From: Dermatophagoides farinae
Lineage: Eukaryota > Arthropoda > Arachnida > Sarcoptiformes > Pyroglyphidae
DNA: 64,000 bases
Direction of reading: 5' to 3'
Assembly (NCBI RefSeq): GCF_024713945.1
Contig: NC_134677.1
Span: 3,971,001-4,035,000 of the forward strand
The notes under the pieces were generated by a model. It worked only from the letters and a program-made list of their open reading frames with translations, was not told the DNA's origin and did not search any database. Shown here piece after piece: positions 1 to 64,000 of this stretch (its first letter is position 1; every line of letters begins with the position of its first letter). The translations under genes and the position numbers were made by a program.

Positions 1-212
1 CGGCAGTAGACCATTGCACTTTGAATGGCTAAAAGATGGACAAATATTACGACATTATGGCGATAAGCTAACATCGTATACGATTTCAACTACCGAAGAT
101 GATACACTATTTTCAATTGATAAAATTAGATTGAATGATACAGGCAGCTATACATGCCTTGTTCGTAATAGTTATGGCAGTGATTCAAAAACTATTTCAT
201 TAACGGTCAAAG
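1..212 (+). CDS. sDscam variable Ig1 cassette, partial (5' end outside window)
   Basis: This is the 3' part of an exon encoding the C-terminal two thirds of an Ig domain. The reading frame starts at base 2. It shows the Ig core Trp (HFEWLKDG), the DTGSYTC motif around the second Ig cysteine and a closing LTVK strand. The exon ends at 212 in phase 1 (g|gtatat), the same phase and border as the two cassettes downstream, so it could join the shared acceptor at 2647. By homology with chelicerate sDscam genes it is one of a set of mutually exclusive 5' cassettes supplying the outermost Ig domain of a cell-recognition receptor. Its signal-peptide part lies upstream of the window. Confidence 0.8.
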
Positions 213-455
213 GTATATTCAGTTTTGAATCTGAATTCTTGTGTGTTCTTTTTTTCAAAATCAAATTTGAATGATTCTGTAGTTTGATTTATCGTTGGTC
301 ATGATGTAAAAAATTTTGTTCATATTTTTTCTGCCGCTTTTTTTCATTCGTTTAGCATAATTTTTTGCAACCAGACAGGTAAAAGCTCAAGACGATCTGT
401 CAACTACTAACATCTCATTGGTTTTGTTAAATAGCTTCTCGATTGGTTGCTTTTA

Positions 456-690
456 GATCCAGTCAATCGCAGATGAATGAAACGAAATTCAAACATTGGT
501 GTACAACACAATACGGAAAAAAACCATTATCATTCAAGTGGCGAAAAAATGATAAAGTTCTTTCATCAAGCAATGACCAATAACAACATCTTTATCATAT
601 AGACATTGTTACGTATGAATCTGTTTTGACCATTACTTATTCCTGTCAAGTCTATAGTCATTTTGGTTGGGAAATTCAATTTACAGTGCT
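456..690 (+). pseudogene. Degenerate sDscam Ig1 cassette
   Basis: Read in one frame from 458, this stretch still has an Ig signature: HWC at the first-cysteine position, FKWRKNDKVL at the core Trp strand, and TYSCQVYSHFG at the second-cysteine strand. It is broken in three ways. There is an in-frame stop (taa) at 581-583. About nine codons, including the usual DSG turn, are missing before YSC. The phase-1 donor found in the live cassettes (a-a-g|gt) is absent after FTV. A ttttag acceptor-like site sits at 450-455. It lies between the partial cassette and the next intact one, as expected for a dead copy of a tandem duplication. Confidence 0.75.
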
Positions 691-1171
691 TACTATACAC
701 TATATTAGCTATATTGTTGTGCGAATGTTGATAGTTACATCCGAATAAATCGAATTTCTTCGGGACAAGCTTTAGCTTCTTGTTTATATATGTCTATGTA
801 ACTTTCAATTGCATGCAATTAGCATTAGTGACGACAAATGAGCCTCATTCGAATTGCTCTCTATTCATTTGGAATTGATGATTTGTTAGACTTCCGGAAT
901 GTAATTAGCTATTACATGGATATCGATTGAAATTCAATCAATGAATAGATTCTATGTCAAAGAAGTAGTAGTAGCAATTGTAGCATGATCTATTTGAATT
1001 TCTTATTCATTTCACAAGTATCATCTCTTGTAAAGATTAATAATATCGACCAAAGTGTGGCAGCATTTTTATTCGTATAGAAATGTTGAATTATTTTTTC
1101 TTTGTGGTGTGATTCTATAAGAGATGTTTACTTTATTATTGAATGTTAATGTAATCTGTAACTGTTCCATT

Positions 1172-1523
1172 ATGTATTTGATGATTATTTCAATCATTTT
1201 ATCTTCATTCATATCTTTCATATCATGTACATCAGTACCTTCGCTTGGTCATTTCAAACCTAGTGAATCATTAAATGTTGGCCACAAATTTAAATTATTT
1301 TGCTATCCATTAGCCGGTGTTCCTCAATTCCAATTTGAGTGGTTTAAAAATGGTCATCCACTTTCATCATCGCCGTCGAATAATCATTACATTATCGAAG
1401 AGATCAATGACGCGTCATTGTTTACAATCGAAACACTTCAACAAAATGACTCAGGAAATTATTCCTGTCGGGTACGAAACCGTTTTGGTCATGATATTCA
1501 ATCGACTAGACTTGAAATCAAAG
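1172..1523 (+). CDS. sDscam variable Ig1 cassette with fused signal peptide
   Basis: A single exon reads from ATG 1172 through a hydrophobic signal peptide (about 22 residues, MYLMIISIILSSF...) straight into an Ig domain. First cysteine strand is FKLFCYP, core Trp FEWFKNG, second cysteine strand DSGNYSCRVRNRFG, closing LEIK. It ends at 1523 in phase 1 (g|gtttga), matching the other cassettes and the constant acceptor at 2647. An in-frame ATG at 1124 would add 16 residues before the signal; 1172 gives the cleaner signal peptide. Unlike the proximal cassette there is no intron between signal peptide and Ig. The ca-tcag at the junction could be an unused or relict acceptor. The cassette presumably has its own promoter, which I cannot identify. 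Confidence 0.82.
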
Positions 1524-2102
1524 GTTTGACAACATTTTTTTTGTTTGCTTTATTTTCATTTTTTGTTCGAAATTTTTTTGAATATTTTCATCATCTTATT
1601 GAGAAAGATTTCGATTTTCAAATCTCGACCTACCTCTATGTGTATACATGTTATTCGTTGATCGAATAGCTTTATAAATAGCTTGTAGGACTTTATTGCT
1701 TCATTCATCATGTATCAATATGGCTTTTTTTTTCTTTCAATTTAATATCGGTCACGTTGCTCCGGAAATTACTTTCCACACAAGACTTGCATACTATTAT
1801 GAATGTTCATTCATTCATACATTCTCTGCAATATGAGTGTGTGTCTGTGTTTGGTTGTCAAAAAAATAGGTAAATTGCTTTTGCGTTTGATTTTCTTACA
1901 CTAAGATGGATGGATAGATGTGTGTAGATAGATAAATAGATTGATCTACGTTTGGTTATTTGTTTGTTTATTATGGTTCATATCCAAAACGCGGCGTCTA
2001 GATCGCCGTTTCAATTTTTTTTTTCTTTGCTTTCTTTTATTTTCTGGCTCTTAGATTTAGATTATTCACATTTCTTTCAGTACTCGAGTTTCTCGCATGT
2101 TT

Positions 2103-5100
2103 ATGGCAAGAATAATGATTCTATTCGATATTATTTGGTTATTTTCCATATGTTTATCTCTTACTTTGGCTCAAGGTATCCAAATAGTTCTATTTATAAC
2201 CTAATGCATATTTAATTGACTAATGCTAATTGAATTCTTAGCACCACAATTATTGCCATCATTTCGTGATCAAATCAATCAGAATGTTGGCAATAAATTC
2301 CGTCTTGTTTGTTCCATACAAAAAGGCATAGAACCCTTAGAATTTGAATGGTTTCGTAATGGTATCCGATTAATTACACAAACATCCAATGTTCACCTCG
2401 AATTTGGTGATGATTTTTCCAATTTAATCATAACTAAACTGTCAGAATTGGACAGTGGTAATTATACATGTCGTGTACAAAACGATTTTGGTTCAGATCA
2501 ATGGTCTGTCAAACTAAATGTTCAAGGTGTGATGATTCTTTTACTACAAGCGCCAAATTTTTTTTTTCAATTTGACTATGACAATAATCACTAATGTTCT
2601 ATGATTACTAATGAATGAGTTTGAATTTTTTTTTTGCTTCAAATAGTACCACCAACATGGATAGTCGAACCGAAAGACACACACACCAATGGTAAGGAAA
2701 ATGTTCGAATGGAATGTAAAGCCGATGGATCACCCAAACCGACTATCAAATGGATCACATCAAAAGGTTTGCAGATTTATGATTAATGACTAATCTATTT
2801 AATCTATTTGTCGATCATTCAAATGTCAATTATTGAATACTACTAAAAGGAATCACAATCGAGTCTGAATATCTGGATGTCAATAAATATCGAACTGCCA
2901 ATGTTGATACGTATGAATGTGTAGCTGATAACGGTGTTGGCGAACCATTACGAAAATCGATCAAAGTTTCTTTCATGGGCAAGTATTTCAAAATCATCAA
3001 TGTCTAAAGATAAACATGAAATGTACTTATTTTTCTTTTCTACTCATCGCTTAGTGCCCGTCAAATTTCACGAAAAGTTTGCTTCTTTAAAAGTAAAACG
3101 AAGCGAAAGTGTACGGCTAGAATGCAATGCTACTGGTGATCAACCGCTTACGGTACAATGGACCAAAAATAATGTCAAACTTGATAAGCTTGGATCCAAG
3201 TATGTCACTTTTTTTCTTTCACGATTTTTTTTTTCATTGAAAAACATTATTCATTCAGCTATGAAATCATCGATACGAACACTGATGATGGAATTCGATC
3301 CGAATTGTTCATTCAGACTAGCCAGACTATGACAGATGATGCACACACTTCCATTTATAAATGTTTTGTCGAAAATGAACATGGTAAAGATGAACGAACT
3401 ATTCGATTGGAAGTTGTGGAAGTGCCTGGTATGCCAAAAAATGTTCATGTCAAAGAGGTTTGGTCTCGGACAGTAAGCTTATCATGGTCAGAACCATTCA
3501 ATGGTAATCTCCCAATACAAAAATATACGGTTCAATATTGGCGTTATCAAAGTGCACCACATCGTCTTAACGAAGTTTTTGTTCCCGGATCACAAACATC
3601 CTTCTTCCTCAAAGATCTAAGCCCTGGTCAATCGTATGAATTGAGTGTAATCGGTAAAAAATAACATGGTAATTTTTCATCCATTTACGTTTTGTTTCCA
3701 TATTTTTTGGTAGCTGAAAATGAAATCGGTAAAGGTGCGTCATCAGCACCGGTCACATTTACAACCGGTGAGGAAGAACCTTCTGCTCCACCGAATGACA
3801 TTTCACTTGAATCGATGGGACCCTCAACGGTCAGATTGGTCTGGCGATCACCACCAATCGAAAATTGGAACGGAGAAATCACAGGCTATTATGTTGGATA
3901 TCGTAAAGCTCGGGACAATAATTCACCCTATGTTTATATAACTGTACCTACATCTGCAGCCAGTCGTGATTCAAATCAAGCACAAAAAACACGACCAAAA
4001 GAGATAACATTTCATGAATATTTTCTACGGCAATTAAACAAAGGAACTGAATATAGTGTCGTAGTCAAGGCTTATAATTCGGCTGGAAGTGGTCCACAAT
4101 CACATCCGATGGTTGCACATACATTCGATGGTGATTTACCACCTGCATTCCAATTGAATGTTATCGACAATACGGAGGAGACAATTTCGTTACAATGGTA
4201 CCAAAAATTACCTCACTCTAATTATCCACAATCAGCTATTTCCGGATATACTATTCATTATCGGAAAGAAAATGAAGCCAAATGGAAAGAAGTACCCATC
4301 AGTAATAATAATGCAAATCAGCCAACGGTCGATCCAAATTCATCATTCAATTCATATTCATTTGTATTGGAGAATCTGGAACACAATGCAAAGTATATGA
4401 TCTATCTGGTGGCTATTAATCGTTTCGGTGTTGGTGACCCAAGCAATGTGATCACAGCACGTACACATAATGGTAAATATACTTTTTTGGATCATATGAA
4501 CTTTCTTCCAAATTAGCTACAAAAGTGCTAACTTTTTCATACAAAATTATGTTTGTTAAGGAAATTCTTCACATGTTTAATTTTGAGGGGGAAAAGTTCA
4601 ACTTTTACTGCTAATTGGAGAGAAAGTTCACATGATCCCTTTTGAATTCGTCATTTTTTCTCAATTTTTTCCCAACTAAAGGAATGGCCGTAGTATCGCA
4701 TGAAGTCATACGACGTTTTCATGGCGCTAATTATTATTTAGAACCATTGTTTTTATGGCCATTACTTTTTGCATTGGTAATCATTATAATCGTTATGATC
4801 GTTGCATATGTATGCATTCGTAAGACAAGAAATGAAAGCGATAATCCCTGTAAGTGTATATAAAATATATGTTTAAATGATTTCCGGGATTTATCTTTCA
4901 AGAATCCAATCGAAATCCTTGACATTGCGCAAATATGATGTGTGTGTCAATGAATAGTCAAATAGTGTGTATGTGTTTATCACGGATTTTTTCTTTCGTT
5001 CTTGTTTATTTTTTTTCGTTTAGTCAACTTGGATGCAGCTACTCTGAATAAACGTCTGTCAGCTGCATACAACGTAGGAACCACCCCTCGTTATGCTGAT

Positions 5101-5739
5101 TTCGAAAAGACGGCCAATAAAACATTGTTGATGAGCATCGACGGACAACCACCAACTTCGGCTACTGCTGGCTATCCAACACCATATGCAGCTTCGGTTA
5201 GTTTGTGGAACATTTTGAGTTTGCGTAAATAAGAGTCCAATAGTCAATTCAGTTCAATCGAAAGATCATTATCTAGCTACCAGGACCATTTTACTCGATT
5301 TAGGCTTTAGGCTTAGTGAGTGTTGACCAAATATTAAATGGTCCAGGCATTTATCTACAGTTCTCTTATTTGAAAAGCAAAAAAAAAATGATTTATGAAC
5401 ACACTAACATTCAAGATACAATTAAGTAACCGGAAAAAGATAAAATATAATATTCTAAAACTAAAAATATAGAGCAAATTAGATTCATGTTTCAGAGTTT
5501 ATTTCGTTGATTGATTGACGTCCCGGTCAACAGTCTAAATTAGAATATAATATAATAATCCAATTGATCGATCGATTGATGGAGATTTTCCATCAAATCC
5601 AAATACAAACATTAAATCAAAATCTCATTCGATTCTTTTATTTTTTTTTTCTCATAAATTTCAGACACCATGGGAACGACCATTGCCAAATCCACAGACA
5701 ATGAAAAAAGATGGCCACATCTATGATCATCCTCAATAG
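2103..5739 (+). CDS. sDscam: Short Dscam (sDscam-alpha type) receptor: proximal Ig1 cassette plus constant exons
   Basis: Model: 2103-2175, 2242-2526 (variable cassette), then constant exons 2647-2766, 2850-2978, 3055-3199, 3259-3653, 3714-4472, 4682-4849, 5024-5196, 5665-5739; 773 aa. The protein has a signal peptide (1-24), variable Ig1 (about 25-119), Ig2 (120-202), Ig3 (203-304), three fibronectin III domains (about 305-635), a transmembrane helix (about 656-680, PLFLWPLLFALVIIIIV) and a 93-residue tail ending in HIYDHPQ. Three Ig plus three FNIII with a single variable Ig is the published chelicerate sDscam-alpha layout; such proteins mediate isoform-specific homophilic recognition. Cassette and Ig2 exons all join in phase 1. 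The intron after 2978 starts with GC (gcaagt). An arthropod initiator-like TCAGT lies at 2077-2081, just before ATG 2103. A canonical long Dscam is excluded because there are only three FNIII and no further Ig domains. Confidence 0.88.
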
Positions 5740-6824
5740 GAAATGAATAAAAAAGCATCTCTTTTCGTCAAGAATCTCAAAGTCGATTCTGATCTCCAAA
5801 TACACAAAAACACACACCAATTTCAACATGACATTCTTATGAACATCAATATAAAGTCGCTCAAATATATTTGTCGTTTAATTTTACGGCCATATACGTA
5901 GCGTATAGAATACTCGCACGAATATTCTCTCACTTTTTTGGCCCCCTAATACTCCTCTTTTTCTTTCTGGCTTGTTATTTGTTTCATCATTTTTTCTTCA
6001 CAGTCGCCATCCTTTGAATTTGCAGCTAATAGTCTTGCCTAAATTTTATTCTTTTTTCATTTTGAAAACTTCCAATTCTTACAGTAGGATTTTTTTTGTG
6101 ATATTTTTATGATGCTATTTTTTTTTTGTTTTTTTCCTGATATTCTTTCGTTTCTTGTGTCTTTTAAATAATAACAATGATAATAAAATCTGATTTAAAT
6201 AATTTTTGGTTTTCATTCATTATTATATTACCATTACAATATAAAATTTAGGGCGTAGATGTTTCCTAAATTTTTTTCAAAGATCAATAAAAAACATTGT
6301 ATATGAACGGTAACCATATGTTCGACATGCGCAAATATAAAACAACTCACACGTTATATATTTCATTCGACAATAGAGGCCGACACTGGACGGTAAGCTT
6401 TTCGATTAGTTTGCAGAGCTATCTATCGAGTAGATTAAAAAGTTATATTTTTTTAAAAAATATATTTTCCCTCTTCGTTGGAGACATATTGCATTGGATG
6501 AAATTTTGTTAGATCAGAAATTAAAATCGAAGAAAATAATATTTTTCTCATTTTATAGTTGCAATAAATATGAGGTCATTTAATTAGCATGAAATTTTTT
6601 TTACAATTACAATCATTTTTGAAAATATTAAATAAATAAATATATGAAAGCATGAATGATAGGAATTGATTGAACCAATCAGTTGAATAAAATTAAAAAA
6701 TGATGCACTTATGTACACGAAAAATATGAAAAAGTGAACTCATTGAATTTGAATCAATAAATAATATGTAGTTTTTGATGATATCTATTTGAGAGAATAT
6801 CACTTGCTATGGATTAATTGAATT
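5740..6824. other. Convergent intergenic region (sDscam 3' UTR / DM4-12 3' UTR)
   Basis: No supported gene. The sDscam 3' UTR probably ends after AATAAA at 6182-6187. The remainder is AT-rich and lies between two convergent 3' ends. Confidence 0.6.
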
Positions 6825-8002
6825 CTAAAAGATCATATTGAGGGCTCCCTGTAGAATGTCTAAAACATTAACCATACAATCATCGTATTGTGCAGCGCAA
6901 TTGGCATTCTCACCACGTCCATAACGTGCAGCCAATTGATATTTTGATACGATTTTATTTGCATCTTCTGCATCCAAATATGGCCTATATGATTTGAGAA
7001 GTATCTATGTCATCATATGATTACACAAATGAAATTTCAATACTTACGGAAAGAATAGTTGTATAATTAAACCGACGGCACCATATTTTTTTGGTTGATT
7101 ATGAGCCTCACAAATCGATCGTTTCATACATTCTTGAGCATCCAAACGAGGTATACTTGGCAGATCATCAACAGATCGTTCCACCCAGCCCATCAATGAT
7201 TCAGAAACTCCAACTAATCGATGTGTAATCAAACGCGATAATGATCCATTACCATTTTCTGAATTTATTGTTCGACCAATGGCCATTGTCAGATTGGTTA
7301 AGCCACGAACCACTTTTCCAATGTAGGTCGGTAAATCCGTAAATATTCGTCTTCGACCATTACGATAGTTCCATAATTCATTCCACGTTGGTATTAGAAA
7401 TGATTCTTTCACCAAACGATTCAATATGATTAAGCCTTTTTGATGGTTATAATGTGAATAATCCGGAACCGGTAATTTTGACGGTGGTAATAAATGCTCT
7501 GCAGAAGATTGAACAGTGCCACTATTTATAGACGGCGATGATATTTTGTCTAGAAAAAAAACAGATACATATTTTGATAAATGATTTGTATTTTGAATGT
7601 CTGCATGTGGGCATGTGAAGGCAAACAAATAGATTTCAGGTCAAGATGTTTTAACTGGGATGAAAGAAAAAATATCCACAAATATTCGAAAAATTGGTGA
7701 GAGCTTAGCTAAAATCAATCTGGGCTACTAACAATCAATCACAATAATCATAGACAGATATTTTTTTAATACTTACTTTGATTTGAATTCTGATTCAATT
7801 TGGTTGTAAATTTAGCCGTACGCATCGAATGTATAACGGGTGGATATGCAAATCGTCGAAGAACTAATGAATTGATCGGATTAGGATGTTGTCGTTGAAG
7901 TTGCCGTTGATATATGGCATCAACACCGATTACGATTGCAACCGATATAATGATGATGATGATAATATTTAGAAAATGTAAAATATATCGACTAATTAAC
8001 AT
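6825..8002 (-). CDS. DM4/DM12 family protein
   Basis: Model on the minus strand: 8002-7777, 7549-7048, 6984-6825; 295 aa. The N-terminus is one strongly hydrophobic segment (about residues 8-28, an isoleucine run), a signal peptide or membrane anchor. The C-terminal third carries the arthropod DM4/DM12 pattern: CMKRSICEAHNQP, then a hydrophobic VGLIIQLFFPP stretch, then a paired-cysteine ending (ANCAAQYDDCMVN). This domain is a secreted or membrane-associated arthropod family of unknown function. Introns are phase 1 and phase 2 with good GT-AG sites (gtaagt donors). The family call rests on remembered motif spacing, not a search. Confidence 0.7.
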
Positions 8003-8988
8003 TTTGTTTTGTTTAGTATCAAATATTCAATGATAAAGATGAAATAAATAGCAACAATTTGGTATACAAATAATTCATGACATTCCACAAGCACACACAC
8101 ATGAAACAAAGAACTCTAAACACAAAAAAATGTCAAAGCTGAATAAAACTAATTTTTATTTGCAGCTACACTTGATTTTTTTTCTGACAAGAATGAATAA
8201 TGGCGATTATGAAGGACAGTTGTGAATCGAATGGTCAAAATATTCGGATTGCACACTAAATAACGGTAACAACAAACCAGCAGTAACAAATACCGTTATA
8301 TCGTATGTGACCATCAGAAAGCCACTACTGACCGCCATCGGCAACCGAACCGGCAATCATGTTCGTAGTGGTTGGTCTTTCTCTCTATCTAATTTTTAAT
8401 CAAAATTATGCACAGTAAATTATTTCAAGTTCAAGGTAATATGGATGGTACAAAAAGGCCAACTATCTCATCCAACGAACAAAAAAAAAAGAAAAAAAGA
8501 AAAATAAAACCAGATATACCTGAGCCGTGATGATCGTATGAACACCTGTATGTATTATTTCTTATTCGCGAAATACTTTTTTACCACCACCATCATCATC
8601 ATCAAGATTGTTCATGTTTTCCATTATCATGAGATCTTTACTCTTTCATTTAACTCGACTTATTTTGAAAAGAATTCTTATCTTTGAACAAAATAAAAGA
8701 AAAAAAATTTAAAAAAAAACTATTAAAATAGATGATGAATTCTAAATTGGAATATTGGTAAAATCCACTGATCATAATGTTGATAATGATGATCATTGAT
8801 CATTATTGTCATTCGAATTGGCTCATATAAAAAGTTCAATAACCTGCTCATTCTTTTTTATTTAAATACTAGTGTTTTTTTTGTGTCCATCCGATTGGAC
8901 ATTTATTTTTAATTTAGTTGTCTATGTTTGTCGGTCAATGTCAGCATTGGTACTAGTAGATATTATCAACATATATCCAAGCAAAATC

Positions 8989-9032
<44 letters not shown>

Positions 9033-9974
9033 GTAAAAACACGAAGGAAGAAAAGAATTTGTTTGGACAAAGTTGTCCATCATGTCCACATCCTGATGAT
9101 AATAATGTTGAATGTTGATGGGCAACAAGTGACTGCCACTGCTATTTACTTGTTTTTTTACGACCATCATATCTGTCTGTATCACTGAGTAAACATTTTT
9201 GAACAACAGAATAGGATAAATTGTCATTATTTTTCAATGATACAACGAATGAATTGCATCCATTTTATATGATAGTAATAATAAGATACTCTAATCATTC
9301 TATTGTAGATTGACTTGAAAGTTGGTCATTGTTTTTTGCTGTTGAATTCTTATAATTTACCAACTACCTAACTACATATCACCCTCAATAACTCATTAGG
9401 TCATCATCATCATCATCATATAAACCATGCCCATCATAAAATACATAGAACGCTTATTTTAATTAGGATTTTTTCATCTTCCGGCTGGATGATGATGATG
9501 CTATACAGTGAAAAAGAACATCTCGCTCTCTCTTTTTTATATATCGTTCGAGGGTTTGCCAGAATTAGGACATTTGAAGGATTGTCCCGTTATGAATTCT
9601 TATCGCGCTTCTATACACGGATAATAATGCAATTTAATCCTGTTCAACTTTCAACAAGTTTGAACAATGAATTTGTGTTTATTTGGAAAAAATAGTAAGA
9701 CATAAAATATAGGGTAAGATGATTACAAGCATGTTGTCAAAATAATAATAACAACATCGTTGTACACATAATAAAAACATCTTCGTGGTAGTCATCATCA
9801 TAGGCTTCAGATAGATACAATAATAAGGGTTCGGTTCGATTTCGCGAAAAAATAAAGTTAGACGGTAGAAGATAATAGCCATTCAGTTAAGGTTCATTTC
9901 ATTCCTTATTTGTTCGATCGGTCAGCAATGATTGCTGTTTTTTTTCTGACAATTCAGCATGCCATTATTTAACG
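8003..9974. other. Intergenic region, no gene seen
   Basis: About 2 kb of AT-rich sequence upstream of the DM4/DM12 gene and downstream of TDH. The only notable content is a TG microsatellite near 9.0 kb and short CAT/GAT repeats. The small open frames are low-complexity (a His-Thr run from the TG/CA repeat) and I do not support them as genes. Confidence 0.6.
8991..9029. repeat. (TG)n microsatellite
   Basis: An uninterrupted TG dinucleotide run of about 39 bp. Confidence 0.95.
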
Positions 9975-11485
<1,511 letters not shown>

Positions 11486-14116
11486 TTTTTCTTTGTTCTT
11501 ATTTAATTGTTTGTCACAATTGTTAGAAACTAAAAAACTTTTATGTTGATTAAGAAAGAAATGATGTGTCAAGACGTCCAAGTCTTTTCATGTAATGAAC
11601 TAAAATTGGTCAATTGCATCAGCTTTTCATCATTTAATATCAAAGATTGAGAACAATTATTGGCTAATTTTGTTCCTCTCTTGTTGATGAAATTAGAGAT
11701 CGCCTATAGGCTGATGCTGATACGATCATTCGATTCATAAATTAACCAATCGATCGATCAATCAATCAACCGATTGATCACTTGATAAAATATAATAATC
11801 ATGGAATCAATGATAGATTTTGATGCCCCTTTCTTCGCATATATACAAAGGTGATTAATAAATCAAGGTCTAATCCAAAATCCAATGCATGATGATCAGA
11901 ATCATTTTTTTGAAAATACATTTCCCCATTTCATCAGCAAAAGATGATGTAGATGAGTTTTATGTAATCAATGGAAATTTTTATTTGTAATGATTATTCA
12001 TTAACATTTTATCTTTCTATCATGATTGGCTTCGAATTTCATCAACCAACAGATTGGGATTTCTCCAATCATTAATATGCTGTTGTTGACGTCGTCATCA
12101 TCAAAGAATGAAACCTTGAAGAATTGTTGATTTTAGGAAATACTACACTTAATTGTAATATAAATCATGAAATCTACCAAATGATCATCTGATTCGAAAA
12201 TGGCCAATCCACAGTATTTTTTGACATATGATCCTTAAATCAGATGGTCAAAACATTTAAATTTATTTGTTGTAGTCGACAATTTTGATAAAATTAATCG
12301 AACCATATTTTTTTGTTTCGGTAATTTTAAACCCATGTGCTTGGGCCATTTGATGACGAATTTTTTTTTCTTCATTTGATGCATCGGAATTACTTTGTCG
12401 GTATCTGCATATCTGTGTTTATTTTTCGTGATAATATGATCATTCAACGATGGTAATGGCATCAATCAATGATGACGATTATCAATCAAGTTACTGATGA
12501 TTGTTGCCAAGTATATCGAATGTTGATGGTTATACGTTTCTTCCTCTATCAATTACCAATTGAATAATTGTAATTTTAAAATTACGATAATATTCAGCTG
12601 GTTATTTGTTTTCCATGACTTAAACTCAATTAAAGGATGACCTTTATTGAATATATCCAGAAAAAGCCCTCTCTCTATATATCTGGGTGTGTGAATATTT
12701 AGCATTCGAATTGCAAATGTAAAAATTAATTTTGTTTTATGAATCTCATTACCTATTCATCTTTCATAGCCTCAAATCATTTGTATTTGTCCTTGATTGA
12801 TTAAATTTAAAACATTAGAAAAACATGTCAATTTATTCGATATTCGTTGCTGGATTTTCATTCAATTTAATCATCATAATTATAAGTTTGAATATCAAAG
12901 TAATTTATTTACTTACTTAGTATGGCTTTAGCTATTTATCTCAAATTATGGCCAAAATTCATCATAAGTTTGTAACCTTGATCAGAAAAATGTCATCAAT
13001 CTGAAGAACATTTGTGAATTAAATAAATGATGAATTCTAAAGAGTATGACTTTAGTTTTATACAATTATGTTTATTGATTGATTGAATGATGAATTAAAC
13101 AGAAAAAATTTGTAATTATAGGGAAGGACATCTGTTGAGTTTGAGAACAATTATTTTATCTTTTGTTGCCATACATAAATTTAATTTTGAAGTTTAAAAT
13201 AAAAAAAAATAAAAACGAAAATTAAGATTCACAAATACATGTTTTTTATATGTGTGTGTGGATGTGTGTATGTGTAAGGAAAAATTGATGATAATGATGA
13301 TGAAAAAACTGAATATCACAAGTGAATTTAAATAAGAATTTGTCGAAAAAAAAATTGTTTCACTGATCGATAAAATAAAAGCTTATTCATTGTGAATGCA
13401 CAGAATTTCAATTCATTTATCCAGATTTAAATGCAAATATAAATGTGTGTGGGTGGTATGTAAGAATCAAAAAAATTGATATCTATGCACTTATGATATA
13501 CTTATTATGTATAGAGAATCCAAATCAGTCTCAATTTAATAAATAATATGACACATGTTGATCACACCAACATTATATAATTCATAAAATGATGATGATA
13601 TAAAATACACATCATAAAATTATTATTTAAAAAAAACAAATCAACTTCTTTCACATATACACAGCTATGTTAGCAAAAGGGAAAGGAAGGGTTTAGGATG
13701 AAAATTAAGAAAATGATGATTGATTGATGGATAATAATAATAACGATAATAATGTGGATGATGATGACTAGTAGTTTTTTATGGTTAAAAAATTAGTTTA
13801 AACGTGTAGATATAATTCTATATCTTTAGATGTATGCGCGTATGTTAATAGAATTGGTTAATAAGCAGAATGAATAAATTCATCGATGTTTATGACGATA
13901 ATGATATTCGTGGTTGTAGGTCACGTTATTTAATTACATTTTCAAATTCCGTTTACGAGGGGGTTTTCTCTGCCTAGTGTTGTCATTCATAGTTTTTTAA
14001 GCAGAATGAATGCTTTCAAAAGCCAAAGTGGTTAGTTTTTAATTAAATAAATTGCGTCTAAGATGAATGGTAATCCAGTAACAAAAAATGTGACAATCAA
14101 AATCGGATCGTCGAGC
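11486..14116. other. Intergenic region, no gene seen
   Basis: About 2.6 kb of AT-rich sequence between the 5' end of TDH and the 3' end of liprin-alpha, both on the minus strand. It should hold the TDH promoter and the liprin-alpha 3' UTR. I see only short low-complexity frames and simple repeats. Confidence 0.55.
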
Positions 14117-17100
14117 TTAGACTAAACGATCTGGCTCGATTGCGACAATTGATGCCGCTCTACCGGCCGCAACCGATGTTGATGATGATGAGCCACCGAC
14201 ACCACCAGCAATACAAATCTAATTATTAATGATGATTATGGTGAACAAAACATTGATGAATAAAATCTCGTTTACGTCGTAAAAAATGTTCATGCTCATG
14301 CTGTTTATGTTCGGTAATTACCTTATTGTTTGGCCTACGTTCAGTACCATTGATTAGAAGCTCGTTAAATGCATTCTCTAGTATTTGTCTCGTCTATTTT
14401 TTCACGATAAAAAAGAAATTAAACAGGAATATTCCAACAAACAAAAATTCAATCATTGAACCATACTTGAACATTTTGCGGTGGTATCTGAAGTGCCATA
14501 GCCATGTGGTTGACATCGAACGTATCATCCAATGCAATCAATGCACCATGTACACCGGTTTCTGTTAGATTATTGGCAAATTCTTTAAGGCCAACATTAC
14601 TGGACCACCGTATTAGACGTTCATTACTCCATACAAGAACATCTGAAAATTCGATAGAATCGTTAGGTATAATAAATTTAACAACCACAAACGTAAATGT
14701 AAACAAACCAATGATATCATGTTCACTATTTCGTCGTCGATCTTCCAATAGTTTACGATCATAATTTAATTTCTTTAAACAAGCAATACCATAGTGCAAG
14801 CTAGTACGATGAAACGCATCGACCATTTTTAAATGTGTACGGATATCTTTTTTACTCAAATGACCTAACATTCGCGCATCAACCAAACATTCCATGAACG
14901 TTGAACGATATTGTGATAGACCTAATGATGGCAGCCATTCATTTCCAATCCATTCATGATTCATTTCACCATAGGCTAAACCTGTAGTGACAGTTGGTTT
15001 AGCTGCAGCTGATGGTGATGTAAGAGCAACCATCTCTTGAATGGCTAATCGTAATTTAAGTCGATGTAATGGATTACTAATACCGATTTCACGTTGAATT
15101 TCCGTATCAGATAAGGCTGACATGATAGCACCACTTTTAACATTGGCACGACAAGCAGCAACATACCATGCAGGCATACCGACCCATAACTGAATGAAAT
15201 ATACAAAAAATTTAAATCAATAATAATGAAGCACTTTATCTGAACAATAACATACCTCTAACCAGGCGACAATGGTGGGACCATTCCATAAGGCGAATGG
15301 CGTACCGGCTTTCATAGCTTCGGCTAATAATTCATGTTTTTTCTTTGTACGACGATCATAATCAGCACGTGTAGCCACCGGTGATGCCAAGATTGAATTA
15401 GCTGAACTAGTAACACTAGCATATAATTCACCATGGCTCATATAATCACTATAATCACTGGCAAAACTTGGACTATTGGCAACACCTATACCATAGAAAC
15501 TATTCGATGGATTTGCTGCGAGCATTGTCTGAGGAAGTTGATTATGGGAGGTCATTGTATTCTGTAATTTTAGTTTATCTGTTGAGGAAGACTTTTTTGA
15601 TAATGAAGAACTGGAAAATAATCGACCAACTAATGAAGATTTTAATTTTTTCTTAGTAGTTGGCGTCGTTGTAGAACCGGTAGAGGAAATTGAATTCAAT
15701 GTATTGGATCCGAATGAAGTTGGATTAATATAACCATATGGAGAATATGGAATAGAGGAAACTGTGGATCCGGTTGGTGATACTAATGTATTGACCGATT
15801 GATAATTGCCACCAACTGGTGATCCAATTGTAGCATAATCACTCATATTGGATACATTAATCACACGTTGATTAAATGGAGATTTTTTACTGCCACCAAT
15901 TGTAGTTGCATTATTGTTCACTGATTCGATAGCTGTGGCTCCGGCAAAATTCATACTCGAAGGTTGGGAGGATTTTGGAGATAAATGACGAGGTGTTGCG
16001 CCACCCGATTGATCGATTGCATCCATTACATACGGATTCATTTGGTTTCCTTGATTTGTCTTGTATGCTCTAATAATTTTTCAAAATAAATTAACTTATT
16101 ATTATTATTAGTCATAATGATTAAGACAAACCTTTGATAAACATCAGTTGGTAATGATGAATTTGATGAATTCCAATTAGGATTCGTATAACCAGCCAGA
16201 TGATGGGGCGATGCATAATGCGAAAATGCATCACGTTCGGAAGTCAATCCGGTGTATGAAGGTTGACGATGACCAGTGGTCAATGCTGGATAAAAATTAC
16301 TTATTGATGCTGCTGATGCTGCATTCATGATGTTCATCGATGTTGATTTAGGTGTGGATGTACCGGATTGCGGAGGTGAAAGACCAGTACCAAAATGGCT
16401 TGAACCTAAACCGGTAAGATAATTATTCATATGTGAATCAATTGAGCCAACTTGTGATTCTAATTCTTCTGTTCTTTGTTCAGTGGATTGTTTTTCTTCT
16501 TGTATCAATCGTATTTCATTATTAATAGCATCTAATTGTTCTTGTAACATAATGGCTAATGTTTGTGGGTCAGTATGAGAATGATGTGATGTTGGTATAT
16601 GATGATGGCCGTGATGAAGATGTGGCTGTGATATGGCTGCAGCTGAGGATGATATTATCTGATCTAATTGTTGATCAATATCATCAAATGGATTGGATTC
16701 ATTAGTTATTTGGCTGCAGCATTCAACATCAGCGGTATGACCCTCGGCTGCTATTGGCGATATTCTATTGTCTTGTTCAATTTTCGCTACAGCTTGGGTT
16801 TCACAAATCGATTCTTTTTTTGCTGCTGTCGAAACTGCAGCTTGTACCATTGATGATGGTGTCGATCCACCACCAGTATGTGATGATCCACCGCCAATAT
16901 GTTTGGCTGTCGATAAACTAGCTGCATCAGATAGTGGCGATGATAATGGTGATGACATTACTGTTGCTGTCGGAGCCGTTGTTTGATGATGATTTAAAAA
17001 TGATGATGATGAATGATGGAATCTGGCCATGGCCGATGATGGTGACATTCCTCGTTGTGATTGTTGTTGAGCAGCCATATTCTCCATTTCTATTCGCATT

Positions 17101-18873
17101 TTACTTAATTCTTGAAGGATTTTACCCTTTTCCATTTGTGTTTCATCCAATAGATTGCGAATACGTTCCAATTCTTGTGTCATCGTATTTTTGTCTTCCA
17201 GCGCTGACATTCGTTCTTTAAGATGTAACTGTAAACGTTCATTAGATTCGGCCAATAATTTATCAACAGTAGCTGAGAGACGTTGATTATGATCTTCGTT
17301 CATTTTTTCTCGTTGTCGAGCACGATTTAATTCGGCAGATTTTTCCTCTAATTGTTGTTCGAGACGCATAACTCGTTCTTCAAATGACCGTTTACGTTCT
17401 TCGCTTAATTCATCAGAATCAGAAGCAGCTGCATCGTCATGATCATTTTCATCATCAAGATGAGCATCACCATCTTGATTATTGATATTTTGACCATTTT
17501 CCCCTTCCAATAGAAAACTACGCTTATTTTTCCGTTTGGATTTTTTCTTTTCGTTTAGCATACGGATTTCCTCCTTTAAGGAATTGAATTTATCTTCCAG
17601 AATCCTTAGCTGTGCTTCTTTATTAATCAATTCTCGTTGTAATTTTTCATTATTATCATGTAATGATGTCGATTCACGTTGAGCATGCAAATATCGCTGC
17701 TCAAGGGTCGCGATTCTTTCTTCTTGATCTTCTTTTTGTGCTAGATTTTCTTTCATATCTCTTGACATTCTAATATTATCTTCTTTTAGCTGTGCCATTT
17801 CTTTATCCTGTTTGACGATACGATCTTCATAATCCTTTAGTTTAGCTGTTAATTCTACTGAACGATTACGTAATGTAGTCATTTCATTATTTTGTTTATC
17901 GATCAAAGATTGTAGATCTTTTATTCGAGTTGCCGATGATGAATCATCGTCAATAGAATTATCTTCATTATTTAATGTCTGATTATTTGTCGTTGCTGTT
18001 GATTTTTTTGCATCCGTTTGTTGATCATTATTGGCTGTCGATTCTTTATAACGAATCTTTGATTCAAGCATTAGATTTTCAATCTGTTGTTGTTGTTGTA
18101 ATTGCATCTGCCTAGATTTATTCAATTCTTCATTCGCTTGACTTAGTTCATCTTCTAATGTGGACACTTTTTCTAATGTCACACGTAATCGTTCACGAAC
18201 TTTTTCATCTAACGCTTTATGATGCTCAAATAAAGATTTTAACGCTTTGAGTACTTCCACTTCGGATGAAACACCGGCTGGTGATTGTGTTTGTCGTTTG
18301 ACTACGGTCATACGTAAAGAACGCTCATGTCGTGATACAAGACATTCTAGATGTTCAAGTAGAAGCTAAAAAAAAAATTAAATTAATGGTAAAGTTCAAA
18401 AAAAAAATGAATACAAATACCCTTGTATTATTCCGTTCAGCTTTAAGTTCTTGAATCTCTTCATTTTTTTCCAGTAATTGTTCACGTGCTTGATTTAATT
18501 CTCGTGTTAAACTGGTAAATTCCTACAATTCGAAAGAAAATTAAGTGTGTGTGTGTATGTGAACACGTTTGTTAATTCCGATTAATTAACCATAATTTTT
18601 GGCACAAACCTGAGGCATATGCGATGAAAGCTGACGTTGTAAGGAATCCCGTTCTTTTTCCACTTCGGTCAATTTGGTTTTAATTTCGTTCAATTCTTCT
18701 TGTGTTTCACGTAATGATTCCATTAGTTTATCTCGTTCATCCAACATATTGACCATTAATTGTTCGAAATTGGCCTCATCACCGGCTGCCGATGTTGCAC
18801 CGAATTGACCGGTACGTTGTGTGATGCCATCTTCACTGATGGTGGGCATCACATCACACATCATGCTCCACAT
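14117..18873 (-). CDS. Liprin-alpha: Liprin-alpha (PPFIA) scaffold
   Basis: Model on the minus strand: 18873-18610, 18522-18421, 18365-16132, 16069-15256, 15189-14709, 14642-14467, 14393-14322, 14218-14117; 1414 aa. Liprin-alpha organises presynaptic active zones and binds LAR-type receptor phosphatases. The N-terminus has the family start [13 protein letters not shown], followed by long coiled coils (about residues 30-480, heptad-rich with many Glu/Lys/Gln). Three SAM domains sit near the C-terminus: SAM1 from [23 protein letters not shown]2 from [23 protein letters not shown]3 from [18 protein letters not shown]. Between coils and SAMs are Ser/Thr/His-rich linkers. The last exon ends in AIEPDRLV, not the VRTYSC I remember for vertebrate liprin-alpha; this exon is the least certain. 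Without splicing after 14322, the frame runs to a His-rich end (HHNHH). Translation could begin at ATG 18873 or 18864. Confidence 0.9.
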
Positions 18874-20439
18874 TTTTTTGGGTTAAATTATAAAAATTAT
18901 CTTCGACCAATTATTAAAATTTCGTTGGAATTACTTTCAAAAAATGAATTTTTTTTTTATCACAAACAATGAGACTTGAAGCTATTCAGATCGTGGATCT
19001 GTTTGTTTAGACGATGATGATGATACTTTACAATGATGATCATCACCATCAACACCATTGATCATTGTTGTATTGATTCGATGGTCATCATCAGTAATCG
19101 ACAATGATAATCAAACAGAATTATAAAAAATTGAAATTGATGATGATTATTGTGAGCTAGGTTTGCTTATCTTTCGAATAATGGTTATGATGATGTCGAG
19201 GAAAAAATCGGCTGAAAAAAATTCTTTGCCGGAATATCAAAAGAATTTATAATATTTATGAAACGATAACATGGATGTTGAATAAACACACACACACACA
19301 CACAAAAAAAAGAATTTTAATTTCAAATGAATGAATCACTATATTTGATCGGAAGAAAAGAGTGAATGGATTTATTCATGACAGAATCAAAAGTTGAGGG
19401 GGGATTCTAAGCTGGTTTTTCTTTTTCTTCTTTGTATTCGAGACTATGAATCCCAAACATTCAAGACATTTGCTGGCTAACGAAAAAAAAGTTTCTTGAG
19501 TGTCTGTCTGAAGTGAATATCTTTTTGGGAAAAAATTTTTGCTCGTTTCAGCCATCCGTAGTAGTAGCAATGTCAATAGACCGCCTCTGTTTGTATAGGT
19601 TAGTGTGTATTAGGATATCAGAGTGGATACTATTTGCATCAATTGACTTGTCCATATTTTTTTTATTGTTAGAAAGGAAGTAGCATAAAAAGACGAATAA
19701 AATCCCGAAAAAAGGGAGCGGTATATGATTGATCGAATCCGTATCCGTCCGATTGATTTCTTTAAATTCGTGATTAACGAAATATACCACTACCGATGTG
19801 ATAGATTCTAAGTATCAGAGAATTTGAATTGTATAATTGGTCAATAATAATTCTATCAAGCCGACAATGTTAATAAAATTTATATTTTTTGTTCCAAAAT
19901 TTGATAATGGTAAATCTGGTTCATACTCAAACATGATCATAAACGAAGACAATCTAATAAAAAAGAGAGGATCAGGTCAAACAAGACAAATAATGACAAC
20001 AAGCAGCAGCAACATCATAAGCTACACGTTGATCATCATTATCCCGAATGTATTCGATGGATGTGTATGGCAAGATTTTTCTACCTACATCATCATCATC
20101 GAATGGCTTGTTTGGTTGGCATTTTGTTCATCATCATTTATCATTTGTTGATCACGATAATGTCGTTGTCGGTTAGAAAAGATATATTCTCAACGGCTAA
20201 CAACACTATTATGCTGAAAATGATGATCCGACATGAACATAATGATTGTTGTTTAGCCTATTGGATGGATTTAATGTCATTCGTTGACATTGATGATGAT
20301 GACAATGCATACACGGATATATGCCACATAAATCCAATGATGAATATTGAATGTGTTCAATTTTCTCAAGATGCATTTTCGAAATTTAGAAAGTCAGTTC
20401 TTGATTACAAGATGGCGCAAATACGTAAAAAACGGTGTA
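18874..20439. other. Intergenic region, liprin-alpha upstream
   Basis: AT-rich sequence upstream of liprin-alpha with a short CA run at about 19286-19304. Two overlapping plus-strand open frames (19837-20151 and 20061-20447) look compositional. No gene is supported. Confidence 0.5.
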
Positions 20440-20475
20440 GTCTGTAAACATTTTCTGTTAGCATAATTCACATGA

Positions 20476-20700
20476 CCAGCCCGGTACAGGCGCTTCGCGC
20501 CTGCCCCAGGCTGGCCCTGCGGGGCTGACTCCTGACAGTCAATATAGCTGGATACCCGCAGGTGTGGCGGCTGCGCCGCCCCCCTGCTTGGTACCCAGCC
20601 AAAGGTATCAATCCTTGACGGTCAATATAACTGGATGCCCGCAGGAGGGGACGGCTGCGCCGCCCCCCCTGCTTGGCATCCAGCCAAAGGTGTCAATTTT
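20476..20700. repeat. GC-rich tandem hairpin array (two 83-bp units plus leader hairpins)
   Basis: Two direct repeat units of about 83 bp start at 20533 (tgacagtcaatata) and 20616 (tgacggtcaatata). Each can fold into a long hairpin: lower stem 20548-20562 with 20583-20598 in unit A, 20631-20645 with 20668-20683 in unit B, and a GC tip (20566-20580; 20652-20662) closed by a TGC loop. The lower stem reads ctggatacc/ggtacccag in A and ctggatgcc/ggcatccag in B, so both arms change together. A leader has a 7-bp stem with TTC loop (20487-20493/20497-20503) inside a ccagcc/ggctgg pair (20477-20482/20509-20514). Function unknown. Confidence 0.85.
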
Positions 20701-20895
20701 AACGCTTCGTGCCTGACGGTGGATTTCTATGCACGGCGTTTTGCTTCCGGCTTTCGGTTTGGTACCGCAGGGTCAGCCATGACTTTTGTATTGTACCTGA
20801 CACCTTTGAAAATGTTACGTAAATCCAACATCAACTTATCGATCAAACAGCATACTTATTATTGTTCATCGATATCGATAAGTTGGCGGAATACG

Positions 20896-20979
20896 ATATT
20901 TTTGGTGTAGATGCTGCGATCGTTGTTGACCTTCAGCAAAATAGGTCAACAACGATCGCAGCATCTACACCAAAAATAT
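20896..20979. repeat. Perfect 37-bp inverted repeat with 10-nt loop
   Basis: The left arm 20896-20932 and right arm 20943-20979 are exact reverse complements around the loop tcagcaaaat. Another inverted pair (caacttatcgat at 20832-20843 with atcgataagttg at 20874-20885) lies just upstream. It could be a foldback element, a transcribed stem-loop or an assembly fold-back artefact. Confidence 0.9.
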
Positions 20980-21658
20980 TTGACGAAAATCTCACCCAAA
21001 GATGATTAATTTACCACCAAAAACTTCTTGCGACTGCATGAGATCTTTGAGCAATAAGTCAATTATGTTAATCACATGAATCGACATCACTATAACAATA
21101 CAATACTCACTTTTCAATACTTATAATCATACAAACATACTCATCAAATACTCATATACATTCACACAAAATGAAAATCACGTGGTCGCTATCAAAATTC
21201 GAATTCGACGATTCGAACTCTTTCTATGTTCTATTGAATGACTGCACCATCTATGGGATGCAAAATCTGCAGCAAAGTGTGCGGAGCTAGAACAATGAAA
21301 AAAAGCTTTGTCAAAGCTACATACCACAGAATGCGTTTCTTTGGAAGCGACTTCTACTTCTGAGCTGGACGAACTGTTCAGAGGCATTCAAAAGTTTTCC
21401 CGCATGCTCAGACACACACACACACACAACACACACTGAGTAGCTCATACCAAATAGTTATGTTTGTACTGAAAATAAGTAGGAATGGCCGGCTCAGCTT
21501 CGCCGCAGTTTACAGACATCCTTAGCGTCATAGAATAATTCATCACATGATGATGATTATTTATTTGTGCTTTTTTAATTTTCGAAATTCCTCTTTGTAA
21601 TTAGGGCGTTTATGTGTTTAATTTACCCAATTTATCTCAATACGAAGTTATTGGCCAG

Positions 21659-23035
21659 ATGATCATGACTTCCTCGATGGATCAGGAACGCGAAAAAACG
21701 CTCAAACAATTACATTCGATTTATGCAGAATCTAATGGCCTTATTGAATGTGGTCGAAAATTGGGGCATCAATTGTTTGAACCACGACGTAAAATGAACA
21801 TACTGCTAGTTGGTAATCATTCATCGGGTAAAAGTTCATTTATCAATTGGTACGTTGGTCAAAAGATACAGAAAACGGGCGTTGCAATCGAGACACAAGG
21901 TTTTACATTTGTCACTGCTGGTCGTATGCGTGAAACATTGACGGGTGAATCAGCTATACGATTATTTCCCTATCTTAAACGTTTAGAATCAATGAAAGGC
22001 TTTGTTTCGTACCTCAATGCTGAATTAATTGTACCAACATCATCCAATCGATTGAATCTAGTATCGTTGATTGATACACCTGGTTTAGCCGATGGTGAAC
22101 TTCATTATCCATTTGATATAAACAAATCCCTTGTATGGATGGGCAGTATTGCCGATTTGATATTCGTTTTCTTTGATCCGATTGGTCAAGCATTATGTAA
22201 ACGAACATTGGATATTGTGGAACAATTGAATGCATTATATTCCTCACGTATGCGATTCTTCTTGTCCAAAGCGGATGAAGCCGGTGATGATTATGATCGT
22301 CAAAAGATAATGATGCAAATCGTACAAGAACTTTGTGAACGACCTGGTTTGAATCAAAGTGGTTTCGACATGTTGACCATTTACTTACCTGATCAACCAG
22401 ATTTACGACTACGTGAACGAATGTGCGTCAATCAGATTGATGATGCATGCCGTGAAATTGATAAAACAGTTGGATCTATTATACAGAATACGTTCGTTGT
22501 CATGGAACGTGATATAAAGAATGTATTCGAATTGATTGATAAACGAAAGCGTCAAACGTTAAGAAATCTACGTGAAAATTTTAAAAAGATCTTTTTACTA
22601 TCGTTAATGTTTGTGTTTTCATTGCAATTTTCGTATGTAGCCATCACTATTGATACATCACCGAAAGATGAACAACAATCCAATTATATTGAATCGTTGA
22701 CAATGGGAAGATCATTGTTTAAGAAATTAGGTCTGGCTGAAGAAGAAGAATCAACTACACAAGGTTTATTCACTCTCATTTTTGAAACTTACATGACTTT
22801 TATAACAATGTTGGCTGCCACAATAGAAAAACGAATTTTTTATAGTTCGATACTGTTTTCATTAGTAATCATAATTACAATTTATATAATTGTTTTTCGT
22901 ATGAAATCGATCATATCACCTGTTAGATGGTTAGGATTGTCAAAGATTCGTAGTGATCTTGAAAGGCTTGATTTAAAAAGAGAACAATTGTATGCCAATT
23001 ATTTACGGGCATTGGTTCCGGCTAATGTATTATGA
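21659..23035 (+). CDS. Dynamin/EHD-like large GTPase with C-terminal membrane segments
   Basis: 458 aa from ATG 21659. A P-loop GTPase: G1 GNHSSGKS (52-59), a conserved-looking switch region GVAIETQGFTFVT, G3 DTPG (139-142) and a G4-like SKAD (203-206). The P-loop and DTPG context resemble the EHD/sarcalumenin branch of the dynamin superfamily, membrane-binding GTPases. Two hydrophobic segments follow the G domain, about 311-330 (IFLLSLMFVFSLQF) and 390-412 (SSILFSLVIIITIYIIVF), suggesting membrane anchoring. There is no EH domain. The frame is open upstream to an acceptor-like ttgtaattag at 21595-21604, so an upstream 5' exon may exist. I cannot assign an ortholog name. Confidence 0.72.
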   Translation: MIMTSSMDQEREKTLKQLHSIYAESNGLIECGRKLGHQLFEPRRKMNILLVGNHSSGKSSFINWYVGQKIQKTGVAIETQGFTFVTAGRMRETLTGESAIRLFPYLKRLESMKGFVSYLNAELIVPTSSNRLNLVSLIDTPGLADGELHYPFDINKSLVWMGSIADLIFVFFDPIGQALCKRTLDIVEQLNALYSSRMRFFLSKADEAGDDYDRQKIMMQIVQELCERPGLNQSGFDMLTIYLPDQPDLRLRERMCVNQIDDACREIDKTVGSIIQNTFVVMERDIKNVFELIDKRKRQTLRNLRENFKKIFLLSLMFVFSLQFSYVAITIDTSPKDEQQSNYIESLTMGRSLFKKLGLAEEEESTTQGLFTLIFETYMTFITMLAATIEKRIFYSSILFSLVIIITIYIIVFRMKSIISPVRWLGLSKIRSDLERLDLKREQLYANYLRALVPANVL

Positions 23036-26028
23036 TCCAAAAAAAAAATCAATTATAAACCAAACAGAATATTCTAATAAAAACAGAAGATGCCCGCCAA
23101 AAAAAGAACGTTATTTATGGATCATCAATAAATTGTTGCAGCCACAATATTTTCATTGTTGGAGAGACGATTTAGGAATGAAAAATAAAAGAAAGAAAAA
23201 AGCGAGCGAGCAAATGCATGTGTAAAAAATAATGATTATATATCCTGTTTTTCTAACCATGAGAACAGGTTTTATAATATTTTCTACACCTGAGTTTTAT
23301 TATAGTATTTGAATGGATCTTAGTGTTTCATGGTATTGGATTCAATGAAGGTTTCAATTTAAGAAAACAGGGTAAAAATCTCAAGAGGAGGAGGAGGAGG
23401 AGGATGATGAGAATTGTTGTGTATTATTTTACTGTGTATGTGTGTGCTACAACATAGCGGCCGAACCATGTCTGGAACAACAACCTGACCGATGGCTCAA
23501 ATTCATTCATGATTCAATTCATTTCTTACAATTTTGCGCTTGTTGTTCGACATACGCATTTGTTCATTTTGGTCGAACATCGACCACCACCACCACCACC
23601 ACCACAACAACAATCGACAACGAAAAAACATCAACAACAACTGGATTTGAGTTGTGGTTGTGTATCGAAAATATGTTTGATATATTAATAAATTCATATT
23701 GAATATAACATGGTCATCGATGACGCCGAAACCGGAATATTCGAATAACTTACTTTGATGCTTTCATTTTATCCATCCATTCATCTCTCTATCCATCTTT
23801 CTAATTGGAGCCAACCCGATCAATTGAATGTGCGCACATTTATTCCCCCCACAAAAGTGTTCATCATTATTTTTATCCACTCCTTTTCTTCTACCATCCT
23901 TTTTTTTGATCATCATCGATGATTCGTATCGACGACTACAACATCAAACTCACCTGTAAAACAGTATCCAACTTGTTGGTTGCATTTTTCTCACTGTATT
24001 ATACTATGAAAATACCTATCGCTTTTATTGGACAACGATTTAACCTGGTCATGATGATGTTGTGAATGTTTTCTTCAGAGCCATTTCCACTGACTAACTG
24101 ACGTTGTTCGCTCAATGAATGATGATGATGATGATGATGACGATGATGTTGATTTAACAGAAACGAACGCATCAAAAGTTTGGACAAAAATTTCAGTTTA
24201 AAGAGATGCAACAACAGTGATGATGATGAGAGCTCTCCTCATCATATTGGATGATGGTCAATCATCATTGAGTGAATAATTTGATTTTATTCGATTTAAA
24301 TAATCTTTTGAATCAATTGGTGATTTATTGGCTCATCAAAATTTTTTGTTGTTGTTGCTGAACAATTTAATTGAAAACATCGACTAAAAGATTCAACTAT
24401 ACAAAAGAAAATTATCGATTGATCACAATCCAATCGAATATACATCATCATAATCATAATCAACATTAAATTCAATCGAAACGAGCTTAATCATCATCAT
24501 TATGCTATTATTCTTCAACATCTGACATCAGTTAACCTGATGATCCATTTGAATTTTGTTAATATGTGATTTCAACTATTCGATCAACACATTGATTCAT
24601 TTCTGTATTTGTGTGTTTGCCTTATTTTCCAATTCTATAGATAGAATCGAATTAAAACTCGAATTCTGAAAGCAAAAAGGAAAATCAAATTGACTCAGCC
24701 ATATATTGTTTTGTACGATTTGCTTTTGTGTTGGGACAAATTTTGTGTGTTCACATAAAAAATTGTTTTTGTTTTATTTTTCATTTTCATTTGTCTGTTT
24801 CCGGTCATTTATATTGATATCCAACACTAAATATCAAAACATTTGTCCATTTTTGCTCCGGATCTAATTATTTGTTTACTGTTTTTGTTTCGTACTTAAT
24901 CTTCTAATCATCATCATGATCATGATTTAAAAGTTTGCCTTTCCATAATCAACGGATTATATATTATATTATATGTTATTTTGATTTTCGCATCAAGATT
25001 AATGTCAATTGTCGTACATATTTATATTTCAAGTTCGTAGTCCCTTATAAATTCAATCCAAATGTGCTCCACCACCACCATCACCACCGCCATCATCATC
25101 ATGAAATGATGATGGGAAAAAAAGTGAAATGTTAGCCATTTATAACTGTTGATCATCATGATAATAATGAAACAAAAAACAAGGAAAAAAGCAAACAACA
25201 AATAACATCGATAAGATCAACTGGCGAAACATAATCAATAATCACTGCCGTAATGCCTGAAGATTGATTCAAAATCAAATTCGAATATTGAAAACAGCTA
25301 CTCATGTTATTCACGCTGGACACTTTTAAAAGTGATAACATTGTCCTAAATTTTTTTTTTGCTGTCTTCGTTAATCATTCGTCCAACATTATCATCATTA
25401 TTACAAATAAAAAGAAAAAAAATTACACATTCATGTGTTTGTACAGAAGCAAGAAAAAAAACTTGCGAAAATAACAAAAATAAAATAAATAGCTTTAACC
25501 AATTAAATTCGGCCCTATTTTAAATGTATTTTGTAACCACACACCACTCACTGACTGGATGACAACGAAACGAAACGATCCATGTCCGAAAAAAAACTCA
25601 ATGTCCATTGTGGCCAAAGATATTTTTTATTTTTTATTTTTTTTTTTTTTGCTTGTCAACCACCATATTGGCCATATTTCAACATTTATTCATTCGAGGA
25701 ATGTGTGTAAACGAACAAAATTTATACAAACACGTACTTGTTGCTTTTATTTTAATTGAATGAAAAAAAAACATAAGAAAAATTATCCTCATCAATGTAC
25801 AGATAACATGAAATGATTATAAACATACATAAATTTTTCAAACTAAAAATTCAAATGCTTACGGCCTTTTTTCGTATATATTGACAATTTCGAATATTTA
25901 TCCATACATACAATGAATGATCGTAATGAATGAATTCGATTGATTTCTTTTTGATGTAAAAAAAAAACAAAAATCTGCATTTTTCCCTCTTTTTTTCCAG
26001 TAACAAAATCTCGAAATCAAATTGAAAA
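23036..26028. other. Intergenic region, RapGEF2 upstream
   Basis: Three kilobases without a supported gene. Simple repeats include GGA units (about 23386-23403), ACC units (about 23583-23605) and GAT units (about 24118-24139). A polypyrimidine tract with acceptor ttttttccag ends at 26000, so the first RapGEF2 coding exon is probably preceded by a non-coding exon in this region. Confidence 0.55.
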
Positions 26029-29000
26029 ATGTCTTCGATAGAAATGTGCCATCAATCTGGTTCGACGGCTTCGCCCGTTGATAGTTCAAATCCCAATCGT
26101 CATCATCATCAACATCATAATCATTCCTCATTCGACCTCGAAGGTATGTATAGATGTCTTTGTTTTTTCTTTTTTTTTTTGATTTATTTGATTCGAATTT
26201 CTTAAATAATGTTTTTTTCTTGTTCTCCATATCTTCACATATGTCAATTGCTATGATATGTCTGTAGGTCTTGAAGAGTCTCTCGTTGATAACAACGAAG
26301 ATGATGATGATGATGATGATGATAATTTTTTATTGATGGACACGATGATCATTAGTAATCATCATCGTGGAATGAATGATTCCTCAATGATTCAACCAAT
26401 GACAACGACGGCAACCAACGGACCTATGACCGGAACATATTCACCGGGAATAATATTCGATCATAATCTATACCTTATACGTGAAGCATTGATACGTGAT
26501 TCGAATAGCCGTACTGAAGATGATATTGAGATTATTGTCCGTTTTTTATCCATAATCAATTCAAATCATGATCATATGACCCGTAGGCGATTGGCACCAC
26601 ATTTTGTTCTAGCCGAAATCGAAGCTCGTGATACTCGTGTATTAACACATGGTGAAAAATTGGATGCCTACTGTATAGTTGCTGCTGGATCATTACGACA
26701 TGTACTTCCATGTGAAGATGATGGCCTAATAATGCAACAACAAGACCTACAGGAAACCTCAGTAGATGATGACAATTATATGATGTCTATGCCTACGGCG
26801 TCATCTACATCGACCACAGATACGACAAACAGTTATTTACCTCATCATCAACAGCCAAATAATAATCCACAAGTTGAATCCTCATCAAATGTAGCACAAA
26901 TAACGACGAATGGATCATCGACTTCGAATCCTAATCTCCATCATCATCATCATCATCACCACCACCAGCACCATCATCATCATCATCAAAATACTCGTTA
27001 CCTACATGTTGGTGATGAATTTGGTGCACATCTCGATGATCGTGTTGTCTACGGAGAGATATTCACAAATGAAGATTTTGTCTGGGTTTTATGCGTACCT
27101 CATGTTATCTTTGATCAGGTATGGAAAATAATTTCTCATTTATAATCATCTAATTTTTTTATCTCGAAAATGTCATTTAACCTTTTTGTTTTCTTAAGAT
27201 ATGTGGCGAAAAGACATTCAAAACGATACGCGATGAAGTTACAGGTAATATAATTGAAATGCGTGCCAATTGTCTGTTGCCACCACCACCATCTCTATCG
27301 TCTGGTGTTGCTACTAGTAATAATCAACAACAGCCAAAATTAGCCGATGATATTAATTCACTTGGATCGACAAATTTGACGGCCAGCGATTTAAGTTTAT
27401 CACAACAAAGTGATGCCAATAAGTCGTCACATTTTGAATTATTAAATACGGAAGATTTCATCACGGATATAAATGTCTCAGGTTCGGCTACGGCGGTAGT
27501 GAAAAGCTCAGCTCATTGTTCAAACAATACGGTCACACCGCCAGATCAGCCGCAGCCTAAAACACCACCAACATCATCAAAAAGTCTTTTAAAACAACAA
27601 CAATTATCGAAAACAACGGTCATTGGCGACACTACAAACGAATTAATTCGTGCAACTAAAGAACGTCTTTACGAACTATTACTCATGTCCGACCCTAATG
27701 AAATTTTTATTGAAGATTTTCTACTCACATTTCGAATATGGTCCGAAAAGGATCTGCATCCATCCAAAGATTTGAAAATTATGGCCGATCTAATGCGCCG
27801 GATTTGTGAATGTATTATTTCAAATAATCAACTTGTAGAAAATTGTGTTAGAATAGTATTGATATGGTTGGTCAATCATTACCAGGATTTTCAAAATGAA
27901 AATCGATATTTATTGGATGAGTTTGAAAATGCTTTGAAAGAAAATTCTGTACATAAATCTCAATTACGACTTTTCTACATGCATTTATCGGCCAAATCAT
28001 TTGAACGACAAGTGACCGTTACTCGTAGTGATCGTAATGCACCGTTAATTTTCTCATTGATTGGTGGCTATGAATGTTCTGCCAGACTTTTTATCGGTGA
28101 AATATTGCTCAATAACAATAATAGTGCGAGTCCCATTCAATCTCCATCATCATCTGCAACAACCACACTATCCAATATCGACCTTAGGCCGGGTGACCGT
28201 GTCATATCGATCAATGGTGTTGATTGTCATGTGATGCCCATCGCAAGAGCATATGAACTTTGTCGTTCATCTACTCATTTATCATTGCAAGTTAAATATG
28301 ATCCTCATTTGTTCTATGCATTGATCGAAGGTAAATTTTGTATTTGCATTTTTTCCTCATTTTATGTGGTGAATGTTAAAAAATTTTGTTGCATAAATTG
28401 TTGATATCCATTATATCATTTCTATTCATATTTCCCAATAGGACGTCATGAAACGAAAAGACAAATTGTCGAAACGTTTCCGTTAACAAATCGATTGTCA
28501 ACATCAACAACGACATCATCATCATCATCGTCATCCACATCCTCAGGATTCGGTAGTTCATCATCAACATCATTGTCCAGCATAAATTCAAGTCAAAACC
28601 CGTTGTTGACAACAACAAAAGATGGTAAAAAAGAAAAAGAAGGCTGGAAACTGAAAGTTCGTTCACTTGTATCATCAACGACAAATCAGTTGATATCATC
28701 TACAACAAACATGTTGCATAATAATTCATCTACATCCATATCGAATAACAATAACAATATGAATCAATCAAACCATAATCAATCATCAACAAGTTTATCA
28801 TTGAATTCTAATACGGGGACTGGTAATGGCAATGGTTCTTCTTCGGCAACTCATCCTCGAATATTGTCTTATGAAATACCGGAAATAATTAAAATTTATT
28901 CATTTGAACATAATGATTGCTGTTTTCTACCGATACATTCGTCTACAACTGTTCGTGAATGTATACAATTAGCATTGCGGCAATTTAAATATTCAAACAA

Positions 29001-31753
29001 TTATTCAAGTCGTGATTTCGCTTTATATGAATATTCAGTCATATTCAATAATAATGGAAACAGTACAAATGGCTGTGTTGTCGGTGATGAAAATGCTGCT
29101 GTCAATAATAGTTCAACTGTGGTCAAACGATTGAATGATGGAACGAATGATTTAGTCGCTAATCTTGGTCTAAACTCTCGACTTTATCTAAAGCTTGTTT
29201 CACAACCAAAAGATTCTAGCCATGTTGGTGAACCAATGACCGATTCTGATATTGCCAAAGAAATTATCAAAGATTCATCAATCAATTCCCTCTTGACTTT
29301 GAAAGGTTATGCTATTGCTCGTGAATTAACTGCCCGTGATTTTCGTTTGTTTTGCAAGATCGAAGCTCAACAATTTGTATATGATTTAGCATTCAATGAT
29401 CCAAATTCAAGTAGTTCAAATCATAAAAATAATGGAGAACCTAATATTATTTTTGATCGAACACGTGACCTGCAAGAATTCGAACGAAAAACTAATGAGG
29501 AGATGTTTTGGACAATCAATCAGGTCCTAGGCGAAAAAAGATCTATATCAAAACGAGTGAAAGCGATAAAACAATTGATTAGAATAGCAACATTAGCTAT
29601 GAAATTGAATAATTATAATACATTGTTTGCCATACTTAGTGGTTTAATGCATTTATCTGTGTCACGATTAAAAAGTTGTTGGGATAAAGTGCCAACAAAA
29701 CATCTGAAACAACTTCAAAAGTTGCAACAACTTATGGATCCATCTAGGAATTTCTATAATTTCCGTCAACAATTAATGCAAAAATTGCGTGAAGATAATG
29801 GTGCATCGATAATCATTCCATTCTTTCCGTTGGTAAAAAAAGATCTAAGTTTTATTTGGCTTGCCAATCAAACTTATATAAATTCTGCACCGGAGCCACA
29901 AACTCCATCATCACAGGATTCGAATAAATCAACAAAAGAAATATTATTATTAGTGAATTGGGAAAAGATGCGTCTATTATCAGAAAAGATTCGCGAAATA
30001 CAGAAAATGGCCAATACAACATCTTTGGCTTTAGCTGCCATCAATGGATTAAATAACTCGAATACCTCATCGTCATCCACATCAAATTTAGCACAATCAA
30101 CCATTGCTACTAATGAACCTATTGATCCAAATCTTTTATTTCGAATATTTGCCGATCAATTATCAACATCGGAATATAAATCATCATCTGATCATAAAAA
30201 ATTATGGGAAAATCAACGTATGACTAAGCGTGTTCAGTAAGTATATTAAAGAATTATTCTCGTCAATTTACAGAGAAATAATTTTCTGATTTTCATCAAT
30301 TTACAGATCATTTCTCGATGAAAGTTTTTCATCGATTAGTTCGGATGAACATGAACTAATGTCTCGATCATATTCATGTGAATTACCTCAAACACCAAAT
30401 TCATCAAGTCTTGCAGCAACGACACGTTCGTCGATTGCATCAACAATGTCATCGAATTCACAGCTATCACATCCATCGCCTACGCCATCATCAGCTTCAT
30501 CATCATCGAATTCATTGTCAATGAATTCTGATGGAACACCGCATGGTCCAAATAATAATCACTCCCTTCTTTACCGACCACATAGGCCTAAATTTGGTCA
30601 AACATCACCCAAACAACTGCGGAAATTGTTAGCACTTTCGGACGGTGCTGTTATTGTACCACATAGTTCCAATCAATCCGGAACTGGAGCTAGCGGACAA
30701 AGTGGTGGTGGTGGTGGTGGGGGTAGTCATCATCATCACCATCATCATCATAATACCCCAACCACAGCATCAAATCATACCAACAATGCTAGTCACAATC
30801 ATCATCACCATCATCCACAACAACTTTCGAATAATTCAATGTATAATAACAGCGGTGGCAACAATAATAGCCAAAGAATATCAAGCCATCATCAATATCA
30901 TCATCATGGCTCTTCATCTAATCTTATGGATATTAATGTAGGTGGCAGTAATAGTACCTTATCATCATCGACATCATCAAATTATTATTATGGTGGATCT
31001 CATCATCATCATCATAATCATTATAGTTCAATAACATTAATGAGCATGCATCAACATTATGGAAATGGTCCCGCAAATCATCATGCACCACACCCTTCGT
31101 CATCAATGTCAAATACCAAGACAACACATCCGATATCAATGATCAATTCTCCATATTCTAATAGTATGTGCTGTTCAACAGGAGGACCGCCATCCATTCC
31201 TTGTTGTAGTTCAGGATCACCATCATTGTATCCGAATCAGCTATACTGTCCATGTTGTACACCTCCACCAAATGCATTGATGCGTCCATCTATGATCATG
31301 ATGATGCCACCACCACAGACTTCCGGCCTAATGCATCCTACATGTCCATGTGTGACCAGCAATACAACCATTACAACGCGACAATCCAGTCGTGGCCGAC
31401 AATCAAATACACTACCTCCTAAACAATCATTACCTGTTGAATCATCATCGGTAACCTCTTTACGACGATTAGATCAATATCAAATGCCACGTGGTCGTGG
31501 ACCATCGGTTAATGCTCCACAATCATCAAATTCATCCTCCACGGGCAAACAAACTGGCCGACGTCCACAATGTCCAGATTATGATACGACCATGCAAAGA
31601 ATTTGTGGAGGTAGTAGTTCACTAGTAACCACAAATGGATCATTGGTTGGACCTAATGGGCCACAAACCTCACAATCCACTTGTTCAAAACCAACCGTTG
31701 CAACGGTTAAACATCATCGTCAGGCTAGCCATCATCGTGAGGACATTGTCTGA
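26029..31753 (+). CDS. RapGEF2: Rap guanine nucleotide exchange factor 2/6 (PDZ-GEF, dizzy ortholog)
   Basis: Model: 26029-26143, 26268-27118, 27199-28330, 28442-30236, 30307-31753; 1779 aa. PDZ-GEFs activate Rap1 at cell junctions and in adhesion signalling. Domain order fits only this family: a cyclic-nucleotide-binding-like domain (about 100-310; HGEKLDAYCIVAAGSLRHV, HVGDEFGAHLDD), the RasGEF N-terminal/REM module (about 470-590; IFIEDFLLTFRIW), PDZ (about 596-693; LRPGDRVISINGVD), Ras-association (about 840-955) and the catalytic RasGEF domain (about 962-1210; LTARDFRLFCKIEAQQFVYDL, PSRNFYNFRQQL). A C-terminal FGQTSPKQLRKLLALSD matches the vertebrate 'FGINSP..LKKILSLS' element. The cNMP-like domain is split by Asp, Thr and His tracts and probably binds no nucleotide. 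The C-terminus EDIV could be a PDZ ligand. Confidence 0.9.
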
Positions 31754-32150
31754 CAAAAGCATTGATAATATATCTTACAAGCTAGATAGCTATACCAAAA
31801 ATTTTTTTTGTCCAAAATTAAATCAACTACTGCTGCTATCTTTATTCAACACAAATTTTTTTTTATTTTAAAAAGTTCAAAACAATTTACGAACACATCC
31901 ACATATCATGCAGGAACGCCTTTCATTTTTTACATATACCCATTTGTCATTTTTTACATTCTATATTACATTCTTACAAGCATCATTGAATCTAATATAC
32001 ATTTTCATTAAGAAAAACAATTTCTATCTTGTTCATTCATTCATTAATACATTTTTACGTTGGTGATATTTTGAATTATATAATTTTTTTTTTTGATACC
32101 CATTATGCTCGATTTAAAAATTGGGTCAATTTTTATCTATGAAAAATTTA

Positions 32151-32184
32151 AATAAAAATTTTTTTTTCAAAAGAATTTTTTATT
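32151..32184. terminator. Nearly overlapping poly(A) signals of convergent genes RapGEF2 and RpS20
   Basis: AATAAA at 32151-32156 serves the plus strand. TTTATT at 32179-32184 is AATAAA on the minus strand, downstream of RpS20. Cleavage 10-30 nt past each signal would make the two 3' UTRs meet or overlap. Confidence 0.6.
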
Positions 32185-32237
32185 TCTTAGCCATTATATC
32201 GTGTTTGAATTATACAAAAAAAATATTTGTTGAATGT

Positions 32238-32662
32238 TTAAGAATTAGCAATAGTGAATTCAATGTCGACACCAGGTGAAATACCGATGGCGGTAATTTT
32301 CTTGACAATTTCCGATGTACTTTTCAGATCAATAATACGTTTATGTATACGCATCTGAAATCTATCCCATGTTTTTGAACCTTCACCACAAGGCGTTTTA
32401 CGTGTGGTTATTCGCAACGTTTTTGTTGGCATACGAACAGGTCCATTTACCTGAACGGCATGATCTTTAGCCGCACGAATCAAATCGGAACAAACTATAT
32501 TATCGAAAGAAAAATTGTATATTTAATATTGGTTCATTTTATGTATTATTACAATATACCTTTTTCAAGTTTTTTGACATCTGGACTGTTGAGTGTAACT
32601 CGAATTCGATTCATTTGCTGTTGAATTTCGACATCTCCTTTACCTTCGGGTTTGGTAGCCAT
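32238..32662 (-). CDS. RpS20: 40S ribosomal protein S20 (uS10)
   Basis: Model on the minus strand: 32662-32560, 32494-32238; 119 aa, the same length I remember for animal RPS20. The protein sits in the head of the small ribosomal subunit. Diagnostic stretches are [15 protein letters not shown], the loop [20 protein letters not shown], the [16 protein letters not shown] helix region and the end [11 protein letters not shown]. The single intron (32495-32559) is phase 1. It diverges from TAF2 across a 316-bp gap. A pyrimidine-rich minus-strand tract (ctctctttttg, about 32769-32779) is a candidate 5'-TOP start. Confidence 0.96.
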
Positions 32663-32978
32663 TCTCTATAGTTCAAATTTGCAAATTATGAACAAAAAAA
32701 TCACAATTAAAATCGAAAAAACGTACGAAAATCTTTGAATAAGAATCAAATGCAACGAAAACATGCAAAAAGAGAGCTAGGCGGAAAACGGAACAATTTT
32801 GTATGTATAGAAAAAAAAACAGACACATGTACTCGATTTCTGTTTCGACTCTCGTTGCTCACATATGTTATCATAGCCAACTGCGATTTGTTTTTACTCA
32901 ATTTTCTCCCGGTCTTTGAATTTTTCGACTAAATTAATTTAAAATGATCTGACCATTAGAGAAATTCCTTGTATCAAA
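32663..32978. promoter_or_regulatory. Compact divergent promoter region, RpS20 / TAF2
   Basis: Only 316 bp separate the ATG of RpS20 (minus) from the ATG of TAF2 (plus), so both promoters must lie here or reach into the genes. I see no TATA box or named factor site I would defend. Confidence 0.6.
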
Positions 32979-35900
32979 ATGACAACAAGTGTGAAACGAG
33001 AATTCATAGCCAAATCGTATCGGCTTTTTAAAGTGTACGATAATAATATATTATTTAATTTTGCATAAAATTTCATATTTTTCTTTTCATTTAGTTTGCA
33101 TCAACATTTAAGCATTCTGGACATTGATTTTCCAACTAAAAGACTTGTAGTATGTACTTTTTATTTTTTAATTACCACTTATCAATGATGTTATTTTAAT
33201 AGGGTTATACTGAATTACAAGTTGTTTCCCAAGTGGATGAACTGCAATTCATACGGCTAAATTGTCAACAATGTATTATCGATAGCATTTACATCAATGA
33301 TTATATGTGCGAATTCACTTACAGTGAACCAACAGCAGATATTGTACTTTCAGCTGAAAAAAAAGGTGCACGTAAATTGGATTCGTTTTCCAGTGTTCAT
33401 TATGATGTGATTAAAAGTACTGATTCAGACCTTGGCAATGGTGAATTAATTATCAAAGTTCCAGAATTATCCGACATAAAATCGTTGATTTTAGAGCGAA
33501 AAACGTTTGCCGTGAACATTGCTTATTATATTGAAAATCCTAAAGGTGGAATATATTTTTCTGTACAGGAAACAAGTAATTCAAATGATGATCATAATGA
33601 TGGGCAAGAAGATCAATTCATACCACATATGTTCACATATGAACGTTCAAATTCTTCAAGGCTTTGGTTTCCTTGTGTTGATTCTTTTTCAGAATCATGT
33701 ACATGGACCATATTGATTACTTGCCAAGAAGATTACACAGCTATTTCATCGGGAGAATTAGTCGAAGTCGAACATAGTCCACAAAAGAAAAAGAAACGAT
33801 TTTATTATCACTTGCAAGTACCAACTAGCGCCTCGAATATTGGTTTAGTTGTCGGACAGTTCACACCAATAGTCCATCCAGATATGCATGAAGTTGTTCA
33901 TTTTTGTTTTCCAACTTTGAAATCATTGTTGTTGGATACTTGCGGCAACACACATCGAATATTTGAATATTATGAAGATATGCTAAACACAAGATATCCA
34001 TATTCAACTTATAAACAAGTGTTTGTTGATAATATTGATACAAATTATGTTGCCTATGCTACTTTATCCATATTTTCTATCAATCTATTACATTCGAAAC
34101 ATATTATTGAACAAACTTATGCCACCCGTAAAGTATTGGCACAGGCTATTGCTGAACAATATTTTGGCTGCTTCATATCAATGCAATCATGTCCAGACTC
34201 ATGGCTCGTACGTGGAATTGCTGGTTTTCTTGCTCATGATTACTATAAAAAAGCCTTCGGTAATAATGAATATCGGTATCAAGTAAAGGAGTCTATGAAC
34301 AAAGTTATTAAATATGAACAACAATTTCGCCCGATCGTATTGGATCCATCACACAAAGGCTATGTAGAAAAAGATTATTTTCATATAAAAAATTTTCACA
34401 CATGGTCACCATTGTATGATAAAATGCATCGGATTAAAAGTTTTTTAATCATGCGTATGCTTGAAAATTATCTTGGTCGTGCTCTCCTGTTGCAAGTATT
34501 CAATAAGATGCTATCATTGGCACAGATCGCTATCACACAAAAATATAATTCAAATACATGGCATCATTTATATGCATCAACTGGAAGTTTCATATGGGCT
34601 ATTTCTACTGTTACCGGAAAAAATATCGATACCTTTCTTAAACAATGGGTATTTCAAGGTGGTCATGTAAAATTAACTGGATCGTTTGTTTTTCACCGTC
34701 GACGTAATACGGTTCAACTTGAAATTCGTCAGATTCATGTTGATAAAACTGGTGTTTGGCAGTATCTTGGACCATTAATGATATGGTTACAGGAACTGGA
34801 TGGAACATTCAAACATAATCTACAGATTGAAGATAATATATCTAAACATGATATAACTTGTCATTCAAAAAGTCGTCGAAATAAAAAGAAAAAAATTCCT
34901 TTATGCACAGGAGAAGAAATTGATATGGATTTATCCGCAATGGACCAAGATTCACCCGTTCTTTGGCTTCGTATAGATCCAGAAATGAATTTGCTTCGCG
35001 AAGTAATACTCGAACAACCAGATTATCAATGGCAATATCAACTTCGTTATGAACGTGACATTATTGCTCAGCTTGAGTCATTGGCCATACTAGATAATTA
35101 TTCGACCAATATATCGATAAGAAATACTTTATCAGAAATTCTTGGCAATGATCATATATTTTATCGTATTCGATGTGAGGCTGCATTTTGCTTGCGAAAA
35201 GTCGCCAACAAAGTTGGTTCACTAGCAAATGGTCCACAAACAATGATCAAATTGTTTCGAAAATTGTTCGCTTCTCCATCCTGTCAACACATTGTTCGAA
35301 TGAATAAATTTAATAATTTCAAGATGTATTTCATTCAAAAATCGATGATCGTGGCCATGGCCGGTTTAAGAACTGATCATGGTATTTGTCCGAATGAAAT
35401 TTTAAGATTTTTGCTTGACCTATTCAAATATAATGATAATTCGAAAAATAAATTTAGTGATGCTTATTTTCGAGCTGCCATGATTGATGCATTGGCTGAA
35501 ACAGTCACACCGGTAGCCATCACGCCTATGTTCAATTCAAACAATTTATCGGATATTGTATCTCAAGATACGAAAAATATTCTTGAAGAAATTGTTCGTT
35601 TTTTTAATCTGGATAAATTACTTCCATCATACAAACATGTAGTAACCGTTTCGTGTTTGAAAGCATTTCGTAATTTGCAAAAAATGGGTCATCTACCACC
35701 AAATTCACAGATTTTTCGTTGTCATACATCCACTGCTTGTTTTGTTGATGTTCGAAAAACAGCCATCGAAATTCTTATCGATATTTTACGTGCTGAATCA
35801 CGAAAAGAAGATCTCGATTTTTTACTCAATCTGGCCATCCAAGATCCACATCCAGTCATTCGATATTTTACTTTGAAAAAATTGATTCGTAATCCACCGT

Positions 35901-36969
35901 TTTCGAACGTTAGTGAAGATGTTCATCCACTCGATACGGAAGAATTGGTCGAACGTTTATGGACACTAATGAATTCATATTTCTCCTGTCAGTCTAAATT
36001 GCAATGCGCCATTGTTGATCTATATTTTGTTTTGTATGGTCGTGGTCGACCTAAATGTCTTCCCAAACCGGAAGTAAGTATTTTCGCGTTTATTTATTGA
36101 AACAATTTCTAACTTTTTTGCATTCACAGTTTTCATTCGTTTTGAACCTGAAAGATAAAAAATCTTTGGATGAAAATTCCGATCATAATCAAATGGATTT
36201 AGACGATGCTATGAATGAAAATCTATTGTTGACCACCAATACAAATACTCCTTCAATTTCTAAGCCAACAACTGCTGAAGAACTATTCGATAGGATAAAA
36301 GCAGTGGATAAACCAATTGAACAAAATTATCCCACATTTACGGCCGCAACTGAAAACAATGACAATCTTCCTTTTCAGACTAATACTGAAAACCTTATTG
36401 CGAATTCTGAATCAATGGATCGAAATAATGATATTAAACCAGAAATTATGGAAGATAATTTTAGTGAACATCAACGAGAAAGTTTAACGGGTGATATGCG
36501 ACACAAACGACATCAAAGTATGGATAATATCGAACCATTGCCCGATTCTGATTTTGATGGAGGTGATGAAAGTGAAGATGGCCGCGAACACGGTGAAATG
36601 GGTACAACATCTTATTCACATTCACCACCAACAGCTACTTCATCAGCGATTCCAACAATCAGCATTCGAATGAAAGGTGACCCATCGGGTGATCCTATCT
36701 GTATAAAAACAACCAACGAGCCAAGCGGTTCAGATTATCTTCATCAATCGATAAAATCACTAGTTTCACCTCCGGCTAATAAAAAACGCAAAGAAGATAA
36801 AGATCGATCCGGAAAAATCGATGATGGTGGCCAAGAAAAAGAACACAAAGATAAAAACAACAAAGATCGGCACCATAAAGATAAGAAGAAAAAAAAGAAA
36901 AAGAAAAAACATAAGCAAAAACATAAACATAAGGATAGACATTCCGAAATGGAGCATGGCACCGATTAA
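32979..36969 (+). CDS. Taf2: TFIID subunit 2 (TAF2)
   Basis: Model: 32979-33016, 33095-33149, 33203-36073, 36130-36969; 1267 aa. TAF2 is the M1-aminopeptidase-like subunit of TFIID that contacts initiator/downstream promoter DNA. Clear family blocks include RLWFPCVDSFSESCTW, PTSASNIGLVVGQF, RRNTVQLEIRQ, KHDITCHSKSRRNKKKKI, EIDMDLSAMDQDSPVLWLR, WQYQLRYERD and KYNDNSKNKFSDAYFRA. The zinc-binding HExxH of true peptidases is not present where expected, as in other TAF2. The C-terminus is a Lys/His-rich tail (KHKQKHKHKDRH), a feature also of vertebrate TAF2. Exon 1 is uncertain: the phase fits donor tc|gtatcg at 33016, but donor aaa|gtgtac at 33032 would keep YRLF at the cost of frame. Confidence 0.93.
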
Positions 36970-37114
36970 TTTTTGAATTTTATTTTGTTAAAAACATGCG
37001 CTAATGCGCTAATTTTTTTATATGTTGAAAGTATCTGAGTTTTCGATTTCATACAATGAATTCAATACATCTTTCCATTTGTATGACCTTTTTGATTCTT
37101 TGAAAAAATTCAAA

Positions 37115-37120
37115 AATAAA
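37115..37120 (+). terminator. Candidate TAF2 poly(A) signal immediately before the PDHX ATG
   Basis: AATAAA lies 145 bp past the TAF2 stop and only 9 bp before the PDHX start codon at 37130. It is the only AATAAA I found in the 160-bp gap. Confidence 0.45.
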
Positions 37121-37129
37121 TAAACAAAA

Positions 37130-38640
37130 ATGGCCACTTTCATGAGGATTTTGACCTCAAATCGATCTCGTTTATTCAATAAAAATTTGTCTCAATTATT
37201 TTCGGTTGTAAATTCAAAAGATAATTCATTTCGACATGTTTTTACGACTAATTATTTGTTTGCAGGTTTGTTTGATTTTTTTTATTAATTTATAGAACTA
37301 ATCATTTTGAGTTTCTGGATATAGAAACGCCAATCAAAATGCCTGCCCTATCACCAACAATGACAGCCGGAACTATTGTTAAATGGCATAAAAAGGAAGG
37401 TGAAAAAATAAATGCTGGTGACATTCTTTGTGAAGTACAAACGGATAAAGCAGTCGTTGCATTCGAATTTGATGATGATGGCATATTGGCAAAAATTTTA
37501 GTGAATGAAAATTCTGCTGAAATTCAAGTTGGTGATTTGATTGCCATAGTTTGTGAAGAAGATGATGATTGGAAGAATGTTAAAATACCCGAAAATTTAA
37601 ATGTTACTTCTGATACAATAGTTAGCCCTGTTAAATCTGAATCCTTATCAATAAAGCAACCTGCATCGGATTCTATTTCCAAATCACCAATAGATATTAA
37701 CACTATTAAAATAAGTCCAAGTGCACGCAATCTAATGGATCAATATGGAATTGAAATGTCAACCATTCAACCTACCGGAAACCGTGGAGTCATGATGAAA
37801 GAAGATGTTCTTAAATTTATTCAACAAAACAGTCTCCAACCAAAAAATTTATCAGTCATTCAAGAGAAAGAGGCTTCAAAAATGCCAAAAGATTCATCAA
37901 GCCCGGCCAAATCGGATACACCATTTTTTGATATTGAAATATCTAATATGCGACGAACAATAGCCAAACGTTTAACGGAATCAAAATCTAATATACCGCA
38001 TGCTTACATGCGAATCAAATGTTCTATGGATGGCCTTTTGAAATTAAGAAAAGATTACAAAGAAAAATCACTATCTGTTTCCCTTAACGATATGATCGTC
38101 AAAGCAACAGCATTGGCATTGAAACAAACGCCCGCTATGAATTGTCAATGGGATTCTGAATGCGAAACGATACGAATAGTTCCTGATATTGATGTATCTA
38201 TTGCGGTGGCCACTCCAACTGGATTGATTACACCAATTATTAAGAATGCCAATTGTCTTTCATTAGAAGAGATTAGTAACAATTCAAAAGAATTAATCGT
38301 TAAAGCTAAAGATGGAAAACTACAGCCACATGAATTTATTGGCGGTACATTTTCCATATCAAATTTGGGTATGTATGATATTGATCATTTTGTTGGTGTC
38401 ATAAATCCACCACAAGCTGCAATTTTGGCTGTCGGGGCAACAAGACAACGATTCTTTGGTGAGCCTGATGATTACCATATTTGTAATCAAACAATCATGT
38501 CATTATCATATGATGCTCGTGCTATCAATGAAGAATTGGCCGCACATTTTATGGAAAAACTACGTGATAATCTTGAAGATACAGATCTATTGATAACATC
38601 TGATGGATCGATCCACCGTCGTTTATCATCATTCATATAA
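37130..38640 (+). CDS. PDHX: Pyruvate dehydrogenase protein X component (E3-binding protein), mitochondrial
   Basis: Model: 37130-37265, 37325-38640; 483 aa. The N-terminus is a basic mitochondrial presequence (MRILTSNRSRLF). One lipoyl domain follows: KMPALSPTMTAGTIVKWHKKEG, with the lipoyl-lysine in VQTDKAVV. A peripheral-subunit-binding domain (ISPSARNLMDQYGIEM, TGNRGVMMKEDVLKFI) would bind the E3 dehydrogenase, and an E2-type catalytic-fold core (DTPFFDIEISNMRRTIAKRL onward) completes it. In active dihydrolipoyl acetyltransferase the C-terminal motif is DHRxxDG; here it reads SYDARAINEELA. The catalytic His is replaced by Ala and the Gly is lost, as in PDHX (SSDSRVVDDELA). It is therefore the structural E3-binding subunit, not DLAT. 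It starts 160 bp after TAF2. Confidence 0.9.
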
Positions 38641-41600
38641 TAATAATAAATAAATTTATTCATATTCATTTCTGTTATTGATTTTTATCCCAAATAAATC
38701 TCATCAATTCATATTGAAAAAATTTAAAAATAAAAAAAAAATCTATTAACATAATGAAAGTTCTTTTTTTGATTATAATAAACTTGTAATGTATGAACGG
38801 TCGGAATCCAAGATTCAGGATCTTTTTTCTCTCTCTCCCTTTTCTTGTTGTTTATTCTCTTGTTGTGTTCATCAAATGGGATAGTGGTGACGCATACAAA
38901 GGCGAGCTCATACACACAAACATAAACCGAAAAAAAATCCATGCTCAAAGTCAGTCAGTGTCCCGCCCTGGTTTGGTTGTTTTATTTGATTGGCATTCAT
39001 ATTTTTTTTGAGGGATGTTGTTGATAGGCTAACCAAAGTTTTTTTAATGCTGAATTCTTTACACATTAATTTCAATTGGATTTTTTTTCTTGATATCATC
39101 ACTACGCAACCAAAATTTTTGTTTGTTGAAAATTTTTATCTTAACAGAATCTGATGTTTGATGACATTCTGGTTATTTTGATTTTTATTTGTGTATGTGT
39201 GTGTGTTGACATTTTGGATTATATGCAGCCAGGTCTATATTCATCAGTATCCAAAGATTCTATCTTATATTTTTATGTTAGCAAGTGTGTTCCATTCATT
39301 CAACCGTTGGTTGCCCAGATCAACATCACGGATTCCAATGTTAAAACAAATTGTTTGTTTGATGCAACATCATTGAAAAGCTAACAGCAAAATTCGAAAA
39401 ACCTGGACCAAACCCAAACCAATATTTGAGTAAGTTTCGATTTTTCTTGATTTTATTTGTAGGACAAATGTTTGTATGTGTGTGTGTGTGTGTGTGTCTG
39501 TGTGGGTGTACTATAAATTATTATTATTTACATTAATGTTCAACATCTTTGATCTTTAGATTTATCTAAATGTTCGTTTTTGATTTGACTATATTTGATC
39601 AATTCTAATTTTTTTTTTCTATTGATTTGATTTTCTGATAAGAAGCAATTTCATTTCGGTTACATACACTTTTCATATGCGTGTGAATGTTTGCCGATAT
39701 TGGTATTGATTTGATCCAAATCGGTTTTGATTGTCATTGTAAAATGTGATTTATCAGTTTTTGTTTATGGTATGAATCCAGCAATTGACATGTGTCCATG
39801 AAATTAGAATTTTCATGCCATTCAATTTGTCTTTATCAAAATTATATTGTGTCAATTTTTGTATGCGTGTATGTTTTACAAATCGTTTGATATGTTCAAC
39901 TCGCCCATGACATTTATTCATTTTTCTTTTCTTATTCGGAAGTAGCAATTTGTTCAAATTTAAGCGTAACAGAGAATAAGTAAAAAAAATATTTGATCTG
40001 GATCATAAAAGATTCAAAAAAAAAAAAAAAACAAATAAATAATTAAAACACGAAATGAAAACCAAAAAAAATATTGAAAAAACTATATGTGCTGACTAGA
40101 CAACCAAACTCAATCCGATTCATTATCACCAGTGTATCCAATTCGAAAAAAAGATGAATAATAAAAATAATATATATAATTTGATACCAAATCAACAATC
40201 ATGTCATCATTATTATCAATTTATCCAATGACAAAATATACAGAAACAAAAATCTATCATCACATATCTAATTGATTGATGATTGTCGTTCTATATTATT
40301 AATCTAGATTGAATTTCAATCAAGTGAATTTCTTATATTATTTGAAGTTTTTGCCTTGAAACCAAACAAACAAAAACAATGAAAAAAAAAATTTCTCACA
40401 CAGTTTTTTTTTTCGCTTCCCGTTTAGTATTTGATGTTCATTTCTTCGTCTACAAAAAAAAATCTGATCTTTGTTCGATATTTTTATTGAAATTTCACCT
40501 GGTTTTTTTTCACCATCACCTGTCATTTGTACTCACATACTCAGTTATATCGGTTGCTTGGTTCGAATATTCGAATGTTCGAACAAGTTCAAAATACTCG
40601 TCACTATTGACTTTATAATTAATATAATATATACATCGAACTTTCAATTCATTCGAATTTGTGTGTGGTTGTGTATGTGTGTCTGTTTAAGACTTAAACT
40701 TAAAGTGAAAAGAAGCTTGAAAGACAAATTGAATGTGCCAAAAAAAAGCCATTTCAATCGAATCGTTCATCACGATCATCATCTGCTACATCTGTTTGGA
40801 ATTCAGATTAATTCATTCTATTTATCCTTTTCAACGCTGAAAAAAAAGATAACCACAAAAAAAACAATAATTCCGAATATCGAACAAGCAACATTTGAAG
40901 AGCAATTTATCAACAGAAAAGTTGCTGGTGATATCTGATCGGTAAGTATGGGTTTTACATTAATGATGGATGTATGAAACTCTGTTATGAATTTCTGTTT
41001 CTATAGATCAATAAGAAAAATGATCTATTTGTTACACTAAAACGGGTCAACCATATAAATACGGGTCCATCGTACATATGGATCACATCAATTTATATAG
41101 CACTATTTATCTTGGTTGTTTACACAATAATAATAATCAATATATCAATATATATTATTTTATTATTATGACGGTTAATCATCACTAATTCATGTTCTAA
41201 ATGAATATTCTTTATGATGACGTGTTGTTTTTTTATTATTATTGTATCATTATTAATCTGCATCTCAATATGAGTTTATTTTTTTTGACAGTTATTTTTA
41301 CTTTCGATGCAATGACAATAATCAAGATGACCATTTATGGCTTCTTTCTGTCAATAATACGACATTATTGCCAATTAGATAAATAACTATTGTATCATGA
41401 AAAGAAGGATATTAATATACTCAATAATAAATTGTAAATTTTCTATTCAAACTGAATGGTTGATTGCAAAATTTTCAACATTAGAATAGACCAGTGTTTT
41501 TCAACTTGATACCTGCCGTGTTTTTCTCATTTATCTGAATCCTTCTTTTTAAATTTCGAATGTTTTTTAAAAATATCAATATTTTCATAAAATCGTTTGG

Positions 41601-42799
41601 AATCAATTGTTTTTTTTTTTGGTTTGTTTATGACATTTTGATGCCATATTATTTTCCAATAATGATCTACACATTCTTCAAATCATCATTTTCCATGCAA
41701 ACATCATATTTGACGTTATAATAATAGAATAGCAACAATTCATATTCATACATTCACATAACAAACAAAACTTGCAATCCCATCACATGGAAACTAATAG
41801 ACTCAACAAACCAACCATATCATATCATTCGATGGAAATGAGCAAAAATGTGTAATTGTCAATGCAATAATTTTACAATCAAATGAATGACTGAACAGAG
41901 ATACTGACCGTGTCAATGTTTGCATTACAAGTTACGTTTACTGATCGTATAAGATTAAGAACAATTAAGAAAATAAAAGTCGATATAAATATAGTTAGGA
42001 ATAAAAAAAAACTAAATAAATGTGATATGGCTTTCATTCATTAACATTAATGAAATTTCAATTATTTTGGATTTTTTTTGGGTGTTGTTTCCGTTTCGGA
42101 TTAGTTAGTGTAGTTGTTGGTATAGATGAAAAACAGAATCAGAAACAACAAGATTTTTTTTGTTTTAATTATAAGTATTTGAAATGAAAAAAAAAATTGT
42201 ACAAACAAAAATTCTCATCAAATAATGATGATGTTGTTATTGTTGTTGTTGTTGTTGATTTCAAAAATCTCTGATCTTCAAATTAATGATGATCAAAGAT
42301 TTGTTACCTTCTGTTCATTTGAATATATATAAATGAAATCAACTCAACTTGAACCAAATGGCTTTTATATATATTATTATTATAGTGGGCTTGGTTCATA
42401 ATTCCATGTTCTACCAGGTAGTGTCTATCTACTTCATAGCTGGTTGGATTTTTTATTTTTTATTTACTACTGCTTATGGACGATTCGTGCCAGTTATATT
42501 CGTTTGTCCGAGGATTTAGAATGTGTTTTGGTTTTCATTTCAGTTTGGTCGATTAATCCATAGACTAGTTTTCTCTATGTCTAAGATGATGTTGATAATG
42601 GAGGTGGCGTGTTTTTGTTAAATATGTTATCTACGAATTGACGCCCAATATATTTCAAATTGATCAGAACTTGTAAATCATCGATTTTGGTTGCAGTATA
42701 AACAAAAAAAAAATGATCACTCTGTTCAATCAGTTTTTTTCTAATTTTTTTTTGTAAATATTTTTTTATCCAATTTTCAGAAATTATATTCAATAAAAA
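38641..42799. other. Intergenic / probable 5' non-coding region of coracle
   Basis: About 4.2 kb without a supported coding gene, with a TG/GT run near 39476-39498 and many A/T tracts. The first coracle coding exon is preceded by a polypyrimidine tract and acceptor ccaattttcag ending at 42779, so its 5' UTR begins in an upstream exon. A good donor-like site (cg|gtaagtatg) near 40941 is one candidate end for it. Open frames here (for example 40471-40938) are compositional. Confidence 0.5.
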
Positions 42800-45700
42800 A
42801 TGGCTGAAGGCGATTCCATTACAATGGAACAGCCAACATCCGATGCATCGACCGCCGATATAAGTCATCATCAGGATATGAATGGCCATCATCAGGATCG
42901 TTCACCATCACGTAGTACAGGTGGAGTCAGTGGTGGTCCTAAAAAATCGAAAACAGGAACAGGAACATCGACAACATCGGGTAATAATAATAATAAACGT
43001 GGTAGCCATTCAAGTATGGCCAACATACAGGTTATTCTACTTGATGATGAAGAATTTTCCTGTGAAGTTGATGTAAGTCATTTGATCTGATGATTTATAA
43101 TTTTCAAACTAATCAAATTTTTTATTCATTTTTATGTTTTGATTTAAATCGATATGTTTTATAGAAAAACGCCCGAGGAGAAGACGTATTCAATAAAGTT
43201 TGTGATTATCTAAATTTACTTGAAAAAGATTATTTTGGCCTTTCATTTCGTGAAAATGATGATTCAAGAGTACGTTACTTATTTTTGTTAGTTTTTTTTA
43301 TTTTTCTTCTTAATGTGATAAATTCAATTTAATTTTATCTAATTTTTAGAATTGGCTCAATTTAGAAAAACGAATCGGGAAACAATTGCGAAGTAACTAT
43401 ATCCATTTCATTCTTTGAACTTTTGTTTTGAAAATATTTCTGTCTATTCGTGCAGATACTTCATGGCTTCTACGTTTCGAAGTGAAATTCTATCCGCCTG
43501 ATCCCACACAATTACATGAAGACATAACTAGATATTTGGTCTGTCTTCAGATACGCAAAGATATTCTTTCCGGACGTATTCCTTGTTCATTCGTCACACA
43601 TGCCATTCTTGGTTCATATTTAGCTCAATCAGAATTGGGTGATTTTGATACTAGTGAACATGATGAACAGGGTCGTTATTTAAACGTATTACATTTCGCT
43701 CCAAATCAGACCCCTGAATTATTGGAAAAAGTTTGTGAATTACATAAACAACACCGTGGAATGACATCTGATGAAGCTGATATACAATATTTAGAGAATG
43801 CAAAAAAGTTAGCCATGTATGGTATTGATCTACATCCGGCCAAAGAACAATCTGGCCTGGACATTATGATAGGTGTGTCATCGTCCGGCCTACATGTATT
43901 TCGTGATCGTTTACGTATCAATCGATTCGCTTGGCCTAAAATACTCAAAATATCTTATAAACGAAACAATTATTATATCAAAATTCGCCCTGGAGAATTC
44001 GAACAATATGAAAGTACTTTAGGTTTTAAGTTGGCCAATCATCGTGCAGCGAAACGTCTTTGGAAAACATGTGTAGAACATCATACATTTTTCCGTTTGA
44101 TGCAACCAGAACCGCCAGCACGCACAAAATTATTCTTTCCACGTTTTGGCTCGAAATTTCGTTATTCAGGCAAAACACATTATCAGACCAAAATGGCTAG
44201 TGATCTAATTGATCGTCCTGCTGTGAATTTTCGCCGATCACTTAGTTCCCGTCATCTAACAAACACAACACGATCCGTTGATGGTGGTAAGTGTCACTCA
44301 TATTTATATCAATTACAAACATACCTTCCCTTTTTTGTTGTCAATTGTATAATTTAAACCATTCACAAAAAAAACTCAAATATTTGATCTGTCAATGTAA
44401 ACCATAAACATTATGAATCCATAGTTTATGGAATTAGTAGTATGGAACGTTATCGTTCATCACCTGCATTACGATCACCATTGGGTGATCAATCAAATAA
44501 TGAAGCCGAATATAATGGCCGAAAACGTATCTCATCCACAACCTATAAATCACGAATCTTAGATTCTTCTGTAGCTACTGCAAAACCGTCTTATCCTTTC
44601 CAAGGTCGGTCTCCTCTTCTTCCACCCATCTTCACCCAATCCTTTGTTAGAAAGTAAAAATGATTCTTTGATATCTCTTCATTAAATCTCTTTTTTGGCT
44701 TTGATTTTTTCAATTGCTCGTTTATATCATGTCTATTTCTGTGTTATTGATGTCGTCTAATAGTGATTGTTTGGCAACATTCAATGCCTTGTTGTTTCTT
44801 GTTCCTTTCGGGGTGTCTATTTTTGTTTATTGTGCTCGATCTGACTTTCATGAATATAAATAATCACTTGAAAAACAGTAATATTGAAATGAAGCTTCAT
44901 TTTTAATTTGTGTTTTATTGTTCATTCTTTTTTGAATATTAGGAACACCACGATCAACATATGAAAGTTCAACATTGGATCGATCGCCTAAAAAAATTCG
45001 CCACGGTCAACAACAACAGCCACATTCGACCAATTCAATGGAAACAATACCAGCATCAATAAATAATCGTTATTCAGCTGCATTTACTGCATCCGGTGTA
45101 ACAAGTCCAACATCACCTACATCAGCTATCGATGATTCAACGTATGATCAACAACCACGTAAAGGACAACAGCAACGAAAACCGGTGGGTGGTATTGCCG
45201 TTTTGCCACCAATGGAAATGAAACGTATTGAAGATCAACGGCGAACACCAACATCGCCAAATGAATCGAAATTAAAATCACCAACATCACCATCTGATGG
45301 TCAAGAGGTATGAGTTTGCAAAATTTTTTTTGAAATTCAAATCACAAAAATTGATTGATTAACATTTTATTTTCGATTCGGTTCGATGATTTTATTTTAC
45401 TTTTGTTTTTTTTTGTTTGCATGGATTTTTGTTTGTTTTTTTTTTTTTGATTTTGCTTTTTATTTTTTTGCATGATCCTTCCCTATCCATTTGAATTGGA
45501 TTGGCCACCATCTTTTATGTCGATCGTTTCATGTTTGTTCATTGTCTTTCGTCTTGAATTGAAATAACGCTTCGATTGTCATGGTCCCCTTATAATTAAC
45601 GGCTTTTAAATAATCGCGTCTTATTAACCCCGTTAATGAATCATTTGAAAATCAAGCCATACTCTTCACGTTCATTAAAACATCGTCAAGAATTACGCGA

Positions 45701-48083
45701 AGATTTTTTCACTAATGAACCACGTAAATTGATATCTACATCCATCAGTAATGGCAATCAAGATCCACATCATCATCATCATCGAGATGAAGGTACCGGC
45801 ACTGCAACATCACCAACTAGTTTTAGTTTCCGTAAATCTCATAAATCTCCGTATGTACGAGAATACACATATAATGACGATTCACCACAAGATGGACAAC
45901 AAACATCTCGTCCTCGTATGATCGACCCACGGGAACATGGTTTTAGCTATATGGATGCCATTGGTGATCAACGAGGCACTACAACCACTTCCCCAACAGC
46001 AATTCGATCACCAAACACAGCCCGTAGCCCGACCACACCCACTACTAGTGGTCAACAATTACGACCTGTTACCGGTTTAGCTTTTACTTACAGTCCTGAA
46101 ACAAGTGGTCTGCCCGAACAGCCTCCATATAGCAGATCATCGACAACATCAAGATCAAAAACTCCGGCAGCAACATCAACAATATCACCAACATCAGCAG
46201 CTACAACAAAACCTTTAATGACCAAGGCAGCAGCAGCCCCACATCAATCACCAATTCATCAACAAAAATCATCGTCTATGGATAGGAAGCAGCAACAATC
46301 AAAAACTAAATCGACAATGTCAACACCTGATACATTCGGCAGTGGCCGTTTTTCTCGTCAATCGAAAGATTCCAAATTGGAAGAATTATCCAGTGAATCT
46401 TCCATTTCCTCATCATCATCTAGTTTAGATCAATATGAAAAAGAAAGTTATGCAGAACCAACCAATACTGCCGGTGTATCCACTAAATTTCCACCATCTG
46501 GAATGAAAACCAAGCCGGCATTATCACCGAAACCTCAAAATATTGATCGCTCGTCGGTACCTATTTCACCTGGGCAGCGTTCATTGAAATCGCCACCACC
46601 ACCGCCTACTAAACCGAAACCAGCATCCATTTTTGATTATCAATCATCCAATAATCGGCCTTCATCATTTCATCAACCCCATCCACAACAAGAACATGGT
46701 TATTCAGGACCAAAAATTACTCATGCAAGTCGCAAACGTGTTGTAACTAATTCTGATGGTTCTACATATGAAACAGAAGAGATTCTTGAACCATCATCCA
46801 TGACATCGATGACAACAACTAAGCCAAAAGTTGTGGGCGTTGTACCGTCGACGACAGCATCAACGACAACGGCAACTTATTCACGACCAGAACCGGTATT
46901 TTTTTCTTACTTGTACACATTTATTATTCATCTATATATCTATTTTATGGTCTTCAATTTCGGTGACAGCAATTCGTCTCCCTTTGCTCTATTGCTCTTA
47001 ATGTGTTTAATCTCTAATCTAATGATCATTCCATTAATGAATCCTTATTTGGCCAATTTCATTTTATGATTTCATTTAATTCTATTTTCTTTTCTATTAT
47101 TCATTGTTTTATCTATTCACTATGACCAAATCTAATCTGTTGAAATTTTTAAAATAGGCTCGATTCCGTTTGAGTGGAACGACGACTCCAACATCGCCAC
47201 CAACTTATCATAATCATAGTCAAGATTATAATGCCTATTCAACAACCCAACAAATTGGACCGAAAGGTTCAACAACAACAAAAATTGTTGAAGCATCCGA
47301 AGAGGATACAAAAGGTTATCATGGACAAAGTTCTGATGGCCTTGCCAAAACCATTTATGAGGAACGAACTAAATTAAAACATAAACAAGAGAATATAACA
47401 ACAGCTAAAATGATCGGTGATAGTGGCGATGATGCAGCGCAAACTTCCGGTATTAAACCGAAATTTGGTGCATTAAATCAGCCAAAATCGGTACCAGTTA
47501 TTGCTACTGAAACCCGTAAAGTTGCTTATACTGAAACAAAGGTAAGAATAAATCAATTTTCATTTGTCAACAGAATGAAAGAACAAATTTATCATTTAAT
47601 TAAATTATAGCCTAAATCAAAACCATCATCATCATCATCATCATATACGCCTCCACCTCCGCCCCAATTTGCTAATGATAATAATAATGATAATGGTATC
47701 ACAGCTGAAGAGCTTCATTCAATACCTGGTCTTGAGAATGTTGATCCGGCCGATATCATTTCATCACAAACAATTTCATCTAAAACACGTACAGTAGAAA
47801 CCATAACGGTAAGTCTTGTATTAGGATTAGTTCATCATTAAAATGTGTAAAACAACAATTTAATTTGAAAAATTACTTCATTGAATCTTATCAATTTCAG
47901 TACAAAATGGAAAAAGATGGTGTTGTCGAAACACGTGTGGAACAAAAAATTACCATACAATCAGATGGTGATCCCATTGATCATGATCGTGCATTAGCCG
48001 ATGCCATACAAGAAGCAACAATGATGAATCCTGATATGACTGTGGAAAAAATTGAAATACAACAACAATCCACAATTCAATAA
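42800..48083 (+). CDS. cora: Coracle / protein 4.1 homolog
   Basis: Model: 42800-43072, 43165-43269, 43350-43392, 43456-44286, 44425-44604, 44943-45307, 45657-46895, 47158-47541, 47611-47808, 47901-48083; 1266 aa. Coracle is a membrane-cytoskeleton linker of septate junctions. A FERM domain fills about residues 75-360: [113 protein letters not shown] are visible in part. A FERM-adjacent segment and a long Ser/Thr/Pro-rich linker follow. The last ~60 residues match the 4.1 C-terminal domain ([37 protein letters not shown]). The acceptor at 45656 (aaatcaag|cca) is weak, although the phase fits; the exon 45657-46895 could have an alternative start at ATG 45636. Confidence 0.9.
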
Positions 48084-50082
48084 GATATTTGAAGAACATC
48101 ATTATTGAAGAATAATTCAATTTCAACTAACCATTACACAAACATCTACACACCCACTTACACATGGAAAATGGGCAATCATACAGACATAAAATACTTT
48201 AAATTTATTATTATTCAACACTATATTTGAAATAACTTTTTTTCTTCCAGTTATTCTGAATTCTGTTCAAATTATTATTGATTTATTCATTCGGTTTCAT
48301 TCATTCAGAAACATTTTACATTCAGAAGTTGGAATTATAAAATGCAGCAAGTCAGAAAAAACAATCAAATTCCTCTACATTTTTTTTCTGATTTCAGTCA
48401 TTGATTTGATGGTTACTCGAATTTTTCAGCTAAGTAGAAAGAAGATTACCTGTTTTTTTTTGTAATATTTCAGATAAACAAAAAAAAAATTTTTAAGGCA
48501 GCAGTAGAATCAGATTCATTTTTTATTTTATTTTGATTTGAGCTTATGATGAAGACAAGAAACTAGATATTTCCGACCCTTCATATTTTCATTTATACTA
48601 TTATTATACATGCAATATATACGAATTTTAATTTTTTTTTGTTCAAGCGACAAATTCTTCACAATTATATAATTATTATGAAAGAAAAAAATTGTAAAGC
48701 AACCGAAACAACACAAATATTACTGCAAAAGTTAATGATAATGATTAAAAGATTATAAACATAAACATAATATAATGAAATAATGATTACAAATCATTCG
48801 GTTTCATGCATTTCCTGAACCGGATTCTTTTTTCCCCTTGTCTCGATATTTGTGTATATTTGAGGAATATACTCCGGCTTGAATTTATTCGATATGAATA
48901 TTGGCCATGTGAATGAGCTATGAAGAGAAATATGGCTATTATCCTTCTACTTCACTACCGCCTTTTCATATATTCTTTTTCATCACCATTAATTCGGGAT
49001 ATGAGTACAGAGTACTTTGTTTGAGCTCACTTTATTTTTTTTTATTTTTTTTTTTACTCAACTGATCATACTCACTTTATGATGTACCACTACTATCGAT
49101 CAACTATCCAAAAATGACGTACAGTTGATTGGATTTGTATGCGTATCGTCGTTAGCTGTAAATATTTATGAGCTTCGAGCTCTTTTTACGCCATACCACC
49201 AGCAATAACTAATGTTTATGTATCTGTCCCATCTCTTTCTTTCGATTCTGGATATATGTCTGTATATTTGTATGTGTGTGTGTGTGTGTTTACAAAAAAA
49301 AAAAAATTATTCGTTCCCTCTATTTCTTTTTTTTTATTGATGAATTTGATTATGATTATTATCACAGCCATTAAATTCATTATCTGGTCCAAAGTTCCAT
49401 TTGGCCACATTTTTAATTATATGTTTCATTAAAGTTTGATTATCCTCTATTTTCTTTATATATTCTCGACATGTCTGATTCCGTTCCATTTGTCAACATC
49501 GATTCCTTGCCGCATCCAAATTCTCTCATTCAAATGTTTGTTATTATTGATTATCATAGTTTCAGTCAATCATGATTCAACAGATTGATCCATCATTTTG
49601 ATTATGATTTTTATAGTTTTGTTAATAATTCACGCTAACAACGCTAATTGTCTTCATTTTATCAGATTTTTTTTCGTAGTAAAAAACATTTTTTGTGAAA
49701 CAGTTTTCACACCTGTGTTCTTTTCGTCAATTCAAGTTTAAATCATAATTTTATATATAATGAGAATGTTTTCATGGTTAAATAAATAAATCCGGATATC
49801 ATATGGTGATCAGCTGCTAAATAAACATATTACACAGAAAGTTATTACATGTATGCACAGTAATTGAAAATCTAAAAGACGAAGAATCATATTAACATAA
49901 GAATTGAAAAACAATAATGTTTGGCCAACAATAAATACGGATCCAATTTTTCTTCAAATCAAGAATCTCCATCAAAACTAATTACTTTGTAGATGGCGTT
50001 TTTGGTATGTTGTTCATTTTGATTTCTCAATTAGATTTTGTAATTTCAATTGAAAAATTCCATCTCTTTCGTTGTAATAGTT
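48084..50082. other. Intergenic region between coracle and NCOA6
   Basis: Two kilobases of AT-rich sequence with a short TG run (about 49269-49290). It contains the coracle 3' UTR and NCOA6 promoter or 5' UTR. The first NCOA6 coding exon is preceded by gttgtaatag (ending 50080), a possible acceptor, so a non-coding exon may lie here. Confidence 0.5.
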
Positions 50083-53000
50083 ATGGATTCGTTGACATCA
50101 TCATTATCACAAGATATTAACGACAACAATAACGAGAATTTAAAAATTCTACAAAATAAAATAAAATTATCAGCTGCAACTGTGAATACAGTTATTAAAT
50201 CAAAACGATTATTTGTAAACAAGAGTGAAATAATCGATTCTACAACCATAACAAAATCATCCAACAAACGAAATCATTTATTGTCAAAACGAAAATTAGT
50301 ACGGCTTACTTGTGAAGGAAATTTGAATGATACAAATTTCCCTAACAAGTTACGCACGATTATAACCAAATTGAAGATTATTTTGTTGAATGGTAAATGA
50401 ATTTAACTAATTTAAAATTTGTTTATTTAATTTTTCTCTTTTCTATTGAATTTAGGTAAGAATCTTATCAAGGTAACCAAAGTGGAGCCTTGGAATAGCG
50501 TACGAGTGACCTTAAACCTATCGGACGATGCTGCTCAACAATTACGGCAGCTTGCCGAACATGGAGATTCAACACTCCGTAATATCGGCATACTGTCGGT
50601 ACAAGTCGATGGTCAACAGGTAATATCATTGACAAATACTAGTGATGTGAATAGAAACAACAACGTTACGGCCACATCCAATACCTGCATGATCGATAGC
50701 AATCAAAATGATGCTTTTACCATTGAAAATCATATCGGACGCGAAAAGGATTCCCATTTGGTCATACCACCAGTTAAAAATGATAATAATTATTTCGAAC
50801 ATACGAATGATCGAATCAATGGCATCACATTACCCACAACTACGATCGAATGTGAAAATAGCAATAGTAGTACTAGTATTCATAGTGGTGGTGGAGGTGC
50901 TAATGGATCATCTTCCAATAATGAAACAATTCTCAGTATATTACCACCGCCGCTGCCGTCGTCTACGACGACCACAAATGTGCCTATGATCATACCAAAG
51001 TTACCAACCTCGAAAACAGCATCGACAATACCAATCATATCATCTACATCTTCATTCACTAATTCTTCTCAATTTGGTATAAATACTGATAATAATAGTA
51101 ATAATAGTCAACATCCGATACACCATTATCAGCAACAACAACCGATCAAATTCAATTTCATTATCGATAACAATAATGGAAGCCAGAATACCTCAGAATC
51201 TCAATTTATCAATAACAATGATGAACAAGTCACCAATCAAACAGTGACACTACCAACAACAGGTGTGCAGCAATCACCGATAGGACCGCGGCAATTATTA
51301 TTGAATCGTCAACCTTCGGCATCTACACTTATGACACGAATGGTCTCCATGGATCAATCATCGTCAAATTCATCGAAATTATTAGTGCCTAATACAACAA
51401 CAATTACATCATGTCAAATGGTTGTTACTGCTGGTAGTGGTGGTGGCGGTGGTGGTATTCCATCGGTATCAGCCACGACAACTGCAACAAATAATAAATT
51501 GACTGATCTGTTGCCTCCATTAACATCACAATCACCGACATTAAACTCATCTGCATACAAAACACAGGAATCGTTATCGAATCCACAACATCGGCAACAG
51601 GTTTTGATGCATAATCAATTGTCTACTGGTAGTATTGATAGTGAAAGTAATCGACAGCAATCTAGTAGTGATATATTATTGGAATCAAAAATCGATGCCG
51701 TAGATGATGATCTTCTTGTTTCGGTTGCGGCCGGAGATCCAAATGTTGATTTTCCGACTGATCTTAATGATCTTAATTTATTATTGGAAGAGATGGAATC
51801 CTCATCATTGACAACGGCGACTACATCGTCTTCTTTGGTTGCCACTACAACAATAGCGACAACGACGACGATCACGGCTAATCAAACTCAATCGATTATG
51901 TCGAACCAAACAAATGCCAATCAACAGCATCATACAATATTAGCAATGAATCCGGATCCTAATAATAAAAGTCAGAATATTCCATTTTTCATTACTCATA
52001 ATCAACAGCATGCGATACGATCATCATCTCCTTTACAATCGAAAATGTCTCTAATCAATAATAGTAGCAGTAATGGTGCTGGACAGCAACAGCAATCGAT
52101 TATGATACAAAGTAATAATAACAATGTACCAGTATTACCAGTGACAACGACATTACCAGCTCAAACTACTTCCGGATCAATAGCTATGGCAACGACTGCG
52201 GCCCACAATGTTGGACAGTTTCAGCAACAATTATCCAACAATTCTTCAGTCTATACATCACCATTGCAAAAATCTCAACAGCAACTACCAATTTCATCTA
52301 TTCAACAATCATTGAACGAAAGTCCAAGGCAGATTTATGTGCCGGCTAGAACACAACATTCATGGCGTACCGTAGCAGCAGCAGCTATTGCGACAAATAC
52401 CAATACATCACAACAACCAATACCACCTGCCATTTTGACGCCGTCACAACCACCACCGAAAGTTCGAACACCTACTTCCCTTTCTCCTGTCGGAAGTGAA
52501 ATGTTAATCCATCAGCAGCCTTCATCACCACAAACTACCAGTACAAGATTCATATCGGTCAATAACAATACTAATAGTGGCATGTCAACCCCTCCACCCC
52601 CATCTTCGTCACCATTAATTCGACAACAAACAATAAATTCTTCGTCGAATCCTGTTATAGCAAAACCTCAGCAAATATTGATTCGAACCGGTGGTGGTCC
52701 TGGTCAAGCTTTTTCGATTAGCCAACAACAACAATCATCGATGACGAATGCCGTTGGATCATCATCGTCGAATGCTGTTGCATTATCCAGCCCATTATTA
52801 GTAAATTTATTGCAAAACGATGTGCCGGTCGTATCGTGTTCATCATCGTCAAGTAATTCAACGTCATTTCAACAACAAATTACGACAGCTGTCGCCACAG
52901 GAGGAGGAAATGAAAACGTAAATTCCCAACAGCAACAAATTCGTCTGTTAAGTAGCACTCCCCATCATCGTCATTATCATCAAAACAGTGGTGATAGTAA

Positions 53001-56000
53001 CACCGCTGCTTCTTTGGGTCAAGTAACGCATCAATTAATGATGGTACAAGTATCATCAGCTGGTGCTGGTCAAGCAACCACCACAACTATCCATCAGATA
53101 AGTAATCCTGTTGCCGGAAATGTCGTTCACCATCCAACAATGGCTGTATCATCCACTTCTACTAAGCAGCAACAACAGCAATCCACCATTGATCAATCTC
53201 AATCAAATGCAGATAATAATGGTACCACTACGCCAACAACGCCATTGGCCAAACCAAAAAAACAACGAAAATCGAGGAAAAAGGCAAATCAGTCAACGGA
53301 AACGACCTTGACCACGGATTGTTCATCCTCGTCTTCGCTGCCATCAACACCAACGACACCATCGAATCAATTTACACCAAGTGGTGGCATTTCTATTTGC
53401 CAACCACCAACTACAGATTTATCGGCTAGGTAAATTCCATGTTTTTCTTTAAAATTATTATTATTTTTAACTCATAATATGGCATAATTTTTAGAATTCA
53501 ATCCAATTCGGGAACAACTTTTCTGACGATACCGGCGAATGCACAGCTAATACAACAACAAAAATTGCAACAACAACAACCGCAAACATCTAATTCTGCC
53601 AATCAATCAACATTAATGTTGAATCAACAAGCATCACAGCAATCGTTGCGTTTTCATCATCAAAAACCAAGATTAATGATGATTGCAACGAATCCCGCTG
53701 CTCATCATCAGATGGTAAATGCTGCTACTGGTGCTAGCGATCAAATGGCTGCTGTATCGTCAGTAACGACGATGGGAAATCCGACTATTGTTTCATCCCC
53801 ATCTGGTGGAACGTTTATCATTGCAAATGTACCAGCCAGTTCATTACAGAATGCAGTAACATCTTCAGCAACAGGTGCATCAATGATGACAGCCGCATCT
53901 CCATCGACAGTTTCACCCGGTGTTCAATTGGGCGGTAATAGGAAACAGATATTTTTGGCAACCAAATCGAATTCATTTCCAGTATCATCAGCTCTATCCG
54001 CTGGTGCTATCGTAAGATTCGCTAATCAGTCACTTGTTAATTCTGGTGGTGGTGCTTCCTCATCATCGTCATCGACTCCAAATTTAGTACCATCGACTTC
54101 ACAGACAGTGAAATTGGTTTCATCATCATCACAGCAAACAATTAATCAGTCAAATCAGAATTTCCAACAGCCTAATCAGCAGCAATCCACGACAACTATC
54201 CAGCAACAACAACAGCTGTTAAATACTGTTTCAGCAGTTGCCAATACATCTCCAAATAAATCTAGTCAACATACGTTGCTGTCAACATCGACAACGCCAA
54301 CGTTGGTTCATCAATCCAACACCATGCAATTAAGTCAATCAATATCCATACCCACTTCTAATACAAACACTAGCAACAACAACAGTTTTTCTGTTAATCA
54401 ACCGACATCAGCTACAATCGCAACAACCATCTCGATAGCTTCGCCGTCGTCATCATCATCACCGATTCGAGCGACAAAATCTCTTCACCAACAATCGGAA
54501 CAGCAATTATTACTTACACCCGTTGTTGCCAGTACGATGGCATCATCATCATCGACATCTGTTGCTAACATCATCCCGCAACAATTTCACAAAACTTTCC
54601 AAGTACAAGCCACCGGCTCTGTATCAAAAAACAATCCATCAAGTTTATTATTGAATAAATTGAGTCAGCGACAACACTCAGCTACTGTAAATCCACCAAT
54701 GTGCACTAAAATTGCATTACCAACTGCTGTTACTGTTTCTTCTTGTGTATCTTCACCTGGCACAATGATGGCAACAAAAGTTCCGTTTCATGCAAAAGTA
54801 TCTGTCACAGCAGATATACCTACAAAATCGGAGGAAAGTGTCTTGGACAATGCTACCTTTGTTGTGAAAAATCAGGAAGTTCCGCTGGTGCTTGTAGATC
54901 AACAAAAATCGGCAGCTGTATCTGCTCCAACCACTACCTTTACTAAGACTACAAGCAGCGACCAATCATCAGCACTTCAACAAAAAACTGAAATGGTTAT
55001 GACTGGAAATAAACAACAATCACAAGTTAATTTCAAACAATCATTATCCAAAATGCTGAGTGGTAACGTCGAAGGCAATGGTGGGAATGAGGAACAGCAA
55101 TCAAGGACTCCACCAGATTCTGTATTTTTGGATGATTCAGGTGTTGGACGAATGTCAGCGGTTAGTGAATCATCGGCACCGATATCGCCCTCATATTTTC
55201 TAGCACCTGCGTCTGCATTCGATAGATCCACAAAAGATCCATTGAATTCCACCATTCAACATGACGATTATACCCGGATTGATTGCAAGTCAACAACGGA
55301 TTCTAAAATTGAAGAAAAAACTAACGTTGATGGTAAAAAAAGCGATGTAATAATAACAACTTCAACTAAAAATAAAGCGGAATCTTCGATGGTGACCACT
55401 ACAGCAGCCATCTTTCCATCATCTACTACAACGACATCAGGATCTACATCTATGATGAAAACTTTAGTCGATACTTCATCCGCAATAAGTTCACAAAGAT
55501 CTAATTCATTCTATGTTATAAAACATGATTATTCACAAGAATTGCCCGATCATATTTTGGATGATGATGAAGAAGATGGTGAGGATGATAGTGATGCTGA
55601 TGATTATGGTTTCTATTCAAGTCGTCCATCACATTTCCTAAGCGGGAGTATCGGTAGTATTGGTGGAGGTGGTGGTAGTAGTAATTCTGCTTCTGTATCC
55701 AAATCATCAATGCCAACAAATGATTTCAATCAAAATAGTAAAAAGAATCTTTCATCAGAATCCGATCAGTTAGAAAAAGCACCAGGGAATGTGGCTAAAA
55801 AATTATCCACTTCTGATTCTTTAACGACAAAATCCATTCAAGAATCAAATCAGGAAGTTATTTCATCTATAAAAACTGATTCACAATTAACAACTAAGCA
55901 GTCATCTTCTGTTGAAGAAAAGCAAGAAGAACAGCAAAAGTGCCAACAGCAAGAATCGGCCATGACGTTGATTATCAATGGTGATATATCTTCGCAAGAA

Positions 56001-59000
56001 TCACCATCAACTAGTATTGATTCTGATATCGAAAAACCATTGATAAAGCAATCAGCTCAGTCACCTGCAGTATCATTATCAACAACGGTTCCATCATCGA
56101 TCGCATCAAAAAGTCATCCACTTGCAACAACCGTTACTAATTTTACAACAAATGAATCATTTCAAACAAAAGATTCGACTAATACCACTTCAAGTGTTGT
56201 ATTGGACGAATTAGATGAACCTAAAGTGTTGAAACCACAAACATCATTGCCATCTTCTTTGAAACCGGAAATTTCTAATTCATCAACATTCACCAAAAAC
56301 CAGCAAATTTCTTCATCTTCCAATAAACATTTGGCTAGTAAATCGACGGCGACGACTGCTAAATTTCGACGCAAAACTTCATCGCCATTATCAGACGTTT
56401 CATCTTCGTTGCTCACTCCAAGTAGCAAAGATTCTACATTGCTCATATCATCGAATTCTAATCTGGAAACAAGCCATGAAGCACCATCACCAAATAAAAA
56501 ACAACAGCCACAGCAGCAACCTGTATTAGTGCATTTTAAACATCCAACATCACAAACACTTTCAACTGGTTCCACGATACAATTGGCAAATACAATGAAT
56601 ACTTTTTTGACTGCCCCTCAAACATCATCCGCAACGAATGCAGACAATAATATTTCGTCCGTTGTACCAACAACAACTGCTACAATGCTGACAACAACTG
56701 TACCGTCATCACCTAATCAAAAGATTCGTGTCGTCTATAATTCGCCATTGTATCGGACTGTTTTACCCACATCAACTGGTGGCCAGCAGCAACAATTTCC
56801 ACAAATTCAATTACTTTCAATTAAACAATCACCATCATCATCAGCAACGCCAACATCATTTAAACTTATATCCAATAAATTACCAATGGTTGGTCAACAA
56901 GGATCATCGCAGCCATTATTGATACCGATGGCTGTATCAAATAATCAAGGTACGGTTTTTTCAGTGAAAGCACCAACATCATCAGCGGCGATTGCAGCAA
57001 CTACTATTGCTCAATCAACAACGACAACGATTGTTACATCAGATTATCTACAGGGAATTAGCAATAATAAACAAATACCATCTGCGGAACAACGGACGCA
57101 ATCAGTTTCCGATGCAATGAATTCATCAAATTTGAAAACTATAGATTCTGAGACATTAAAAAACGAAGAAAGTATTGAAAAGAAATCTGACGATATAATC
57201 AACTCTTCGGATAATTCTGTAGAAAGTACTAAAATGACTGATTCGATTTCGACCGAAGATCCTATTCGTTCAAACGTTAATGAAAAAACCAAAGAATCTG
57301 TTTCAGCCCATCAATCATCTAAGGAGGAACTCGAGTCTAAGTTAACACCAACCCAACAAATTATGGAAACAACCATGATGAAATCAACATTACTACAAAC
57401 CGATAATCCATCAACGACCAACACAAAATTAGCAATTCAACCTCAAACGTCGGTAGCTCGTACAGTGATTATGTTACCCAGCGGTTCGGATTCGATTGCT
57501 GGTTCAAATGTAGTCATTTTGAAAGCGGAAAGTCCACTATTATCTAAAGCCGATAATACAACGACTACAACCACCTCTAATAGCCTTAGTAACAGTCCAC
57601 TAAGACGACAGATATTAATATCAAAACCAGCAACGCTCCATCATCATCATTATACCTCGAATCAAGATTTGACATCCAATACCACCACAACCCAACAACA
57701 AGGTTCTATCTATGCAACTAAATCTTCTACTAATAATAGCAAAACTGTAACAGCAACAAAAACATTGCCTAGTATTCTTCGTCAACGAAAACGAAAAAAT
57801 GATACCTTGTCACAACAACAAGTATTCCACACATCCTCTATATCGACGATCACAATTGATTCTGTAAAATCATCACCCTCTTCTGCTGAACAGACAGCTG
57901 CTGTCACCACGAACGATTGTAGCGTTCTGTTATCATCCGAATCTGATGACCCAGAATCGCATTCTACACCGAACGTTCAACATGGATCTTTGAGTTTCAA
58001 ACAACAAAAATATCAATCTATATTATCTACATCGAAAATGAATGATGATATAGGTATTGATAGTGCAAATGTTTCCGATCAAACAGATTCATCAACACAT
58101 ACTGCAGCCGCAACAAGACCTCTAAAACGGGCAAGAAAAACTAAAATAACAACCATACCACAGCAACACATTGGATCAATGGCCTTACCAACAGTATCAC
58201 CCGTTTATGTCAATTTTGTTACAAATCCATGTTCAGATTTACCAACATCAGAATCTGGTCAAGATGATAAAAATGAAACAGCGCCGACGGTGACCAATTC
58301 TCGAATATTAAGAAATTCGACGACTTTAACTGTACAACCCAACACACAACCAACTCCCAAAACAATCGTCAAACGTGGCCAACGAAATCAGCGGGCCTCA
58401 TCAATACAAATGACAGAATCAACAAATGACTCGATCTCGCTATTCACAACAACTTCAGTGGATACAATAAACGAATCGATTAAATTAAATGAAAAGCCTA
58501 AAAGAGGTAATATCTTAAATTTTCTAATATTTTCATGAAATTAAAATCTTTTCCATCACTTTAGTAGCTGCTGTCGGAAACACAAGTACGACTACAAATC
58601 GACAAACACGATCGAATCGTGGACGAAAGAAACCAACTGAATCATCAACATCAAACCAAACAATGAATAATGCAACAACACTAATTAATTCATCTGATCA
58701 TGTTTCAGAAACATTTGTTACTGATGATACAATAAATGTTGATCAACAACAACCACAATCATTGATCAATCAAAATTTAATTGGTAAAAGTCTTAACTCA
58801 TCATCAACAATGCTCACACATAATAATAGTTCAGCGACCACTTTATCGGTTATCTCTAATAATCCGACAATAACTCATCCGATAAGTGTCATTTCCGTTT
58901 CAAATGTTGGTGAACCTTTGGTTTCATTATTAGATAGCAGTAATAACGTCAATACAGTTGCTGGTAATAATCCTGTAACAAGTGGTGGTAACAATAATTC

Positions 59001-59249
59001 TCTTTTAGTTAAACGATCTCGAAAAACTTTACTTACGGCAGTAACATCCAGTACTACTACCACGATACATCCACGACCATCTTTGAGAAATAGCTCTGCA
59101 TCAGGTATTTGCTTTTTTATCTATGTGAATTTTCTTTTTCTCTTCTATGTGATTTTTAACATCTTTATTTTTTTTTTTATATAGAAACCATATCTCCACC
59201 ACCACCATCGGCAAAACGTCGTCGATTGGCCAAAGATGTTTCCAAATGA
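50083..59249 (+). CDS. NCOA6: Nuclear receptor coactivator 6 (NCOA6/ASC-2) ortholog
   Basis: Model: 50083-50392, 50456-53429, 53495-58506, 58565-59104, 59185-59249; 2966 aa, a very large Ser/Thr/Gln/Asn-rich nuclear protein. NCOA6 is a subunit of the MLL3/4-type H3K4 methyltransferase complex. The N-terminal conserved domain is clear: RLTCEGNLNDTNFPNKL then LIKVTKVEPWNSVRVTLNLS and LRNIGILSVQVDGQQVISL (about 85-165), close to vertebrate KVEPWNSVRVTFNIP...LGILSVQIEG. A first NR box, SSPLLVNLLQND (about residue 884), matches vertebrate SPLLVNLLQSD, and a basic block KPKKQRKSRKKANQ follows as in vertebrates. A second LxxLL, EPLVSLLDSS (58918-58932), sits near the end like vertebrate LSQLLDNSG. 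The C-terminus SAKRRRLAKDVSK recalls vertebrate SKRRKSK. Intervening sequence is low-complexity. Confidence 0.85.
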
Positions 59250-59520
59250 TTTTTGATGAAACCACTTTCAACTTGTAATTTGGTTATTATAAATTTTGAA
59301 AAAATGGACAAATCAAAAGATTTTTTGTATAGATGTTTCTACCTTAAGATATTACCCTTTTTGCAACAATATATATATGTTTACCCTCAATGACCATTCA
59401 ATCATCTGTTTTATATTTTATATAAGAATTTCCATCAATTATTGATTAATTCCCTATACATCCTTATTTTCGTCATAGCTTTAAATTGTATTTTTATCGA
59501 TTGTGTATATAAATATAGAC

Positions 59521-59547
59521 ATTATTATTATTATTATTATTATTATT
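59521..59547. repeat. (ATT)n microsatellite
   Basis: About nine tandem ATT units in the NCOA6 3' UTR. Confidence 0.95.
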
Positions 59548-59978
59548 TGATTGGTGGTTCATTAACACTCACATTTTGAATCTTGTTGTTTGTAAAATCG
59601 CACCACAAAGCATGTTTTGACTAATTTTCAATTCATTTTTTTCAGGATCATTATTTTGCATTCAACACTCATCATTGTTATCATCAGTATATTTTTTTTT
59701 TTTTTTTGTTTTCATGAATTTCATGAATATACATTTGATTGATAATTATTATTAACCACATGCGTTTTTTCTGTATAAATCTATAGATCATCATCATTTT
59801 TATTTATGTGTACAAAATCTATTTATCGAAATGCAGCGAAAATAACAATAGCAAATACCTGAAAGTTTAGACAGAGTTTAAAAACTCTACTAAAACTATA
59901 AACAACAACAATGTTGGAATCTGATGGAAATAGAGCTTTTGAAAACATTTGTAAAATCATGTCCTGAATCGATAATAG

Positions 59979-59992
59979 AATAAAGCTTTATT
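59979..59992. terminator. Palindromic bidirectional poly(A) signal
   Basis: aataaagctttatt is a perfect 14-bp palindrome giving AATAAA on both strands, placed between convergent NCOA6 (+) and the ALDH-like gene (-), about 85 nt past the latter's stop. Confidence 0.6.
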
Positions 59993-60075
59993 TGGATTTT
60001 AGTATAGATTCACTTAATAAAATTGATAGCAATTTAGAAAATATTAGATGAAAAAGTGAATTTAACAGATTACAT

Positions 60076-61951
60076 TCATGTTACAATTTTGTTCATATTG
60101 TACTCTTGTAATGGCATTGTAATCAAACACTGATATCGACAACGAATCCATTTGATTAACGATTGCCATCCACCCTTGTTGGTGAAAAAACATTTATGAT
60201 TGATGAATAGAGATTCGATTCGTCTCTCATCATCAAGAAGTAATAGCAATCCATTATAACGTTTTTCGTTCCTAAGGTCTGACCACCATTTTGTTAGATA
60301 CGATGTGTCGTCAATTTCAATAATTTGTAGAATGCCCCTGGTAATAGGATTTGAATTGAAATGTTGGACTATTGGTTGCCAATCGTTGAATATATTCTTG
60401 GGGACTAATAATGTGAGAACATTTCCATCCAATAGCAAGCTAAAACAGAATATTGATAACATCAATCTGGAAGCATTATCATATTGATACTTAGCACTAT
60501 CAATCTGATTGTCTAAATGAATAATAATATTGCCCAACGGTGCTTTGTAATTTAATTGTATTAGACTTGAAGTATCAGAATCTTCATATTCAAAAAACGA
60601 ATGATTCCATTCTTCAGACGTTGGATGACATTCAATGTTAAATCGTATCAATTCGATTTCTATGCTATCCTCATGAATTGCGTCCAGAGTTTCAACGATC
60701 AATTGTGAGCGATTTTTCAACGTCGACCAACTACGATTTGGGTTATAAACAAATAAAGTTTATGAGAATAAAAATGAATAATGATGATAAATACCTTTTG
60801 TTTAATGTCGTTTTCAAATCGAAATTTGCCGCTTCGGCAAATCTATGATATGATTCTGAGGGAATCAACTCTAATGACCAAGATTGTAATGATTTCTGTA
60901 GGTTGATTGAACAACAGTTAATCGATTTGCGTTGGGTAGTTTGAATTTGTCGCGCTATTTTATATCCTATCCCAATATCTTCAGTAGACCAGATAGAAAC
61001 GAAAGAAGTTCGATATGAAGAACCTTTCAAACGGTTGATCATGTTGATTGATTCATCGACATAACGATAATAATGAAATTCGATTCCCTGGTTATTTTGA
61101 TCGACCCGAATAGCATCAAGATTTAAGCAAGCTTTTGAACCAATTGAAAAAGATTCATTTTCTGCAAACAAAGAATCATTGACAAATTGATTTTTCAATT
61201 TTTGTTCGACAATTGCTTCAATTTTCGGTCGCAACGATTCTTGAGCAAAAACTTTGATGCAAGATAAGTTGCTTACGATGTAAACATCGAACAAATTATC
61301 CAGCGCTGAATGTATATCGGCGGTATCCGTTAGCAAATATGTGCCAATTTGTCCTTGATTTGATATTCTAAAATCAATTAAATGTTTAAAAACGGATGCT
61401 GGGCCGCCACATTCGATGAACATTTCACGTAAAAAAACAATCGGAATCGTGGAATACAAATCTGTGACCAAAAGAATTGGGGTTCCATGGATTATTTCAG
61501 CTAAAACATCATGAAAACAAGCCAAGATCGAGGTTTTGGTGCAATTAATCACCCGATAATGGCACACGTTTGGTAATTTTTGATTAATAGGTTCAGCTTT
61601 TTTTAACATTGCATTCAAAGCTTGTAAACGTCGTTGGAATTTAAATTTATGAATGTTTGAAATTTCAGTCCCCATTGCCAGAGGTTTGAGCTGTGATAAT
61701 TTAGCAATTAATGTTTCAGCAACCCGAATGCGTACTTGAACTTCATAATACCAAGTATCATTCAGATGAATCATTGGATACGTCAATGTGAAATTATTTT
61801 CAATAAAAGAAATTTTATCCAACAACGACTGAGGACTTTGATGAATTTTTATGGTAAACTTATCGATAGAGAGTGTTTCGATCAGGTCATCATCGCCACC
61901 AGAATCACCTTTGATTTCCAAATGATTCAATAGCCAATTTTTCATATCCAT
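60076..61951 (-). CDS. Divergent aldehyde-dehydrogenase-like protein, probably non-catalytic
   Basis: Model on the minus strand: 61951-60795, 60730-60076; 603 aa. The sequence is not strongly familiar. Parts follow the aldehyde dehydrogenase fold in order: a helix like the ALDH N-lobe (about 75-120), a segment resembling the nucleotide-binding 'aaGnavvlKp...pl..l.el...agLP.gv' region (GTPILLVTDLYSTIPIVFLREMFIECGGPASVF in part, about 160-195), a 'DADi..A' like TADIHSALDNLFDVYIVSN, and an 'vlVqesi...f' like KVFAQESLRPKIEAIVEQKL. The catalytic cysteine is not at its expected place (NLSCIKVFAQES has Cys too close to the following strand) and no FTGS- or ELGGK-type motif is present. It may be an ALDH16-like pseudoenzyme. 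Phase-2 intron with good sites. Confidence 0.5.
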
Positions 61952-62533
61952 TTTGTTCGTTCTTTAAAAAATGTTTTCATTTCATATGACAATTAACTCA
62001 ATGTGAATGAATGTCGTACATGATGGAAATTCACTTTTATACATTTTTAAGTTCAAAGTCTACCCTGTACACAGGGGGGGGGTTCAAATGTGTTCGTTTA
62101 ATGCCCTGCCCATAGATGACGAGCATTGAAGTTAATGATAAAATTACTTTTATTTGTGCAGACCAAGATGTATTTATTTCAACATTAAAATGATGATGAT
62201 GATGATAATTGCTATTGAGTATCAATCATAACCATAATCACATAAACTCGCATTGATAAATCGAACTAAAAAAATTATAATTTTGATTTTATTATCTTTG
62301 CTAACAGTTAGTCACTGAGAACGACTACATTGGTCGATGAAATAAAATCCAGGATAAAAATTATATTCAAAAACAGAATGATCCAATTTGTACATAATTC
62401 AAAATATGCGAAAACCAAATTGGTTTCTGTTGATCATTATTTTAGGTTCAAATCTCTTTTAGAATTCTGTATGATAAATATAATTCATCTTGAACTCATT
62501 GATTTTACCCACACTGATAACAATTGATGATAA
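61952..62533. other. Intergenic region
   Basis: About 580 bp between the start of the ALDH-like gene and the 3' end of TENT4, both minus strand. Contains a G9 run near 62082-62090. No gene seen. Confidence 0.55.
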
Positions 62534-64000
62534 TCAAGATGGAAATTTGTCAACAAGACTATTAGAAAATACTGATGATGTCTGTTGAGACTTGTTGCTA
62601 ATATTACCATGATAAATCTGAGTCTTACGAATGGATTGATGATCATTTGAGTTAGAAAATTGACGAATCGTATTCTTTCCAAATGACGAAGACGTAGCCT
62701 TATTTCCAGCAATCATATTTCCATTGGCTAAAGTTTTCATATTTATATCGGAATCGAATGTATTTTTATTAGTATTCGATCCATTCGTGGTGGTCATCAT
62801 TGGAACGTTATTATTCCAATTAGCTCCACTGTTGGAATTGGAATTAGTACTCGAATTACTTGACGTACTACTGCTACTGTTGTAATAATTTGGTCGCCTT
62901 GATGATGATAAATTTGAATTTGTCGTTATATTAGAAAGGCCATTTGTATTGATCGCAACCATTGGATTATTATTTGATGAACTATTATTATTACTGTTAT
63001 TGCTATTATATCTTCTATTTAATAACATTCCAGTTGATGATGAACGGTGTGATGATGTTGAGGGTGGTTGGCGGCTGTGGAATCGTTGTCGCTTGTGATT
63101 GATGTTGAATATAATTCGCATGAGCCAATGGAAGATGATGGTGATGCGGATGATAATGTGGTGATAAGCTAACCGGAACAGGTTGTTGTTGTTGATGTGT
63201 AATTGTCTGTTGTAAAGCAACGGCAGCTGCATGATGCATCGCGTTTGCGTATGGTGATAAAAATGATGTAGATATTGTTGAAAATTGATTCGTTGCAGCT
63301 GATGTCGGAAATGTTAAATGAACTGGCGGTGGCTGAGTGTTCAACAATAATGGCTGAGGTGGTTGCGATTGTTGAATGGAGGCAGCTGCCGTATCGTTAG
63401 CATTTGTGTCCTGGGAAGACGTAATTGTATCTAACTAGGAACAATGAAAAATGATTCATCATCAATAAAATAAAATACACTAGGCATACCATCGAAGGAA
63501 GTGAACTGGATTTCGTTGTATTTGTATCACAGATGACTTCATCACTATCACTTGAGTCTTTATCGAAATCCGTTGAATTTGGATTGCAATTTGACGTCTT
63601 ATTATGATGAGGATGATGATGTCGAGGAGATTTGGTCTGACGATGATGATGATGATGACTGCTATTAGTCAATGATCCTCCCATATATTTGCCACTTGTG
63701 CTATCTAGATTCGTCCCAGAACTTTTTCCACTAGTACCGTCGCTACCACCACCATTTGAACTATCGTCATTATTGGTATTCATATCTGAATATGGCAGTG
63801 GGAATTTTTCAATTATAGAATTTCGATAATCAATTACTTCATCGGTGACACGAACTATACGGCCCAATATTGATTTTGTCTGATCAACAGTTGTTGATAA
63901 TGGACCAACAGCCTGGTGTAGAGTAGTAAATGCATATTCGAACGCTTGTTTAACCATCAAAGCCCCATACGAATTTTTTCCGATATCATTCGATGGATTT
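62534..64000 (-). CDS. TENT4: Non-canonical poly(A) polymerase TENT4 (Trf4/PAPD5-PAPD7), 3' part
   Basis: Partial gene on the minus strand; upstream exons lie beyond 64000. Exons: >64000-63490, 63434-63174, 63091-62534. The first holds the end of the catalytic/PAP-associated region: SNDIGKNSYGALMVKQAFEYAF, then LGRIVRVTDEVIDYR, which match TENT4 enzymes (for example [37 protein letters not shown]). These nuclear enzymes add tails to aberrant RNAs and mRNAs. The nucleotidyl-transferase motifs are outside the window. The remaining ~340 residues are His/Ser/Asn/Gln-rich. The last intron is inferred: donor ccg|gttagc at 63174 and acceptor cacaag at 63092-63097 switch to a long open frame ending SNSLVDKFPS. 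Without that splice the frame ends at a stop near 63015. Confidence 0.85.

Follow-up and report, generated by a model that had tools for sequence, protein, structure and literature searches.

Chelicerate sDscam-alpha genes encode receptors with three Ig domains, three FNIII domains and a transmembrane (TM) segment, and have tandem 5′ cassettes in front of one constant region (PMC4835542, PMC5775551). Predicted promoter elements and reporter activity have been reported for sDscam genes in a paper whose main text does not contain the word ‘motif’ (PMC4835542). Crystal structures of sDscam fragments are available, and the sections of that paper drawn on here give an F-strand NXS/T sequon in scorpion Ig1 without exception, not as a family-defining feature (PMC10154414). 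Vertebrate clustered protocadherins have a conserved CSE/CTCF promoter element, according to the part of PMC7811963 used here.

The locus described here belongs to the house dust mite Dermatophagoides farinae, a chelicerate host, and was analysed from a window of 64,000 nucleotides (contig NC_134677.1, positions 3,971,001 to 4,035,000 of the forward strand); cassette and exon positions are those of the window, negative ones lying to its left. The gene is an sDscam-alpha, a kind already known from chelicerates. A preliminary description had read it as an sDscam-type diversity locus, and this reading is supported, as domain order, cassette layout, phase and sequence relationship all fit sDscam-alpha: each cassette consists of a leader and one variable Ig1, and there is a single constant region. 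The array had been said to run past the left edge of the window, and it does so for 8.2 kb. Extending leftward and counting cassettes, the check proposed at the time, was done on a joined, N-free stretch of 103,200 bases and gave 15 full Ig cassettes in all. Table 1 lists the features from cassette 13 to the end of the gene.

Table 1. Features of the locus from cassette 13 to the stop codon (window positions)
Feature	Position	Strand	Remarks
Cassette 13 box	-427..-410	+	Left of window
Cassette 13 signal-peptide exon	-261..-174	+	Just left of window
Cassette 13 Ig1 exon, right part	1..212	+	Acceptor at -81, left of window
Degenerate cassette relic	431..745	+	431-580 E 4.2e-8; 584-745 E 0.097
Box before cassette 14	1049..1066	+	Leave-one-out score 13.1
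Cassette 14, signal peptide and Ig1 in one exon	1172..1523	+	
Box before cassette 15	1983..2000	+	Leave-one-out score 13.3
Cassette 15 signal-peptide exon	2103..2175	+	
Cassette 15 Ig1 exon	2242..2526	+	
Constant exon 1	2647..2766	+	Ig2, first part
Constant exon 2	2850..2978	+	Ig2, second part; GC-AG intron follows
Constant exon 3	3055..3199	+	Ig3, first part
Constant exon 4	3259..3653	+	Remainder of Ig3, most of FNIII1
Constant exon 5	3714..4472	+	FNIII1 end, FNIII2, FNIII3
Constant exon 6	4682..4849	+	TM segment, called from hydrophobic run
Constant exon 7	5024..5196	+	Cytoplasmic
Constant exon 8	5665..5739	+	Cytoplasmic end; stop 5737-5739

The single constant acceptor is at 2647, as had been claimed, and the constant gene extends from there to 5739. 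Read from cassette 15 (c15), the isoform has 773 aa from ATG to stop, with three I-set stretches, three fn3 stretches and a TM segment, i.e., the sDscam-alpha architecture, which is without Dscam Ig1–6 and Ig10. In a PDB sequence search, FNIII1–3 match 7y8s best (named ‘Dscam’, E 4.2e-68), with contactin-2 next (E 2.8e-52) among the best 60 of the 92 sequences that reach E ≤ 1e-10, and Ig1–3 match 7y6o (‘Down Syndrome Cell Adhesion Molecules’, E 1.6e-32), so that for both segments the top match is a structure named Dscam. These two codes are probably structures of PMC10154414. The Pfam DSCAM FN3 model also exceeds its cut-off in the c15 isoform. Judged by the PDB and Pfam comparisons, the ectodomain appears to be kin to sDscam/Dscam and not to another Ig-FNIII family.

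The array holds 15 full Ig frames (c1–c15) and three relics, and 14 cassettes look usable; c2 is broken, as is the relic beside it. The relic of Table 1 was also found by a second search, as a match that covers 434–697 and contains one stop. A phase-1 donor occurs at the homologous place in all 15 cassettes (phase-1 sites alone were sought, and every chosen donor is at that place). At the three cassette ends first described (212, 1523 and 2526), GT follows the exon and the phase is 1, as proposed, and the Ig homology of these cassettes is borne out by I-set matches (E 8.5e-15 for the one ending at 212, 1.8e-14 for the one ending at 1523). A signal peptide and ATG of their own had been credited to two of the three; the cassette ending at 212 also has a signal-peptide exon, just outside the window, so all three have an ATG.

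Across the array, an ATG and a hydrophobic leader belong to 14 of the 15 cassettes, and ten of these 14 have two exons. In the other four (c5, c7, c12 and c14) the signal peptide is fused to the Ig exon, so 4/14 usable cassettes are single-exon, whereas published sDscam-alpha cassettes generally have two exons, with exceptions allowed. For c11, a signal exon at -1734..-1671, which has a weak donor, was dropped and -1628..-1562 was taken instead. Ig1 entropy by strand is 2.48 (A), 2.22 (B) and 2.26 (D/E) vs 1.46 (C), 1.28 (F) and 1.91 (G), which follows the published sDscam pattern of variable A, B and D/E strands with C and F more conserved. The F-strand NXS/T sequon, counted by eye, is present in just 7/15 mite cassettes, unlike the scorpion Ig1 domains in the sections cited above.

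Upstream of the cassettes there is a box with the approximate consensus ACCAAAAnnTGGCGCTAA, 98–156 bp before the ATG and in gene orientation. Its distance to the ATG is 121 ± 16 bp over 14 cassettes (for c11, 125 bp with the accepted signal exon and 19 bp with the rejected one), and its core columns hold 1.48 bits vs 0.25 in the flanks. In a leave-one-out analysis, the box was the best plus-strand site in 13 of the 14 usable cassettes, and no minus-strand site scored higher. The exception is c6, where leave-one-out failed and the model found no box (score under 8); the c6 site among the 14 that build the model was chosen by eye. Of 12 genome matches to a strict form of the box, 11 fall in sDscam cassettes or in copies of them borne by a transposon; the reversed control gave none. 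An oriented box before 13/14 cassettes sets this locus apart from the sDscam-alpha genes of PMC4835542, where the main text mentions no shared motif.

Most likely, transcription starts before a single cassette out of about 14 usable ones, all having a promoter, an ATG and a signal peptide of their own, and the phase-1 donor of the chosen cassette would then join the sole acceptor. The product would be a receptor in the membrane whose constant stem (Ig2-Ig3-FNIII1-3-TM) bears a single variable Ig1, presumably serving isoform-specific homophilic recognition. The box, some 120 bp ahead of the ATG, is the proposed cassette selector, possibly read by CTCF, and c1–c12, a block acquired from a second sDscam locus, still evolve under purifying selection. 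We regard this account of an sDscam-alpha gene, with one cassette per transcript from its own promoter, the box as selector and c1–c12 acquired as a block, as highly probable. Separate promoters, and not splicing from a common leader, are favoured by the box before 13/14 usable cassettes together with the four cassettes in which signal peptide and Ig1 share one exon.

Insect Dscam1 is a homologous protein: Ig1–2 of the c15 isoform align to the Drosophila Dscam structure 3dmk (E 1.3e-37), in a region that we take to be its Ig7–8 part. The mite gene differs in being without Ig1–6 and without internal mutually exclusive exon clusters, and its variable units are 5′, each with its own leader. A Dscam1-like scheme, in which one distal promoter serves internal cassettes by mutually exclusive cis-splicing, was also considered. 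Internal use would be possible in principle, because phase-1 donors are common to all cassettes and a plausible phase-1 acceptor is present at ten of the Ig exons. Against this, nearly every cassette has its own ATG and leader, the box stands at a near-fixed distance before 13/14 ATGs, c7 has no in-phase AG before the first Cys, and the AGs of c5, c12 and c14 were all judged weak (c14’s, at 1236, is the most plausible), which leaves this scheme very improbable.

Serial joining of cassettes, giving receptors with several Ig1-type domains, is slightly less probable still. The donor of one cassette does fit the acceptor of a two-exon cassette further along, both being in phase 1, and isoforms mixing exons of different cassettes have been reported (PMC4835542). 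However, the same ATGs, leaders and boxes oppose it, and in two-exon cassettes the leader exon would need to be left out every time.

Cassettes 1–12 were imported together, in a single block, from a second sDscam locus; descent of twelve cassettes from another locus is a further difference from described sDscam-alpha genes. The block is collinear with sDscam loci A and B, and dS is 0.33 over ten imported cassettes (0.16 to 0.50 per cassette), while the constant regions are saturated. The imported cassettes remain under purifying selection, with an omega of 0.20 over the same ten: c1, c3, c4, c5, c7–c10 and c12 (paired with A) plus c11 (paired with B), leaving out c2, which is broken, and c6, which has no intact partner. 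Donors and leaders are intact in 11/12. Ig exons have 0.7–2.2 indels per kb vs 13.8–54.9 in noncoding classes (one 50-base class had none), and identity, compared by region as a promoter test, is 0.83–0.90 in Ig exons, 0.79–0.88 in upstream bins and 0.79–0.80 in the introns between signal-peptide and Ig exons, ranges that overlap; both comparisons used the c11 signal exon that was later replaced. The 18-bp boxes are identical at 180/198 positions over 11 pairs with A, although the last pair was probably wrongly matched.

Alternatively, c13–c15 alone might serve the gene, with c1–c12 unjoined and conserved by later gene conversion from A and B. Such conversion would yield the observed spread of dS between cassettes, and c2 and its neighbouring relic are broken, but the low omega, the scarcity of Ig-exon indels and the intact donors and leaders make this unlikely. 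Given the block transfer, the imported cassettes with their boxes suggest portable modules.

A model scan, with boxes assigned to cassettes by position, found a box for 15/16 Ig frames in A (score 12.2 or more) and 10/12 in B (14 or more), with no strong box at B1, B2 and the frameshifted A10. The model was trained on window-locus sites, with which large parts of A and B share homology, so these boxes are not independent support; the A16 box (score 17.3) is outside this caveat, as A16 has no counterpart in the window locus. Near these two loci, further boxes scoring over 14 lie beyond the arrays, at 8124330, 8218405 and 8220118. Fragments of a cassette are also borne by a transposon, at three sites elsewhere; the arms of its C3 copy start with ATAAGACTTG and not CACTA. 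A single cassette query gave at least 65 matches in the genome, of which 11 are scattered, away from the three loci and from the three copies in the transposon. At the sensitivity of this query no sDscam-beta array was seen, and the upstream sequence read covers a minority of the other Dscam-like genes.

CTCF, or a factor with similar specificity, may read the box. The mite has a CTCF orthologue (retrieved with a ZF1–6 query; matches to a ZF7–11 query reach 34% at most), and canonical CTCF-like sites are enriched in the genome (9 vs 1 in the control), two of the nine being cassette boxes. Compared with the vertebrate CTCF consensus, box sites match at a mean of 10.9/15 positions against a background of 9.6, a moderate likeness that is in register with the box in 9/14 only (for c11, a guessed ATG at -1643 was used). 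We give an even chance to the alternative that the box is a promoter element of a non-CTCF factor, private to sDscam cassettes: the strict box is almost confined to them, and its left half (CCAAAA) deviates from the CTCF consensus, yet the CCA and GGCGCY parts are common to both, and the orthologue, the excess of CTCF-like sites and the layout of the box speak for CTCF.

That layout resembles the CTCF-bound CSE of protocadherins. As far as the cited part of that work goes, protocadherins likewise have tandem first units joined to constant exons and an element at a near-fixed distance, in one orientation, before each start codon with a CGCT box (literal CGCT is present in 9/14 mite sites). They differ in being an unrelated protein family, and CTCF binding is a prediction for the mite. 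Clear counterparts of their reverse-oriented enhancer sites were not found in the 103-kb mite region, where the model scan gave one minus-strand site over 14, at 26608 (score 15.5), and no other strong reverse-oriented partner.

By analogy, chelicerate sDscam arrays and vertebrate protocadherins may have converged, beyond their tandem alternative first units, on an oriented CTCF-type selector at a near-fixed distance from each unit's start, with a cassette block that moved together with its boxes to another sDscam locus and still works there, a reading that we hold tentatively and give somewhat less than an even chance. A box with an exact position allows a direct test of cassette choice in sDscam genes. 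If CTCF reads it, two independently evolved neuronal-identity systems would rely on one chromatin mechanism.

The locus (W) at the left end of the window is a further sDscam-alpha gene, in line with the sDscam-type locus proposed in the preliminary description, and its domain content, its matches to Dscam-named PDB entries and its array of 5' cassettes all bear out the assignment. The exons claimed there are real, with phase-1 donors after 212, 1523 and 2526, and the single constant acceptor at 2647 holds, with a stop codon at 5737–5739. Joined through eight constant exons (one intron of the constant region, window 2979–3054, is GC-AG), the c15 isoform is one 773-aa frame with three I-set and three fn3 stretches (Pfam), and the Pfam DSCAM FN3 model scores above its cut-off in it. 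This layout suggests that each cassette may be selected by promoter choice. Trans-splicing in sDscam is reportedly the subject of a later paper. The host is the mite Dermatophagoides farinae; a gene on C1, the contig that carries the window, encodes a protein with a single difference, by eye, from the Der f 2 sequence over the portion compared.

The leftward extension and cassette count suggested in the preliminary description were carried out by joining four 10-kb stretches to the window (103,200 bases without N) and searching with an HMM built from 14 cassettes, which gave 15 full Ig frames (c1–c15) plus relics. In all 15, a phase-1 donor lies at the equivalent position (the search was limited to phase-1 sites). 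Leaders were called from hydrophobicity and donor fit, without a signal-peptide predictor: ten cassettes (c1, c3, c4, c6, c8–c11, c13, c15) have a separate signal-peptide exon, four (c5, c7, c12, c14) have the signal peptide fused to the Ig exon, and c2 has lost its acceptor and leader and appears broken. Each scored W cassette (all but c12) shares about 40–60% identity with the most similar of the others in W.

Features of the W array and of related sequences (negative coordinates lie left of the window; L-numbers are stretches outside it)
Feature	Coordinates	Strand	Remarks
First Cys codons, c1–c5	-8046, -7524, -6308, -5731, -5152		window coordinates
First Cys codons, c6–c10	-4539, -3950, -3148, -2566, -2016		window coordinates
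First Cys codons, c11–c15	-1436, -937, -16, 1301, 2310		window coordinates
Cassette relics	about -6920..-6681, -647..-543, 431-745		cassette HMM; the third is broken by stops and absent from the preliminary description
Locus A	C1, Ig frames about 8127178-8136124	+	16 Ig frames, one split by a frameshift
Locus B	C1, 8209243-8215620	-	12 Ig frames
Captured fragment copy (L029)	C2:5249437-5251926		97.0%
Captured fragment copy (L030)	C4:3731651-3733864		two pieces, 99.0 and 94.5%
Captured fragment copy (L031)	C3:3931024-3933476		99.3%
DDE_Tnp_4 transposase frame	L003:7816-9975		720 aa, in the nested transposon
Open frame upstream of the array	L003:444-3221 (window -18956..-16178)		926 aa, matches Transposase_21, E 1.2e-8
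CCAAWANNTGGCGCTA match (L049)	C7:998559-998574		sole match outside sDscam sequences; ~200 bp after a 284-aa open frame whose tail is hydrophobic

In the PDB, FNIII1-3 best match 7y8s ("Dscam", E 4.2e-68) and Ig1-3 match 7y6o (E 1.6e-32); contactins, titin and others score too, via their Ig and FNIII repeats. Both entries presumably belong to the sDscam Ig1-3 and FNIII1-3 crystal structures described in PMC10154414. That paper reports a variable ABED face and a conserved CFG face, and the cassettes analysed here agree: with strand boundaries set by eye, entropy over 21 cassettes is 2.48 (A), 2.22 (B) and 2.26 (D/E) versus 1.46 (C), 1.28 (F) and 1.91 (G). An F-strand sequon, which the paper describes for every Ig1, occurs in 7 of the 15 W cassettes. 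According to PMC4835542, which covers the mite Tetranychus urticae, sDscam-alpha cassettes encode one Ig, generally in two exons.

One motif, ~ACCAAAAnnTGGCGCTAA, is common to the sequences upstream of the cassettes. The core of this box begins 98–156 bp upstream of the ATG (121 on average, sd 16; 14 cassettes, c6 included). Common ancestry of the spacers does not explain it, because core columns average 1.48 bits versus 0.25 in the 40-bp flanks (the core figure is inflated, since the sites had initially been chosen by eye). The fair test is leave-one-out, in which the 200 bp before each ATG are scanned with a model trained on the remaining 13 sites. The box was the best plus-strand site in 13 of 14 cassettes, c6 failing, and no minus-strand site outscored it; chance expectation was at most 0.005 per passing cassette (background: window 6001–64000). 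The native cassettes c13–c15 passed with scores of 11.3–13.3. GGCGC[CT] occurs 11 times on the plus and 4 times on the minus strand of the 11.1-kb array (GGCGCC being identical on both), versus once and twice in window 6001–64000, and is absent from the 30 kb flanking the array on the left. Across the genome, CCAAWANNTGGCGCTA matches 12 times and its reversed control not at all. Of the 12, nine fall within the three sDscam arrays, including one ahead of the broken c2; two sit in cassettes carried by transposons, and one lies elsewhere. Outside the arrays, the full box model exceeds 14 at 26608 (W region) and, near A and B, at 8124330, 8218405 and 8220118.

The box shares its layout with the promoter element of clustered protocadherins. 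According to a review (PMC7811963), nearly all of those promoters have a conserved element including a CGCT box, at about constant distance from the start codon and in one orientation, for which CTCF binding was shown later. CGCT is present in 9 of the 14 mite sites. Against the vertebrate CTCF consensus, the top match per upstream region averages 10.9 of 15 positions over the 14 regions (background 9.6, minus strand 9.5; 0 of 20,000 random means reach 10.9), but just 9 of these 14 top matches are in register with the box. CCANTAGNTGGCGC has nine matches genome-wide versus one for the control, two of the nine being cassette boxes. D. farinae has a CTCF orthologue: an exon on contig C6 is 71% identical to human ZF2-5 (next best 39%; approximate query sequence), and a PDB comparison aligns it to CTCF 7w1m as a single stretch (1.8e-64), while the top-listed entry, ZNF568, aligns in three. 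We infer that CTCF or a close equivalent may read the box, a proposal to which we give slightly less than an even chance. Judged by titles and abstract starts, no paper was found tying sDscam to CTCF; one sDscam paper mentions CTCF in its reference list only.

Contig C1 holds two further sDscam-alpha arrays of differing cassette content, A (8127088-8136184) and B (8209183-8215776; both in stretches L021–L026), counted at the level of Ig frames. They are inverted near-copies about 70 kb apart, 92–96% identical over long aligned parts. The constant regions of W and A are old paralogues, with 52% aa identity across 415 codons and a saturated dS (2.2). Much of the array is closer: two stretches in window coordinates, -8459..-1803 (83.1%) and -1406..-626 (78.7%), run collinear with A, the c11-containing stretch between them is absent in A and present in B, and -3441..-626 aligns with B at 83.1%. 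Cassettes c1–c5 and c7–c11 have 83–93% aa identity to A or B cassettes, c12 has a dN of 0.06–0.07 to A15 and B11, the A counterpart of c6 is frameshifted, and c13–c15 reach only 40–48%. At the left end of the c1–c12 block, a 245-bp piece 84% identical to an A constant FNIII exon (8137373-8137616) abuts array sequence, a head-to-tail junction we read as a probable copy from an A/B-type locus via tandem duplication or a circle.

Compared with A/B, the block pooled without c2 and c6 (ten cassettes, 946 codons) has a dS of 0.332, a dN of 0.066 and an omega of 0.20, well below neutral even with all amino-acid changes assigned to the W branch. Indels per kb number 0.7–2.2 in Ig exons, 8.6–12.8 in signal-peptide exons and 13.8–54.9 in noncoding classes (one 50-base class has none). 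Because omega is low and Ig-exon indels are few, we infer that the imported cassettes are probably in use, with the caveat of later conversion between loci.

Window -8744..-6294 (an FNIII piece, c1, c2 and the start of c3) recurs on C2, C4 and C3, flanked each time by inverted copies of a repeat-rich arm that W also has (-14772..-12813). At these three other sites the captured sDscam fragment is carried by a DNA transposon whose inverted repeats are long. The right junction, inside the c3 exon, is identical in all three, so a single capture was followed by spread. At W, a 4.07-kb element (within -12812..-8745) parts the arm from the sDscam segment; this element is itself a nested transposon with 0.7-kb inverted ends.

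The main texts of PMC4835542 and PMC5775551 contain no word beginning Dermatophagoides or Sarcoptes, and the match found for Dscam with Dermatophagoides concerns trombidid mites. W thus adds an sDscam-alpha gene from a mite order for which our literature search, covering few subscription journals, found no earlier report; what is new here beyond the preliminary description is the box and the transfer of the block.
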